DNA of 64,000 nt from a bacterium (GCA_016290135.1 JAEESW010000005.1:1-64000); one strand, 5' to 3'. Shown: positions 1 through 64,000, numbered from the stretch's first letter. Made by a program: numbers and translations. Notes: a model not told the origin generated them from the sequence alone.

Positions 1-1
1 C

Positions 2-319
2 CGCTGCGCACTGCTCGACAAGATCGGCTACAACTATAGCGAAATGGTGAAAAGCGGTTATGCCTTTCCCGTCACCGACATCAAAGTCAAATACGTGAGA
101 CCGCTCAACTTCGGAGAGCACGCTAAAATAGTCTCAAGCCTTGTCGAATACGAGAACATGATCAAAATAAAATACGAAATCTTCAATGAAAAAGGAGAAC
201 TCACGACAAAAGCCGAAAGCACCCAGATGGCTTTCAACATCTCGAAAATGGAGTCCGAATTCGTCTGCCCAGGAGTTTTCGTAAACAGAGTCAACGAAAT
301 AATCAAAAGCGGGAAGTAA
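2..319 (+). CDS. Acyl-CoA thioesterase, 4-hydroxybenzoyl-CoA thioesterase/YbgC-like (5' truncated by window edge)
   Basis: Open frame from base 2 (RCALLDKIGYNYSEM...) through TAA; hot-dog-like text 'FPVTDIKVKYVRPLNFGEHAKI'. Confidence 0.75.
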   Translation, partial: RCALLDKIGYNYSEMVKSGYAFPVTDIKVKYVRPLNFGEHAKIVSSLVEYENMIKIKYEIFNEKGELTTKAESTQMAFNISKMESEFVCPGVFVNRVNEIIKSGK

Positions 320-326
320 TTCGTCT

Positions 327-385
327 CCGTCATCTTGAACGAATGTGAAAGATCTCTCGGATTCTCGCTTCGCTCCGTATGACGG
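327..385. repeat. Small REP/MITE-like intergenic element bounded by CCGTCAT...ATGACGG
   Basis: Inverted 7-bp ends in the intergenic region; the minus-strand translation 'RHTERSENPRDLSHSFKMTE' is typical of interspersed short repeats. Confidence 0.35.
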
Positions 386-533
386 TTCAAAAACTTGCCT
401 TTCAAGCACATGGTTCTAAAATTCTATGCTTTGTTGTTTTCGTCGTAGCATTTTTTCGATATTCCGACGGACAAAAAACGGCGCAGCGGAACCGGACAAC
501 AACGCTTTTATCAACTTTTTTGGAGGTAATACT

Positions 534-1526
534 ATGAAAAGATTTTTGGTTTTAACAGTTGTTTTTGCAGCAATGTTTCTTATGATTTCCTGTGGCAGCA
601 GCAGCAATGACGGCATTACACACGACGGCGACAAATTCTGCGGAGAATTCTATGCCGACGGAGAATGTAACGGCCATGATGCCAAAGTCTGCAGCGAAGG
701 CGACAGAACCTGGTATGAAGTCGAAGGAACCGGCAAGAAATTCTACTGCGACAAAGACGGAGAATGCGATAAAGCGGCTCAGGATCTTGTTAATTACTGT
801 TTCTTAGGCGGCGGTGATACAGACTCTGACACCGGGGATTCCGGCAGCGAAGGCGGAGACACAGACACCGATGCCGACACTGGCGATTCCGGCAGCGAAG
901 GCGGCGATACGAATTCTTTTGAATGCGATATGCCAGGTGATTACAAATGCATGAACGGAGACTCATACGTCTGCGAACTTCTTCCGACCGGCGACATGGT
1001 ATGGTCGTTTAAGGAAGAATGCGCTGACGGCTGCGATTCCGAAACGGGCGCATGCAATGCGATACTCAGAGACTGCAACGAGTCGCACCACGAACTCTGC
1101 ACTGACGAAGAAACAGGTCTTATGTGGTCAAAAAAATCGGGAGAGAAGCCCTGGACTGAGGCAAACCAGTACTGCGAAAACCTTGAAGAACTCGGATTTG
1201 ATGACTGGAGACTTCCGACTATCGACGAACTCAGAACACTTATTCTCGAGTGCGAAGGAACAGTTACCGGCGGAGCATGCCCGATCAGCGAGGAAGCCGG
1301 CATTCTCAGCGATGAATCATGGAACGATGACTGTTACTGTGAAGAGAATCACATGGGAATTTACACGAAATTCGGCACGGAAGACTGGTATGACTATTTC
1401 TGGTCTTCTTCCTCTGTCTCAGGTACAGACGGTTACTGGGCTCTGGACACTTCTGAAGCAAACATTGCAGCACACAATCCTGAAGACTCTATGACCGGGG
1501 CACGCTGCGTAAGACTCGCAGAATAA
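534..1526 (+). CDS. Lipoprotein with Asp/Gly/Ser-rich linker and C-terminal DUF1566 (Lcl-like) domain
   Basis: RBS GGAGG + MKRFLVLTVVFAAMFLMISCGSS lipobox; tandem GDSGSEGGDT; 'DDWRLPTIDELRTLI...FWSSSSVSG...ARCVRL'. Confidence 0.8.
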   Translation: MKRFLVLTVVFAAMFLMISCGSSSNDGITHDGDKFCGEFYADGECNGHDAKVCSEGDRTWYEVEGTGKKFYCDKDGECDKAAQDLVNYCFLGGGDTDSDTGDSGSEGGDTDTDADTGDSGSEGGDTNSFECDMPGDYKCMNGDSYVCELLPTGDMVWSFKEECADGCDSETGACNAILRDCNESHHELCTDEETGLMWSKKSGEKPWTEANQYCENLEELGFDDWRLPTIDELRTLILECEGTVTGGACPISEEAGILSDESWNDDCYCEENHMGIYTKFGTEDWYDYFWSSSSVSGTDGYWALDTSEANIAAHNPEDSMTGARCVRLAE

Positions 1527-1542
1527 TTTATAATCTCAGAAA

Positions 1543-3195
1543 TCATTCCATACTTATACAAAGATTCTCTTCCGGATAAAATTCCTTTAACGCTTCCCCT
1601 TCGACAAGTTCCGCAGACATTGCTACAGTCAGACTTGCGACCGTATCAGTGGAATCGAAATCATGTTTTGAATAGTATGAGGACTGAAATTCCCCCACCC
1701 TGACGCCGTTTTCGACCTTGTTCCCTGCGAGGATGCAGACATCACATGAGTCGTATGAACAGGAGATTATCTTGTAAACTGTTACCTCCGGTGCATATTT
1801 CAGAGTTTTCATCGAAGCTTTCTGGATATCGGAAAGAAGGATCGTAGCCCCGACAAGGACTTCATCACCGGTTACCGAAAGAAGTATCGCAGGTTCGCCT
1901 TCAGGATGAGCAGGTGTTACAGCCGTTTCTTTAAAGAAATACGACAAACTTGAACCGGTACCGCTGCTTGAACTTGGACCGATACCATAACCAAGCCCGA
2001 CAAGCTCTTTCAGATCGACATAGATATCACCTTCACCGACGATACCGGATCCCTCAAAGGCAAAATATTTTTCGGCGTCAATAATGGCTGCAGTTTCGTC
2101 AAGATCTCCGTCATCCAGAGAGGCGACTGACGATTCATACATCAGCCTTCCCGCAAATTTGGGATATTTCGGAGCGCATAAAGGTTTGCCGAGTTTTTCC
2201 ATGAATTTGTCAAACTTCTCAGGTTCGTTGTAAGGAGTGAGGATGTCGAGTTCTCCGCTGACAGCAAGCTTTCCTTCAGACCCCGGAAGCGCTTTAGCAA
2301 CTTTGACATCAAGCTCGCCGGCACCGAAACCGTCGTAACAGACGATCTCTCCGGCATCTGTAATTTTGCCGAAAAGAAGCTGTCCAACAGAGTCATCGTC
2401 AAGCCCGATCCTGACTTTACCCTTTTCAACATTTTCCGGAAGAAACAAAAAAGCGGTAAATCCTCTGAAATCGGATTCGCTGTGATACTGCACTGTTTTA
2501 AGAAAATTCTCCTCATCGGATTCTATAAGTCTGGTGTAATAAAACGTAGTGGAAGAGTAGTCGTGATCCGGTTCAGTCGTGACACTTCCGATATATCCCT
2601 GGGCGAAATCAGTCCCATTGTAGGCTTCTCTCGGCGGTTCGGAATCGCCTGTTGTGATGATATAGCTGCTCGCCACGCTTACCTTAACTTTTCCGTAAGG
2701 TTTCGGGAAACGCTTTGAGCCGTCATCCGGTTTAAGCGAGACTTCGCAACTCTCTGTTTTTTCCTTGCAGTTTTCTTCGGCGCAGGAAACGAAATCATCG
2801 TCTAAAACAGAGCCGCCGCACTTTTCAAGCCAGCAGTCATACATTCCGGAAAACTTCTCAGCTTCGCTTTTCTCCCCCTTTTTAATGCATGATTGGAGAC
2901 ACTCCTCAGACCTGCATGATATGTAACAGCTGAAAATTTCATGACATGTTTTTTTGTAAGCAGACTCAGACTCATTTGAATCAGAATCGTTGTCAGGCTT
3001 TACTGCATCATCGTCCCCCGGCTCATCGGCATCATCCGGCTCGCTGTCCGTAAGATCTTCGTCCGAAAGATCCTCACCGGAACTATCGTGATCCTGAATT
3101 TCATCTGTATCGTTTTTCTTGTCGCCGCTTCCGCCGCCGCACCCGGCAAAAAACAAAATGACTGATAAGCCTAAAAAAACAAGCACTTTTTTCAT
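1543..3195 (-). CDS. Hypothetical lipoprotein with acidic linker
   Basis: MKKVLVFLGLSVILFFAGCGGGSGDKKNDTDEIQDHDSSGEDLSDEDLTDS; lipobox and acidic tract. Confidence 0.75.
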   Translation of the reverse strand: MKKVLVFLGLSVILFFAGCGGGSGDKKNDTDEIQDHDSSGEDLSDEDLTDSEPDDADEPGDDDAVKPDNDSDSNESESAYKKTCHEIFSCYISCRSEECLQSCIKKGEKSEAEKFSGMYDCWLEKCGGSVLDDDFVSCAEENCKEKTESCEVSLKPDDGSKRFPKPYGKVKVSVASSYIITTGDSEPPREAYNGTDFAQGYIGSVTTEPDHDYSSTTFYYTRLIESDEENFLKTVQYHSESDFRGFTAFLFLPENVEKGKVRIGLDDDSVGQLLFGKITDAGEIVCYDGFGAGELDVKVAKALPGSEGKLAVSGELDILTPYNEPEKFDKFMEKLGKPLCAPKYPKFAGRLMYESSVASLDDGDLDETAAIIDAEKYFAFEGSGIVGEGDIYVDLKELVGLGYGIGPSSSSGTGSSLSYFFKETAVTPAHPEGEPAILLSVTGDEVLVGATILLSDIQKASMKTLKYAPEVTVYKIISCSYDSCDVCILAGNKVENGVRVGEFQSSYYSKHDFDSTDTVASLTVAMSAELVEGEALKEFYPEENLCISME

Positions 3196-3371
3196 GATTT
3201 AACCTCCCACAGATCCAAAACGTTTTATTTTAAGCAACATTGAAATTAACACAATAAAAATCGGATTTCAAAATTGCATAATCCTTGCAAAATATGCGAG
3301 GTTCTATATATTTCCACGGTTTTTTTGAAAGAGTGTTCCGGCATCTCAAGAGGCAGATTTTGGAGGTTTTT

Positions 3372-4007
3372 ATGAGAAAATACACAAAAATATTGGTTCT
3401 TTTAGCAGTGATTTTTGTTGTTTACCCTCTCTTCCCTGCTGAAGAACTCACATTCGAGACGATATGCAGGCACCTTGCCGCATACAAAAACACGACAGGC
3501 GAATTTACGCAGATAAAGACGAGCGCACTCAAAAAGAGCCTCAAGTCTTCGGGAACTTTCATCCTCACGAGAGACGGTGTCGTCTGGAAAACGCTGAAGC
3601 CCGTCCCTTCAAAGATAGCAATAATCGATGCCTACATGATAACTACTGACGCGAAGGGAAAAAAGACTGTGAAAAGCATGCTCAACAGCGACACTTTTCT
3701 TAAAGTCAACGACATCGTCTCTTCTCTTTTCGCAGGTAACTCAGCAGAAATAAACAAGAATTTCAAGGTCAATTTCAAAGCGACAAGTGCTGAAAAATGG
3801 GAAGCTCTCCTCGTCCCGAAAGACAAGACCATCTCCTACGCGATAAGTTCGATGAATATGAAAGGAACTTTCGTCAAAGGCTCGGTTTCGATCTTCATGG
3901 CTGAGATATACTTTGCCGACGGAGGCAGTTTGAGCTACATTTTCGAGCACCAGAAACACCCTGAAAAACTTACGCAAGAGGAACTTGATGAATTCAAAAA
4001 AGACTAA
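3372..4007 (+). CDS. LolA-like outer-membrane lipoprotein carrier family protein
   Basis: Signal peptide; 'LAAYKNTTGEFTQIKTSALKKSLKSSGTFILTRDGVVWKTLKP' is LolA-like. Confidence 0.75.
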   Translation: MRKYTKILVLLAVIFVVYPLFPAEELTFETICRHLAAYKNTTGEFTQIKTSALKKSLKSSGTFILTRDGVVWKTLKPVPSKIAIIDAYMITTDAKGKKTVKSMLNSDTFLKVNDIVSSLFAGNSAEINKNFKVNFKATSAEKWEALLVPKDKTISYAISSMNMKGTFVKGSVSIFMAEIYFADGGSLSYIFEHQKHPEKLTQEELDEFKKD

Positions 4008-6351
4008 CCGCGCTTTCCTTCTTTTCTGGCTCATTTTTCACATCGGAGCCGCCGTTTTTTTAGTGATCTCATATAATTACGGAAGTGAAAAATTTTCATT
4101 GGATTCAGACCTTTTGAATATGATGCCGAAGCCTTTCGAGGAAGAATCGCTGAAAAAAGCGAATGAAACACTGATGAAAAAACTGAGCAAAGCGGCGATC
4201 GTCCTCAGCGCAGACAAAGATTTCGAAAAGGCGAAGGCGGGAGCCGAAAGGATATATGAAAAACTCTCAAAAAGCCCCTACTTCGTTTCGGTCCTCCTGA
4301 ATACCGACACCGTCGACATCAGAGAAATAGCCGGTTTCTTCCACAAATACCGCTTTGATCTGCTTGACGACGAGACTATAAAAGCGATTGAAAACGGCGG
4401 AGCCGAAGACTTTGCGCAGGAAGCGGTATCCAGGATCTACAGCCCCTTCACGATGCTTCCGCTCGATGACCTGAACAGCGACCCCTTCATGCTTGCAGAA
4501 CATAACTTGCAGAAATATCTGGAAGTTTTAGAACATTCCGGCACCGCTTTAAGGCCGAAGGACGGCGTTCTCGCGGCAGAAAAAAACGGTCTCTGGTATG
4601 TCATGATAAAAACGGAGCTTTCGCCTGAAGGTGCGGCACTCGCCTCAAAGGACAACGGAATAACCGAAATTTACGATATATGCGGCAAAATAAAGGCCGA
4701 GACAGGGACGCGCTGCGTCGTTTCGGGCGGCACTTTCCACAGCCACAAAAGCTCGAATTCAGCATCGGAAGAAATCAAAATAATATCAATAATTTCAATA
4801 ACTATCGTTATTTTGATGCTCCTCTTCGTCTTCCGGTCGGCAACCCCGATAATACTTTCTCTCCTCTCTATATTCTTTTCGCTTTTTTCAGCCGCGGCGC
4901 TTACTTTCGCAGTCTTCGGAAAAGTACACTTGGTCACACTCGTATTCGGGACATCGCTCATCGGTTCCTCCATCGACTACAGCCTCCACTACTTCGTCCA
5001 CGCCTCGGGGAACCCCAACCTGAGATCGGGAAGCGAGATCAGATCGAAACTTCTTCCCGGACTCACGATGGCGATAATATCATCCTCAGTCTGCTTTTTA
5101 GCCCTCATTTTCGCGCCGTTCAACCTTCTCAAGCAGATGTCGCTCTTTTCAGTCACAGGACTCGTCAGCTCATTCCTCACGACGACCGCAATATTTCCGT
5201 ATGTTCCGCTTCCTAAAAACAGAGTCGTCAGAGGTGTCACGCTTTTTGAAAAAGGCTTTGCACTTGCCAAAAAGATCAACGGCATTGCGGCGATATGCGT
5301 TATGGTTCTTATTTCAGCCGTGCTTATATTCGTTTTCAGAGACAATTTCGGGATAGAGAACGACATCAAAAAGCTCTACAAAGAAGAAGGAGAGCTTCTT
5401 GAAAACGAAAAAGAGGCTTATTCCGTCATCTCCTACGCTCCCGTAAACTGGTTCATCGTGAGCGGCAGTGACGAGAACGAGGTCCTCAAAAAGGAAGAAG
5501 AATTGCGTGAAAGGCTTAAAACTATTGATAAAAACAGCGACGGCGTAATGTCGGCTTCCGTATTCATCCCGTCAGTTGAAAAGCAGAAAAGATCGCGCGC
5601 GACAGTCGAAGAACTACTTCCTTTTACAGAAAAACAGTTCGAAACACTGGAATTTGACGGAAACGAAGCCGAAAACTTCAAAAAAGGCTTTTTCGAAGCT
5701 GAAAAAACACTCCTTTCGGTCAACTCAGAGGACTTCCCTTCTTCGATAAAGGAAGCTCTCGCCTCCTACTGGCTCGGCAAAGTGAAAGACAAATATTATT
5801 CAATAGTTATCCCGAATTTTCAAGCTGACTACACGACTTTCAGAAGCATAGCCGGAGAAGACGAAAACACCTATTTCGTCCACAAAGTAAAAGACATAAA
5901 TTCAGATCTCGACAAAGTGACGACTATCGTCCTCGAATTCTTCATGGCCGCATATATACTCATGTTTATAGTCCTCAGATTTTTCTACAACACGCGGCAG
6001 TCACTCAAAATCATCTCGATACCTTTCATCGTCATTCTCGCAGCATCGGCCGTTTTTGCAGCGACAGGCACCAGAGCTGAATTTTTCTCGGTCACAGGAA
6101 TGATACTGGTCTTCGGACTCGGGCTTGACTACATCATCTACACGCAGGAAAACGAAAAGACAAAAGACCCTGTTGAAAAAAGGCTCGAACCTTTCGCTAT
6201 CTTCCTCTCATTTTTCACGACTATAGTTTCATTCGGCGCACTCGCACTGAGTTCCTTCCAGCCTGTTCATTTAATAGGTTTCTCAATATTTACAGGGCTT
6301 TGCGCCGCATACTTAGCCGCACTTTTCTACACTTCGGGAGATAAAAAATGA
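3985..6351 (+). CDS. MMPL/RND family exporter
   Basis: 788 aa, two blocks of TM helices; 'GSSIDYSLHYFVH' and 'GLGLDYIIYTQE' MMPL-type motifs; overlaps LolA-like gene. Confidence 0.85.
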   Translation: MMNSKKTNRAFLLFWLIFHIGAAVFLVISYNYGSEKFSLDSDLLNMMPKPFEEESLKKANETLMKKLSKAAIVLSADKDFEKAKAGAERIYEKLSKSPYFVSVLLNTDTVDIREIAGFFHKYRFDLLDDETIKAIENGGAEDFAQEAVSRIYSPFTMLPLDDLNSDPFMLAEHNLQKYLEVLEHSGTALRPKDGVLAAEKNGLWYVMIKTELSPEGAALASKDNGITEIYDICGKIKAETGTRCVVSGGTFHSHKSSNSASEEIKIISIISITIVILMLLFVFRSATPIILSLLSIFFSLFSAAALTFAVFGKVHLVTLVFGTSLIGSSIDYSLHYFVHASGNPNLRSGSEIRSKLLPGLTMAIISSSVCFLALIFAPFNLLKQMSLFSVTGLVSSFLTTTAIFPYVPLPKNRVVRGVTLFEKGFALAKKINGIAAICVMVLISAVLIFVFRDNFGIENDIKKLYKEEGELLENEKEAYSVISYAPVNWFIVSGSDENEVLKKEEELRERLKTIDKNSDGVMSASVFIPSVEKQKRSRATVEELLPFTEKQFETLEFDGNEAENFKKGFFEAEKTLLSVNSEDFPSSIKEALASYWLGKVKDKYYSIVIPNFQADYTTFRSIAGEDENTYFVHKVKDINSDLDKVTTIVLEFFMAAYILMFIVLRFFYNTRQSLKIISIPFIVILAASAVFAATGTRAEFFSVTGMILVFGLGLDYIIYTQENEKTKDPVEKRLEPFAIFLSFFTTIVSFGALALSSFQPVHLIGFSIFTGLCAAYLAALFYTSGDKK

Positions 6352-7526
6352 AAATATACTTGTCACGTCCGGGAGTTTTTTCGGCAGCCGGAAAAAACGC
6401 CGAAGAACTCTGGAAATCACTTCTAAACGGAGACCAGAGCGGGATAAAACGCTATGAAACATTCTCAGGAAGCACATTCTTCGCAGCCAGGATCGACGAA
6501 AACGCGCTTCAGCCGTCCACCGGCAGATTCGATATGAAAATAATCAGGATCGAAGAAGCGGCACTTGACCAGATCGGCAGCATTATCGAAAAAGCAAAGT
6601 CAAAATACGGAGAAAAAAGGATCGCGGTCTGCGTCGGCTCGTGCGACAACGGCACAGAGTTTTCCCTTGCGGGACACCGGAAATACTTCGAAAACGGCGC
6701 ATTTCCCGAAGATTATTCGATAGAGATGCAGGGTGCGGACTACGTTTCGACTTTCATCGCCGAAAAATACTCTCTCAAAGGTCCTGCATGCACCTTTTCG
6801 ACAGCATGCTCCTCTAGCGCAGGAGCGATAATAAAAGCGGCAGAACTCATAAGATCGGGCTTGTGCGACGCGGCTGTTGCCGGCGGGATCGACATAGCAT
6901 CAGACACAACCTTGGACGGTTTTGCCTCTTTGGAAGCGATATCAGACAGGATCACGAACCCTTTCAGCAAAAATAGAAGCGGAATAACTTTAGGCGACGG
7001 TGCGGCATTCTTTGTCCTCTCGAAAGAACCGCTTGACGACGAATCTCCCGCTGTCACACTTCTCGGTTACGGCGAATCCTGCGATGCACACCACATGACT
7101 TCCCCCGATCCGAGTGGCGTTGGAGCCAAAAAAGCGATGGAAAAAGCACTTTCAAGCGCAAATATAAAGCCGGAAGAAGTCGATTACGTCAACCTCCACG
7201 GCACCGGGACAAAGTTCAACGATTCGATGGAAGCAAAGGCAGTCGATGCCGTTTTCGGCGCTTACAAAGTTAAGTGCTCGACCACAAAACCGATTACCGG
7301 CCACACTTTGGGAGCTGCCGGAGCGCTTGAGCTCGCGATCTGCTTTGCTGCGGTCACAAACAATGCCCTTCCCCCGCAGATCTGGGACGGAGTTTTCGAC
7401 GACGAGATGCCAAAACTCAATTTCGTTAATAAAAACGATAACTTATATCAAACAAAAATTTGTCTTTCGAACTCGTTCGCTTTCGGCGGCGCGAATGCGT
7501 GCCTTGTCATAAAAAAAGAGGAGTAA
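6348..7526 (+). CDS. Beta-ketoacyl-ACP synthase (FabF/FabB-like)
   Basis: Cys-His-His triad text: 'TACSSSAGAI', 'HGTGTKFND', 'GHTLGAAGALE'; overlaps MMPL stop by 4 nt (ATGA). Confidence 0.9.
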   Translation: MKIYLSRPGVFSAAGKNAEELWKSLLNGDQSGIKRYETFSGSTFFAARIDENALQPSTGRFDMKIIRIEEAALDQIGSIIEKAKSKYGEKRIAVCVGSCDNGTEFSLAGHRKYFENGAFPEDYSIEMQGADYVSTFIAEKYSLKGPACTFSTACSSSAGAIIKAAELIRSGLCDAAVAGGIDIASDTTLDGFASLEAISDRITNPFSKNRSGITLGDGAAFFVLSKEPLDDESPAVTLLGYGESCDAHHMTSPDPSGVGAKKAMEKALSSANIKPEEVDYVNLHGTGTKFNDSMEAKAVDAVFGAYKVKCSTTKPITGHTLGAAGALELAICFAAVTNNALPPQIWDGVFDDEMPKLNFVNKNDNLYQTKICLSNSFAFGGANACLVIKKEE

Positions 7527-7976
7527 ATGATAAAAATACTTTTTGTCTGTCACGGCAACATCTGCCGCAGTCCGATGGCTGAATTCGTTATGAAAAAACT
7601 CGTCGAAGATGCCGGATTGTCTGATAAATTCGGGATAGAATCTGCCGCAACAAGCACCGAAGAGATCGGGAACCCCGTCTATCCGCCCGCAAAGAGGAAA
7701 TTAGCAGAGCACGGGATCGGTTGTGCCGGAAAAACAGCACGTCAGATGAACGCAGGCGACTATCAGAAATTCGACCTTCTCATCGGCATGGACAGCGCGA
7801 ATATCCGCAACATGACACGCATCTGCGGCGGTGACCCTGAAGACAAGATAAAACTTCTTCTCAACTATGCGGGAGTTGACCGCGATGTCGCCGATCCGTG
7901 GTACACAGGTGACTTCGATGCGACATGGAACGATGTTTCAAAAGGGTGCGCGGCGCTGCTGGAGAGCCTCATTTAA
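7527..7976 (+). CDS. Low-molecular-weight protein-tyrosine phosphatase
   Basis: 'FVCHGNICRSPMAEF' P-loop CX5RS and 'DPWYTGDF' acid motif. Confidence 0.9.
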   Translation: MIKILFVCHGNICRSPMAEFVMKKLVEDAGLSDKFGIESAATSTEEIGNPVYPPAKRKLAEHGIGCAGKTARQMNAGDYQKFDLLIGMDSANIRNMTRICGGDPEDKIKLLLNYAGVDRDVADPWYTGDFDATWNDVSKGCAALLESLI

Positions 7977-8042
7977 AGTTGCATTTATTCATTAAATCTT
8001 TAACATAAAGCGTTTATGTTTTTTGAACAAAATGAGGTCATC

Positions 8043-8978
8043 ATGAAAAATTTTTCTTATTTTATGATTATCATGCTCCTTTTTTTCACACTTTCTGCAG
8101 AAGATCTGATCCTTATCCATGAAAATAGTTATGTTGACAAAAACGGAAACGAAAAAACAGAAGAAAAAGAACAAACTGCAGAAACCGACAAAAGCAATTC
8201 CGAGGGCAAAACAGAAAAAACAGTAGATCCTAAAAATGACAAGAACTTTTTTACCCGTTTCAAATTCGGGATCGGAGCCAACTTCAGCGGAACTGCAGGG
8301 ATGTTTCGCGAATATGAGAACTACGTATTTAAGAACCAATTCGGGGCTTCTTTAGGTTTTGATTTCAACTGGCTCGTATTCAAAAAAGAGAGCGGCAGAG
8401 GTGAAGGCAATCTATATCTTGGATTCGGATTCAACTTCCAGTACTGGATGCCGACGACATGGCGCAACAAAGAGAACAGATCTTACGATGATGATTACTA
8501 TTATGACGAAGATTATCCCGATTTTTATATCATGCTCCACTACATGAGAATTCCGGTGACATTAAATTTAGCCTATGAATTGAAAGCCGGTATCGGGGCT
8601 TTGAAAAGTGTCGAACCAAGGGTCTCTCTCGGAATAAACAACAATATATTCAAATTCGGATGGGGTTCTTCCGACAAAGAACTCAATGAGGAATTATCCG
8701 AAGACTTGAATGAATTCAACCACAGAATATACAATTATAAAATCAGCGGAACATGGTCTTTAGGATTAAGTTTCGTCTTCGAAAACAACTGGTTTTTCTC
8801 AACTTCTATCGGCGGAGATTTCGGAAGCAGCAACTACAGAAGCAATCTTTTTTACGAAAGAGCTTACGAACGTGATGAAGACGGTGACAGGACAGATAAA
8901 TTGAAAAGTAATAAGTACGGCCGATTTTTATACGGTCACCACGAATTCATGATGTTCGAGACAGGGTACAGGTTCTGA
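8043..8978 (+). CDS. Putative outer-membrane beta-barrel protein
   Basis: Signal peptide; alternating aromatic strands, C-terminal 'FMMFETGYRF' ending in F. Confidence 0.6.
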   Translation: MKNFSYFMIIMLLFFTLSAEDLILIHENSYVDKNGNEKTEEKEQTAETDKSNSEGKTEKTVDPKNDKNFFTRFKFGIGANFSGTAGMFREYENYVFKNQFGASLGFDFNWLVFKKESGRGEGNLYLGFGFNFQYWMPTTWRNKENRSYDDDYYYDEDYPDFYIMLHYMRIPVTLNLAYELKAGIGALKSVEPRVSLGINNNIFKFGWGSSDKELNEELSEDLNEFNHRIYNYKISGTWSLGLSFVFENNWFFSTSIGGDFGSSNYRSNLFYERAYERDEDGDRTDKLKSNKYGRFLYGHHEFMMFETGYRF

Positions 8979-8983
8979 CACTG

Positions 8984-9000
8984 AAGACGTTGAACGTCTT
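8984..9000. terminator. Candidate bidirectional terminator hairpin between convergent genes
   Basis: AAGACGT-TGA-ACGTCTT stem-loop between convergent stop codons. Confidence 0.4.
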
Positions 9001-9680
9001 TACACCAGTTTTTTCATATTTTCAGGCATTTCTTTGGAGAAAACGAGTTTTTCCTTCGTGACGGGGTGTTCTATTTCAAGTGAATATGCCCAGAGCGCGA
9101 TATTTGAGCCGAGTTTCGCGTTTTTGTTATATTTGTGGTCGTTGACTATCGGTAGTCCGCGCGATGAGAGCTGGACCCTGATCTGATGTGCCCTTCCCGT
9201 TTCAAGCGTGATTTTTAAAAGCGAGCGGTTTCCTGAAGTTTCAAGAGTTTCATAGAAAAGGCGGGCGAATTTTGCTTTCGGATTTTCTTTTTTCGAGACG
9301 TAAACCTCGTTCGTTGCCTCGTTTTTGACAAGATAATCCTCCAGAACGCCGCTTTTATGTTTCGGAATGCCGTCAACGACTGCCAAATAGCACTTTTTCC
9401 AGATATTCTGACGGATCTGTTCGCTTAGTCTTGATGCCGCTTTTGAAGTTTTCGCGAAGACCATGACGCCGCCGACGGGCTGATCGAGCCTGTGGACGAT
9501 GCCTAAAAAAACATTTCCCGGCTTGTCGTATTTCTTTTTGAGATAACTTTTGAGAATGCTCTGAAAGTCGTCATTTGACGAATCAGCTTTCTGGACCGGG
9601 ATCCCCTGCGGTTTGACGACAACGAGAAGATGGTTGTCTTCGTAAATGATCTCGGGGCAAAAAGAGGAAGCTATTTCCAT
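9000..9680 (-). CDS. RluA-family pseudouridine synthase
   Basis: 'GIVHRLDQPVGGVMVFAKT' catalytic HRLD motif; 'TGRAHQIRVQLSSRGLPIVND'. Confidence 0.9.
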   Translation of the reverse strand: MEIASSFCPEIIYEDNHLLVVVKPQGIPVQKADSSNDDFQSILKSYLKKKYDKPGNVFLGIVHRLDQPVGGVMVFAKTSKAASRLSEQIRQNIWKKCYLAVVDGIPKHKSGVLEDYLVKNEATNEVYVSKKENPKAKFARLFYETLETSGNRSLLKITLETGRAHQIRVQLSSRGLPIVNDHKYNKNAKLGSNIALWAYSLEIEHPVTKEKLVFSKEMPENMKKLV

Positions 9681-11809
9681 TCGATCGCTTTCCACTCTTC
9701 GTCTGTGAAAAGTTTGCTGGTGTAGTGAACGCCGGAGATAGCGTGATAGGTAGAATCTATGCGGAGCTCTTCGTTGTCAGGCCTCATGCTGAGAGCGCCT
9801 CTGACTTTGTCGGGACGTTTTACCCAGTAGGTATCCTCGTCTTTGAACTGAAGTCCGAGAGCGTATCCCATCATTCCGCGCAGAGCTTTGGAATATCTTT
9901 CGTAACGTTCCTTATCCCCTACTTCGCGTGCAAGTCTGGTCGCAGCGGAAAGACCTTCCGAGTAAACGCCTGTTCCTGCGAACTGAGTGCTGAGAGCTCC
10001 CTGTCTGCCGGGTTCGGCATCGCTGCCGAGCGGTTTGTACTTTTTGAGCATCCAGTCCATAAGCTGGAAAACGAAATCAGCGTATCTTTTGTCTTTAGTC
10101 GCGCTGTAAGCTTCCTGGTAAGCACGTGCCTGCCACGGAACGAACGGCCCCTGCTGGTTTTCCTTTTTGTTCCAGAACGCCTGGTAGAAAGGATAAGCCT
10201 TCTCCACTGCTTCGAGAGCCGGCTTGTATCCTGTCTTTTTGTAGTAGCGCATGAGCATGAGAAGCGTTTCGCCCGGATAGTAATTCTGGTCGACATCTCT
10301 GTGTTTTCCGTTGAAATCGGTAAGAAGTTTTCCGTCGGGCTGCTGCAGTGAGATTATCGCGTCAACCATTTTCTTCATCGTATCTTCATATCCCGGGACT
10401 TCGAGTTCTGCCATAGCTGCCATAAGAAAAGCCGTTCCGGCGATGCTGTGGACTTTGCGCTGATAAGGCCAGTCGAGCCATTTTCCGCCATGCCCGTCCT
10501 TTATGAATCTTGCGAATGTGTCGATCGCCCTTTTTACGCTTGCGATCTTGACCGGATCCTTCTGGTCTTTCGCGATCTCAGCAAGGACGAATATCGCGTT
10601 CAGGTTTCTGAGTCCCCAGTCTTCGGCTGGTTCCAGATCCTTAGAGGGGAAGAATGTGTACATGTATCTTCCAGCTTCCTCGCCTTCGGTGATCTGGTTT
10701 CTCAGATACCAGCCCCATGCGTTGTTTACCGCATCAATCAGATCCTGTCTCGTAACATTTTCGACATAGACGCGGCTTCTCGTGAAAGCCTGCTCCTTCG
10801 CCTTTTCCATTTTTTCGCTGAGAACGAAATTCTGTGTCATGAAAACTGATATTTTCGCGGTTTTCCAGTCATGTTCCTGAAGTCCGGCATCGACCGCAAG
10901 CTGGCGGACGACTCCGACACCGTCCTCGATCTGGTTTCTGACTATGTAAACCGGAAGCATAGCCGCGCTTTTGCCGTCTTTCGAAAGTGTGAATCCCATT
11001 CCGGCCCTCTTTTTCGAATTAAGAAGCTGTTCCGACGGATTCCTTAGTTCCATCTGCGAGTGAAGGACAGAAAGTTCGACCGATGCCTTGGCTGAGTCGT
11101 CAGGTCTGATCTTTTCGACAAGCTCTTTCATTGCGGAGGAAATAGTTGCGGAAGAAGAGATCACCATGTCTGTTACGACCGCATTTCTGAAAACAGAGAC
11201 CGCAAGTCCCGTTTTTTTACCGCCAAGTTCCGCGGGAACAGCCGATACAGCCTCTTCAGCAGTGCATTTCTTATCTGCAAAGCAGCGGATCTTGTCGGAG
11301 AGGAGCTGAGCCTCTTCGAGAGTTATCTTTTCGCTGTTGAAAGCCTCGATCTGCGCGATGAGCGGAACTTTCGAGCGCTCGCGGACAACTGAAAAAGTCG
11401 TTCTGCCGTAAAGTTTGCCGCCTACTCTGACGTCCAAACGCCAGTTTCCGGCAGCCATCGGCTTCGGACCTCTGTAGTAAACAAGGGAACGCTTCCACTC
11501 AGGCTTCATCTCCATCTTTTTGGAATATGCGACTTTACCTTCAGGGTTTATCCAAAGATATTCCACGGTATATTCTTTCGAAGCGCCCTTCCAGTAGGCA
11601 CGGAGCGCGACCCTTTCATCTTCGACCGAAAAAGTATCGGTGATCTCCTTCAGACCGCTCGAATCTGAATTCGGTATCCCGACCATGACGTCCTTAAGAG
11701 TGGTTTCCGAAACGACTGCGTCGGATTCCGGAGAGATCGCGCTGCTGCACGAAGCAACAGCGAGAAAGGAACAGATCAGAACAAGACAAACGATTGATTT
11801 TTTAGACAT
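9671..11809 (-). CDS. Lipoprotein with C-terminal alpha/alpha-toroid (six-hairpin-like) domain
   Basis: Lipobox 'FLAVASCSSA'; repeated helical hairpins with 'QQPDGKLLTDFNG', 'YYPGETLLMLMRYYKKTG'. Confidence 0.6.
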   Translation of the reverse strand: MSKKSIVCLVLICSFLAVASCSSAISPESDAVVSETTLKDVMVGIPNSDSSGLKEITDTFSVEDERVALRAYWKGASKEYTVEYLWINPEGKVAYSKKMEMKPEWKRSLVYYRGPKPMAAGNWRLDVRVGGKLYGRTTFSVVRERSKVPLIAQIEAFNSEKITLEEAQLLSDKIRCFADKKCTAEEAVSAVPAELGGKKTGLAVSVFRNAVVTDMVISSSATISSAMKELVEKIRPDDSAKASVELSVLHSQMELRNPSEQLLNSKKRAGMGFTLSKDGKSAAMLPVYIVRNQIEDGVGVVRQLAVDAGLQEHDWKTAKISVFMTQNFVLSEKMEKAKEQAFTRSRVYVENVTRQDLIDAVNNAWGWYLRNQITEGEEAGRYMYTFFPSKDLEPAEDWGLRNLNAIFVLAEIAKDQKDPVKIASVKRAIDTFARFIKDGHGGKWLDWPYQRKVHSIAGTAFLMAAMAELEVPGYEDTMKKMVDAIISLQQPDGKLLTDFNGKHRDVDQNYYPGETLLMLMRYYKKTGYKPALEAVEKAYPFYQAFWNKKENQQGPFVPWQARAYQEAYSATKDKRYADFVFQLMDWMLKKYKPLGSDAEPGRQGALSTQFAGTGVYSEGLSAATRLAREVGDKERYERYSKALRGMMGYALGLQFKDEDTYWVKRPDKVRGALSMRPDNEELRIDSTYHAISGVHYTSKLFTDEEWKAIEWK

Positions 11810-11855
11810 TTTAACCTCCGCAAGAAATCACATCATCCTACATAAAAATATTTTC

Positions 11856-12872
11856 TCAATGTATTTTCGGCCTTACTGTCGGAGAGACATCAAAATCGGG
11901 ATCTGAAAAATTTCCTCTGAAGAAGTCATCCATTGCAGCGGCTGCGACCATCGCGCCGTTGTCCTGACAGTATTTAAGTTCTGGAAGATAAAGCTCCAGG
12001 GCGTATTTTTTCGAGATATTTTCTGCCATCTTTCTGACTGCGCTGTTTGCGCTCACTCCGCCAGCGACGACGAAAGCGGTGTATTTTTTCCTCGAAAGGG
12101 CAAGTTTCACCTTTCTTTCGATAAGTTCGACGATCCGGTCCTGGAAAGAAGCCATAAGAGAAGGCATATCGACTTCACCTTCATCCAGAAAGCGTTTCAC
12201 AGCCGACTTTATTCCGCTGAAAGAAAAGACTATCTCGTCGGCATACTTATTGTTGTTCTTCAATAAATACGGCAGCTTATATTTTGAAGGTTCTCCGTTT
12301 TTCGCCATTTTGTCGATTATCGGCCCGCCAGGATAACCGAGATCGGCCATCTTCGCGATCTTGTCGAAAGCCTCTCCTGCGGCATCATCCATCGTTTCGC
12401 CGAGCACTGTTCTTTCATCTTCCGATATCTCGATAAGCGAAGTGTGACCGCCCGAAACTACGAGCGCGAGATAAGGAAATTCCGGCCTTTTTTCCCTTTC
12501 GAGAAAAGCTGAAGCGATGTGGGCGTTCAGATGGTTGACTGCGATCAGCGGTCTTTTCCAGCCTAAAGCGAGCCCTTTCGCGGCACTGACACCGATGAGC
12601 AGGCTTCCGATAAGCCCCGGATAGTTCGTTACAGCTATAGCCGAAATGTCGTTTTTCGTCTTTCCGGCCTCTTTGAGGGCAGCATCGACCGCAGGGATGA
12701 CCCACGCAAGGTGATTTCTCGAGGCGATCTCCGGAATGACTCCGCCGAAAAGCCTGTGGACACTTGTCTGAGAAACAGTTTTCACCGACAGAACGTGAAA
12801 ATCCGACGAAACAACAGCGACCGAAGTGTCGTCGCAGCTGCTTTCTATGCCGAGAAGATAGTTTTCACTCAT
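11856..12872 (-). CDS. tsaD: tRNA N6-adenosine threonylcarbamoyltransferase
   Basis: 'LGIESSCDDTSVAVV', 'NHLNAHIAS', 'VVSGGHTSL', 'VAGGVSANSAVR'. Confidence 0.97.
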   Translation of the reverse strand: MSENYLLGIESSCDDTSVAVVSSDFHVLSVKTVSQTSVHRLFGGVIPEIASRNHLAWVIPAVDAALKEAGKTKNDISAIAVTNYPGLIGSLLIGVSAAKGLALGWKRPLIAVNHLNAHIASAFLEREKRPEFPYLALVVSGGHTSLIEISEDERTVLGETMDDAAGEAFDKIAKMADLGYPGGPIIDKMAKNGEPSKYKLPYLLKNNNKYADEIVFSFSGIKSAVKRFLDEGEVDMPSLMASFQDRIVELIERKVKLALSRKKYTAFVVAGGVSANSAVRKMAENISKKYALELYLPELKYCQDNGAMVAAAAMDDFFRGNFSDPDFDVSPTVRPKIH

Positions 12873-12884
12873 TTTAAGCCGTTA

Positions 12885-13922
12885 TCAGAGAAATTTTTTG
12901 AAAAGTGCCAGAATGCCCTGCGCCCATGCGATCCTGTGGGTCGTTCCGGTCCCTTTCGCGATCGAATCCTTGTTGTCGATATACCACTGATAGCTTCTGA
13001 TAAGAGCCTGCGATTCGTCGTATTTCGGTTCCCAGCCCAAAACTTTTCTCGCCTTGTCGACGGAAACGAAACTGTCTGTGTGCGCCGTTCCGTAAACCCA
13101 CTTGTAAAGCGGCGAAAGATGAAGTTTTTCAAAGATCGTAAGGGCAGGGATCACGAGCCAGACAGGTGTGTGCATTACTCTCGAGCCGCTTTTCGCGTAT
13201 TCGCAGAGAGCTCCGACATAGTCGTTTTCAGAGAGATTGCTGACCGCGCCGATGTTGAAAATGTCGTTCGCATCGTCACCAGCGTGCGAAAGTGCGAGAT
13301 AGACCGCGTCGCAGAGGTCATCGACTTCAAGAAGCTGGTATCTGTTCTTTCCGTTGCCGATGAGCGGTATCTTGTGCCCTTCTTCGACCCAGTTGTAAAG
13401 GATCTGGAAAACACCGAGGCGGTATGTTCCGATGAAGGTCTTCGGTCTGATCGTCGAGATGTAGAGCCCTTTTTCGCGGTATTCGTTGCAAATGCCTTCA
13501 AGTGCGACCTTGCTTTCGCCGTAGTTGCCGACACCTTCGAGTTTGTCCGTTTCGAAAAGCGGATGATGATCCGGAACGCCGTAAACCGCGGTAGATGAGA
13601 TCACGGCGACTCTTTTGACTTTGTGTTTGTAGCAGAGACTAAGGACGTTCCTGCTCCCGTCGACGTTTGTCGAGAAGATCTCCTCTCTCGTTGCGAGCGG
13701 AAGCGCAGCAGCCGCGTGGATAACCCAGTCGGTCTGGGAGATGAGCTCGTCCATTTTCTTTTCGTCGCGGACATCGCCGTTTACAAGTTTGACCGATTTG
13801 TCGTAATCCTCGGCATGGTATTCGGCAATGTCGAGAAGTGTTACATCACAACCCATTTCGACACATTTTTTTGTCATGTGAAGCGCGAAAAATCCCGCGC
13901 CGCCGGTGATAAGAACTCTCAT
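12885..13922 (-). CDS. NAD-dependent epimerase/dehydratase (3-beta-HSD-like)
   Basis: 'VLITGGAGFFALHM' Rossmann motif; 'YGESKVALEGI' YxxxK. Confidence 0.85.
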   Translation of the reverse strand: MRVLITGGAGFFALHMTKKCVEMGCDVTLLDIAEYHAEDYDKSVKLVNGDVRDEKKMDELISQTDWVIHAAAALPLATREEIFSTNVDGSRNVLSLCYKHKVKRVAVISSTAVYGVPDHHPLFETDKLEGVGNYGESKVALEGICNEYREKGLYISTIRPKTFIGTYRLGVFQILYNWVEEGHKIPLIGNGKNRYQLLEVDDLCDAVYLALSHAGDDANDIFNIGAVSNLSENDYVGALCEYAKSGSRVMHTPVWLVIPALTIFEKLHLSPLYKWVYGTAHTDSFVSVDKARKVLGWEPKYDESQALIRSYQWYIDNKDSIAKGTGTTHRIAWAQGILALFKKFL

Positions 13923-13931
13923 TTTTTCCTC

Positions 13932-14960
13932 CTATTTGAATTCATTCGGATAAAGTTCAGCCTGTTCGGGGAAAAGCTCGGCACTATTTTCTTTAACAAC
14001 CGTGCAGTCCCACGAAGGATCTATTCTCTTGAAAATAAAAACACTTTCGCTCGGATCAGCCCCGGCCGGAGAAGTCGGCGCGCCGTTTTGAAGGAGCGGG
14101 CTGCTCGTCCACATGACGCTCTGAGCTTCGAACCATGTCGCAATGCCGTGGACTTCGCCGTTTTCGTCAAGAACACCGTCCAGGATGGTGCTCACTTTCT
14201 GCAGGATCTCCGCATCTGCGTTCAAAGCCCCTTTTGTCATTATTCTAAGACCATTCACTCCCGTTCCGTCGCCATCGAAGACCCTTTCATCGTCTATGTC
14301 GGACGGCAGAGGTTCGTTTTCCGGGTCGTCAAGAGTGCAGGAACGCACTTCCCAGAGCTTGTCCTGACGGAACTTGATCTCTCCGTTTTCCCCGTAAGAA
14401 AGATAGAATGTTTTATCCACATTCCCAAGACTTTCGGCAAAACTATCCGGGACCACCGCCGAGATCAAAGATGTCCCGACTCCTGTTTTCAAGCGGCACA
14501 TTTCAGTGTGCGCATTCAGAACGCCATCTTCCTGCGAGTAGATATCGACTTTTGAGACCATTATCGCCCAGGCCGGAAGCGTCGAACCTATTACAGGCAC
14601 CTTTGACGAGCCTTTGAAAACGGTAAGATTGACCCATGTCCCGGTCATATCAGGATAAGTTTCCACAATCTCACCGTCATCGTCCGGAGTTTCGGCATCA
14701 GTTTTCTGAACATCATCGGTCATGTCGTTTTTTTCATCAATTTCGCTGTCGGTCGCATCGTCTTCATCCGCCTCAGCTTCGGCAGTATCGGCGTCAGTCT
14801 CGTCAAAATCTTCGTCAATGTCCTCGACACCTTCCCTTTCTTCCGGATCCTGATGTGAATTTTTGAGATTGCACGAACCCAAAATGCAGAGAAAAAGCAA
14901 GTAATAGTAAAGAAGGTAGTGATTTTTGAACCTGCGGACAATTTCCAAATCGATCTCCAA
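13932..14960 (-). CDS. Hypothetical lipoprotein with acidic linker
   Basis: 'LFLCILGSCNLKNSHQDPEEREGVEDIDEDFDETDADTAEAEADEDD'. Confidence 0.65.
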   Translation of the reverse strand: MEIDLEIVRRFKNHYLLYYYLLFLCILGSCNLKNSHQDPEEREGVEDIDEDFDETDADTAEAEADEDDATDSEIDEKNDMTDDVQKTDAETPDDDGEIVETYPDMTGTWVNLTVFKGSSKVPVIGSTLPAWAIMVSKVDIYSQEDGVLNAHTEMCRLKTGVGTSLISAVVPDSFAESLGNVDKTFYLSYGENGEIKFRQDKLWEVRSCTLDDPENEPLPSDIDDERVFDGDGTGVNGLRIMTKGALNADAEILQKVSTILDGVLDENGEVHGIATWFEAQSVMWTSSPLLQNGAPTSPAGADPSESVFIFKRIDPSWDCTVVKENSAELFPEQAELYPNEFK

Positions 14961-14973
14961 TCAAATCAACAAG

Positions 14974-15768
14974 TTATCTATTCATAAAAAACTTTTTCAA
15001 ATCGTTTTTCTTCAGCTCGGGATAGACCTTCGCCGCAATTTCACAGGCAGTTTTAGCCGAAATTCCCGATTTTGCAATCAAATCGAGCAATTCTTCATCG
15101 ATTTCAGCCGATCTTTCCCCTTTTTTCAAAGGCTCGGCAACGACTGTGAATTCTCCCTTCTCCTTAACTTCGCCGCCTGTGTAGACGAAGATCTCCTCAA
15201 ACTGCTTCGTAAGTTCGCGCCCGACGACTATCCTCGAGCACTTTTCTTTGATCATTTCAAGCAGATCCTTTATCCTCGTCGGAGCTTCGTAAAAGACGAC
15301 GGGAAGCCCGAAAGAGAGGAATCTTTCACATTCCGCGGCCCTTTCAGCCCCTTTTGACGGAAGAAAACCGGCAAAAACGAACGAATTTTCAAGAGAACCG
15401 CAGCATGAAAATGCCGAGACCGCGGCACTTGCGCCCGGAACCGGCACGACCGGAATGTTCTCGTCAAGTGCAGCACGGACTAGGAATTTTCCCGGGTCGC
15501 TCACGGCAGGAGTCCCGGCATCGCTTATCAGTGCTATGTTCTTGCCGCTTTTGAGCTCTTCGATATGCTGTTCCAAATACTTTTTTTCGGTAAATTTGTG
15601 GTATGAAAAAATCGGTTTTTTTATCCCGAGCCGGCTCAGCATGCTGCCGGAAACGCGGCTGTCTTCGGCAAGGACAAGGTCGCAACTCTCAAGCACGGAA
15701 ACAGCTCTTGAGGTGATGTCCCCCATGTTTCCGATCGGAGTCGCAGTCACGAAAAGAGTTCCCGCCAT
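14974..15768 (-). CDS. rsmI: 16S rRNA (cytidine(1402)-2'-O)-methyltransferase
   Basis: 'LFVTATPIGNMGDITSRAVSVLESCDLVLAEDSR', 'ALISDAGTPAVSDPG'. Confidence 0.95.
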   Translation of the reverse strand: MAGTLFVTATPIGNMGDITSRAVSVLESCDLVLAEDSRVSGSMLSRLGIKKPIFSYHKFTEKKYLEQHIEELKSGKNIALISDAGTPAVSDPGKFLVRAALDENIPVVPVPGASAAVSAFSCCGSLENSFVFAGFLPSKGAERAAECERFLSFGLPVVFYEAPTRIKDLLEMIKEKCSRIVVGRELTKQFEEIFVYTGGEVKEKGEFTVVAEPLKKGERSAEIDEELLDLIAKSGISAKTACEIAAKVYPELKKNDLKKFFMNR

Positions 15769-15769
15769 T

Positions 15770-16150
15770 TCAGTACCCCGTAGTGTCGAAAGCGGCCTCG
15801 ATATAGTCGATATCGAAAGTGCCGTCCTCTTTTTTTATGAGCCCTGCCACATCAAAGCGGATATTGAGATCCTGAAAGTGCATCCTTTTGCTCTGAATAT
15901 AATAAGTGGCTGTTTTTATTATGTGTTTTATTTTCGCAGGATGTATCGTTTCAAGCGGAGTGCCGCCGTCCCAGAACTGACGGTCCCAGCTCCTGACCTC
16001 GACGAAAGCAAGCGTGTCGCCCTTTTTCGCAATGATATCAAGTTCTCCGCCTTTCATGAAGAAGTTCCTGTCGAGAATCTCCCAGCCTTTTTTCATAAGC
16101 CAGTCTGCCGTAAAAGATTCGGCTTCTGCCCCTGATTCGCGAGTGTTCAT
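15770..16150 (-). CDS. YraN/UPF0102 family protein
   Basis: 'GAEAESFTADWLMKKGWEILDRNF...GELDIIAKKGDTLAFVEVR'. Confidence 0.88.
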   Translation of the reverse strand: MNTRESGAEAESFTADWLMKKGWEILDRNFFMKGGELDIIAKKGDTLAFVEVRSWDRQFWDGGTPLETIHPAKIKHIIKTATYYIQSKRMHFQDLNIRFDVAGLIKKEDGTFDIDYIEAAFDTTGY

Positions 16151-16602
16151 TTGTATTTTCCGGTAAATCTTTCGCTGTCTTTCTTAATGTCCTTCTCTTT
16201 CAGGTCGTCCTTTCTGTCGAAGGAAGTCTTTCCCCGTGCAAGCCCGATCTCCATCTTCGCCCTGCCGTTTTTGAAATAGATCTCTATCGGCACGACCGTG
16301 AAGCCTTTTTCGCGCACTTTTGCATCCCATTTTCTTATCTCGCGCTTGTTGAGAAGCAGCTTTCTGCGCCTGTCGGATGCGTGATTCCAGATGCTTCCTG
16401 CATTATAGGGCGCGATGTAGAAGCCTACGAGCCACATTTCGCCGTTTATGATGTCGATAAAGCTGTCTCTGAACGAAATATTGCCGTCACGGATCGATTT
16501 TATCTCAGTCCCCTGCAGGACGATCCCTGCTTCGAGTTTATCGAGTATCTCATAAGCCCGAAAGGCTTTTTTGTTTTTTGCGACCGATTTTATTCTGTCC
16601 AT
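16147..16602 (-). CDS. smpB: SsrA-binding protein SmpB
   Basis: 'AYEILDKLEAGIVLQGTEIKSIRDGNISFRDSF', 'YNAGSIWNHASDRRRKLLLNKREI'. Confidence 0.97.
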   Translation of the reverse strand: MDRIKSVAKNKKAFRAYEILDKLEAGIVLQGTEIKSIRDGNISFRDSFIDIINGEMWLVGFYIAPYNAGSIWNHASDRRRKLLLNKREIRKWDAKVREKGFTVVPIEIYFKNGRAKMEIGLARGKTSFDRKDDLKEKDIKKDSERFTGKYK

Positions 16603-16663
16603 TTTGACACCAAAAAATCAAAAACGCATTATTTTACGGAAAAACCGGAAAAAGGCAATTGTT

Positions 16664-17230
16664 TTAGATGATCAGCTGTCCTTTTTCCTTCATGACAGCG
16701 GGATTGAACGTCGCGAAATCGGCCTGATGGATGAAGACCCCTTCGATCCTCTGCGGTCTTCCCTCACCTTCCTTCGCATGGCAGATGATGATGTTCTGGA
16801 TCTCAAGCGGAAGCCCGTGTTTCGCAGCGGCGATAGCACCGCTTATCGGGTGTCTCGCACACTTTCCGGCGTAGCTTTTCCTGTATGCGCCGTCAACTTT
16901 CTCTATCTCCATGAGTTTGCCGACATCGTGAAGAAGCCCGCCTGCGATGACCCAGTCCAGATTGATTTCAAACGGCACTTTTTTGTAGGTCGAGATCATC
17001 GCTTTGGCTATACCCAGAGCCCCTTTCGTGACTGCGACAGTGTGCTCGATAAGGTTTACCCCGTCAGTCGGAGTGAGAAGCGTGAACGGGATCTTCGTAA
17101 GTTCAGTGTAGCTCTTCCAGCCGCCTTCTTTCGCACAGTCCGCCCAGACTTCGACGACCTTTTCAGCCAGAGCCTTGTCCTTCATCTCGGCAAGAAGTTC
17201 GCCGAAAGCCTTTTTAAGTTTTTCTTTCAT
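16664..17230 (-). CDS. HD-domain phosphohydrolase
   Basis: 'NLIEHTVAV', 'GGLLHDVGKLMEIE', 'CARHPISGAIAA' metal-binding H...HD. Confidence 0.8.
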   Translation of the reverse strand: MKEKLKKAFGELLAEMKDKALAEKVVEVWADCAKEGGWKSYTELTKIPFTLLTPTDGVNLIEHTVAVTKGALGIAKAMISTYKKVPFEINLDWVIAGGLLHDVGKLMEIEKVDGAYRKSYAGKCARHPISGAIAAAKHGLPLEIQNIIICHAKEGEGRPQRIEGVFIHQADFATFNPAVMKEKGQLII

Positions 17231-17255
17231 TTGTTCCTCCACAAAAAAAACCGCA

Positions 17256-18218
17256 TTAGTGAGCCTGTCTCGCACAACGAACATAGACTTCAGTCGTGTT
17301 CGACTTACTTTTGTTGTACACCTGAGCGGCATTGAAATTTACAATCCACGCAGAATGAATATATTCGGTTGGAACAGAGGAAGACCAGAGCGAGCCGGAG
17401 TCGCCTAATTTGCTGTATCTTCCGTCGTAATAATAAGAAGAGTAGTTGCACTCTCCTCCGCCTCCAAGCGTACAATCATGGCAGCAGCTTGAGCATGTCC
17501 AGTAATCATTAAAAGACAAATGGTCGTCCGTTTCAGAAACCTTGCATTGGGAATCCCTTCTCCACTTGAGGAGCATCTTTAATTCATCGATTGTCGGCAG
17601 ATGCCAGTCTGAATACCCGCATTTGTTCGAATCGTTCAACTTTTGTTCACAGTAATTAAGCGCACTCAGCCAATCCATTGTTTCAGCTGTTTTTGGTGAC
17701 CACCACAGCTTGGCGTCAATTGTTGTGCAGGGTTCATCCGGATCACCGCTGTCAGCGTCTGCATCCTCGTCAGGCTGCGGATCGGCCTCGTCAGTCGGAT
17801 CCGAAGTGTCAGCGTCGTCGGAATCCGAAGTGCCGGAATCGCTGTCAGAATCTGCATCGTCCGGCTGTTCCGGTGTCGTATCGCCGTCATCGTCAGTTTC
17901 TGCCGCATCGCTGTCCGGATCGCTGCTCGCCGGATCTTTGATGCAGATATTGTTTTCCTCATCGCAGACCAGACCTTTGTTGCAGGTCGCATTCGGGTAA
18001 CATTCGCCGTAAAGTTCGCCCTGCTTTCTGCCTGTTTCTTCATCGTCGGGCTGTTCCGGTGTCGTGTCTGCGGGCTCGCTGTCAGCCGTGCCGGGATCTT
18101 CGTCAGTCACGGTCTCACCCGTGTCGGTGTCGTCTTTGTTTTCGCTGCTGCCTGAACTTCCGCATGAAACAGCGAAAAATATTGAGCAAACTGCAAAAAA
18201 CACAAAAAACTTTTTCAT
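17256..18218 (-). CDS. Lipoprotein with acidic linker and DUF1566/Lcl-like domain
   Basis: 'SCGSSGSSENKDDTDTGETVTDEDPG'; 'YSDWHLPTIDELKMLL...LWSSSVP'. Confidence 0.8.
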   Translation of the reverse strand: MKKFFVFFAVCSIFFAVSCGSSGSSENKDDTDTGETVTDEDPGTADSEPADTTPEQPDDEETGRKQGELYGECYPNATCNKGLVCDEENNICIKDPASSDPDSDAAETDDDGDTTPEQPDDADSDSDSGTSDSDDADTSDPTDEADPQPDEDADADSGDPDEPCTTIDAKLWWSPKTAETMDWLSALNYCEQKLNDSNKCGYSDWHLPTIDELKMLLKWRRDSQCKVSETDDHLSFNDYWTCSSCCHDCTLGGGGECNYSSYYYDGRYSKLGDSGSLWSSSVPTEYIHSAWIVNFNAAQVYNKSKSNTTEVYVRCARQAH

Positions 18219-18363
18219 CTGTTCCTCCTACAAAAAAAACGCGAAATTATAGGTGTTTCATACAGATTGGCAAGAATTTAAGCTTTTACCTTAACATGCA
18301 GACTGGGGGTCTCGGCAACAAAGATCTTGCGATCTTACGCAAATTTACAGCAAGTCTCAAACT

Positions 18364-20313
18364 TTACAACGAAATTTCAGAAAGCAGAGCCGATATCTGG
18401 TTTGCGAATTTTACAGGATTTTTGGGTGTGATCCCTTCGATAAGAAGTGCCTGATCGTAAAGGACTTCAGCCATGTCCTTGAGTTTCTGCGACTCAGGAT
18501 CGGCGTTGTAGATCTCTGTCATCTTCTCAAAAATCTTGTGGTCGGGGTTGATCTCCAGGATCTTCATCGCTTTGGGTGAAGGCATTGCCGACATCGATGC
18601 TTCCGCCAGGACCTGCTCCATGTTGAGACTGAGTCCCGCGCCGCTGACTAAGCAGACTGCGCTGTTTTTGAGCCTTGAGGAAAGGCGCACTTCGCTGACC
18701 TCGTTTCCTAAATATTTTTTGATGGTCTCAAGAAGCGACTTGCTCTCTTCCTCTTTTTCTTTTCTCTTTTCTTCTTTCGCCTTTTTCTCTTCGTCGGTGT
18801 CAAGGTTCAAATCTTCAGCCGCGATGTTCTTGAGCGGTTTTTCCTGATAATTTACGAGCATGGTGGACGCAAATTCGTCGATTTTATCAGTGAAATAAAG
18901 CACTTCATATCCTTTTTCGGCGACAGCTTCCATCTGCGGTATCCCGGCGATGGATTCTTTGTCCTTTCCTGCCGCGTAGTATATTTCCTTCTGCCCTTCC
19001 GGCATCCTTTTTACGTATTCGCCAAGCGTCGTCATTCCTTCGCTCTTTGATGATTCGAAAAGAAGCAGATCCTGCAGCTTTTCCTTGTGTGCGCCGAAAT
19101 CGGAGTAAACGCCCGCCTTCATCGCTCTGCCGAATTCCTTCCAGAATTTCAGGTATTTTTCACGGTCGTTCTCAAGCATGTATTTAAGCGACGCAAGCAC
19201 TTTTTTCTCAAGGTTTTTCGATATTATCTTGAGCTGATTGCTGTGCTGGAGCATCTCACGCGAAATATTGAGCGAGAAATCTGGACTGTCGACGACACCT
19301 TTCACGAAACCGAGGTATTCCGGAACGAGGTCTTTGCACTTTTCCATGATGAAGACCTGCTTGCTGTAAAGCGCGAGGCCTCTTTCAAACTGTGATGAAT
19401 AGAAATTGAACGGCGTTTCGGAGGGGATGAAAAGAAGCGCGGTGTATTCGACCTGACCTTCTCCTTTCGCCTGGATCACATCCAGCGGCTCGTCGTAGGA
19501 ATGGAAAGTGTGCCTGTAAAATTCCTTGTATTCGTCTTCCTTGACATCCGATTTTTCCCTTTTCCAGAGCGGTTTCATCGAGTTTAAAGTCTTGTCTTCG
19601 AGAACCGTCTCCTTCTCTTTCGTGACTTTGCCGTCGGCATCCTTTTCTTCGGGGATCTCGTTTTCGACCGTCATTTTGATCGGATAGCGGATGAAGTCGC
19701 TGTATTTCGAAACGAGCTCTTCAAGTTCGTATCTGTCGAGAAGCATCATCTCCTTGACTGCATCGTCCTTGAGGTAAAGAGTGATCTCAGTCCCGCATTT
19801 TTCAACGCTTGCCTTGTCGATCGTATAGACTCCGTCGCCTTTTGATTCCCAGACAACGCCTTCGGAGGGTTTCGCGCCTGCCGCTCTCGTTCTGATCTTA
19901 ACTCTGTCTGCGACCATGAAAGCACTGTAGAAACCGACACCGAACTGACCGATGAATTCGGCCGCGTTCTTCTCGCCTTCGCCCTTTTCGGCAGCCATTT
20001 TTTCGAAGAATTCCTTTGAGCCGCTGTGGGCGATAGTTCCGATATTCTCGACGACATCGTTGTAAGTCATACCGATCCCGTTATCTGAGATCGTAAGTGT
20101 TTTCAGCTCCTTATCCGGTGTTATCCTGATCTCCGGCTCGCCGCACTCTTTCAAAAGATCGGGCTCGGTCAGAGACTTGAATTTGAGTTTGTCTATCGCA
20201 TCGCTCGCATTTGAAATAAGCTCTCTCAAGAAGATCTCGCGGTTCGTGTAGATCGAATTGATCATAAGGTCAAGCAGTTTCTGGGTCTCGGCCTTGAAAC
20301 TTTTTTCAGCCAT
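18364..20313 (-). CDS. htpG: Molecular chaperone HtpG (Hsp90)
   Basis: 'MAEKSFKAETQKLLDLMINSIYTNREIFLRELISNASDAIDKL', 'IGQFGVGFYSAFMVAD'. Confidence 0.98.
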   Translation of the reverse strand: MAEKSFKAETQKLLDLMINSIYTNREIFLRELISNASDAIDKLKFKSLTEPDLLKECGEPEIRITPDKELKTLTISDNGIGMTYNDVVENIGTIAHSGSKEFFEKMAAEKGEGEKNAAEFIGQFGVGFYSAFMVADRVKIRTRAAGAKPSEGVVWESKGDGVYTIDKASVEKCGTEITLYLKDDAVKEMMLLDRYELEELVSKYSDFIRYPIKMTVENEIPEEKDADGKVTKEKETVLEDKTLNSMKPLWKREKSDVKEDEYKEFYRHTFHSYDEPLDVIQAKGEGQVEYTALLFIPSETPFNFYSSQFERGLALYSKQVFIMEKCKDLVPEYLGFVKGVVDSPDFSLNISREMLQHSNQLKIISKNLEKKVLASLKYMLENDREKYLKFWKEFGRAMKAGVYSDFGAHKEKLQDLLLFESSKSEGMTTLGEYVKRMPEGQKEIYYAAGKDKESIAGIPQMEAVAEKGYEVLYFTDKIDEFASTMLVNYQEKPLKNIAAEDLNLDTDEEKKAKEEKRKEKEEESKSLLETIKKYLGNEVSEVRLSSRLKNSAVCLVSGAGLSLNMEQVLAEASMSAMPSPKAMKILEINPDHKIFEKMTEIYNADPESQKLKDMAEVLYDQALLIEGITPKNPVKFANQISALLSEISL

Positions 20314-20462
20314 TTTCTCCTCCGAAAAAACAATAATAAAAAAAACCGCGTGGATATATAGGGACGGTTTGAGCAAAGTCAATCCCTTTCAAAATGGATT
20401 TTTTCCGAAAAACGACTATAATTTACGGTTTTTTTGATTTTTTAAGATTTAAGAGGAGTTTT

Positions 20463-21575
20463 ATGAAAAGATTTTTTACGATCGCACTTGCAGCAACTGC
20501 AATGTTCATGCTGATCTCATGCAGCGACAACAATCTTGATGATCTCATCGACACTGAGACCGGCAACACAGACAGTTCATCGGACACGGTCGACCCGGCT
20601 GATACCGTTGATACGGCTGACACCGTTGATACAACTGATCCGACGACTGATCCGACTGATCCGGCTGATACCGTTGATACAACTGACCCGACTACTGATC
20701 CGACAACTGATCCGACGGCAGACCCGACGACTGACCCGACTACTGATCCGACAACTGATCCGACGGCAGACCCGACAACAGACCCGACAACTGATACCGA
20801 TTCTGACGACACCGATGACTCAGACTCTGAGGGATCACCCGACGACGACACTGACAGCAGTGATGATTCTGACTCTAACGAACCGAATGAAGACTCGGAT
20901 GATACCGAAATATCGGACAGCGATATGACGGACAACGACCCGAACGATCAGGACAATCCCGAAGACCCGGATGAAGACTCGGACGATCCCGAAATGTCGG
21001 ATGCCGGCATGACAGACAACGACCTGAACGATCAGGACAATCCTGAAGAACCTGACGAAGACGCAGACAGCGGAGAAAGCACTGAAATACCGGAATGTTC
21101 AAACTCCTCAGCAACACCGTGCAAAGCAGGCGGCTTGATCTGGTCTTCAAGATCCGCCGCTCCTACAGATTGGGAGCACGCAGGTTCAGGCTGCACGAAC
21201 TGGAGCGAAGGCAAATTCACAAGCGGCTGGAGACTGCCGAAAATCAACGAACTCAGAAAAGTTATGAGAAACTGCACAACTACTGAAACCGGCGGAAACT
21301 GCAGGGTAACGGATGAATGCGCAATTATGGGCACAGATATCAACGGCATCGCATGCTATACAACCCCCGCATGTAAAAAAGTGTTCGGTGACGTATGTTC
21401 AACTGATGCAGAACACAGCCCGTTCGGTGAGACAGGAAAATTATGGACAGCATTCAAGACTCAAGATGATCCCGACTGGGCATGGTATGTAAGTTTTTAC
21501 AACGGCGAGATCGCATGGGCACCGGATTGGACTGACAACGAGATCTATTACCGCTGCGTCCACGCTGACGATTAG
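20463..21575 (+). CDS. Lipoprotein with (DPTT)n repeat linker and DUF1566/Lcl-like domain
   Basis: MKRFFTIALAATAMFMLISCSDN lipobox; TDPTTDPTTDPTADPTTD repeats; 'SGWRLPKINELRKVM'. Confidence 0.8.
   Translation: MKRFFTIALAATAMFMLISCSDNNLDDLIDTETGNTDSSSDTVDPADTVDTADTVDTTDPTTDPTDPADTVDTTDPTTDPTTDPTADPTTDPTTDPTTDPTADPTTDPTTDTDSDDTDDSDSEGSPDDDTDSSDDSDSNEPNEDSDDTEISDSDMTDNDPNDQDNPEDPDEDSDDPEMSDAGMTDNDLNDQDNPEEPDEDADSGESTEIPECSNSSATPCKAGGLIWSSRSAAPTDWEHAGSGCTNWSEGKFTSGWRLPKINELRKVMRNCTTTETGGNCRVTDECAIMGTDINGIACYTTPACKKVFGDVCSTDAEHSPFGETGKLWTAFKTQDDPDWAWYVSFYNGEIAWAPDWTDNEIYYRCVHADD
20641..20800 (+). repeat. 12-bp-unit coding tandem repeat (GAYCCGACNRCT-type, DPTT/DPTA)
   Basis: 36-bp block GACCCGACTACTGATCCGACAACTGATCCGACGGCA occurs at 20685-20720 and again at 20733-20768. 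Confidence 0.9.
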
Positions 21576-21607
21576 CGCGCCCGACAACCGATCCGCCGAG
21601 GTCCACA

Positions 21608-23383
21608 TTGTCAACACAAGAAAATTTCGGTAATTCCTACATAATCGACGGCGATCTGCTGAAAAAACTGCCCGAAACGCCCGGAGTCTATCAGTTCAAG
21701 AACAGACTCGGCAAAGTGATATACATCGGCAAGGCAAAAAACCTCAAAGCGCGTGTTTCGCAGTATATTCTGGGAACAGACAGCCGCCCTATGATAAGTT
21801 CGCTCATGAAAAATGCCGGAAGCGTCGAAATAATCATGACGAATTCGGAATCAGAAGCGCTGATCCTTGAAAATCTCCTCATAAAAAACAGGCAGCCGAT
21901 GTTCAACATCAACCTGAAAGATGATAAAACTTATCCGTATTTAGCCGTAACGGATGAAGAGTGGCCGCGCCTCATCACGACAAGGCGTCTCACAAAAAAA
22001 CTGAAGTCTTTCAGAGGCCCTTTCACTCAGGTGAACCTTCTTAATTCGCTGCGTCAGCTGATTCAGACGCTATACCCGCTAAAATACTGCTCAGACAGAC
22101 ATCCGAAAGGGTGCATCAACTCACAGATAGGCCTGTGTCCCGCTCCGTGCAGGAAAGACGCAGACAAAGAGGCATATTCGGAAAACGTAAAAAACACGAT
22201 AGAAGCGCTTCAGGGGAAAAAATGGAATGAGATCGAAGCGCTGATAAAAGAAAGAATCGATGCAAGCGTGAAAGTCCTTGATTTTGAAAAAGCAGCCAAA
22301 TTGCGAGACCTGCTGAAACTTCTGCCCGACATCAGGCGGAGATACAGCGTCGAGTTCTCGGGAAGCGGTGCGGAAGACCACTTCTGCTTCAGAAGAGAGG
22401 GAGACACCCTTTTTGCAGCTGCGGCGAGATACAGCGAAGGAAAACTGCTCTCGCTTAAATCCTACTCTGCTTCAGGAATATTTGAAGAAATGTCAAGCTG
22501 GACAGCGACTTTTCTCACCTCGTTTTACTCAGGACAAGAGACGCCCGACAAAATTTTTCTCTACCCCGAAACGCTCACGAAAGATGAAATTTCGGCGATC
22601 CTGCAGCGGAAAATCAGAAAAACAGGCACAGTCAGCGGCGAGATACTCAAAATGCTGCAGACCAATATCGAACAGAACATGAAGGTTTTCTTCAACGACT
22701 CCGAAAAGACGAAAAAAGCCCTTTCTGTGATCTCGAAATTCCTCAAAACACCAGTTTCATCGATACAGTGCCTCGATATTTCGACACTTTACGGTGAATA
22801 TAACGTAGCTGGCGCGGTATGGTGGGAAAACGGAAAATTCAACAGACAGAAATACCGGAAATACAAAATCAAAACCGTCAGCGGAGTCGATGACTTCGGA
22901 AGTCTGCGCGAAGTCGCGGCACGTCTTCTCAAACGCTGGCAGGAAAATTCGCTCGAAAAACCGTCATTACTCCTGATTGACGGCGGCGAAGGGCAGGTTT
23001 CGTCGGTAAATTCGATGATCCAGGGTTTCGTCCCTGTTGCCGGCATTATCAAAGACCGTCACAACGTGAAAGGAATGGAACTTCTGATCGACGGAAAAGG
23101 AAACGAACTCGTGCTGCAGGACGCCGCTTTTGCAATGATACTCAAATCAATACGCAATGAAACTCACCGTTTTTCAATAACTTTCAACCGGGAGCAGCGC
23201 AGAGAAAAGCTAGAACTCCCGTTTTCAAGAATCAAAGGGATAGGCAGAGCCCGCGAAAAGGCGCTCCTCGACAGATTCCGCACTCTCTCCGCGATAAAAG
23301 AGGCGACTGTTCAGGAAATAGCCGAAATCCCGGGGATCACGAAAGAACTGGCCGAAGAGATACTTAAATCATTCGATTTCTGA
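21608..23383 (+). CDS. uvrC: Excinuclease ABC subunit C
   Basis: 'LPETPGVYQFKNRLGKVIYIGKAKNLKARVSQY' GIY-YIG; 'GCINSQIGLCPAPC'; C-terminal HhH. Confidence 0.97.
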   Translation: MSTQENFGNSYIIDGDLLKKLPETPGVYQFKNRLGKVIYIGKAKNLKARVSQYILGTDSRPMISSLMKNAGSVEIIMTNSESEALILENLLIKNRQPMFNINLKDDKTYPYLAVTDEEWPRLITTRRLTKKLKSFRGPFTQVNLLNSLRQLIQTLYPLKYCSDRHPKGCINSQIGLCPAPCRKDADKEAYSENVKNTIEALQGKKWNEIEALIKERIDASVKVLDFEKAAKLRDLLKLLPDIRRRYSVEFSGSGAEDHFCFRREGDTLFAAAARYSEGKLLSLKSYSASGIFEEMSSWTATFLTSFYSGQETPDKIFLYPETLTKDEISAILQRKIRKTGTVSGEILKMLQTNIEQNMKVFFNDSEKTKKALSVISKFLKTPVSSIQCLDISTLYGEYNVAGAVWWENGKFNRQKYRKYKIKTVSGVDDFGSLREVAARLLKRWQENSLEKPSLLLIDGGEGQVSSVNSMIQGFVPVAGIIKDRHNVKGMELLIDGKGNELVLQDAAFAMILKSIRNETHRFSITFNREQRREKLELPFSRIKGIGRAREKALLDRFRTLSAIKEATVQEIAEIPGITKELAEEILKSFDF

Positions 23384-23457
23384 TTTTCTTTGCATTTTCC
23401 TTCACACTAAATAAAATCGCGCGATTCGAGTTTTTTCACTTAATTTAGGAGTTAAAA

Positions 23458-25113
23458 ATGACAGTAAAAGAGACATTCGAGAATTGGAAAGCCGGAAGTT
23501 ACGGCAAAGCAGTCGCAAAGTTCCCCGAGAGAAAACAGCGCTTCAAAACATCGTTCGGAGAGACTGTAGAACCTCTCTACATCCCTCAAAACGAGGATGA
23601 AAAATACTTGGAAACACGCGGCATGCCGGGCGAATATCCCTTCACCAGAGGCGTCCAGCCCACGATGTACCGCGGCAGATTCTGGACGATGCGTCAGTAT
23701 GCAGGTTTCGGAACGGCTGAAGAATCGAACAAACGTTACAAATACCTTCTCGGCAACGGTCAGACAGGTCTTTCGGTCGCTTTCGACCTTCCGACGCAGA
23801 TCGGTTACGACTCTGACCATCCGATGAGTGACGGTGAAGTCGGAAAAGTCGGCGTTGCCATCGATTCTCTCAGAGACATGGAGATACTTTTCGGCGGCAT
23901 TCCGCTGGGCGATGTCTCGACTTCAATGACTATCAACGGAACAGCTTCCGTCCTTCTTTCGATGTATATCGCAGTTGCCGAGCAGCAGGGTTTTTCTGCC
24001 GACAAACTCACGGGGACCATTCAGAACGACATTCTCAAAGAATACATTGCGAGAGGCACCTACCGCTTCCCGCCGAAACCTTCGATGAGACTCATCACCG
24101 ATATTTTCGCATTCTGCGCGCAGAACGTTCCGAAGTGGAACACGATCTCCATTTCTGGTTACCACATCCGCGAAGCCGGATCCAACGCAGTCCAGGAAGT
24201 CGCTTTCACCCTTGCTGACGGTATCGCTTACGTCGAAGCCGCTATCAAGGCAGGTCTTGACGTCGATGTTTTCGCGCCGCGCCTTTCCTTCTTCTTCAAC
24301 GCGAACAACAACCTTCTTGAGGAAGTCGCAAAATTCCGCGCTGCAAGAAGGCTTTGGGCCGAGATCATGAAGTTCCGCTTCAACTCCAAAAGCGCAAAAT
24401 CGCAGATGCTCCGTTTCCACACTCAGACTGCAGGATGCACTCTCACAGCACAGCAGCCCGACAACAACATCGTCCGTGTTGCTATCCAGACTTTGGCGGC
24501 AGTTCTCGGCGGAACACAGTCACTCCACACCAACAGCCGTGACGAAGCGCTTGCACTTCCGACCGAAGACAGCGTTCGTATCGCGCTCAGAACGCAGCAG
24601 ATCGTTGCTTACGAAAGCGGTGTTGCAGACACGATCGACCCGCTCGCAGGAAGCTACTACATCGAAGCTCTTACCGACAGCATCTACGAAAAGGCGAAAG
24701 GATACATCGCTCGCATCGACGAACTCGGCGGAATGGTCGAAGCGATAGAGAAAGGCTTCGTCCAGCAGGAGATCCAGGACAGCGCTTACCACTATCAGCT
24801 TGAAGTCGAAAGCGGAGAACAGGTCGTTGTCGGCGTCAACAAGTTCCAGATCAAGGAACCCGCTCCGGCGAACCTTCTTAAAGTCGATCCGTCGATCCAG
24901 GTCGCTCAGATCGCAAAAATCAAGGCCGTCAAGGAAGAGCGTGACAACGATGCAGTCAAGAGACACCTCGCCATCATCAAACAGACGGCTCAGACCAGCG
25001 ACAACCTTATGCCGAAGATCCTCGACGCTGTAAAACAGTATGCGACACTCGGTGAGATCGCAGGCACGCTCGAAGAAGTCTTCGGCGTTCACAAAGAATC
25101 TGTAGTCCTTTAA
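23458..25113 (+). CDS. Methylmalonyl-CoA mutase large-subunit catalytic domain (no B12-binding domain)
   Basis: '[24 protein letters not shown]', '[19 protein letters not shown]', '[19 protein letters not shown]', ends at 551 aa. Confidence 0.92.
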
Positions 25114-25201
25114 ATTTCAACTTGATCTTTTCGGGATCCCGATATTCCGGTGCGGCGTTCGGGATCTCGTGATTCCGTTACATTGGGATATCGATCAAAG
25201 A

Positions 25202-25663
25202 TCAGCGACCGGCAAGAATGTCGCAGACTTTTTCCGCGTGTCCTGCCGCTTTGACTTTTTCGAAAACTTCTATGATCTTTCTGTCCGGACCGATGAGATA
25301 AGTCGTTCTGACGACACCCATCGACTCTTTTCCGTAAAGTTTTTTGAGCTGCCATGCGCCGTATTTCTGCAAGACTTCTTTGTCGGGGTCGGAAAGAAGA
25401 AGGACTTTGAGTCCGTGTTTTTCCTCGAATTTGCGGTGTGATTCGACCGAATCGGGGCTTATTCCGATGATAACGGCATGAAGAGATCTAAATTTATCGG
25501 CAAGTTCGGAAAACTCCTTCGCCTCTGTCGTGCAGCCCGAAGTGTTGTCGCGCGGATAGAAGTAAAGAACGACGTTATAACCTGTGAAATCAGTCAGTTT
25601 TATCTCCGTTCCATGCGAATCCTGAAGTTTGAATTCGGGAGCGGTGTCACCTTTTTTAAGCAT
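25202..25663 (-). CDS. bcp: Thiol peroxidase / peroxiredoxin Bcp-like
   Basis: 'LYFYPRDNTSGCTTEAKEFSEL'. Confidence 0.9.
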   Translation of the reverse strand: MLKKGDTAPEFKLQDSHGTEIKLTDFTGYNVVLYFYPRDNTSGCTTEAKEFSELADKFRSLHAVIIGISPDSVESHRKFEEKHGLKVLLLSDPDKEVLQKYGAWQLKKLYGKESMGVVRTTYLIGPDRKIIEVFEKVKAAGHAEKVCDILAGR

Positions 25664-25672
25664 TTTTTTCTC

Positions 25673-26452
25673 CTACGAAATTTCCTTATTGTTGAAGAAC
25701 ATGACTGCGAGCGAAAGGACGATCACAATGATCAAAAGTGCATAAACCGAAGCGAAACCGAGGCTCAAACCGTCCAGACCGCGGCCGTAAACAAGATTGT
25801 CCTTGATGTTGAAGTGCGAAAAATCGGGAAGGACATAACGCAGAGTCATGACAAGATTCTTAACAAATTCGGAAGTCCTGCTCGTTATCGCATAAACAAG
25901 GTTGTAGGAAGTCGCCCCGATCAGATAAAACGAGATCGTGAGCATCGCCGCAACTGCCGGCTCTGTGAGAGTCGAACAGAGAACAGCGACAGAAATAACG
26001 GTGCAGGTCTGAAGAAAGATCGTGTAAACTGCCGGCATATAGCCGAAAAAGCGCGAAAATCCGCCGAAAACAGTGAGGAGTATCGCAAAAATTATGCACA
26101 TTACGACTATTTCAACAACGATGAGGAGCACCATACCGAAAAATTTTCCCAAAATGTATTCGGGGCGCGCGATCGGCCGTGCCAGAAGCGGATGGAGAGT
26201 CTTAAGCGAAAGTTCCTTGTGAACGAGCGAAATGCCGAGGAAGATCGAAAGGACGGTCGAGAAGATCTCGATAGTTCCAAGGCCGATATCGCTGATGATA
26301 TCCTGCACGTTGCCTATCGTCATCTGCGTGATTCCGATGCCGAGCGCAAAGATGAAAAGTGCGAAGAAAAGAAGGATGTAGAGCACTTTGCTGCGGACCA
26401 TTTCGAGAAAAGTGTAGAACGAAACATTTGCAATTCTTTTAATGCTGTCCAT
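25673..26452 (-). CDS. ABC-2-type transporter permease
   Basis: Multiple TM helices; adjacent to and overlapping ABC ATPase; 'KELSLKTLHPLLARPIARPEYILGKF'. Confidence 0.8.
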   Translation of the reverse strand: MDSIKRIANVSFYTFLEMVRSKVLYILLFFALFIFALGIGITQMTIGNVQDIISDIGLGTIEIFSTVLSIFLGISLVHKELSLKTLHPLLARPIARPEYILGKFFGMVLLIVVEIVVMCIIFAILLTVFGGFSRFFGYMPAVYTIFLQTCTVISVAVLCSTLTEPAVAAMLTISFYLIGATSYNLVYAITSRTSEFVKNLVMTLRYVLPDFSHFNIKDNLVYGRGLDGLSLGFASVYALLIIVIVLSLAVMFFNNKEIS

Positions 26453-27377
26453 TTTCTTCCTCCTTAACCTCCTTGAAAACTATCTCTTCCAGCGAAGGAT
26501 ATGAACCGTTCGCATTCAAAACCGTGTATCCTTTGCCGACAACTTCAGCCAGTTTCATGTTGAAATCACGGATATCTGCACAGTCGAGAACGAATCTGTC
26601 AGAAACGATCCTGACACCGTCGAAAAGCGAGAAAACGGCGTCTTTCATGCTCTTGTCGCACGAAAATTCGATCGAATATCTGACGTCTTCCGGGCGGATG
26701 ATCTCATGCAGAGAGCCGAAACTTTTGAGCTTTCCGTGCTCGATGATGAGGACTCTGTCGGAAAGGTTTTCGATATCACTCAGGATGTGGCTTGAGAAAA
26801 TGACGCTTTTTCCGTCTCTCTTGAGGCCGCGGATAATGTCTTTGACCTCTTTTCTGCCGATCGGATCAAGGCCGCTCATCGGTTCGTCCATAATGACAAG
26901 TTCCGGATCGTGAATTATCGCCTGAGCCAGACCGATTCTCTGAAGCATACCTTTCGAATAACTCGCAAGTTTGCGGTTCCTCTCCTCGAAAAGTCCCACT
27001 TTTTTCAGCACGTTTTCAGCTTTATCGGTAAGAATCCTGCCGCTTATTCCCGAAAGTTTTCCGAAATATTTCAGAACTTCCATCGCGGTAAGTTCGGAAT
27101 AAAAGTAAGGTCTCTCAGGCAGGAAGCCGATTTTGCTCTTAACTTCGCGCTCTCCCGGCTTTTTGCCGAAAACAGAAATTTCGCCGCTTGTAGGCTTGAT
27201 GAAGCCCATTATCATTTTGATTGTCGTCGTCTTTCCGGCGCCGTTGTGGCCGACGAATCCGATTATTTCACCCTGCTCCATTGAGAAAGAAAGGTCTTTG
27301 ACCGACTCGATCTTCGTCCAGACCTTCATCGGATGGCTGAAAACCTTCCTGACATTTTTGAGTTCGATAGGTTTCAC
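26439..27377 (-). CDS. ABC transporter ATP-binding protein
   Basis: 'GFVGHNGAGKTTTIKM' Walker A, 'YSKGMLQRIGLAQAIIHDPELVIMDEPMSGLD'. Confidence 0.93.
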   Translation of the reverse strand: MKPIELKNVRKVFSHPMKVWTKIESVKDLSFSMEQGEIIGFVGHNGAGKTTTIKMIMGFIKPTSGEISVFGKKPGEREVKSKIGFLPERPYFYSELTAMEVLKYFGKLSGISGRILTDKAENVLKKVGLFEERNRKLASYSKGMLQRIGLAQAIIHDPELVIMDEPMSGLDPIGRKEVKDIIRGLKRDGKSVIFSSHILSDIENLSDRVLIIEHGKLKSFGSLHEIIRPEDVRYSIEFSCDKSMKDAVFSLFDGVRIVSDRFVLDCADIRDFNMKLAEVVGKGYTVLNANGSYPSLEEIVFKEVKEEENGQH

Positions 27378-27500
27378 GCGATTCCTCCCTAAAAATCAAA
27401 AAACGAGAGATTATAATGAAAACAAATAAAAGAGCAAAAAAGCCCTGGCGGATTACGACTATACAACAGCCGTAGGATTTGCTGCAAATTTTCCACAGCC

Positions 27501-27540
27501 ATTCGATATTTTTGTGTATATACACACTTTTATCGACTGG
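27501..27540. repeat. Direct repeat copy 1 flanking DUF4143-type ATPase gene
   Basis: ATTCGATATTTTTGTGTATATACACACTTTTATCGACTGG, perfect GTGTATATACAC core. Confidence 0.9.
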
Positions 27541-27554
27541 GAACCGACTAATTT

Positions 27555-28811
27555 TTACAACTGTACTTTATTCAGGAGAAAATCATATATGTTAAGAATA
27601 AGAATTCCGTCATCATTGCGATAGGTAGGCTGCATACCGCCGACAATCACCACTTTTTGAAAGCTGTCGTCAATATGTTTCAGTGAACGCAGTTCCTGTT
27701 CATATTTTTCTTCAGACGGCAATGCGAAAGCTGACTGTATATAAATCCGGTCATATCCTTTATTGCAGACGAAATCGACTTCCAGTTGTCTGCGCTCACT
27801 TTTTCCCTCGGCGTTCCTGCCGAACATCGTCAGCTGTCCCACATCAACTGCAAATCCTCTGACACGCAATTCATTGTATATCAAGTTTTCCATTAAATGA
27901 GTCTGCTCTGTCTGGCGGAAATTAAGCCTGGCATTCCTAAGTCCAAGATCTCTGAAATAATATTTTGCCGGAGTATCGATATATTTTCTGCCTTTAATAT
28001 CATAACGAACCGCTTTTTCTATCAAAAAAGCATCCTGCATATAGTCGATGTACGATTTGATAGTATCTAGTGAGATACGGCTCTGTTTGACGCTTCTGAA
28101 AGTGTTTTGAATTTTATGCGGATTAGTTAAAGAGCCGATGCCGCTCGCGATCACATCGATCAGCTCATCCAAATCGGCATCCAGTTGAATGGAATACCTT
28201 TCTTTAATGTCTTTCAAATAGGTTTGAATGAATAAACTTTTCAGATACTCCTTTTTATCGTTTTCATCGCTCATCGTAACTGTTTTCGGCAACCCGCCGT
28301 ACTGCATATAATCATAGAGCAGTCTCATATTATAGACATCATGCTGAGGCTGAGCCGACATATATTCTTCAAAATTCAAGGGGTGGACCATAATACTGTG
28401 ACCCCGCCCCCTGAATTCCGTAATCACATCCTTTGACAGAAATTTTGCATTTGATCCGGTTACAAAGACATCGACATTTTCAATTTGAAGGTAACTGTTC
28501 AGTACATCTTCAAATTCTTTAACCATCTGTATCTCGTCAAGCAGAATGTAATATTTGCCGTCATCGACCAACTGCGCATCAATGTATTGCAAAAGATTGT
28601 CCGGATCACGCAACTCGCTGTTACGCCTGTCTTCCAGATTTATTTTTATGATATGATCTTCCGGAGTCCCTTCTTTTTCCAAAGCATCGGCAAAAATGTT
28701 GAACAGCAAATAGGATTTTCCGCTTCTGCGCATACCGGTAATGACCTTTATCATGCCGTTACCGCGGCTCTTCAGTAATTTCTGCTCGTACAAATCACGT
28801 TTTATCCTCAT
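27555..28811 (-). CDS. AAA+ ATPase with DUF4143-type C-terminal domain
   Basis: 'VITGMRRSGKSYLLFNIF' Walker A; 'YYILLDEIQMVKEF'; 'FVTGSNAKFLSKDV'; C-terminal 'LEVDFVCNKGYDRIYIQSAFAL'. Confidence 0.9.
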   Translation of the reverse strand: MRIKRDLYEQKLLKSRGNGMIKVITGMRRSGKSYLLFNIFADALEKEGTPEDHIIKINLEDRRNSELRDPDNLLQYIDAQLVDDGKYYILLDEIQMVKEFEDVLNSYLQIENVDVFVTGSNAKFLSKDVITEFRGRGHSIMVHPLNFEEYMSAQPQHDVYNMRLLYDYMQYGGLPKTVTMSDENDKKEYLKSLFIQTYLKDIKERYSIQLDADLDELIDVIASGIGSLTNPHKIQNTFRSVKQSRISLDTIKSYIDYMQDAFLIEKAVRYDIKGRKYIDTPAKYYFRDLGLRNARLNFRQTEQTHLMENLIYNELRVRGFAVDVGQLTMFGRNAEGKSERRQLEVDFVCNKGYDRIYIQSAFALPSEEKYEQELRSLKHIDDSFQKVVIVGGMQPTYRNDDGILILNIYDFLLNKVQL

Positions 28812-28820
28812 GTTTCACCT

Positions 28821-28858
28821 CGATATCTTTGTGTCAATACACACTTTTATCAACTGAA
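28821..28858. repeat. Direct repeat copy 2, immediately upstream of the ATPase start codon
   Basis: CGATATCTTTGTGTCAATACACACTTTTATCAACTGA; TGTG-N6-CACA core. Confidence 0.85.
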
Positions 28859-28893
28859 CAATAGCATGTTTTTTTCAATAGTGCAAGCAGTTC

Positions 28894-28935
28894 ATTCGAT
28901 ATTTTTGTGTACATCCACACTTTTATCGACTGAAA
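28894..28935. repeat. Direct repeat copy 3
   Basis: ATTCGATATTTTTGTGTACATCCACACTTTTATCGACTGAA; 37/40 identical to copy 1. Confidence 0.9.
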
Positions 28936-28956
28936 AATCCATTAACCTCCCTCTCA

Positions 28957-29307
28957 TCAGATGCAGATTGGATCATCCGCAGTAGGAGTGTCACAGTTAG
29001 GACGGCAGAAGGTGATCCTGCCATCTTTGTCGTAATAAGGGAAGGGAGCTTCACTCAAAGACGGCTGGCATTCGTCTGAATCGGATTTTTCCGTGTCGGA
29101 ATCCGTATCGACATCCGGCTTTACATCCGAATCATCAACGATTTCAGAATTTTGAGAGTCAGAATCATCATCGATAGTTTCCGTATCACTGCCGTCGGAA
29201 TCGGCATCCGACAGAATGTCAGAATCGTTTGATGAGTGCGAGGATGAGCAGGAAACCAGGAAAATCAATCCCAAAACAACTAAAAATAGTCTTAAATGGA
29301 GCGGCAT
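28957..29307 (-). CDS. Short Asp/Ser-rich lipoprotein (possibly C-terminally truncated)
   Basis: 'VVLGLIFLVSCSSSHSSNDSDILSDADSDGSDTETIDDDSD'; ends ...CDTPTADDPICI 21 bp from repeat copy 3. Confidence 0.6.
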   Translation of the reverse strand: MPLHLRLFLVVLGLIFLVSCSSSHSSNDSDILSDADSDGSDTETIDDDSDSQNSEIVDDSDVKPDVDTDSDTEKSDSDECQPSLSEAPFPYYDKDGRITFCRPNCDTPTADDPICI

Positions 29308-29506
29308 ATTCACCTCCGAAATTGTAAAAAACAGCACCGAATAGTTTATTTTTAAAAACAATGTGTCAAGCGTAAGATCAATACTATGACATCAATTTTG
29401 CTTTTCTTCGCAACCGTTTCTTGCATTTTGAACGCTCTTGACTATAAAACTTCCGTTTTTTTGTGCTATAACAAATGAATTTTTATAATTTTGAGGAGAT
29501 TTTATC

Positions 29507-31891
29507 ATGAAATTATCTTTGAACTGGCTTAACGACTACATAGATCTCAGCGGTATAGCTGCGGAAGAGATCGCGAAACAACTGACGATGAAATCGGCGG
29601 AAGTCGAAGATTACGAGTGGCTTTTCAAGCACTTCGACCAGGTCATTACGGCAAAAGTAATGAAAGTCGAGAATCATCCGAATTCCGATCACCTTCATCT
29701 GGCAACCGTTTTTGACGGCAAAAAAGAGCAGACAGTTGTCTGCGGCGCACCGAATATCGCTGAAGGCCAGACTGTCGCGTTTGCTCCGCTCGGAACAGTT
29801 CTTCCCGGCAATTTCGAGATAAAGCCGGCAAAGATCCGCGGAGTCGAAAGCTGCGGCATGATCTGCGCTGAAGACGAACTCGGGCTCGGCACCGATCATT
29901 CGGGCATCATGGTTCTTGATCCGGCGACAGAGATCGGCGTTCCCCTCAAAAAGATATTCAACAGACAGGATTTCGTAATTGAAATCGAAAACAAGACGAT
30001 AAACCACAGACCGGACCTCTGGGGTCACTACGGAATAGCGCGTGAGATCAGGGCGATATTCGAACTTCCGTGGAAAAAGGAGCTCAAATACACAGGCATC
30101 AAAGCCGACAGAGTTGACGAAAAATTCGAAATCGAAATCAAAACTCCGCGCTGCCTCCACTATCTCGGCCTCAAAGTCAGCAACCTCAAAACCGCTCCTT
30201 CGCCTGACTGGATGAAGGCGAGACTTGAAAATGTCGGGCTCCGTCCGATAAACAACATCGTCGATATCGCAAACTACGTCATGTATGAAGTCGGTCATCC
30301 GCTCCACACCTTCGACAGACGCGACATCGCAGGAAACAAGATCGTCATCCGCGACGCATTCGAAGGGGAAAACTTCACGACTTTGGACAACATTCCGAGA
30401 GTTCTCAAAAATACCGATGCAGTGATCGCGGACGAAACGAGAAGCCTTGCGATCGCAGGTGTCATGGGCGGTCTCAACAGCGAAATCAAGGACGATACGA
30501 CTGAGATCTTCATCGAATCGGCTCTTTTCTCGCCGGCAAGCGTCCGCAGAACGGCGAACAGGCTCGACCTCAGGACCGATGCAGTCAACAGATACGAAAA
30601 ATCGCTCTGGGTCGAAAACTGCTACCTTGCGATGGAGCGCATCGTCACTCTCATCAAAGAGATAATTCCGGGTGCGGTCATCACTTCGGAACTTGCAACG
30701 GCCGATAACAGCGAAGGATACGGATTCAAAGGAAACATCGTCATCACGACTGACAGGATCCGCTCGCTCCTCGGCATTCCCGAAGCTGACCTCAGCGATG
30801 AAAAGATCGTTTCGATGCTCACTTACCTCGATTTCGGCGTTAAAAACGACGGAGGAAAACTCACGATCGAAGTTCCTGCTCACAGAAGAAGCAAAGATGT
30901 TTCGATCGCTGAAGATATCGTCGAAGAAGTCGGCAGACTTTACGGATTCAACAACATCAAGCCGCAGAGCCCCTACTTTGAAGTCGAGCGTCCGGCACGC
31001 AACAAAGATATGGAAAAGACCGAGATTTTGAAAAACCTCCTTGCAAAAGGATTCGGTGCGAACGAAGTTATGAACTACTCTTTCTACGGAGCTAACGACC
31101 TCGAACTCGTTCCGTTCCCGAAGGAAAAGATCGTCGAAACGGTCGATGAAAGGGACACGCCTTACCTCAGATATTCGCTCTTCCAGGGCTTAATCAGGAA
31201 CGTTCACGAAAACCTCAAGAATTTCAAACAGTTCACCCTTTTTGAATTCGGCCGTATCTTCACAGTCGACGACGAGAGGAAGAGGATCGGCATAATCGCA
31301 GTCGGAACACCGGAACTCTTTGAATACACGAAGAGGATCATGGTCTCGATAGCAAAAGAGCTCAGAACTCCGCCTCTGCGTTTCGAAAGGATCTCCGGAA
31401 ACGCCCTCTGCGGAACGGAATTCCTTCACCCGAACAAGTCGGCAGTCGTTCTTGCCGGCAAAGATCCGATCGCGGTCTTCGGCGAAGTCCACCCCGGGAT
31501 CCTCAAAAAATGCGACATCAACGTTCCGGTTTCATACATCGAGATCGAACAGACTGCGCTTTACGACCTGCCTGAAAGAAACACGAAATTCGAACAACTC
31601 CTCAAATTCCCTTCGACGAGTTTCGATGTTTCGGCTATCGTTCCCGAAAGAACCGAAAGTTCGCAGCTTTTGAACGTCATCAAGAAAGCGGTCGATCCGA
31701 AGATCTTCATCGAGACGAAACTTGTTGACAAATTCATCGGTTTCCCGATCCTTCCCGGCTTTGCAAGCATCACGATGAGAGTCGTCCTCAACGCGAAAGA
31801 GCGCACTCTCACGATCGACGAGATGAAGGAGACCCAGCAGAAAGTTTTCGCGGCTCTCAGAAACGCAGGCTGGAAGATCAGCGGCGACTAA
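29507..31891 (+). CDS. pheT: Phenylalanyl-tRNA synthetase beta subunit
   Basis: 'MKLSLNWLNDYIDLSG', tRNA-binding domain 'HPNSDHLHLATVFDG', B3/B4 and FDX-ACB-like C-terminus. Confidence 0.97.
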   Translation: MKLSLNWLNDYIDLSGIAAEEIAKQLTMKSAEVEDYEWLFKHFDQVITAKVMKVENHPNSDHLHLATVFDGKKEQTVVCGAPNIAEGQTVAFAPLGTVLPGNFEIKPAKIRGVESCGMICAEDELGLGTDHSGIMVLDPATEIGVPLKKIFNRQDFVIEIENKTINHRPDLWGHYGIAREIRAIFELPWKKELKYTGIKADRVDEKFEIEIKTPRCLHYLGLKVSNLKTAPSPDWMKARLENVGLRPINNIVDIANYVMYEVGHPLHTFDRRDIAGNKIVIRDAFEGENFTTLDNIPRVLKNTDAVIADETRSLAIAGVMGGLNSEIKDDTTEIFIESALFSPASVRRTANRLDLRTDAVNRYEKSLWVENCYLAMERIVTLIKEIIPGAVITSELATADNSEGYGFKGNIVITTDRIRSLLGIPEADLSDEKIVSMLTYLDFGVKNDGGKLTIEVPAHRRSKDVSIAEDIVEEVGRLYGFNNIKPQSPYFEVERPARNKDMEKTEILKNLLAKGFGANEVMNYSFYGANDLELVPFPKEKIVETVDERDTPYLRYSLFQGLIRNVHENLKNFKQFTLFEFGRIFTVDDERKRIGIIAVGTPELFEYTKRIMVSIAKELRTPPLRFERISGNALCGTEFLHPNKSAVVLAGKDPIAVFGEVHPGILKKCDINVPVSYIEIEQTALYDLPERNTKFEQLLKFPSTSFDVSAIVPERTESSQLLNVIKKAVDPKIFIETKLVDKFIGFPILPGFASITMRVVLNAKERTLTIDEMKETQQKVFAALRNAGWKISGD

Positions 31892-31918
31892 AGATCAAAG
31901 ACCAACACCGGAGTTTTC

Positions 31919-32845
31919 ATGAAAACACGTATAATCACAGCGGTCATACTTATTGCGGCGGCAGTCGGACTCATCTATTTCGTTCCGGCATATATTTTCA
32001 ACTATCTCGTTATAATCCTCGCGTTTTTCACCTTCGCGGAATATCTTTCGATGTTCAAAGAGAGGAATCATCCCCTTTTCATAATCGCGGCGATACTCAT
32101 GCTCAGCATGGCGAATTCGATAATGCGGATGGATGCTATCTTCCTTGCTGCGGCGAACCCGGCAACGGCTTCGATAGTTGAAGTCGGAAAGTCAGGCGAA
32201 GCATTCTGGAAACTTTATATGCCTCTCAAGCAGTTTCTCACGGTGCTTTTTGCAGGCGTAGCGCTCATTCCGATGATCGCTCTCACCGGCAAGGACGAAA
32301 TTGCAGTGAAATTCAGAAGGATGAATGTCTATTTCTTCGGATTTTTCTATTTCGGCATAACTTTCGGGCTCTTCCCGCTCATCAAAAGCTATACTTTCGG
32401 ATTGGAACCGCTCTTTGAAAAGTTCCCGGACTCGAATCCGCACTGGTTCCTTTTCATGCTCGTGATCCCGTGGGTCTGCGACAGCGCGGCCTACTTCGGC
32501 GGAAAAGCGCTCGGCAAGCACAAATTCGCTCCGGCTATAAGCCCCAAAAAAACCTGGGAAGGAGCAGTTTCCGGCGCGATTTTCTCGGTCGTTGCAGGTC
32601 TTGTCTTCGCCCTCACTCTCCTTAAAAACGAAAATGTGTGGTTTGTCCTGCTCGTAGCACTTCTTGACGGCATTTTCGCGCAGTTCGGAGACCTGATAGA
32701 ATCGCTCATCAAACGAGGCGCCAACGTCAAGGATTCAAGCAATCTCATTCCGGGCCACGGCGGCCTTTTCGACCGCACCGATTCGCTTCTCGTTTCGGCA
32801 GTTGTTGTTTTCGTTTCTCTCCTTGTAAAAAGCTATGTCGGATAA
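31919..32845 (+). CDS. cdsA: Phosphatidate cytidylyltransferase
   Basis: 'SPKKTWEGAVSG...DSSNLIPGHGGLFDRTDSLL'. Confidence 0.95.
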   Translation: MKTRIITAVILIAAAVGLIYFVPAYIFNYLVIILAFFTFAEYLSMFKERNHPLFIIAAILMLSMANSIMRMDAIFLAAANPATASIVEVGKSGEAFWKLYMPLKQFLTVLFAGVALIPMIALTGKDEIAVKFRRMNVYFFGFFYFGITFGLFPLIKSYTFGLEPLFEKFPDSNPHWFLFMLVIPWVCDSAAYFGGKALGKHKFAPAISPKKTWEGAVSGAIFSVVAGLVFALTLLKNENVWFVLLVALLDGIFAQFGDLIESLIKRGANVKDSSNLIPGHGGLFDRTDSLLVSAVVVFVSLLVKSYVG

Positions 32846-33986
32846 GATCGTAATTTTCGGCGTTACAGGCTCTATCGGAACGAATACCGAGCGCCTTGTC
32901 CGCGCATTTTCCGATAAATTTGAGATAACAGGCTGCTCGGCAGGAAAAAATATCGCCCTTCTCAACGAAATGATCCCGCGTCACAGGTCACTCAAAGCGG
33001 TCGCTGTGATGGATGAAGAAGATAAAAATTCCGTCGTTTTTGACGGAAAGATATATTCCGGCGAGGACGGTATGATGCGCCTTCTCGACCTGAATCCGGA
33101 TAAAATAGTCATGGCCCTCCCCGGTAAATCGGGCTGGAAAATAACTGCCGAAGCTGTGAAAAGAGGGATCAAAGTCTGCCTTGCAAACAAAGAATCGTTA
33201 GTTATTTCAGGGTTTTATCTCGGCAGTTCCGTAACTTCAGACAGATCTAAGATAATTCCGATTGACAGCGAGCACGCGGCTTTGATGCAGCTTTTGGAAC
33301 ACAGCCGCAGAAACGACATCGCAAAAGTATATATCACCGCTTCCGGCGGAGCTCTGCGCGACATGAGCGCGGCTGAAATGGAAAACGCTGATGCTGCTGC
33401 GGCACTGAACCACCCCGTCTGGAGCATGGGGCAGAAAGTAACGATCGACAGCGCGACGATGCTCAACAAAGGTTTGGAACTCTTCGAAGCGTTCTGGCTT
33501 TTCGATCTCGACCCCGAAAAACTCGATGTCCTGGTGCATCCCAGCGTCAACACTCACGCGGCCCTTCTTTTCAAAGACGGCTCCAGTGTGGCGCAGAACG
33601 CGGTCGGAAACATGCTTGTCCCAATCGCCGCGGCACTCTCCTACCCTGACATGCTTCCGGTAGTCGAAAAATTTCCCGAAATGGATTTTGAATACTGCGG
33701 CAAAAATATGACTTTCCAAAAACCCGACCTCGTGAAATATCCGCTTCTAAAAACTGCGTTCGAACTCCTTAAGAACCGCGATTATTCGGGCATGGTGGCA
33801 TACGCGATATCGGACGAAACGGCGGTTTCCAAATTCCTCAAAGGAGAGATCAGAGTAAAAGGGATACACTCGATCGTCCAGGCTTCAACAGAAAGATTCA
33901 GCTGTCAGAAAGCACCGCAATCGATTGAAGAAATATCCGAATTCATTAAAGAAATCGAAGAATTTGCGATAAACATCAAAATATAG
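32835..33986 (+). CDS. dxr: 1-deoxy-D-xylulose 5-phosphate reductoisomerase
   Basis: 'FGVTGSIGTNTERLV', 'ANKESLVISG', 'IDSEHAALMQLL', 'NHPVWSMGQKVTIDSATMLNKGLE'. Confidence 0.97.
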   Translation: MSDKIVIFGVTGSIGTNTERLVRAFSDKFEITGCSAGKNIALLNEMIPRHRSLKAVAVMDEEDKNSVVFDGKIYSGEDGMMRLLDLNPDKIVMALPGKSGWKITAEAVKRGIKVCLANKESLVISGFYLGSSVTSDRSKIIPIDSEHAALMQLLEHSRRNDIAKVYITASGGALRDMSAAEMENADAAAALNHPVWSMGQKVTIDSATMLNKGLELFEAFWLFDLDPEKLDVLVHPSVNTHAALLFKDGSSVAQNAVGNMLVPIAAALSYPDMLPVVEKFPEMDFEYCGKNMTFQKPDLVKYPLLKTAFELLKNRDYSGMVAYAISDETAVSKFLKGEIRVKGIHSIVQASTERFSCQKAPQSIEEISEFIKEIEEFAINIKI

Positions 33987-33992
33987 GTCAAA

Positions 33993-35384
33993 ATGGTAAA
34001 AAAACGCACTTCTTACGTCTGCAGAAACTGTTCGTATACGACTCCGAAATGGATGGGGAGATGCCCCGAATGCGGAGAGTGGAACACTTTGGAGGAAAAG
34101 GACGAAACTGTTGTGACGGAACAGGATCACAGGCTTTTCGCAACTTCTCCCGATGCGGTATACACTCACATTTCCGAGGTCAAAAGCACCGACAGTGAAA
34201 GGGTGAAAACGGGTTACAAAGAGTTTGACAGAATTTTGGGCGGAGGTGTCGTCAAAGGAAGCTACAACCTCATCAGCGGCCATCCAGGAATAGGAAAATC
34301 GACACTCATGCTCCAGATCGCGCTCGAACTTTCAAAACAGTGCAAAGTCCTCTATCTGTCAGCTGAAGAGAGCATTTCTCAAGTCAAAATAAGGTTTGAA
34401 AGGCTCGCCGGGAAGCGTGACTGCGGCAGACTTTACCTTTCGAATGAAAGCAACCTCGACAAGCTCAGGGCAAAACTTGAGGAAGAGGATTTCGACATAC
34501 TTTTCTGCGATTCGATACAGTCGGTCTACTCCCCTTCCGTCCTCGGTATTCCCGGTTCGGTGAGCCAGATAAAAGAGTGTGCCGTCAGACTTTTAGAAAC
34601 TGCGAAAAGAAAAAATATAACGGTCTTTGTCGTCGGTCACGTCACCAAAAACGGCGAGATCGCAGGTCCGATGCTGCTTGAGCACATGGTCGATTCAGTC
34701 CTTATTTTTGAAGGTGACTCCTCTCTCGGCTACCGCGTTTTGCGCTGCTCGAAAAACCGCTTCGGAGCGACTGACGAGATCGGTATCTTCACGATGACTT
34801 CAAACGGTCTGCACGAAGTAGAAAACCCGAGCCAGTTCTTTTTGTCCGACAATCTGGGAACCATCTCAGGCTCGGCACGTGCACTCGTCCTCGAAGGAAC
34901 GCGCCCGTTCTTAGTCGAAGTCCAGTCGCTCGTCACAAGTTCGAATCTGCCGCAGCCGCGACGCGTCGTAACGGGCATCGACAGCGGAAGGCTCGCAATG
35001 ATCTGCGCCATTTTAGAAAAAAGATGCGACATCTATTTTTCCAATTTCGACATTTTCGTGAACATCGCCGGCGGACTCAAAATAAAGACTCCGAGCATAG
35101 ACGTGCCGCTTGCAGCCTCGCTTTTCTCATCGGTATTCAACCTTTCCCTTCCCGTTGACTGGGCTTTTGTGGGAGAGATCGGTCTCGGCGGCGAAGTGCG
35201 CGAAGTCCCGGGACTCGACATCATGCTGAAAGAAGGAACAAGACTTGGTTTGAGCAGGATCTTCGCTCCTGTAGAACGCAGCAACAAAGAGAAGAAATAT
35301 CCGGGTAAAACCGAAATAATCAGGATATCCCACATCGACGAGATCAGGGAACATACCGCTTCGACCAATATTTTCGACAGATAA
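33993..35384 (+). CDS. radA: DNA repair protein RadA
   Basis: Cys4 'YVCRNCSYTTPKWMGRCPECGEWNT'; 'GHPGIGKSTLMLQI'; 'KNRFGATDEIGIF'. Confidence 0.97.
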   Translation: MVKKRTSYVCRNCSYTTPKWMGRCPECGEWNTLEEKDETVVTEQDHRLFATSPDAVYTHISEVKSTDSERVKTGYKEFDRILGGGVVKGSYNLISGHPGIGKSTLMLQIALELSKQCKVLYLSAEESISQVKIRFERLAGKRDCGRLYLSNESNLDKLRAKLEEEDFDILFCDSIQSVYSPSVLGIPGSVSQIKECAVRLLETAKRKNITVFVVGHVTKNGEIAGPMLLEHMVDSVLIFEGDSSLGYRVLRCSKNRFGATDEIGIFTMTSNGLHEVENPSQFFLSDNLGTISGSARALVLEGTRPFLVEVQSLVTSSNLPQPRRVVTGIDSGRLAMICAILEKRCDIYFSNFDIFVNIAGGLKIKTPSIDVPLAASLFSSVFNLSLPVDWAFVGEIGLGGEVREVPGLDIMLKEGTRLGLSRIFAPVERSNKEKKYPGKTEIIRISHIDEIREHTASTNIFDR

Positions 35385-35475
35385 GCTGAAAGGCGAAATA
35401 AAACCTTTATATTCTTTCAGGATTGGATAATATACCCCGCTTTTGGTTTTGCGGTTTTTCACAAACGGATTGGAA

Positions 35476-36018
35476 ATGGCAGACGAAACTGAAAAGAAAG
35501 AAATTAAGTGGTACGACCTCAAAGCTCAGGTCCTGAATATCTGGAAAAAACTGATCCATCTCAATGCCGATCCGCACGACATAGCTTTCGGGCTGGCACT
35601 CGGGATATTCGTCGGATTTCTCCCGATAATGGGGATCCAGATGGTCGTCGCAGGGCTTGTCTGCCTTCCTTTCAAGCACGCTAACAAACCGGCGGCAGTT
35701 GCAGGCGTCTGGATAACGAACCCGCTTACGGTCATTCCGATATACGCTTTCATATATTGGATAGGGACTTTCTTTTATCCTGCAGATCACGTCGTAACCC
35801 CGTCAACGATCATGTCGAAAATGACGGATGTCCTCAAACTTGAAGGCTTTGTAGCACAGACAAAGGGCTTTCTCGCGCTCGGAGCCGACATTTTTCTTCC
35901 GATGTGCATAGGAGGCGCAGTCGTCGGACTTATTGCCATGATACCGACATACATCATCACAAAAAAATCGATCACCGCTTATCGGAACAAAAAAAGGGCA
36001 AAGCAAAATGCAGAATAG
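35476..36018 (+). CDS. DUF2062 family membrane protein
   Basis: 'DPHDIAFGLALGIFVGFLPIMGIQMVVAG...ANKPAAVAGVWITNPLTVIPIY'. Confidence 0.85.
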   Translation: MADETEKKEIKWYDLKAQVLNIWKKLIHLNADPHDIAFGLALGIFVGFLPIMGIQMVVAGLVCLPFKHANKPAAVAGVWITNPLTVIPIYAFIYWIGTFFYPADHVVTPSTIMSKMTDVLKLEGFVAQTKGFLALGADIFLPMCIGGAVVGLIAMIPTYIITKKSITAYRNKKRAKQNAE

Positions 36019-36616
36019 AAACGTTACGGTTTTCGACCTTGAAACGACGGGACTTTCGCCCGACTGCGGCGACAGAATAACCGAAATAGGCGCGATAAAA
36101 CTGTGCGGCAACAAACTCTGCGGCGTTTTTCAGACTCTGGTGAATCCGGGAAGGAAGATCCCCGAAAAAATCGTCGAAATAACCGGAATAACGAACGAAA
36201 TGGTGGCAGACAAACCGACGATCTCGCAGGTGCTGCCGCTTTTTGCCGACTTTATCGGAGACGACATACTTGCGGCCCACAACGCAAAATTCGACACCTC
36301 TTTTCTGCGCTACGAGCTGAAGGAATGCGGCATAAACAAGAATTTCGAGATTTACTGCACCCTTCTCAACTCGCGCAAAGAGGTCAAAACTTCAGCCAAT
36401 TTCAAGCTCGCCACTTTGAAGAACCACTTCAACTTAAAGCCGATGGGAGCGATGCACCGCGCCCTTTCAGACGCCTACGTCACAGCGCAGCTCTATCTCA
36501 AACTCACGAAAAACTGGGGGACTGACACGATGAGCCAGTTTGAAAAAGAGATCGAACTCCTCATGAATTCAATGGATGAAGACGATATCTACATTATTGA
36601 TCCGAAAATCCTCTGA
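36008..36616 (+). CDS. 3'-5' exonuclease, DnaQ/PolIII-epsilon-like
   Basis: 'TVFDLETTGLSPDCGDRITEIGAI' Exo I; 'AHNAKFDTSFL' Exo II; 'HRALSDAYVT' Exo III. Confidence 0.9.
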   Translation: MQNRNVTVFDLETTGLSPDCGDRITEIGAIKLCGNKLCGVFQTLVNPGRKIPEKIVEITGITNEMVADKPTISQVLPLFADFIGDDILAAHNAKFDTSFLRYELKECGINKNFEIYCTLLNSRKEVKTSANFKLATLKNHFNLKPMGAMHRALSDAYVTAQLYLKLTKNWGTDTMSQFEKEIELLMNSMDEDDIYIIDPKIL

Positions 36617-38719
36617 TTAAAGAATATCGTAGTAAGAATTTGATATTTCAGCTAAAAACCGGCTCGGAAGCGCAGTCGAATTGAGTTTTCCGTACATCAG
36701 TTTTATCTGCGGATAAGTGAGAAAAAGGCGCGATTTGGCGCGTGAGCAGGCGACATAGAAAAGTCTGCGCTCTTCTTCGAGATCGTCGATTTTTGAGATA
36801 GACTTTTCGCCCGGGAAGCTCCCTTCGTTGAGACTTATCACAAAAACGGTGTCCCACTCGAGCCCTTTCGCGCTGTGGATAGTCGAAAGGACCACTTTGT
36901 CGCGGTTTTCCGAGGCGTCGGCCGGAATCTTCGACGAACTGAGCTTGGAATCAGGCGGATCAAGGGCGAAATCGGTGAGGAAGTTTTCAAGTCTGCTGTA
37001 TTTCGATGCAAGCTGGATGAGAGTAGGAAAATCCTTCAGCCTGTCATCAGAGTCGTCTTCAAGATCCTCAAGTATCGGCTTATAAAATTCAATAATTATT
37101 TCAAGCACTTTTGTTATTTTAAGTTCATCGTTCGAAGCCGCTTCGAGCATATCGTTAAGACGCACAAGTTCGCCGTAATATTTCTTTTTCGCATGAGCCT
37201 CTATCGCCTGAGCACCCTTTTCGGCAAAACTTTCCGCTATTTTTGCGGCAGTTGCGGCGCCGATTCCCGGAACGAGCTTGAAAATACGGTTCAAAGCAAC
37301 CGAATCTTTCGGATTCTGGATCACTTTTGCATAGCTTAAGACATCCTTGATATGCCGCCTTTCGACAAATTTTATACCGCCGTAGACCGCGAAATCTATG
37401 CCGCGCTTAAGAAGAGCGGCCTGAACGAAATTGGCATGGAAACTCGAACGGTAAAGGACAGCGATTTCTTCAGGTTTTATGCCGCTTTCAAGCAGTTTTT
37501 CGATTTCCGACGCGACGAATTCCCCTTCATCTTCAGCCGAAAGAAAGCGTTTCACAACAGGTCTCCCCTTCACTCTTTCGATATTCGAGACGAGTGCTTT
37601 TTCGTATGAAACGTAAAAATTCCTGATTATCTCGTTCGTGTAGTCAAGAAGCGCCCTTTCTGAGCGGTAGTTCCTGAAAAGCTTGATGAGACGGGCGTCC
37701 TCCCACTTCTGCGGAAAACGGAGAATGTTCTCGAAATTGGCACCTCGGAAAGCGTAAATACTCTGAGAATCATCGCCTACGACCATGATGTTGCGGCTTT
37801 TCGCAGCAATAAGATCGGCGATCTTCCCCTGAAAAATGTTGGTGTCCTGATACTCGTCAACCATGATATATTCATAGCGGTTCTGTATCTTTTCAAGGGC
37901 TTCGGGCGAACTTTCAAGAAGTTCGAGAAACTTTTCGAGAAGGTCGTCGTAGTCGAGCATATTGCGCTCTGCCTTGTATTTTTCGTAACCTTCGGCAATC
38001 TTCGTTATCACATCGGAAAACTCGCTGTATTTAGAATAGTAGCCGTCAATAACTTCCGAGACCGGCTTCGCATGGTTGCGGGAACGGCTTATGATCTCGG
38101 CGATAGTCCCTTTTTTCGGCATCGCCTTGCCTGTTTTCTTGATATCGAGAGTGTTTTTTATGAGGTCGATCATGTCAGCGGAATCGACAGTATCACATAT
38201 CGTGAAATTCGGCATTATCCCGATGAAACGCCCGTATTTCCTGAGCTGGATATTTGCAAAACTGTGGAAAGTTCCCGCTGTGATCCTGTCGGCAAGCTCC
38301 GATCCGATGAGCCGGTTCACGCGCTCCGTCATCTCTCCTGCGGCGCGCCTCGTGAAAGTGAGAAGCAGGATCGATTCAGGACGGATCCCCTTTTGCAGCA
38401 TGTAAGCCGTGCGGTAGACGATCGTCCTCGTCTTTCCGCTCCCCGCACCTGCAATGACGAGAACAGGCCCCGTAAGCGCGAAAACAGCGGCACTTTGAGC
38501 CGAATTAAGCTGATTTTCATAAATTTTTTCGATCTCACCTTTTTTCAGAGTCAGAACATCCGCCGGACGCTCTTCTATCCCCTTGATGACAGTTCTCAGC
38601 TCGCTGTAACGAGCCCGCTCCGCACTGTCGAGTTCAGGAAATTCATACTCCGAAGTATCACTCGTAAACGGAAGATCTTCTTCAAGTTCGCCGTCGTCTG
38701 AAACTATGTATCTTGCCAT
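36617..38719 (-). CDS. UvrD/PcrA/Rep-type superfamily 1 helicase
   Basis: 'VIAGAGSGKTRTIVYR', 'VDEYQDTNIFQG', 'GDDSQSIYAFRGA', 'STIHSAKGLEWDTVFV'. Confidence 0.93.
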   Translation of the reverse strand: MARYIVSDDGELEEDLPFTSDTSEYEFPELDSAERARYSELRTVIKGIEERPADVLTLKKGEIEKIYENQLNSAQSAAVFALTGPVLVIAGAGSGKTRTIVYRTAYMLQKGIRPESILLLTFTRRAAGEMTERVNRLIGSELADRITAGTFHSFANIQLRKYGRFIGIMPNFTICDTVDSADMIDLIKNTLDIKKTGKAMPKKGTIAEIISRSRNHAKPVSEVIDGYYSKYSEFSDVITKIAEGYEKYKAERNMLDYDDLLEKFLELLESSPEALEKIQNRYEYIMVDEYQDTNIFQGKIADLIAAKSRNIMVVGDDSQSIYAFRGANFENILRFPQKWEDARLIKLFRNYRSERALLDYTNEIIRNFYVSYEKALVSNIERVKGRPVVKRFLSAEDEGEFVASEIEKLLESGIKPEEIAVLYRSSFHANFVQAALLKRGIDFAVYGGIKFVERRHIKDVLSYAKVIQNPKDSVALNRIFKLVPGIGAATAAKIAESFAEKGAQAIEAHAKKKYYGELVRLNDMLEAASNDELKITKVLEIIIEFYKPILEDLEDDSDDRLKDFPTLIQLASKYSRLENFLTDFALDPPDSKLSSSKIPADASENRDKVVLSTIHSAKGLEWDTVFVISLNEGSFPGEKSISKIDDLEEERRLFYVACSRAKSRLFLTYPQIKLMYGKLNSTALPSRFLAEISNSYYDIL

Positions 38720-38768
38720 TTTTTCACCCGAAAAATTCAAACAGGCAATATTACAGTTTTTTTTAAAT

Positions 38769-38800
38769 CCGGCAAGCAGATTTTCCTTAAAAATCGTTAT
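38769..38800 (+). repeat. Promoter-proximal repeat copy a (hairpin GATTTTCCTTAAAAATC)
   Basis: CCGGCAAGCAGATTTTCCTTAAAAATCGTTAT; near-identical to 41955-41986. Confidence 0.75.
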
Positions 38801-38904
38801 TGCAAAGTGATAATGCTAAAATATGAAAACAAGCGGATTTTTATGAAGAAACGATTTGTCAGTGGAAGTTGAGAGCTATCCTTCAGAATCAATAAACCAA
38901 GTAT

Positions 38905-39777
38905 TTAGATGAAGAGCAGAGAACAGCCGTCGGATTTGCTTTCTTCTTTGTTTTCTGCAGGTGCTGCGGTGTTGCCGTCAGCCTTATCTGCAGGTGCTGC
39001 GCCGGTTGCCGGAGCTTCGGTGTTTGCCGCGTCCGCGTCATCTTCTGAAGTGATCTCATCATCGTGCGGAACAAGTTTAACATGGCAGGTTTCACAGCAG
39101 TTGTCGTCTTTGCAGTTTTCAAGACATTCAAGATGAGTTTGATATTCTTTTCTAAGTTCTGACTCTTGACAGCAACCTGGGACTGATCCCGGCATTCCTT
39201 GAGCGTGGGCATAATCGTAGTAGTATGACGGTGAATCAAGGATTTCTTCGACATCTTCATCGGTCAACGGTTCATAGCAGCCGGCTGCAAAAGTCTTTAC
39301 GTAATTGATACATTGATTTAAAATCTCTTGATCTTCACAGACATCTCTTACCGTTGCAGGCTCGGTTCCGCATATTTCGACAAGTCTGTTGCAGTTTTCT
39401 TCTTCACTCGTTTCTTCATTGAATTCCGAAGTTCCTTGGTATCCGTCTATAACCCCCTTACACCGGCAAATATATTCGCCGTGCTGTTCTATTATGCACT
39501 CACCAGCTTCGTTTTCGCATTTAAATCCGGCATCCTTGCACTTCTTTTCAAGATTGGCAAGACATTCCTCTTCTGTCGGAAGAATCGTCGGCATACTACC
39601 ATCATTGCCGCCTTCACCTCTGCGGTCACCGTTACGGCAGAGGCATTCTTCTGAGTAAATACCTTTTGAAGTGATTTCATAGGTACATTCACCCATTTTT
39701 GATTCACATGACATTGTTTCCGCAAAAAGTGTTGTCGCCGCAATCACAATTGCGACAAAAATCAATGATTTTTTCAT
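38905..39777 (-). CDS. Secreted Cys-rich hypothetical protein
   Basis: Signal peptide MKKSLIFVAIVIAATTLFAET; many Cys; Ala/Glu-rich tail ending DGCSLLFI. Confidence 0.7.
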   Translation of the reverse strand: MKKSLIFVAIVIAATTLFAETMSCESKMGECTYEITSKGIYSEECLCRNGDRRGEGGNDGSMPTILPTEEECLANLEKKCKDAGFKCENEAGECIIEQHGEYICRCKGVIDGYQGTSEFNEETSEEENCNRLVEICGTEPATVRDVCEDQEILNQCINYVKTFAAGCYEPLTDEDVEEILDSPSYYYDYAHAQGMPGSVPGCCQESELRKEYQTHLECLENCKDDNCCETCHVKLVPHDDEITSEDDADAANTEAPATGAAPADKADGNTAAPAENKEESKSDGCSLLFI

Positions 39778-39800
39778 AATTGTTTTCTCCGTTTAAAAAG

Positions 39801-41735
39801 TTAATTTATACTGATAGCTCTCAAACCAATGTAAAGTTTGGACTGGGTGTCTCTAAGCGCGTATTTGGAAACTCTTATTCTGTACACACCAGTGACACTT
39901 GGATCGAATGTTACCACTTCATAATTGTTAAATCTTGATGAAGAACAACCGACCAGGGAACCGTTCGGATCATAAACGCACATATCCAAATCTACTCCGA
40001 TAGGATATGCGGCAGTTTTATGGGCATAGGTGTAAGTTCCTCTGGTTGCCCAAGAGATCGCAATTTTTGTTTTTGATCTGCTCGAATAAATGTAATAGTA
40101 GTAGTCCAAGTATCCGTTATTCGGAATCGGATCCGCAGCATCCAATGAATTCCAGTTAGCAACAGTTGCTGAAGATTTCTCCCATTCTTTATAATACGCC
40201 CCATCGAATCCGCTTGCATAATCAACACCTCCCTCTCCGACTTTTGTATAATCTCCGCTAACAACATCGGTAGTTGACGCCAGAATGAAAGCCTTTGTAA
40301 GGTGCGGTCTGGTAGTCAGATCATTGTAATCGCTCATATAATCAGCAACAATTCCCGCGACATGCGGAGCGGAAAAACTTGTTCCTGAATAAGATCCGGT
40401 TCCTGAAGTGATAAAATTCGGAAGAGTCAAATTCGTTCCGGGAGCAACCACTTCGGGTTTCTGATTTCCTGTCTCGGGATTTACATAACTTGAAGTAGAA
40501 TTAATCGTAGGAAGAAGCGTTACAGGATTACCAAAAAGATAGACGGTTTGCCCCATCACGTAGTTTCCGACTGTAATTGAGTTCAAAGCAGCGGACGGTT
40601 CTCCGACATATCCGCTTGCCTCGCCAGTGTTACCCGCAGAATTAACAATTGTAACATTATAGTTGTATATAAATTGATCCCAGTCTCGTGTTTCTGTGGT
40701 ATATTCGGATGTGTCGTTGGAAAATGATGCGTTTATCACTTTTATTGACGGTTTTCCACTGATGCCGTTTAATTCATTGATTGGAGAAGTTTCAGGCAAA
40801 GCCGACCCGTTTCTGCAGTAAAGAAATGACTGAGGAGAAAGCGTTCGGAGAACATACGAAACCTGCTGTGGGTGCTGAGCAGAAAATGTGCTTGTAAATG
40901 AATAATAATTTTGTGTTGTCAGCACACCATTATTATATGGCGGACAGTTTGACTCTGTCATATATATTCCGATACCTTGACCTTGACCGCCAAGATCAAA
41001 CATCCACGGATCGACCCCTGTAGCAAGCATTGCATTTGCCAAATCCTCTTTCGGTTCATGATGAAGTTCCACACCGTCAACCATACCTCGAGCATTTTCA
41101 AGCAGTTCAAACATCTCACCTTCTGTCATTTCTGCAACAAAAGAACCTTTTCCACGATTCTGAGCAATCCCGATTGCTTCATCAAGATCGGGGTTGGTAT
41201 TTCTTTTTCTCAACTCCTGCCAGGCAGCTGACTTTACTGACAACAATTCCGCGAGATATTCATTTTGAATTCGATCATATTCTTCTTGCAGCAACTTGTG
41301 TTGGAATTCATCAATCAATTCACCGTCGACATAAATGGAAGTTCTTCCTAATTCATCAGTATAACCTTCTGATGAAAACGAATGTTCTGGATAAAGAACT
41401 GTAGGAAAGGAAACCCCTATTAATAGTTTTTGCTTTTTACTCGGATTTTTCTCAAAAGCTTCAAATACTTCATCAGAAATCACTTTTGGTTCCGAAACTG
41501 GAATTTCATCCTCTTGAATCTCAACAAAATCGGTGTCGAAAATTTTTGTACCGATGTTACCAAATTCATCGTGGTAAGTCACAAAATGGTAATTTTTTCC
41601 TCCCACCATCCGGCTGACCACATTGATTCCTAAAGCCTCAGGCAATAAACCTGAAATTGCCGACTCCGTCGTTTCTGCATAAACAGAAAGAAAATTGAAA
41701 CAAAGAAAAATCATGCAACAGAGAAATTTTTTCAT
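39801..41735 (-). CDS. Secreted subtilisin-like (S8) serine peptidase
   Basis: 'GTSFSAPHVAGIVADYM' catalytic Ser; 'TIVNSAGNTGEA' oxyanion Asn; signal peptide MKKFLCCMIFLCFNFLSVYA. Confidence 0.85.
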   Translation of the reverse strand: MKKFLCCMIFLCFNFLSVYAETTESAISGLLPEALGINVVSRMVGGKNYHFVTYHDEFGNIGTKIFDTDFVEIQEDEIPVSEPKVISDEVFEAFEKNPSKKQKLLIGVSFPTVLYPEHSFSSEGYTDELGRTSIYVDGELIDEFQHKLLQEEYDRIQNEYLAELLSVKSAAWQELRKRNTNPDLDEAIGIAQNRGKGSFVAEMTEGEMFELLENARGMVDGVELHHEPKEDLANAMLATGVDPWMFDLGGQGQGIGIYMTESNCPPYNNGVLTTQNYYSFTSTFSAQHPQQVSYVLRTLSPQSFLYCRNGSALPETSPINELNGISGKPSIKVINASFSNDTSEYTTETRDWDQFIYNYNVTIVNSAGNTGEASGYVGEPSAALNSITVGNYVMGQTVYLFGNPVTLLPTINSTSSYVNPETGNQKPEVVAPGTNLTLPNFITSGTGSYSGTSFSAPHVAGIVADYMSDYNDLTTRPHLTKAFILASTTDVVSGDYTKVGEGGVDYASGFDGAYYKEWEKSSATVANWNSLDAADPIPNNGYLDYYYYIYSSRSKTKIAISWATRGTYTYAHKTAAYPIGVDLDMCVYDPNGSLVGCSSSRFNNYEVVTFDPSVTGVYRIRVSKYALRDTQSKLYIGLRAISIN

Positions 41736-41954
41736 AACAACCTCCAAAAAAATGATTCATAAAAAAACAACAGCCTTTCTCAATTTGATCAAATATCAAA
41801 AAACCGATAGTTACAAGCAAAACGCAATCCAAAGTTTTTTTGCCAATAAAAACAGTCAGTTAAAAAAAAGAACATAATGATGACGGACTAAAAAACTTAC
41901 AGAAATCATAGCGTAAAAAAAAAAAAAAACAATAGAAAGCATTTTAACTTTGCA

Positions 41955-41986
41955 CCGGCAGGCAGATTTTCCTTAAAAATCGTAAT
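41955..41986 (+). repeat. Promoter-proximal repeat copy b
   Basis: CCGGCAGGCAGATTTTCCTTAAAAATCGTAAT; followed by -10-like TATAAT. Confidence 0.75.
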
Positions 41987-42077
41987 TTCAAAAAATACGG
42001 CTATAATGCCCCGCTTTATTTGTGATTATTTGGCCATGTTTAAGATTTTTTAATAATTCAAGAGGTCAAAACAGAAA

Positions 42078-44330
42078 ATGGAGAATACCGGGCAGAAAAA
42101 GCTGGGAACTTTTTTAGGAGTATATACTCCGACGATCCTCACTATTTTCGGCGTCATCATGTATATGCGTGCCGGAAATCTTGTCGGAACAATGGGACTC
42201 TGGCCGATGGTGTTCATTGTCCTTATATCGAATTCCATAACTCTCATCACGACCCTTTCCTTCTCTTCGATCGCGACAAACAAAAAAGTCGGTGTCGGCG
42301 GTGCATATTACATCGTTTCGAGAAGCCTCGGCTTTGAGATCGGCGGTGCAGTAGGCCTTCCTCTGTTTTTGTCACAGGCGCTTTCGATAACGCTCTATTC
42401 ATTCGGTCTCGCCGAAGTCATAAAGATGCTTTTCGGAACATCTTTCTCGCTTAATCTTGTGACTTTCGGAATAATCGCTGTCGTCGCGGCAGTCTCTTTT
42501 GTCGGGGCCGGTTTTGCTATGAAAACTCAGATCCCCGTCATGATCTTTGTGGCCGTTTCGATACTTTTCCTCATCATCGGAGCCTTTATGAAAGGAAGTT
42601 TCATCGAATGTTTCAGCACTTTTCCGACAAGTGCGTCTGAAATATTCGCAACCAGAAACGGTCTTTCATTCTTTTCGGCAATGGCGATATTTTTCCCTGC
42701 GGTGAGCGGCATCATGGCCGGCCTCGGACTTTCCGGAGATCTTGAAAATCCTCAGAGGTCTATCCCGATAGGCGCGATCGCCGCGACTCTGACAGGTTTT
42801 GCCTTTTATGTCACCCTTCCCCTTTTCCTTTCCATGGGAGCAACACCCGAAGAAATGCTCAACGATCAGATGATATGGTCGAGAATATCGCCTGTGAACG
42901 GCAATATCGTGATCCTGCCCGGGCTTTTGGGTGCGATATTTTCAAGCGCGGTCGGCTCAATGCTCGGTGCTCCAAGAACTTTTATCGCTATGGCGTGCGA
43001 CCAGGTCGGAAGCAGAAAGGGACAGAGTTTCCTCAAGTCCAAAAAGGGAGAATACGCCTCATTCGCACTTTCGCTTGCGATCGCGTGCGGCGCTGTTTTT
43101 CTGGGCGATCTCAACACTGTTGCGTCGATACTCACCATATTTTTCCTTACAGTATACGGCATCGTCAATCTGACAGCCGCACTTGAGACTCTCAGCAACG
43201 AGCCATCATGGCGTCCGCAGTTCAAGATCCCGGCAATAATCAGTCTTGTCGGCGGCATCGCCTGCATAATCGTAATGTTCCTCATAGATCCTCTGCTCAG
43301 CATAATCGCAATAATCATAGAGATCGCGCTTTACTTCATCCTCAGGCGTGTTGCGGCGCAGCACTCGGCTGTCGGGGATGCGAGACGCGGTTTTTACGAA
43401 AACCTCATCAAAAATTCGCTCCTGCAGCTGAAAGCCCTGAAAATGACTCCCAGAAACTGGAGGCCCTACATCCAGGTCCTGATAAACGAACACGAAAAAC
43501 AGCAGAATCTGGTCTGTTTCGCATCCAATTTCGGACTCAGCAGCGGGATAGTGACTGTTACGAAGATCCTGATAGGCAAACTCGGCGAAGACAAAATAGA
43601 GGTCGACCGCGAAGTCGATTCAATGGAAAAATTTTACAAAGGACAGGCGATCTCCGTCTTCCCGGAAGTCACAGTCGTCGAAAATTTTGAAGAAGGGATC
43701 CTTTCGGCAGTTCAGGCAAACGGAATGGCAGGGCTCCGCTCGAACACGATAATGATGTGCTGGCCGGATGAGGTCGGGCGTTATCTGCCGCGCTATCTTT
43801 CCATAATGCGCAAATTCTCGTTCCTAAAAAAATCGACGGTCATCGGCAAAGTCTCTCCCGATTTCGATGTCAGGAATTCTGAAAAAACGATCCATGTATG
43901 GTGGGGAGGCCTGCAGAGGAACGGAGATCTGATGCTGCTTCTTGCATATCTTCTCACAAAATCTCCGGCGTGGGGCGACGCTGCGATCAAACTTCTGCGA
44001 ATGGTTTCCGACGTATCGGCGAAAGAGAGTGCCGAAGCTGAACTCAAAAAACTTTCCGAAGATTCGAGGATCGCGGCCGAACCTATGATAATCGTCAAGG
44101 AGAAGGACGAACTTTTCGAGCATGTTTTAAAACGGGTCAGCGGCAGTGCGGATGTCGTCTTCCTCGGTCTGAACACGCCGGCAGAAGGCGAAGAAGAAGA
44201 ATACGCAAAGAAGCTCGAGATTTTCGCAGAACCGCTCAAAGCCGTATTTTTCATAAAAAATTCAGGGATCTTCCAGGGTCAGCTTCTCGAAACGGGAAAC
44301 GAGAACATAAAGAAACACAATAAGGGCTAA
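42078..44330 (+). CDS. SLC12-like cation-chloride cotransporter / amino-acid permease superfamily transporter
   Basis: '[29 protein letters not shown]', '[14 protein letters not shown]', about 12 TM and long cytosolic C-terminus. Confidence 0.8.
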
Positions 44331-45466
44331 TCGCCGTAATTTTCACGCACGAAGTAGTTGTTGCCTATCAGCAGCGCCTCTTTTTTCGCATCTTCTATAT
44401 CGGCCAGCATCATTTCGCGGGCAAGCTCTTCGACTGTGGTAGAGGCTTTCCAGCCGAGGATCCTCTCCGCTTTTGCCGGATCTCCCAGAAGGATATCGAC
44501 CTCTGTCGGACGGAAGTAGCGCGGATCGACCGAAATTATCTCCTGCCCTTTTCTCAGATGTGTCTTATCAGTGAATTCAGAGAGTTTTGCTGTATCTATA
44601 TCGTCAACGACCCCTTTTTCGGAGACCCCGCTGCCGACAAACGCGATCTTTACTCCGACACAGTCGAAAGCCATCCTGACAAAATCGCGGATAGAGGAAG
44701 TCCTTCCTGTCGCGATCACGAAATCATCAGGTCTTTCGTGCTGAAGAATGAGCCACATCGCCTTGACATAGTCCTTTGCATGCCCCCAGTCGCGCTTTGC
44801 GTCGAGATTCCCGAGATAGAGCGTCTCCTGGAGACCGAGTATTATCCTTGCTGCGGCGCGTGTGATCTTTCTCGTGACGAAAGTCTCGCCTCTGCGCGGC
44901 GATTCGTGGTTGAAGAGTATACCGTTGCTTGCACGGATCCCGTATGATTCGCGGTAGTTCACCGTTATCCAGTAGGCATAGATCTTTGCAGCGGCATACG
45001 GGCTGCGCGGATAGAACGGGGTCTTTTCGCTCTGCGGGACTTCGGCCGCCTTGCCGAAAAGCTCCGAAGTCGAAGCCTGATAGAACCTTGCCGACTTCTC
45101 CATGCCGAGGATCCTGATCCCTTCAAGGAGCCTCAATGTCCCCAAAGCATCTGAATTAGCCGTATATTCGGCTGTCTCGAATGAGACCTTTACATGCGAC
45201 TGCGCAGCAAGATTGTATATTTCGTCAGGCTGGACCTCCTGCATGATCCTTATCAGGTTCGTCGCATCCGTAAGATCACCGTAATGAAGGGTGAACTTTC
45301 TGTTTTTGTCATGGATGTCCTTGTAGATATGATCGATCCTGTCGGTGTTGAAGGAAGAACTTCTCCTTTTTATACCGTGGACTTCGTAACCTTTTTCGAG
45401 CAGCAGTTCCGCCAGATAAGAGCCGTCCTGCCCTGTGATACCAGTGATAAGAGCTTTTTTCGCCAT
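44327..45466 (-). CDS. gmd: GDP-mannose 4,6-dehydratase
   Basis: '[46 protein letters not shown]', '[16 protein letters not shown]'. Confidence 0.97.
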
Positions 45467-45565
45467 ACTTTTTCTCCTGAATCGAACAGCAAACATAAAA
45501 TTTTATTGAGAGAGCGTTTTGAGTCAAATAAAACGAGGGCCGCCCTGCGGACCCGCTCCTGATGT

Positions 45566-45677
45566 CTAATTGTCCTGCAAAACGATTCCCGAGAATTTTT
45601 CAGGCTTCAGCCGCTCGTCTTTGATCTCGATGCCGTGCTCCGCACAGTCTAACTTCCCAATGCCAATAAGGATCAAC
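45566..45677 (-). pseudogene. Residual coding debris: VDPYW tail-like sequence and '...LDCAEHGIEIKDERLKPEKFSGIVLQDN*' fragment
   Basis: Tail-like 45652-45677 matches 48670-48695 at 22/26 nt; short open fragment ending at TAG (45566-45568). Confidence 0.4.
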
Positions 45678-45696
45678 TATTAAAATGTTTTTAAAT

Positions 45697-46686
45697 ATGA
45701 AAAATGAAATTGTGATCCACAGCGAACAGGATTTGAAGTCAAAAATTTGCACGATTCGCGGAGTACAAGTAATGCTTGACTTTGACTTGGCTGAAATTTA
45801 CGGTTATTCAGTGAAAGCATTTAACCAGCAAGTCAAGAATAACATTGAAAAATTCGATGAAGATTTCCGTTTTCAACTGACATGGGAAGAATTGGAAGAA
45901 ATCTCTTTTTTACGTTCAAGGTCAAAATTTTTGACCTTGAACAATGGACGCGGTAGCAACATCAAATATCTCCCTTATGCCTTCACAGAACAGGGAATTT
46001 ACATGCTGATGACCGTGCTTCGCGGCGATGTGGCAATTCAACAGAGCAAGATGCTGATCCGGCTTTTCAAGGGAATGAAGGATTTTATTATCGAGCGGGA
46101 ACATCTGATCGGATATGATGAAGTCGCAAAACTTGCGATTCAGACTTCACAAAACACGAACGATATTGCGTTAATAAAAGAAAATATGGCAACCAAATCA
46201 GACATCGCACACATCATTGAAGATTTTACAAATCCTGAAATGAAAAAAGATTTTTTGCTTTTGCACGGCAAGCCCGTTGAAGCTGATCTCGCATATCAGT
46301 AGATTTATGCCAGGGCGAAAGAGACAGTTCTTGTGATCGACAACTATATTGATTTAAAAACGCTCGTTCTGCTCAAATCGGCGCGGAAAAATGTTAAGAT
46401 CACGATATTCACTGACAACAAAGGCAAAGGTCTGCATCAAAAGGAATATGAGGATTTTTCCAAGGAATATCCGGACATTGCAGTCACTTTCAAAACGGCT
46501 AACGGAATCTTTCACGACAGATACATTGTCATTGATTTCGGCACGGAAAACGAAACTATTTATCACTGCGGAGCTTCATCGAAAGATGCCGGAAAGAAAG
46601 TCAGCGCAATCACAATAATTGCGGATAGTGCAGTTTATAATCCGTTAATCGAAAATATTTTGAAAAATCAGAAAGTTGTATTGTAA
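45697..46686 (+). pseudogene. ORF6N-domain protein interrupted by an in-frame TAG (46300-46302)
   Basis: ORF 45685-46302 and ORF 46333-46686 share one frame; N-terminal 'IRGVQVMLDFDLAEIYGYSVKAFNQQVKNN' ORF6N; C-terminal 'HDRYIVIDFGTENETIYHCGASSKDAGKK'. Confidence 0.85.
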
Positions 46687-46690
46687 ATTC

Positions 46691-47185
46691 TTATGGCTCC
46701 GTTTGGTCTCCACCCGTTAAATCGATTACTTTCGGATGTCCGTTCCTTTCTTCAATGAAATGCTTGATGCAAAGTAAAATATCAATTTCATCTTTAAGGT
46801 AAAATTGAAACGTAGACTGTCTTGACCCGCCTTCTGATCTTTTTGTATAATTGATACATAAAAGTTCTTTTCCTAAAAGTTTTTCAATTTTTACAAAATT
46901 TATTTCTTGCATCATTATTTTAGAAGGCCATTTAGATAATGTATAGTCTGTAGCTAATCCAATATGGTCATCAAAAAGTAGAACATCGCACAATATGGTT
47001 GGGCCAACAATTCCTAAATGGGCAGATAACGCATCACTACCGTCAACCAGATTGCATTTAAAAGATTTTATGGATTTTTTTTCTGCCTCAAGCCTTTTTA
47101 CTTCTTTTTGTCTTTTCTTATTATCCAAAATTACACCTAAAATAACGCCTATAAAAAAAATTAATCCAACAATAAAATCTACCAT
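46691..47185 (-). CDS. Hypothetical membrane-anchored protein (candidate immunity protein)
   Basis: One N-terminal TM 'MVDFIVGLIFFIGVILGVILDNKKRQ'; start overlaps stop of 47179-47370 ORF. Confidence 0.45.
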   Translation of the reverse strand: MVDFIVGLIFFIGVILGVILDNKKRQKEVKRLEAEKKSIKSFKCNLVDGSDALSAHLGIVGPTILCDVLLFDDHIGLATDYTLSKWPSKIMMQEINFVKIEKLLGKELLCINYTKRSEGGSRQSTFQFYLKDEIDILLCIKHFIEERNGHPKVIDLTGGDQTEP

Positions 47186-47370
47186 AGTGGATCCACCTCC
47201 GGCTGAACAAACCCAGACTGTTGCCACTTTTCATAAGTCGTTGAATCATAACCGTATTCAGCATTTGCTGGAACATGTGGATTCCTGTAAATCATTGGTC
47301 TTCCAGAACCATCGTTCCCATCAAAGAAAATTGCTTTCAACGGATCCTTGTTCACATAGTAGGGATTCAC
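47179..47370 (-). pseudogene. 63-aa C-terminal-fragment-like ORF with tail WQQSGFVQPEVDPLW
   Basis: GTG start overlaps the ankyrin gene stop (GTGA); tail resembles the one at 48675-48722. Confidence 0.45.
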
Positions 47371-48665
47371 TCTTTCGCTCCGTTTTTCAAAAGCATTTCA
47401 ATCAATTCCGGTCGTTTTTCTTCTCTCGCGACACTCAAAGGCGTGTTCCCGTCGCAGTCTTTGTAATTGACATCGGCACCCTTCGAAATCAGATAGGCGG
47501 CGACATCGCCATGCCATTTTCTTATAGCCGTAATAAGCGCTGTTTCTCCGTTTTCACCGATAAAGAATTCATAACTTTCCGCTTTACGGATACCGCCTTT
47601 GAACATTTCATCGATCTTTTTGCGGTTGTTTGCAATTCTCCGCAGCAGGAATTTGTCATATTTTTCGTTCGCCAGATCGACCTTAACTGTCATAAGATAC
47701 ATTGCATTCAGAAAAGAAGCCACGTTCTGAGATATCGGATAGTCGTTTTCTGCGAAAGGATAAAACTCTCTCAGTTTCTTCAAGTACTTATTGTCCGTTT
47801 TTTCAAGAATCTCAACAACTTTGTCAAAATTTTCTATATCCTTTTCTTTCAATAAAAGACTGTTGAAACACCCTCGGTTTTCATCCGGTTTGAGCCCTGC
47901 TTCTTCGATCAGATATTGAACGGCTTCCAGACGACCTTTAGCTGCTGCGGCATCAAGCGGAGATGTGAAAATCGTGAATGCGGTGCCGTAGTCCTTTTCG
48001 ATAGTTATAAATCCCTCTTTCTTGACATCTGCACCGTTTTTTATCAGGAAATTTATGATGCCTTCATTACCGTTGTATGCCGCCCACATTATCGGTGTCG
48101 CACCGGTTTCATCAGTAAAATTGACGTTTTCGGATGTGACAACCTTCTTAACTTTTCCGAAATCGTCGGCCTTTACGGCTTCTATCAGACGGTTTCCGGA
48201 GTATGTTTCCAGATCCAGCGATAAAAGCGGTAGAAAAAGCAAAGCAAAAAAGAGAAAAAGCGCAATATATGCAACATGCTTATACTTCGAAAGCAGTTTC
48301 TCCCGCACAACAAGCCCGAAAAGACCGCAAACAGTCCAAAGGACAAAGTAAGCCAAGTCTTCGTATTGCGGAAATGAGTGTGAAACAAAAAATGTGCCGA
48401 AATAAGGTAGCGCAATCCCTGCTAAAATACATGATCCAAGCCATGAATATTTTTTTAGCACTTGTTCTATGCAACTTTTTTTACGAGCTATGATAAATCC
48501 AGCAAAGAAAATAGCAGCACCGGTAGAGATATTTAAATAATTGTAAAGTGAAGTTTCATCAAACAGACCGAAAAGAGATAAAATCGAAAATATCGCTATA
48601 AAAAGCACAAAAAAAGAGGATGTAACAAAAATGTTTCGGAGAGAATATTTAATAAGTTTCAACAT
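47367..48665 (-). CDS. Ankyrin-repeat membrane protein
   Basis: N-terminal TM helices; ankyrin text 'TGATPIMWAAYNGNEGIINFLIKNGADV' and 'GDVAAYLISKGADVNYKDCDGNTPLSVAREEKRPELIEMLLKNGA'; AGGAGGT RBS. Confidence 0.75.
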   Translation of the reverse strand: MLKLIKYSLRNIFVTSSFFVLFIAIFSILSLFGLFDETSLYNYLNISTGAAIFFAGFIIARKKSCIEQVLKKYSWLGSCILAGIALPYFGTFFVSHSFPQYEDLAYFVLWTVCGLFGLVVREKLLSKYKHVAYIALFLFFALLFLPLLSLDLETYSGNRLIEAVKADDFGKVKKVVTSENVNFTDETGATPIMWAAYNGNEGIINFLIKNGADVKKEGFITIEKDYGTAFTIFTSPLDAAAAKGRLEAVQYLIEEAGLKPDENRGCFNSLLLKEKDIENFDKVVEILEKTDNKYLKKLREFYPFAENDYPISQNVASFLNAMYLMTVKVDLANEKYDKFLLRRIANNRKKIDEMFKGGIRKAESYEFFIGENGETALITAIRKWHGDVAAYLISKGADVNYKDCDGNTPLSVAREEKRPELIEMLLKNGAKE

Positions 48666-48674
48666 AGACACCTC

Positions 48675-48774
48675 CTAATACCAATAAGGATCTACATTTG
48701 TTTGCGGAAAGCCGGATTGCTGAAAGGGAAAGAGAAAACAAAAACAATAAAACAACAGACAACAACTTTTGCAC
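48675..48774 (-). pseudogene. Apparent deletion scar: signal-peptide start (GTG) joined to tail QQSGFPQTNVDPYWY*
   Basis: GGAGG-TCATT-GTG, (M)QKLLSVVLLFLFSLSLSA, then an out-of-frame tail at 48675-48722. Confidence 0.45.
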
Positions 48775-48974
48775 AATGACCTCCAGGAGAGAAATGAATA
48801 AAAACATCGGATTATATTCGATTTTTTGGAATAGGCAAATGGAAAGACCTGCATCATCGATCCAAAGAACATCGTTGGAACTCAGTCCTACGGGCCGGAA
48901 GGATCAAACGGCGATTCAGGAAAACAAGTCCTGCAAGATCGACAAATTATCGCAATTCGGTGATTCTATGATTT

Positions 48975-51900
48975 TTATACCTGAAGAATTGCAACGCAGC
49001 GGACATATCCGGGATTATCGTAATACGGGCTGCCGCCTGTAATTTCACCTGTCGTGAAGTTGAAAAGATACGGAATAGATTCTGTCTCGTTTGTATCTGA
49101 AGCCCAGAAGTGTCCGAAATCACTGAATATAGAATGGCTTTTGAACAACTTTCCGCAGGAACAGTCATAAGTATCTCCTCCATACTCAAGTTCAATGGAT
49201 TCATAGCATTGAGACGAGCAGTCGGAATCTTCATCTACAAGAATGCGCACATAATCGTAAACCATCGGCAACGCCCATTCCAAACCGGAATCAGCATAAT
49301 CAGCATACTGTTCATATCCGTATTCCGCTTCGTTAAGGCTGTTGCAGTAAGCCTCCGCCTCACTAAGCGAGTATACAAGTCCCGATTTCTTCGACCACAA
49401 AGAATCCTCATATTTATAGGGGAAATCCGTTTCTTCATCCAGTTTGTCAGGATTTTCGAGAGGATCTTCTGTCAGACGGACGCAGCGTGCCTGTATCTCG
49501 CTTTCCCAATTATAGAAATGGCTGTACAACTCAATATTATCGTTGTAAACATCGATAAAATCGAGTGTCGTTACACCGCCGCCCATATCGTTAAGATCGC
49601 TGCTCAGAAGAACCGCTATATCACTGAAAACAGAGTATTTGCCCGAAAAATCAGGTGTGCAGTTGCCGTCAGCGCAGTCTTTGACAAGAGTGTAGAGCTG
49701 TTCCTGAGTCGGTATGCTCCAGTTGTCCGAACCGCCTTCTACAAGTGTTCCGCAGTATTCAACAGCCTCATCCCAAGTGCCTTTCTTTGAAATCGAGGAC
49801 CATACAAGCCCGTTTTCCGTATCGGTGTAAGGTATAGAAGGAACTGTGATCGAATCGTCAAGAACGCATCTTGCGACAAGATACGGCGCATAGACCGTAG
49901 AGACATCTCCCATTCCGCCTGTTGTCATATCTATTACCCATGCGTTCCACTGGTCGCGTTCATACTGAGGATTAGCATTGGAGAGAGTTCCTGCAAGAAG
50001 AGTTCCGTAGTCACGAAGCGGAGTTTCATGCCCGAGCAGCGCGTCGGTATTACATCCTTCATAGTAGTCATAACCGTTATGCGCCGCAGTAATTCCGCAG
50101 CTTCCGCCTGTCTTAAAGACATCATCCGTGAAAAGAGTCCTGATCTCGTCAATGTTCGGGAGTCTCCACTTTCCGCCTTTCATTTCGCGGCAGTCTCTAG
50201 CGACAGTCGCCCAGTGAACGGATTCGTCTTCAAAAGCATCGTAGTAGAGTCTCTGCGACCATGTGATGCTGCCGGCCCTGCAGGGAGCGTAGCCGTCGTC
50301 TCCGCATTCCGGGATCCCGTCTTCGGGATAAGGCAGAAGATCGCTTCTTACGCAGATGACCGAGTATTCACCGGATTCACTGGAGCCGGCATTCGTTCCC
50401 ATCAAACCTGTTTTCATGTCTATGGTAACTTCGCCGAGATTCCTTGTGGAAGTCGATGTTACGAACAGTTCCGCCGTCATTCCGGGGAAAGAAGAAGCCG
50501 GATTCGACTTGGAGTAGTCGACCAGTGTCGCAAGCTCGTTCTTATTCGGAAGCCTCCAGTCGTCGTGTCCTGCATATTCAAGACTTTCGCAGTATGCAAG
50601 AGCCTCTTTCCACGTTTTGCCGTTTACCGACGTTTTCTGCCAGAAAAGATTGGTCTTTGAGTCAAAAATCATCTCCTGACCGTTTTCATTTTTCGAAGTG
50701 TAGTCAGAAGCCGCGACTTCGCCGTATTTCTCGCCTTTGACACAGAGCAGACCGTTGTAGCCTGACTGTTCAGTGCTGCCGATCCTGCCGGTATAGGTGT
50801 CGTAGTAGAAATTCTCATTCGAAGTCCAGAATGACTGGGATCCTTCCCAATCCACATTGAAATATAGCGATTTGATCTGTTTGCCGGACTCAAGATTGTT
50901 GAAAATATCGTGGTCGGCAATAGTCAGGATCTCGGCAGGTGTCGGCATTCTCCAGCCGCCGCCGCCGTATTCCGCAAGAGTTTCTTCGCAATACGGAGCA
51001 ATATCATCATAGGACGGCCCGCTTTCCGAAGTAACAAGCCAGGTAAGCCCGGTATTATTGTCTTTTATCTGCTGATACGGCGTAACATCATCTTGTGCCT
51101 TTTCAATCTTCTCGAAACTCTTGGGAAGACACGATTTTCTGAAGATGTATACCGCATCCTGACCGCTCATACTGCCGCTTTCAGGGCATTCGCCGAGCAG
51201 TTTGCCGTTTTCGTCGAAGCAGGTCCTGAGACCCGTGCAGACGACCTTGGAATAAAGAGGTTCCGGCTCTGGAACGATGTCTTCGTCAGGAGAAGCTGTA
51301 TCGGTGTCGTCGGTCGGTTCGGGAGTGTCGGTGTCGGTATCGTCCGAAGGCTCGTTGTCATCAGGTTCAACCGGATCATTGTCATCTGCCGGTTTCTGAG
51401 GCTCAAGAAGTATGAAAGTATAAGCCGTGAAGTGACCTGTCGTCATCATTATAGGATCGCCCGCAGCAGCCATCATGATCGGATCTCCCGCTGCACTCGC
51501 CATTATCGGGTCACCCGCAGCAGCCATCATGATCGGGTCACCGGCTGCATTCTGCATGATAGGATCGCCCGCAGCATTCAGCATGATAGGATCTCCCGCA
51601 GCTGTCGTCATGATAGGATCGCCCGCAGCATCTCTGCCTAAAACGGCATACTCGCTGTTTTCGCTGTAGCTCCATTTTCCCTCAACTTCTTTATAGACCG
51701 CAGCGACAACAGTTTTGTTCTCGAAAGCATTTTCTGCAGCGATCGTTATCAGGACCGGCTTCTTGAATACCGTGCCGTCCGGTCCGAAGTTGACGACCTT
51801 GCTCACAATACTGCTGCTTCCGTCAGAATATTCGGATGCATCATAGACCGTCATCGTGATAGTAGTGTCTTCATCGAGAGCACCTGCGGGAATATCGACC

Positions 51901-52061
51901 GAAGTCTTTCCGTCGGAACTTTCGACCGTTCCGCCCTCTTCAGCCGAGATCTCTTTCGAGACTTTCTCGAGATAACCGTTCTCGCCGTGCGATTTTTTCT
52001 TGCTGCAGGAAACAGCAAAGACCGCTGTAAAAATCATGATCATACAAAAAATGCGTTTCAT
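48975..52061 (-). CDS. Large lipoprotein: ZU5-like N-terminus, AAGDPIMxx repeats, acidic linker, several DUF1566/Lcl-like domains
   Basis: 'FAVSCSKKKSHGENG'; 'EGGTVESSDGKTSVDIPAGALDEDTTITM'; repeated 'WRMPTPAEIL', 'WRLPNKNELATLV', 'WRLPNIDEIRTLF', 'WSIPTQEQLYTLV'. Confidence 0.8.
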   Translation of the reverse strand: MKRIFCMIMIFTAVFAVSCSKKKSHGENGYLEKVSKEISAEEGGTVESSDGKTSVDIPAGALDEDTTITMTVYDASEYSDGSSSIVSKVVNFGPDGTVFKKPVLITIAAENAFENKTVVAAVYKEVEGKWSYSENSEYAVLGRDAAGDPIMTTAAGDPIMLNAAGDPIMQNAAGDPIMMAAAGDPIMASAAGDPIMMAAAGDPIMMTTGHFTAYTFILLEPQKPADDNDPVEPDDNEPSDDTDTDTPEPTDDTDTASPDEDIVPEPEPLYSKVVCTGLRTCFDENGKLLGECPESGSMSGQDAVYIFRKSCLPKSFEKIEKAQDDVTPYQQIKDNNTGLTWLVTSESGPSYDDIAPYCEETLAEYGGGGWRMPTPAEILTIADHDIFNNLESGKQIKSLYFNVDWEGSQSFWTSNENFYYDTYTGRIGSTEQSGYNGLLCVKGEKYGEVAASDYTSKNENGQEMIFDSKTNLFWQKTSVNGKTWKEALAYCESLEYAGHDDWRLPNKNELATLVDYSKSNPASSFPGMTAELFVTSTSTRNLGEVTIDMKTGLMGTNAGSSESGEYSVICVRSDLLPYPEDGIPECGDDGYAPCRAGSITWSQRLYYDAFEDESVHWATVARDCREMKGGKWRLPNIDEIRTLFTDDVFKTGGSCGITAAHNGYDYYEGCNTDALLGHETPLRDYGTLLAGTLSNANPQYERDQWNAWVIDMTTGGMGDVSTVYAPYLVARCVLDDSITVPSIPYTDTENGLVWSSISKKGTWDEAVEYCGTLVEGGSDNWSIPTQEQLYTLVKDCADGNCTPDFSGKYSVFSDIAVLLSSDLNDMGGGVTTLDFIDVYNDNIELYSHFYNWESEIQARCVRLTEDPLENPDKLDEETDFPYKYEDSLWSKKSGLVYSLSEAEAYCNSLNEAEYGYEQYADYADSGLEWALPMVYDYVRILVDEDSDCSSQCYESIELEYGGDTYDCSCGKLFKSHSIFSDFGHFWASDTNETESIPYLFNFTTGEITGGSPYYDNPGYVRCVAILQV
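51443..51631 (-). repeat. Seven 27-bp coding repeats encoding AAGDPIMxx
   Basis: AAGDPIMTT/LN/QN/MA/AS/MA/MT. Confidence 0.95.
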
Positions 52062-52133
52062 GCTAACCTCCATAAAAAAGTCCTTATATTATCTGTATAA
52101 AGCAGATTTTTTCAAGAAAAAAAATGACGCGGT

Positions 52134-54161
52134 TCAGCCGTTATTCTTCAGTCTGGAGAGCATCTCCTTAAGCATTTCCGCAGTATCAGCGGGCGGCTTG
52201 CCGTATTTTCCGCTGCTGAGATCAGCCTCTCTGACAAAGACCGAAGGTTCAGTGTTTCTGCTCTTGCCTCTGAATGAGACCGTTTCCGGGATCGTGATGA
52301 CGAGCAGTTTTTTTGCCCTGGTGAAAGCAACGTATGCAAGCCTCCGCTCTTCCTCTATATTCGACTCTTCTATCGCAAGGTGGTTGGGAAATCCCCCCTG
52401 ATAAAATCCCGGAATGAAAACTCTGTCGAATTCGAGCCCTTTCGCGCTGTGGGCTGTGATTATAGTGACCTTTCCCTCCCTGCTTTCCTCCTCTCCGCTG
52501 CCCAAAAGCGAGACATTGTTCACAAAACGGGCAAAAAACGAGCGCGCGGTCCTGTGTTCCGGAAGTGTCGGATCTGTCGAAACAGCATCAAAAAAAGCCG
52601 AGATATTGTCGAGTTTTATCCTTGCGACATCTTCGCTTTCGGCACTTTTCCTTATCTCATTCTCGATCCCTATCCGCTTCACCAGAAAGGCTGTGAACTG
52701 CATCGGGTCAGCCGATTCGAATTTTTCCCTGAGCTCATGGAGCAGAACTGAAAAACCGCCGAGAGCTGAAGCCTGTTCCGTGCTGAAAAGAGTCCTGTAG
52801 ATCATGAAATCGTCAACGAGCTGCAATGGGGTAAGTTTCATGGAATCAGAGACGGAAAAAAACTTTTCCATCGTCCCGCTCCCTATCCCTCTGGACGGAT
52901 AGTTGATTATCCTGCGGAGATCGATATCGTCGTGCGGATTGAGGAGGATCCTGATGTAGGCAAGAATATCCTTGATCTCCTTGTTTTCAAAGAAGCGGCT
53001 GCCGCCGACAACGACGAACGGTATGCCAAGCTGCGAAAAAGCCACTTCAAAAAAGCGGGTCTGAAAATTGGCCCGCACTATGACCGCGACATCGTTGTAT
53101 CTTATCCCTTCGGACGACTTCCATTTCATTATTTCCTGAGCAGTGAAATCGGCTTCATCCTTTTCATTCGGCCTTTTTACGACTTTTATCCCTTCCCCGG
53201 CCTCTCCTTTTCTTGACGAAAAGCACCTTTTCGGGCTGCGTTTGCTGTTGTGGGCGATGAGTTTTCCCGCAGTGTCGACGATCTCGCTGATCGATCTGTA
53301 GTTCTCTTCAAGTTTCACGATCGTGACATTTTCGAAATCGCGTTCGAAATTGAGGATATTTTCGACATTGGCACCGCGCCAGCTGTAGATGCTCTGGTCA
53401 TCGTCACCGACAACGCAGATGTTTTTGTGGACCGAAGAGAGAAGTTTCACGAACTCGAACTGTGAAGGGTTTGTGTCCTGATACTCATCAACCATTATAT
53501 ATTTGTATTTTGAAGCATATTTAAGCCGGACAGATTCGTCATTTTTCAGGAGTCCTACCGGGAGCGCTATCAGATCGTCGAAATCAAGCGCGGCACGCAC
53601 CTTCATCGCCCTGCAGTATGAATCGAAAAGCCTGTTGGCAACGGCGTTTGTGAGGTTGGAAACAAGAAACGAGCTCTTTTCCCTGAGCGTAGGATCGTTC
53701 TTTATTTTCGATATCGCAGAAACTATCGCCTGGGCGGAAAAACGGTCGGGAGAGATCCTTTCGTCAGCCATGACACGTTTCATAAGTTCGCACTGCTCGT
53801 AAGGAGAATATATCGTAAAATCACCAGGATAGTCTATTTTATCGTACTCTGAACGCAGGATCGAAAGACCGAGCGAATGGAAAGTGCAGATGGTAAGTCC
53901 GGAACTCTTTTCGTCCGAATCGAGCAAAGTCTCCAGCCTCTGGCGCATCTCACGAGCCGCCTTGTTCGTGAAAGTCACCGCGAGAATGTTCTCAGACCTG
54001 ACCCCTTTTCCTTCGACAAGCCAAGCTATCCTGTGCGTTATAACGCGTGTTTTTCCTGAACCTGCTCCGGCAAAGACAAGAACGGCCCCTTCGGTCGTTT
54101 TTACCGCTGTTTCCTGCGGTCTGCTCAGATTTTTATCCACTTTATTCAAACTTAGCTCCAA
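52134..54161 (-). CDS. UvrD/PcrA/Rep-type superfamily 1 helicase (second paralogue)
   Basis: 'VFAGAGSGKTRVITHRIAWL', 'VDEYQDTNPSQFEF', 'GDDDQSIYSWRGANVENI', 'TAHSAKGLEFDRVFI'. Confidence 0.93.
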   Translation of the reverse strand: MELSLNKVDKNLSRPQETAVKTTEGAVLVFAGAGSGKTRVITHRIAWLVEGKGVRSENILAVTFTNKAAREMRQRLETLLDSDEKSSGLTICTFHSLGLSILRSEYDKIDYPGDFTIYSPYEQCELMKRVMADERISPDRFSAQAIVSAISKIKNDPTLREKSSFLVSNLTNAVANRLFDSYCRAMKVRAALDFDDLIALPVGLLKNDESVRLKYASKYKYIMVDEYQDTNPSQFEFVKLLSSVHKNICVVGDDDQSIYSWRGANVENILNFERDFENVTIVKLEENYRSISEIVDTAGKLIAHNSKRSPKRCFSSRKGEAGEGIKVVKRPNEKDEADFTAQEIMKWKSSEGIRYNDVAVIVRANFQTRFFEVAFSQLGIPFVVVGGSRFFENKEIKDILAYIRILLNPHDDIDLRRIINYPSRGIGSGTMEKFFSVSDSMKLTPLQLVDDFMIYRTLFSTEQASALGGFSVLLHELREKFESADPMQFTAFLVKRIGIENEIRKSAESEDVARIKLDNISAFFDAVSTDPTLPEHRTARSFFARFVNNVSLLGSGEEESREGKVTIITAHSAKGLEFDRVFIPGFYQGGFPNHLAIEESNIEEERRLAYVAFTRAKKLLVITIPETVSFRGKSRNTEPSVFVREADLSSGKYGKPPADTAEMLKEMLSRLKNNG

Positions 54162-54452
54162 TTAACAATAATTAGCGGCTAATCAAGTAAAATATGATAG
54201 TTTTTCCACATTTTTTCAACATTATTGAGATTTTTATTCAACTATATGATTTTTCCACAAAAAATCCTTAGTGAGAGCAGACAACACACTGATTTTACTA
54301 AGCAAAACAGTTGCACAGTTTTTTGTGCACACAAAGGAAGCCCTTGATATCCTAGCATATTTCGGGCAAAAAAAGGGGGTTTTGCAACACAAATGTGGAA
54401 AACTTGCACGAGTGTCGAAAATCGTCAAAAAACGCTGTATTTCCGTCATGTT

Positions 54453-55124
54453 TCAAATAAGTCTGCGATTAAATGAACGGACGATCACTTTCTTTTCGCC
54501 GTTTTCAAGTCTTATGACCGAAAAAACGAGCACTGCGGCCTCCGCTCTCTCCGCCGAAGGGAAAACTTTGAGCTGCGGACGGATGAGTGTCCGCTGAGGT
54601 GCGTCAAAATTCCCTGCAAGTATCAGATCGACCCGGCTTTCCTGAATGCCGGAGAAAGCCTCTTCGAGATCTTCAGGCGAAGAATCGGGATCGTTGTAGA
54701 GATAGTATATCACAAAATCGCTCTTCGGATCAGGCAATGATGTCTTGAAATGCTGCTGGACCGGCTTGTGGTGCTCTTCGTCTCCGCCCTGCTGTTCATG
54801 CGCCATCGGAATATCGTCCGCGCGCTTCTCAGGAATTATCGAAGAGACGAAAAAGGAGATGTTTTCCCGTCTGACTTTCACAGGTTCGGCAAATTTCAGT
54901 GCACTCTCCCCTTTAAGAGTATAAAGTATCAATGTGTTGTTTTTATTACACTTTTCAGCATTATCCGCTTCAAGAAAGACTATATCCTCGAAAACGATCC
55001 CCTCTTTGAAAGAGTTTAGAAGGACTACACAGCCGTCATCTTCGGAATAGGACGAAAAAGAAAAAAAGAAAACCGCTAAAACAATAAAAGGGATAAAAAG
55101 AGGTAAGATTATTAGTTTCTTCAC
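54453..55124 (-). CDS. Hypothetical secreted/membrane-anchored protein
   Basis: N-terminal hydrophobic segment MKKLIILPLFIPFIVLAVFFFSFSS; no recognised family. Confidence 0.5.
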   Translation of the reverse strand: MKKLIILPLFIPFIVLAVFFFSFSSYSEDDGCVVLLNSFKEGIVFEDIVFLEADNAEKCNKNNTLILYTLKGESALKFAEPVKVRRENISFFVSSIIPEKRADDIPMAHEQQGGDEEHHKPVQQHFKTSLPDPKSDFVIYYLYNDPDSSPEDLEEAFSGIQESRVDLILAGNFDAPQRTLIRPQLKVFPSAERAEAAVLVFSVIRLENGEKKVIVRSFNRRLI

Positions 55125-55141
55125 GATATTCAGAACAAAAG

Positions 55142-55218
55142 TGGTCGGGATGACTGGGTTCGAACCAGCGACTTCTGCGTCCCGAACGCAGCACTCTACC
55201 AGGCTGAGCTACATCCCG
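55142..55218 (-). tRNA. tRNA-Pro (anticodon CGG), CCA encoded
   Basis: CGGGATG...CATCCCG acceptor stem; anticodon arm CTGCG-TTCGGGA-CGCAG; GCTGG-TTCGAAC-CCAGT T-arm; followed by ACCA. Confidence 0.95.
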
Positions 55219-55293
55219 ACCCAAAAAACGGACGCTTTATAGCAAGTTATTTTTAAATAGCAAATTTTTTCTTAGCAAAAATGAGCTGACCCT

Positions 55294-55779
55294 TTAAAAG
55301 TTCCCTTTCGCCCATTCTGAAAGAGCCTCATTCGTCCAGTCTCCGTTGAGCACTTTGCCTTCTTTCAAAACAGTGGTTTCGGAAACCGAGGGTCTCAGCG
55401 ACTTCACGCTGCCTTCAAGCTTCATCGTGCCGCCGCTCGTTGCGAAAACGACAATGGTCTTGCCTGAAAAATCGTGCTTTTCCAAAAATGCGTTGACGAT
55501 AGAAGGAGCAGCCCAGCCCCAGATCGGAAAGCCGAGAAAGATCTTGTCGTAACCGGTCAGATCAAGTGCCTTGTCGACGATCTCAGGGCGTTTGTTTTTT
55601 CTTGTAGCGACCTCGCGGAAACTGCGTGAAAGCGGGTTCATCCACAGAAGATCGGCCTTCGTGTACTTTTTTACGGGCTCGATCTCGAAAATGTCCGCCT
55701 GGATCGCTTCGGCCAGCTGAAGCGCCTTCAGCTTAGTGTGCCCGCCTGCCGAAAAATAGATAACTAAATTTTTGCTCAT
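55294..55779 (-). CDS. Flavodoxin
   Basis: 'NLVIYFSAGGHTKLKALQLAEAI', 'IFLGFPIWGWAAPSIVNAFLEKHDFSGKTIVVFATSGG'. Confidence 0.88.
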   Translation of the reverse strand: MSKNLVIYFSAGGHTKLKALQLAEAIQADIFEIEPVKKYTKADLLWMNPLSRSFREVATRKNKRPEIVDKALDLTGYDKIFLGFPIWGWAAPSIVNAFLEKHDFSGKTIVVFATSGGTMKLEGSVKSLRPSVSETTVLKEGKVLNGDWTNEALSEWAKGNF

Positions 55780-55803
55780 CTCTCCTCCGTTATCGCTTGT
55801 GTT

Positions 55804-56631
55804 TTATTCCAACTGTTTCCTGTAGACCGAATCTAATGTTTGACCATCTTTGTCTTTCCAGACTAACCAACCGTTGCTACTGCTTCCGAGGCAGAAATCG
55901 GCAGCACTGCTCGGGCTGGAGAAGGTTTTATCAGATTCCAGTTCCAATTTATCACCATTCACGAAAGTGTATTCTTTAACCAATTTTTCGCGTTTTTCCT
56001 TCCATGTTAACGACGGAACCGATGACTTTGCGATGATGCTTCCTTTCAACACGGTAAAGCCGCCAGCATCATAAAAGCCTTTAGCCTCGCAGCCTCGTCC
56101 TTTTATGTAGAAGAGGTGTTTTTCTTTAGTTTTTACGACATCGAAAATATTGCATCCGATGAAAGATGTCAGGAATTTCACATCTTCAAAAAATCCGTCC
56201 ATATCATCTTTTCTGTACTCAGGAAGATTCGGTGCTTTGGGAGTTTGCTTGTTTTCGTTCAGCACAAAAGTATTGGATGCTTTTGCTTCTGCAATAGCTT
56301 TATGTTCCAAGTATTGCACATCTGCTTTTGTCATTGCGGCATCTTTTGCAATGAAAATCAGAGCTTTTTGCCAAAACTCCTTCTTGCTGTCGTGGTCTTT
56401 TACACGTTCACGAAAGTTTTCTGTCTCGCCGATATACGCCTTCGGTTTTGTGGATTCGTCTTCTCCCAGCAAAATATAAAATGCCGGAGTCCACAGCTCA
56501 GACCGCTCATTCAAAATCGCCAGATTGGAACGCGGGATTATGTACATCTGGCAAATCTTGTTGCTGATGAAAACATACTGAGTTCCTTTCGGATCTCCGT
56601 CAATCAGATACGTTGTTACTGTTTTGCCCAT
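55804..56631 (-). CDS. GIY-YIG nuclease-like protein (DUF4357-type C-terminus)
   Basis: 'AFYILLGEDESTKPKAYIGETENFRERVKDHD'; C-terminal '...SPSSAADFCLGSSSNGWLVWKDKDGQTLDSVYRK'. Confidence 0.8.
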   Translation of the reverse strand: MGKTVTTYLIDGDPKGTQYVFISNKICQMYIIPRSNLAILNERSELWTPAFYILLGEDESTKPKAYIGETENFRERVKDHDSKKEFWQKALIFIAKDAAMTKADVQYLEHKAIAEAKASNTFVLNENKQTPKAPNLPEYRKDDMDGFFEDVKFLTSFIGCNIFDVVKTKEKHLFYIKGRGCEAKGFYDAGGFTVLKGSIIAKSSVPSLTWKEKREKLVKEYTFVNGDKLELESDKTFSSPSSAADFCLGSSSNGWLVWKDKDGQTLDSVYRKQLE

Positions 56632-56633
56632 GA

Positions 56634-58565
56634 TTATTTTACTTCTTTTATGTTTGTTTCTATTCCATCAAGAATATTGAGAATTTTATCTATAAGCACA
56701 GAAAAACCCTCCATATCATTATATGTGTATTTATCCATCTCAATCTTACTACTTAAAGTATCTTTGACATTCTGTCTAAGGTCTTTCGGCAATTTCTTGA
56801 AAAAACCACCAGAGTTATTAATCTTTTCGATGGCAATTTTCTTTTTATGCTCTAAAGAAAAATAATCTTCTATGGTAAAGTCAATGTTTGTATGTTCTGC
56901 TGTTTTAGGCAACATAATATAATACCAATTACCTTTCTTATATGTGTGGTAATCACACCTGTTTTCAGTACAACCCAATTTACTCATGGCTTCGGCTCCA
57001 GAGCTATCTCTATCAAAGACAACAACAACTTTTCTGTGTTCGTTGATGTGAGGAGAAATTTTATCTATGAATTGTTTTGCATTTTCACCAGCCCCTCCCA
57101 TGAATAAAAAATCCCAAGATATTTTTGAATAATTATCATGATTGGTGCTCAATAAATATATTGCTTTTTTTATATAGTTAATATCCCCAATGCCTTCAAC
57201 TAAAATTAAAGGGGCGTTTGAGTTTAGAAAAAGACTTCCATTAAAGTAATCGACCAAACCTGATGATAATTCTGTTATTTGTTGAAGTTTTTCCATGTTG
57301 TCGAGAACACCTTTTTTCAAAGATCTGATATTTTCTTCTTTAATATCGTTCAGGAAAACAGGAGAATGTGTTGTTACAATGCTATATCTCTTATCTGTAT
57401 CAATTAGTTCTTTCAAGTCTCTTTGCTTTCCAATGTGTATATGCGCATCTGGTTCATCAAATAGACACAAACTGTCTTCTGTAGATAAAATGTGAATTAC
57501 GACATTTGCGTTTATTAATTTTTTTTCACCTTCACTTAATCCCTCAAGAGATCCCCTGTTATCGAATTCAATGTTAATCTTTTTGATTATTTGACTGCCA
57601 CCTTCAGTTCTGCATTTATATAAACAGTAAAATAGAGTACTTGCTTTATCAATAAAGCTGATATCATTAATTGTTTCTCTAAAGGATTCAATATCGTAGG
57701 CTGATTTTTCTTTTAACTTATCAATAAAACCTTCAATCTCAGTTCCTTCCCATTTCCGAATATTTGAAGTGTTATAATCAAATGATATTTTGCAAGATGA
57801 TGTTCCGACAAGTTCTTTTATAAATTTTATAACATCTATATCCTCGGAATATAACAGTGTAAGCAATGATATTTCCCATTCATAACGGCTGAGATAAAAC
57901 ATAAAAGGAGGTTCAAATCCTTGTGTCGCAACCATTTTGCTACAATACTTGTCATAAAGTGGCTTGTAACATTCTTTCCATAATCTTGTGTCTTCGCCAC
58001 TATATGAAGCTAAAATATTTTTAGGAAGGATGTCCGTAGTTATTTTTCTGCCATCTTTTAAGATTCCATCTGAAATTTCATATAATTGTCCTTTAAAAAT
58101 ATATCGGATTGTGTATTGAAATTTACAAGAGTATTTTTTTAATCCATCTTTTAGTGTCGCAATTTGATATAAACTATAAAAAATCAAACTTATAGCTTCT
58201 AAAACATTACTTTTTCCTGAACCATTTAACCCTATAAAGCAGCAGTAATTATTTGTAGGTTCCAAATCAACAGAAAAATTAACGAGGTTTTTATATCCTC
58301 TTATTTCTAAATAATATAGTTGGAATTTGTTTGATTTAATTTCGTATTTATAACATAAGGAGGTGTATTGATCTATATAACAATTTATGTAATCTGGATC
58401 TGTTAGTAAATTGTTATTGTCAAGCCAATGGTCAATGGTATCACATCTGCCGGATGTTCTTCTTTCAAATCCAAAAGCGTTTAGGAGTTCTCTTGGTGTT
58501 ATTTTTTTGCTTTGTTTAGTTTCTTGTATTTCTTTGGCCAAATTATTTAAATCTTCTCGGTTCAT
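56634..58565 (-). CDS. OLD-like ABC-type ATPase with C-terminal TOPRIM
   Basis: 'CFIGLNGSGKSNVLEA' Walker A; 'GLSEGEKKLI' signature; 'LCLFDEPDAHIH' Walker B; 'VTTHSPVFLND'; TOPRIM 'LILVEGIGDINY' and 'VVVVFDRDSSGAEAM'. Confidence 0.85.
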   Translation of the reverse strand: MNREDLNNLAKEIQETKQSKKITPRELLNAFGFERRTSGRCDTIDHWLDNNNLLTDPDYINCYIDQYTSLCYKYEIKSNKFQLYYLEIRGYKNLVNFSVDLEPTNNYCCFIGLNGSGKSNVLEAISLIFYSLYQIATLKDGLKKYSCKFQYTIRYIFKGQLYEISDGILKDGRKITTDILPKNILASYSGEDTRLWKECYKPLYDKYCSKMVATQGFEPPFMFYLSRYEWEISLLTLLYSEDIDVIKFIKELVGTSSCKISFDYNTSNIRKWEGTEIEGFIDKLKEKSAYDIESFRETINDISFIDKASTLFYCLYKCRTEGGSQIIKKINIEFDNRGSLEGLSEGEKKLINANVVIHILSTEDSLCLFDEPDAHIHIGKQRDLKELIDTDKRYSIVTTHSPVFLNDIKEENIRSLKKGVLDNMEKLQQITELSSGLVDYFNGSLFLNSNAPLILVEGIGDINYIKKAIYLLSTNHDNYSKISWDFLFMGGAGENAKQFIDKISPHINEHRKVVVVFDRDSSGAEAMSKLGCTENRCDYHTYKKGNWYYIMLPKTAEHTNIDFTIEDYFSLEHKKKIAIEKINNSGGFFKKLPKDLRQNVKDTLSSKIEMDKYTYNDMEGFSVLIDKILNILDGIETNIKEVK

Positions 58566-58567
58566 CC

Positions 58568-59950
58568 TTACTCAAATATCTCCTTTTCAAATTTTTCCAA
58601 TGCTTCTTTTCTAAGATTTGCTGCTTTTTGCCGCAATTCTTTGATTTGTGACTTTTGTTTATTGATATGCTCAACTATTGCGTTTTGAATTGAGATCGGT
58701 GGAAGTAAAACTTGTATAGTATTGAAAGTTCTCTCATTTATTCTCGGCATTCTTGCTCCTTGGAACGCATTGCTAATTTGTTGTTGAACCGCCGCTGATG
58801 ACAAATAATACTTAAAATAATAATCATTGATGTCGTGTTTTATTGAGAATACAAAGAACTCCGACGAGCACACAATATTGTCGTTATGATTCTCGTTAAA
58901 CCAGTATTTATTCAAATAAGGTCTTAATTTTCCATATAAAAAATAATGATAAGGAACTCTTACAGTTTGGCTTTTTATTTCTTTACCTTTAACTTTTTTG
59001 TTTTCAACCAATAACCCAGTGCCTTTTTCAACACTCTCCATCCCAATGTATTGGAAATCTTTTTCTGGTAATTTGGATGTTTCTATTCTCAACGAGCAAC
59101 CTTTTTCATCTTGCATGAAGTTTTCTATGCATTTGTTCATAAATACAGTATTATATTTTCCCATAACACCTTTTGTTTGGGAGTAATATGAAACATCCCA
59201 CCTTTCTGAGTCCTTAAACTTTATAAATTTCAAATACTTACAATCCTTTTTGAGTTCGTCTTTACCAATATTCGCAGTATTTAGATTTTGCCTAATTCCC
59301 AATTCTGTCAGCAAATAATCTTCTATATCTTGTTCTATCTGTTCGGCTTGTTGTTCCATTTTTGCTGCTTTTTGAATTTTGGCATTATACGCATTAACCA
59401 ACGATTGTTGCTCAGAAACAGTTGGTAATGGGATTTCCAAATGTAACAATGTTTTTAGAGGGAAATGACGTCCATCTGCTCCGATGGCGTTTTTATCCCA
59501 TATATCAGTTAGTCGTTTTAATTTTAATAGGTTGAGAAAATATTCAGGGATAATTTGTTTATAATCAATATCAAGGTATTGCATATTACTTGATCCATAC
59601 GAATCTGCATATTGAGGGTAAACTATTCCCCATTGACCTTTAACTGTTCTCACCTTACAATAAAACAAGGTATTAGCTTTAGATTTTTGGTATCGTTTCA
59701 TGGTAAGTTCTTTTCCATGAACAATTTTATTGATATAAACTCCCTCGCCTTGTGCATGGACACCAAGTATGGGATATTGTTTATCATCTTCGATATTTGT
59801 CCAAGTAATATCTGCTTTTGATAATATCTTTCCCAATACTATTGCTGGATACCTGAAAGATTTTGATTCATCACATAAAGATTTTAAATCCCATCTTTCG
59901 ATTTTTTTGAATCTTACGAATTTCAAATATTTATATTCTGCTTTCAACAT
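58568..59950 (-). CDS. hsdS: Type I-like restriction-modification specificity subunit (two TRDs)
   Basis: Two half-repeats 'KYLKFVRFKKIERWDL' and 'KYLKFIKFKDSERWDV'; 'IPLPTVSEQQSLVNAYNAKI' and 'LLPPISIQNAIVEHINKQK'. Confidence 0.92.
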   Translation of the reverse strand: MLKAEYKYLKFVRFKKIERWDLKSLCDESKSFRYPAIVLGKILSKADITWTNIEDDKQYPILGVHAQGEGVYINKIVHGKELTMKRYQKSKANTLFYCKVRTVKGQWGIVYPQYADSYGSSNMQYLDIDYKQIIPEYFLNLLKLKRLTDIWDKNAIGADGRHFPLKTLLHLEIPLPTVSEQQSLVNAYNAKIQKAAKMEQQAEQIEQDIEDYLLTELGIRQNLNTANIGKDELKKDCKYLKFIKFKDSERWDVSYYSQTKGVMGKYNTVFMNKCIENFMQDEKGCSLRIETSKLPEKDFQYIGMESVEKGTGLLVENKKVKGKEIKSQTVRVPYHYFLYGKLRPYLNKYWFNENHNDNIVCSSEFFVFSIKHDINDYYFKYYLSSAAVQQQISNAFQGARMPRINERTFNTIQVLLPPISIQNAIVEHINKQKSQIKELRQKAANLRKEALEKFEKEIFE

Positions 59951-59956
59951 ATCTTC

Positions 59957-62215
59957 CTATTCTTTTACGCCGTAAAAAACTTCCGGCTCGGAAACCATTT
60001 TGTCTGCTATACGAATACGATAAATATTACCTTCGTCAGGGAGATAATATTGAGTTTCTTTGAAAAGCACATCCCACAATTTCATTTCCTTGCGATAAGG
60101 AGTGAATTCTTCGGCAAGCGGAATAAGCTCGTTTTCGATTGCAGCTCCAGTAGTGCTGATTCCCGCTTTTTTCACTTCTGCAATAGGAATTTCGTAATCG
60201 AACTTTTCTTTAATGATTTCCTTTATTTCAGCAGCTTTTTGTTCGATAATTTTTTTCTTTTTTGCTGAAAGTTCATTCTTTTGATCTTTTGGCAACCCGC
60301 GCTTTGAAAGCTGATTTTCAATTGTTGAAAGTTCTTCCGCATATTTTGTATCGACTGAATTCGTTGCCTCAGCTTTAATGGATTCGTATTCTGCCGCTTC
60401 TTTTTCTGTGAATTTTTTGAAGAAAAGCAAACTTGGTTTTACTGTCGCTCCGGATGCAATAAAAACATCTTGGGGAATGGAAACAATAAGTAAAATTTTT
60501 GCTCTGCTTTCAACAAATTCACGCACTTTTTGGAGATTTGAATTGTTTAATACTCCTTCGGGCAGGACGATTCCCATTCTGCCACCAGGCTTTAGCAGAT
60601 TAAGGCAACGTTCGATGAATAATACTTCAGTAAGCCCGTTATCTATTTTGTAAAGGCTCAAAAGCGGTTTGCCAACATTGTCATTCACCTGCTTTAGTGC
60701 TTGGATGTATGCTTCCCCGTACCGCTTTTTATAAGCGGCGATTTTGGTTTCGTCTGTAAATTTGTCGGCCTCAGTTATCATCAAGTCCTTTTCTACACGT
60801 GAACCAAATGGGGGATTCGTTAAAATTACATCAAAACGATTTTCGAAAATACCGTTTACATTAAGCAATCCGTCATGGTGATGTACTCCGCCGTGACCGT
60901 CGCCGTGCATGATCATATTCATTTTTGCAGTTCGAGCCATTCTCGGATTGGCATCTGTGCCGTAAATGCAATCAAATGACAAGGTGCGAAGCCTGCTTTT
61001 ATCATTGTTTATATTTAATTCCTCGTTCAGGTGAGCAAAAGCTTCTGAAACTTTTGTTTCAATCGCTTGCTTTTTCTTCTCAGACAGTTTGTCGAAATCT
61101 ACTCCGTAACAATCGCTCTTTATAACCTCCTTTTGTCTCTCGATATCTTTTTCGATGTGTTCTCGAACATATTCAAATGCTTTAATCAAAAAGCCGCCGC
61201 TTCCGCAGCACGGATCGCAAATGTATTCGCCTTCCTGCGGGTCAAGAACAGAAACCATAAAGTCAACAATAGTTCTTGGTGTAAAGAATTGACCAAGTTC
61301 TCCGCGGAATGTTTTCCCTAAAAATTTTTCAAAAGCGATACCTTTTACATCGTCAGAAGTCGTGGAAAGGTTATATATTTCCAATTCCTTAACTATCTGT
61401 TCAAAGCTGTTCTCACGGATTTCGATTTTCGCATTGTCATCGAAAAGATGGTCGTTTGCAAACTGTTCCTTGGTCTTTGTGAACAAAAACTGATAAAATT
61501 CTTCTCCCCCTAGAGGTTTATATCTTTCATAACTTTCTTTGTCCTTTTTGAAAGTGTCCAATGAAAATATCTGATTCCCGGTATTGTCGCGCTCAAAACG
61601 AATCTTAATAAACAGAATTTTGCTTATCTCGTCAAAACCTGCTTCCGGAGAGAGTTTATCGTTATTGCGAATGATGTTGTGGCATTTGAAAAGCAGCCTT
61701 GAAAATTCATCGCGCGTAAAAGCCTTGGTCTGCGTCAACAATTTATCGATTTCTTTTTGGCTGTTGGCTTTTGTTACATCTGGGATATCAACGACTTCTT
61801 CAAGTTTGTCAGGAATTTCACCTTTTACCAGTTTGAAAATTCGAGTCTCCTTCAAATTGGTTGTCACAAAAAAGTCTGCATGAGACCATGATGCATAATT
61901 CATTCCCTGATAATAGTCTTCTTTGTGGATAGTGACAGATTCAGCCTTGCATTCAACAATGATAAGAGGATATTTGTTCTTCTGCTTATCTTCGGCATTC
62001 TTCCAAACTACAATATCAGCACGTGCCATACCTTGCCCACGCTGAGAATTGTTTACCTTCAATTCTTGATCCATTTGCTCAAGGGTAAATCCATAGTTGT
62101 TTACCAGTCTGCAAATATATTTTTGCCTTACTTCTTCTTCCGGTTTTTTGACAAGCCATTTGTTTTTTAACGGTGCAAATATTTCATTGCCTCTGATTTG
62201 TAGTTCGAGTGCCAT
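59957..62215 (-). CDS. Nuclease-methyltransferase fusion: N-terminal HSDR_N-like PD-(D/E)XK domain + HsdM-type N6-adenine methylase
   Basis: N-terminal 'ARADIVVWKN...YPLIIVECKAES'; 'GQFFTPRTIVDFMVSVLDPQEGEYICDPCCGSGGFLI'; 'ILTNPPFGSR'. Confidence 0.9.
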   Translation of the reverse strand: MALELQIRGNEIFAPLKNKWLVKKPEEEVRQKYICRLVNNYGFTLEQMDQELKVNNSQRGQGMARADIVVWKNAEDKQKNKYPLIIVECKAESVTIHKEDYYQGMNYASWSHADFFVTTNLKETRIFKLVKGEIPDKLEEVVDIPDVTKANSQKEIDKLLTQTKAFTRDEFSRLLFKCHNIIRNNDKLSPEAGFDEISKILFIKIRFERDNTGNQIFSLDTFKKDKESYERYKPLGGEEFYQFLFTKTKEQFANDHLFDDNAKIEIRENSFEQIVKELEIYNLSTTSDDVKGIAFEKFLGKTFRGELGQFFTPRTIVDFMVSVLDPQEGEYICDPCCGSGGFLIKAFEYVREHIEKDIERQKEVIKSDCYGVDFDKLSEKKKQAIETKVSEAFAHLNEELNINNDKSRLRTLSFDCIYGTDANPRMARTAKMNMIMHGDGHGGVHHHDGLLNVNGIFENRFDVILTNPPFGSRVEKDLMITEADKFTDETKIAAYKKRYGEAYIQALKQVNDNVGKPLLSLYKIDNGLTEVLFIERCLNLLKPGGRMGIVLPEGVLNNSNLQKVREFVESRAKILLIVSIPQDVFIASGATVKPSLLFFKKFTEKEAAEYESIKAEATNSVDTKYAEELSTIENQLSKRGLPKDQKNELSAKKKKIIEQKAAEIKEIIKEKFDYEIPIAEVKKAGISTTGAAIENELIPLAEEFTPYRKEMKLWDVLFKETQYYLPDEGNIYRIRIADKMVSEPEVFYGVKE

Positions 62216-62446
62216 ATTCTCTCCTTGCTGACATGTAAAAAAACAACCTCGCAATTATCTTGATTTTTGCACTAAAATCAATTCAAAACTTCTATAAAAT
62301 TCAACATTTTCTGCATTCGGAAAAAATCAACAAATTCAAATGATTTAAATCGTATGTTCCAAAACGGAAGGAACCGGCGAACAGCTTTTTTTGCGGAGTG
62401 GGGAAAAACATCTTCGTGGCCTCACGAAAATGATGTGATTGAATCC

Positions 62447-63769
62447 TTATAATACTTTCCAAAACCCCGATTTGTTGGAGCCTTCCCGTTCTATAACCTG
62501 TTTTTTTATGAGAGAAGCTACTATTCTCTGAACAGTCTTTTCCGACTTTCCAATTCTTACAGCCATTTCCGCTTTTGAAATACCTTCATTATTCTGAATT
62601 AAATTGAAGATGTTCTGTTCAGCGTCAGTTAGTTCCTTATTTATCTGGACATTTATCTGGACATTTGTCCTGATAAATTCGAAAAAGAAACCGTGAGCCT
62701 CTTTTCTGTAATTCCAAGTTACATTCTGCTGTTTGCAAAAATCATTCACTCTTTGGAAGCCGGTGCCGGATTTTTCTACATCTCTGCTCCTGAACAGTAT
62801 GTCCAGAATAAGCCTGTTTCTCTTGTAAGACGGAAGGTTTCGTGAAATAAAATCAAGAGGCGTGAGATCATCCGGAAATGATCCAGGATTGTATATCTCT
62901 ATCTTTCCGGGATGAATGCCGATTTCTATTTCTGGAATAGTTGCATAATCAGCATGCGCAAAAGCGTTTACTATGATTTCTCGAAGCGCTCTCTCAGGTA
63001 TTTCCGGTATTTCTTTTCTTTTTCTGGATCCTATCTCATTTCTCCAGTTGATTCGGTTCAACACATAGTCAAGAGCATCACTGAGAAGATTATAGATGTT
63101 TCCCGCAAGCAACTTTAAATCAGTAAAAGTCACTTTGTTGTCAGTAGCATACGAAGCAAGCTTTAAACCGATTCTTGCATTTTTACCAAAAAGCGCATAT
63201 CCGCCATTGTTTATATATCCGCCATGCATTACTTCTATAGCAGAAAGGAGCTTTTCTTTATCATATTTCTTCATCAACAAACGACCGCACTCTTTTGCAG
63301 ATTGATAAAAGTCCTTTAATGCCTCGTCATCCAAATCATCAGCTTTATAATTCGTCAATTCCTCTTCCCATTTAGAAGAATAATCACTGTTCTTTATCAA
63401 TCGTTTCAATTCATCCTGTGACATTTTCCTGTTTTCAGAGCCAGTCCTGATAAGATATTTTCCGTTAACCGCATAAGGTCTGTTGTGACCGGAAAATGAC
63501 ACCTTGATTATTGTCCGCTGTTCTATTGTAAGAACCTCTATAGTCGGTATGATTCTAGGTTCGATGGAATCATTGATGATTCTGGAAATATCCTTTTTAG
63601 TGGAATCGCTTACTTGTTGTCCCTTGACAAACCCCGAATCATCGACACCAAAATAAACTGTACCGCGGCAATGCTTATTCAAGATAGCAGCAATAGATTC
63701 CATCGCTTCATTTTTTTCTCCTGTTGTAAGTTTAAATTCAACCGTTTCACTCTCAAAACCAATAATCAT
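62447..63769 (-). CDS. Schlafen/AlbA_2-type ATP-binding putative transcriptional regulator with C-terminal winged helix
   Basis: 'ESETVEFKLTTGEKNEAMESIAAILNKHCRGTVYFGVDDSG'; 'EIPERALREIIVNAFAHADYA'; C-terminal 'NEGISKAEMAVRIGKSEKTVQRIVASL'. Confidence 0.85.
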   Translation of the reverse strand: MIIGFESETVEFKLTTGEKNEAMESIAAILNKHCRGTVYFGVDDSGFVKGQQVSDSTKKDISRIINDSIEPRIIPTIEVLTIEQRTIIKVSFSGHNRPYAVNGKYLIRTGSENRKMSQDELKRLIKNSDYSSKWEEELTNYKADDLDDEALKDFYQSAKECGRLLMKKYDKEKLLSAIEVMHGGYINNGGYALFGKNARIGLKLASYATDNKVTFTDLKLLAGNIYNLLSDALDYVLNRINWRNEIGSRKRKEIPEIPERALREIIVNAFAHADYATIPEIEIGIHPGKIEIYNPGSFPDDLTPLDFISRNLPSYKRNRLILDILFRSRDVEKSGTGFQRVNDFCKQQNVTWNYRKEAHGFFFEFIRTNVQINVQINKELTDAEQNIFNLIQNNEGISKAEMAVRIGKSEKTVQRIVASLIKKQVIEREGSNKSGFWKVL

Positions 63770-63904
63770 CTGATCCCCTCCCAGATATTAGCATCGCATT
63801 TTGTCCAGATAGATGCATCAAAAGAAAAAGCTAACCAGTGGTTTGCCGATTCCATTGCAGTGTGATGTGCAAAATACCGATTTGAGTTTTTTTACTTCTT
63901 CCAT
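63766..63904 (-). pseudogene. Small ORF with apparent +1 frameshift at a poly-A run, coupled (ATGA) to the downstream regulator gene
   Basis: RBS GGAGG, ATGGAAGAAGTAAAAAAACTC; the other frame gives SNRYFAHHTAMESANHWLAFSFDASIWTKCDANIWEGIR* with TGA overlapping the next ATG. Confidence 0.4.
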
Positions 63905-64000
63905 TGTGTAACCTCCAAATTATAGCGTGTGATAATAACATAAAATCGTTAAAAGCAAAATCTATTTTTCAAAAAATTTTCTTTTATTTCTAATATATGT

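Follow-up and report, generated by a model that had tools for sequence, protein, structure and literature searches.

Analysis of a 64,000-nucleotide stretch of DNA from a gut bacterium (hereafter the window) revealed a cassette that, with a probability of roughly 0.55, represents a mobile, motorless type I-like methylation core fitted with a plug-in ATPase-nuclease effector for defence. In the proposed mechanism, the methylase M and the specificity subunit S would together read a bipartite DNA site and place m6A on host DNA as a mark. The type I motor subunit is missing, and the slot right after S holds a nuclease that an ABC ATPase would control, here an OLD-type ATPase-TOPRIM protein (OLD). 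A satisfied M-S would hold the effector inactive; an encounter of M-S with unmarked phage DNA, or inhibition of M-S by a phage anti-restriction protein, would release it. Nucleic acid would then be cut by the TOPRIM domain, perhaps with an additional BcgI-like cut by the HSDR_N domain of M, and a GIY-YIG-DUF4357 protein would act as an accessory nuclease. We infer the gating of the effector by M-S from the analogy with retrons, which place the same effector types under a different sensor, and the trigger and target named here are likewise putative.

If this reading is correct, a plug-in ATPase-nuclease has taken the place of the motor in a restriction-modification chassis. OLD and Septu effectors, until now associated with Gabija, PARIS and retrons, would then be controlled by DNA methylation and site recognition. 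Domain exchange in OLD would be the effector-level counterpart of TRD shuffling, pointing to an arms race with phage inhibitors, and the cassette would allow the signal sensed by OLD-TOPRIM effectors to be approached directly. More tentatively, and at odds that we place a little below even, the window protein may define a new OLD class, with the methylase-specificity complex as sensor and with an effector that diversifies much as specificity subunits do: its ATPase and TOPRIM domains would recombine between loci, next to M and accessory genes that hardly differ, and so re-arm one marking and sensing chassis with different nucleases.

Operon and genomic island

ORF calling on the window returned four minus-strand genes at 55804-62215 with intergenic gaps of 6, 2 and 2 bp, exactly the near-gapless arrangement described in the initial annotation, and the AlbA_2 gene proved to be an additional member of the unit beyond these four (Table 1). 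M was assigned an ATG behind AGGAGAG; a TTG 39 bp upstream is a possible alternative, and the ATG with its good ribosome-binding site is preferred as the likely start.

Table 1. Features of the cassette and its island, numbered from the first nucleotide of the window
Feature	Coordinates	Strand	Basis or remark
M, HSDR_N-type PD-(D/E)XK domain plus N6-adenine methylase, 752 aa	59957..62215	-	ORF call, Pfam, PADLOC, alignment
HSDR_N_2 nuclease-like domain of M, residues 25-145; E27, D67, E88, K90, Q103	61781..62143	-	Pfam (E 1e-25), alignment
N6_Mtase domain of M; motif I DPCCGSGGF, motif IV NPPF	60356..61354	-	Pfam, alignment
S, two-TRD specificity subunit, 460 aa	58568..59950	-	ORF call, Methylase_S match, PADLOC
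OLD-like ABC ATPase-TOPRIM effector, 643 aa	56634..58565	-	ORF call, AAA_21/AAA_15, alignment, structure model
N-terminal extension of OLD, residues 1-80	58326..58565	-	N-terminus of the DS11 anti-phage model matched by residues 25-79
ABC ATPase domain of OLD; Walker A K118, signature S344-E-G-E, Walker B D370-E371, H400	57321..58322	-	
TOPRIM domain of OLD; E457, D461, D518, D520, E566, K601	56646..57218	-	
GIY-YIG nuclease-like protein with C-terminal DUF4357, 275 aa	55804..56631	-	ORF call, Pfam, PADLOC candidate PDC-S14
DUF4357 domain of the GIY-YIG protein; overlapping weak RAMA match	55834..55992	-	Pfam
AlbA_2 (Schlafen-type)-HATPase-wHTH protein, 440 aa	62447..63769	-	Upstream gene of the same island
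Island	55780..64000	none	Between flavodoxin (55294-55779) and aromatic amino acid lyase gene (contig 64120-65694)

The island has a GC content of 35.6%, compared with 46.5% over the window's first 50 kb, and composition inside the island was uneven (M 38.6%, S 32.0%, OLD 30.3%, GIY 42.1%). In two congeneric genomes (G023 and G024) the flavodoxin and lyase genes are adjacent, with about 20-25 bp from the lyase stop to the flavodoxin start, and the GIY gene is absent between them. The AlbA, M, S, OLD and GIY genes were therefore gained as cargo, and the cassette was acquired as one island. That the GIY gene is a resident of the hotspot rather than cargo was rejected because the flanks adjoin without it in both genomes. 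At the same site, the congeneric genome G018 carries a different HSDR_N-methylase (692 aa) with an S subunit and the same GIY protein. The interval from the flavodoxin, beside tRNA-Pro CGG (55142-55218), to the lyase gene (contig 55294-64119) is a defence hotspot, empty in G023 and G024 and holding other cargo in G018.

The methylase-nuclease and specificity subunit

M was matched over its full length by the PADLOC model MTase_I (PDLC03018, filed as Type I methylase) with 1268 bits. The protein assignments of the initial annotation agreed with the domain searches: the PD-(D/E)XK-like segment fused to an HsdM-type methylase corresponds to HSDR_N_2 plus N6_Mtase, the second gene was matched by Methylase_S as a two-TRD specificity subunit, and the third, read as an OLD-like ATPase/TOPRIM protein, was matched by AAA_21/AAA_15 and retains the conserved residues of both domains. 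Alignment of M relatives revealed that D67, C89 and K90 of the nuclease motif are invariant and E88 nearly so, and HSDR_N_2 also occurred in the other GIY-linked M types. Since these residues are conserved, a BcgI-like core is possible, in which M-S might restrict unaided via HSDR_N. Only the methylase part of M matched the solved RM.BsaXI structure by sequence, and no similarity to it was detected for the nuclease domain. M-S is predicted to carry m6A activity.

HsdR absence and the ATPase behind S

As had been noted from the sequence, no HsdR-like protein was present among the ORFs of the window, and a genome-wide search with a single HsdR query, for which this genome offered no positive control, gave no match. 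To place this in context, we collected 80 loci with M relatives, mostly from gut Bacteroidota, with others from Campylobacterota, Psychrobacter and further groups; four of them (L010, L011, L012 and L037, from G016, G022, G027 and G018, respectively) belong to the genus of the window. The family is patchy, occurring in 5 of 28 genomes of the phylum and in 5 of 299 genomes sampled from the genus of L018. Flanks were complete to different extents, with 5 kb on both sides in 47 loci.

With 12 helicase-like proteins from control HsdM_N loci as queries, 15 of the 20 canonical HsdM control loci contained an HsdR-like protein, against 1 of 79 loci of the M family (Fisher p 1e-12), a comparison that favours the controls because they supplied the queries. 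The sole M-family match (L049) lies on the opposite strand. Of the 63 M-family loci that could be evaluated, 51 encode an ABC-type ATPase behind S, compared with 1 of 20 controls (p 9e-10, with loci not fully independent). In 44 of the 51 it is the very next gene after S, usually overlapping or a few bp away, and the one control locus with an ATPase behind S (L149) shows that Septu-like ATPases also occur beside canonical type I loci. The order M-S-ATPase is fixed, with overlaps or gaps of 1-6 bp, across Bacteroidota, Campylobacterota, Psychrobacter and the lineage of the window. The remaining 12 of the 63 loci have no ATPase behind S, and M-S can therefore exist without one. Taken at the level of gene order and co-occurrence, a physical and evolutionary coupling of M-S to an ATPase-nuclease is well supported.

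An exchangeable effector slot

The occupant of the slot varied between loci. An ATPase-TOPRIM protein was found in about 30 loci and a PtuA-like ATPase in about 19, nearly all of the latter followed by a PtuB-like HNH protein. Rarer contents comprised a TOPRIM protein with a 130-aa protein (p130) and GmrSD (L032, L034, L046 and L048), a TOPRIM protein with the 130-aa protein and no GmrSD seen (L056), HATPase/DUF4325 (L019, L022 and L025) and TIR (L066). Over the labelled entries of the M tree, the effector type switches at least 17 times, and M proteins that are 96% (L011/L012) or 95% (L039/L078) identical are followed by effectors of different kinds. OLD-TOPRIM and Septu PtuA-PtuB are effector types that retrons use as well.

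These data bear on the composite system proposed in the initial annotation, a restriction-modification core coupled to an OLD effector and a GIY-YIG nuclease. The coupling of M-S to an ATPase is borne out by the 51 of 63 loci above, which is also what the suggested survey of gene neighbourhoods across relatives yielded on the positive side. A fixed four-gene system was not supported: the OLD slot is filled elsewhere by Septu or other effectors, and just 7 of the 80 M relatives have both OLD and GIY-YIG. Nor is the GIY-YIG protein specific to the composite; it is a general type I-like accessory, found also in HsdR loci without OLD.

Several loci showed additional slot arrangements. Two effectors share an operon in L049 (12623-16999, Septu plus OLD-DUF5655) and in L074 (12618-16596, two OLD-like proteins, one with DUF4357). 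L135 (G026:C40, 2716-10799) encodes an HSDR_N-methylase (664 aa) and S, followed by a 614-aa protein that Pfam did not match, two further proteins of unknown type and GIY, possibly another effector set in the same slot. A small conserved protein of 194-208 aa without a Pfam match lies between S and the effector in L016, L022, L065, L070 and L075. The 130-aa protein of L032 (14407-14799) and its relatives, located between the TOPRIM protein and GmrSD and without a Pfam or PADLOC match, is 83-96% conserved, and the adjoining OLD varies. An M-S-OLD set is also present on an IMG/VR contig listed as viral (L183), and carriage by a phage or satellite is possible.

Domain architecture and mosaicism of OLD

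Alignment of 33 OLD sequences revealed conservation of the ATPase residues G112, N114, K118, S344-E345-G346, D370-E371 and H400; in the TOPRIM domain E457, D461, D518, E566 and K601 were invariant and D520 nearly so. These TOPRIM residues match the catalytic residues of Bp OLD (PMC6755086), with E457 corresponding to E400, D461 to E404, D518 to D455, D520 to D457, E566 to E508 and K601 to K562. The nearest solved folds to the AlphaFold model (pLDDT 85) were retron PtuA, AriA and GajA; whole-chain TM-scores were low (0.23-0.31), and the fold match thus holds at domain level. PADLOC returned partial, ambiguous ATPase matches only (PtuA, mad3, AriA and GajA). Residues 1-80 of OLD are common to L013, L051 and L139, and residues 25-79 scored 27.8 bits against the NCBIfam DS11 CBS-domain anti-phage model; this extension is perhaps a common docking domain.

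Close pairs of loci revealed divergence confined to particular genes. L032 and L034 are 98% identical in M, 96% in p130 and 98% in GmrSD, with S at 53% and OLD at 33%; the window and L010 share 83% of M and 96% of GIY, with S and OLD both at 29%. Within OLD, identity was distributed unevenly between the two domains. The window protein and that of the congeneric locus L139 (G018:C30) are 86% identical in the ATPase and 22% in the TOPRIM domain, and corresponding values were 71% and 20% for window/L051, 86% and 35% for L046/L048, and 85% and 40% for L082/L084. The reverse was seen in L017/L018 (ATPase 54%, TOPRIM 90%). DNA identity profiles showed sharp steps at the points of discordance.

The halves of OLD differed by at least 28 points in 13 of 53 pairs (those in which one or both halves reached 50% identity), compared with 0 of 435 pairs for M, 0 of 13 for PtuA and 0 of 45 for GIY, in an identity comparison rather than a formal recombination test, with pairs that are not independent and an M that is much more conserved than OLD. 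GajA was dropped from these controls for having too few relatives. The TRDs of S, which are known to shuffle, were discordant in 66 of 82 pairs, and the HSDR_N and methylase domains of M in 5 of 435. Rate differences alone would hardly produce opposite discordances in different pairs, and on these comparisons OLD proteins are shown to be mosaics with ATPase/TOPRIM domain exchange. No silent TOPRIM cassettes were found in the genome of the window.

Identities of S and of the ATPase were uncorrelated over all pairs (rho 0.01), so there is no sign of an effector tuned to a given S. For the same reason, and because OLD is 98.6% identical between L084 and L085 with S at 57%, we rejected the idea that S and OLD are swapped as one unit.

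Comparison with known defence systems

Type I HsdRMS systems share with the cassette an N6-adenine methylase M and a two-TRD S in one operon, and their loci also hold AlbA and GIY-YIG accessory genes; the cassette differs from them in lacking HsdR, in the fusion of HSDR_N to M and in the ATPase-nuclease after S. Like BcgI/BsaXI (Type IIB), it combines a nuclease-methylase fusion with a separate two-TRD S and no motor, but its nuclease is of the HSDR_N_2 type, not detectably BsaXI-like by sequence, and an ATPase effector is attached.

The OLD family comprises class 1 P2 Old (single gene), class 2 Gabija GajA, class 3 retron and class 4 PARIS, together with an archaeal class. The window protein has the ABC ATPase and TOPRIM domains of this family with the same catalytic residues, whereas it stands in an M-S context rather than alone, without GajB, a retron reverse transcriptase or a split AriA/AriB, and bears the extension of residues 1-80. 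No UvrD-like GajB was adjacent, the nearest UvrD-like ORF (52134-54161, judged by reading) lying outside the island, and Pfam and PADLOC detected no reverse transcriptase among the five island genes. An AriA/AriB pair was likewise absent: AriA and AriAB gave partial matches of 58 and 46 bits, and OLD is one fused protein. No island protein matched a PtuB or HNH model; PtuA and PtuB (HNH) are present in L011, L049 and other relatives. Septu and the Septu/TOPRIM retrons draw on the same two effector types that occupy the one slot here, and the nearest folds to OLD include retron PtuA, but the putative sensor of the cassette is a methylase-specificity complex rather than reverse transcriptase-msDNA, and the window has no HNH gene.

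MADS contains distant relatives of the cassette proteins in its HSDR_N-type methylase MAD2, S subunit MAD5 and ATPase MAD3. Membership was rejected on NCBIfam scores of 292 for MAD2 (cut-off 720), 45 for MAD5 (400) and 23 for MAD3 (420), and no further MADS gene was recognised. BREX and related systems resemble the cassette in placing ATPase-nucleases, paired with alternative nucleases, on a DNA-modification core, and BREX loci carry OLD-ABC backup effectors (PMC12839542); the cassette differs in its core, an HsdR-less HSDR_N-methylase with S, and in an effector that occupies a fixed slot and exchanges domains. OLD-ABC ATPases on modification systems are a kind already described, in sources that cite Krishnan 2020. 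In a literature search that included few subscription papers, no description was found of an HsdR-less chassis, an exchangeable slot or ATPase/TOPRIM exchange, and the HsdR-less HSDR_N-methylase/S chassis, its effector slot and the domain exchange appear to be new.

Alternative readings

The cassette might instead be a BcgI-like restriction core under guard, in which M-S cuts via HSDR_N and OLD forms a second, suicidal layer for when restriction fails or is inhibited, like PrrC or PARIS; this sharpens the possible backup role that the initial annotation suggested. The invariant D67, C89 and K90 with the nearly invariant E88, the HSDR_N_2 domains of other GIY-linked M types and the loci with M-S and no ATPase are consistent with this, and there is precedent in PARIS, which detects the restriction inhibitor Ocr, and in the backup effectors of BREX (PMC12839542). 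Sequence comparison, however, linked only the methylase part to the solved BsaXI structure, engineered HsdR-nuclease/HsdM fusions methylated DNA but did not restrict (PMC6158711), and the near-universal presence of the ATPase suggests more than an optional backup; we regard this account as rather unlikely.

Less probable still is a purely spatial association, with OLD, Septu and GIY-YIG as independent defence genes that piled up beside M-S without functional coupling. The site is an integration hotspot, effectors vary widely, S and the ATPase vary independently, and GIY-YIG-DUF4357 accompanies many restriction systems. Such piling up fits poorly with an M-S-ATPase order that is held by overlaps or 1-6 bp gaps from Bacteroidota to Campylobacterota, Psychrobacter and the window lineage, with the loss of HsdR specifically in the M family, and with the DUF4357-OLD fusions described below. 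An orphan epigenetic methylase whose restriction arm has decayed, with remnants as neighbours, would also fit the absence of HsdR from the cassette. Against it stand the full length and intact catalytic motifs of the four proteins, their conservation across large distances and the recent acquisition of the cassette as an island, and this reading is very improbable.

Accessory GIY-YIG-DUF4357 protein

The fourth gene matched GIY-YIG slightly below the Pfam cut-off (E 1.7e-4) and DUF4357 clearly (E 6e-19). Its product is the best-conserved component, with 73-96% identity between loci, and Y52, Y66, R76, H80 and E109 were invariant in the alignment; a fold search with its structure model (pLDDT 67) returned nothing usable. 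The protein follows several M-S types and effectors. Among annotated plasmids, it occurred in type I loci with HsdR in Parabacteroides, Bacteroides, Salinibacter, Prosthecochloris, Rhodococcus and two Acinetobacter, and without such a locus in Rhodothermus, Desulforapulum and Variovorax. Because it is often found in type I loci with HsdR, GIY-YIG-DUF4357 belongs to type I-like systems and not specifically to OLD.

DUF4357 is fused to the OLD protein itself in L043 and L074. DUF5655 takes its place on OLD in L049, L068 and L071, and in L028 a NucS-like-DUF5655 protein is encoded separately. The next gene is visible for four of the fused OLD genes, a small number, and in none of these four is it a GIY or NucS-like companion. 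DUF4357 overlaps a sub-threshold Pfam match to RAMA, whose fusions to GIY-YIG are suggested m6A readers (PMC11037411), and the DUF4357 domain probably reads modification state.

Two further observations concern this gene. In L139 (minus strand, approximately 15450-15300), a large internal deletion has left only the two ends of the GIY gene behind OLD. On the Desulforapulum plasmid pHRM2a (L173), GIY-YIG-DUF4357 and another DUF4357 gene lie in blocks that are repeated close to recombinase genes, with no restriction system nearby.
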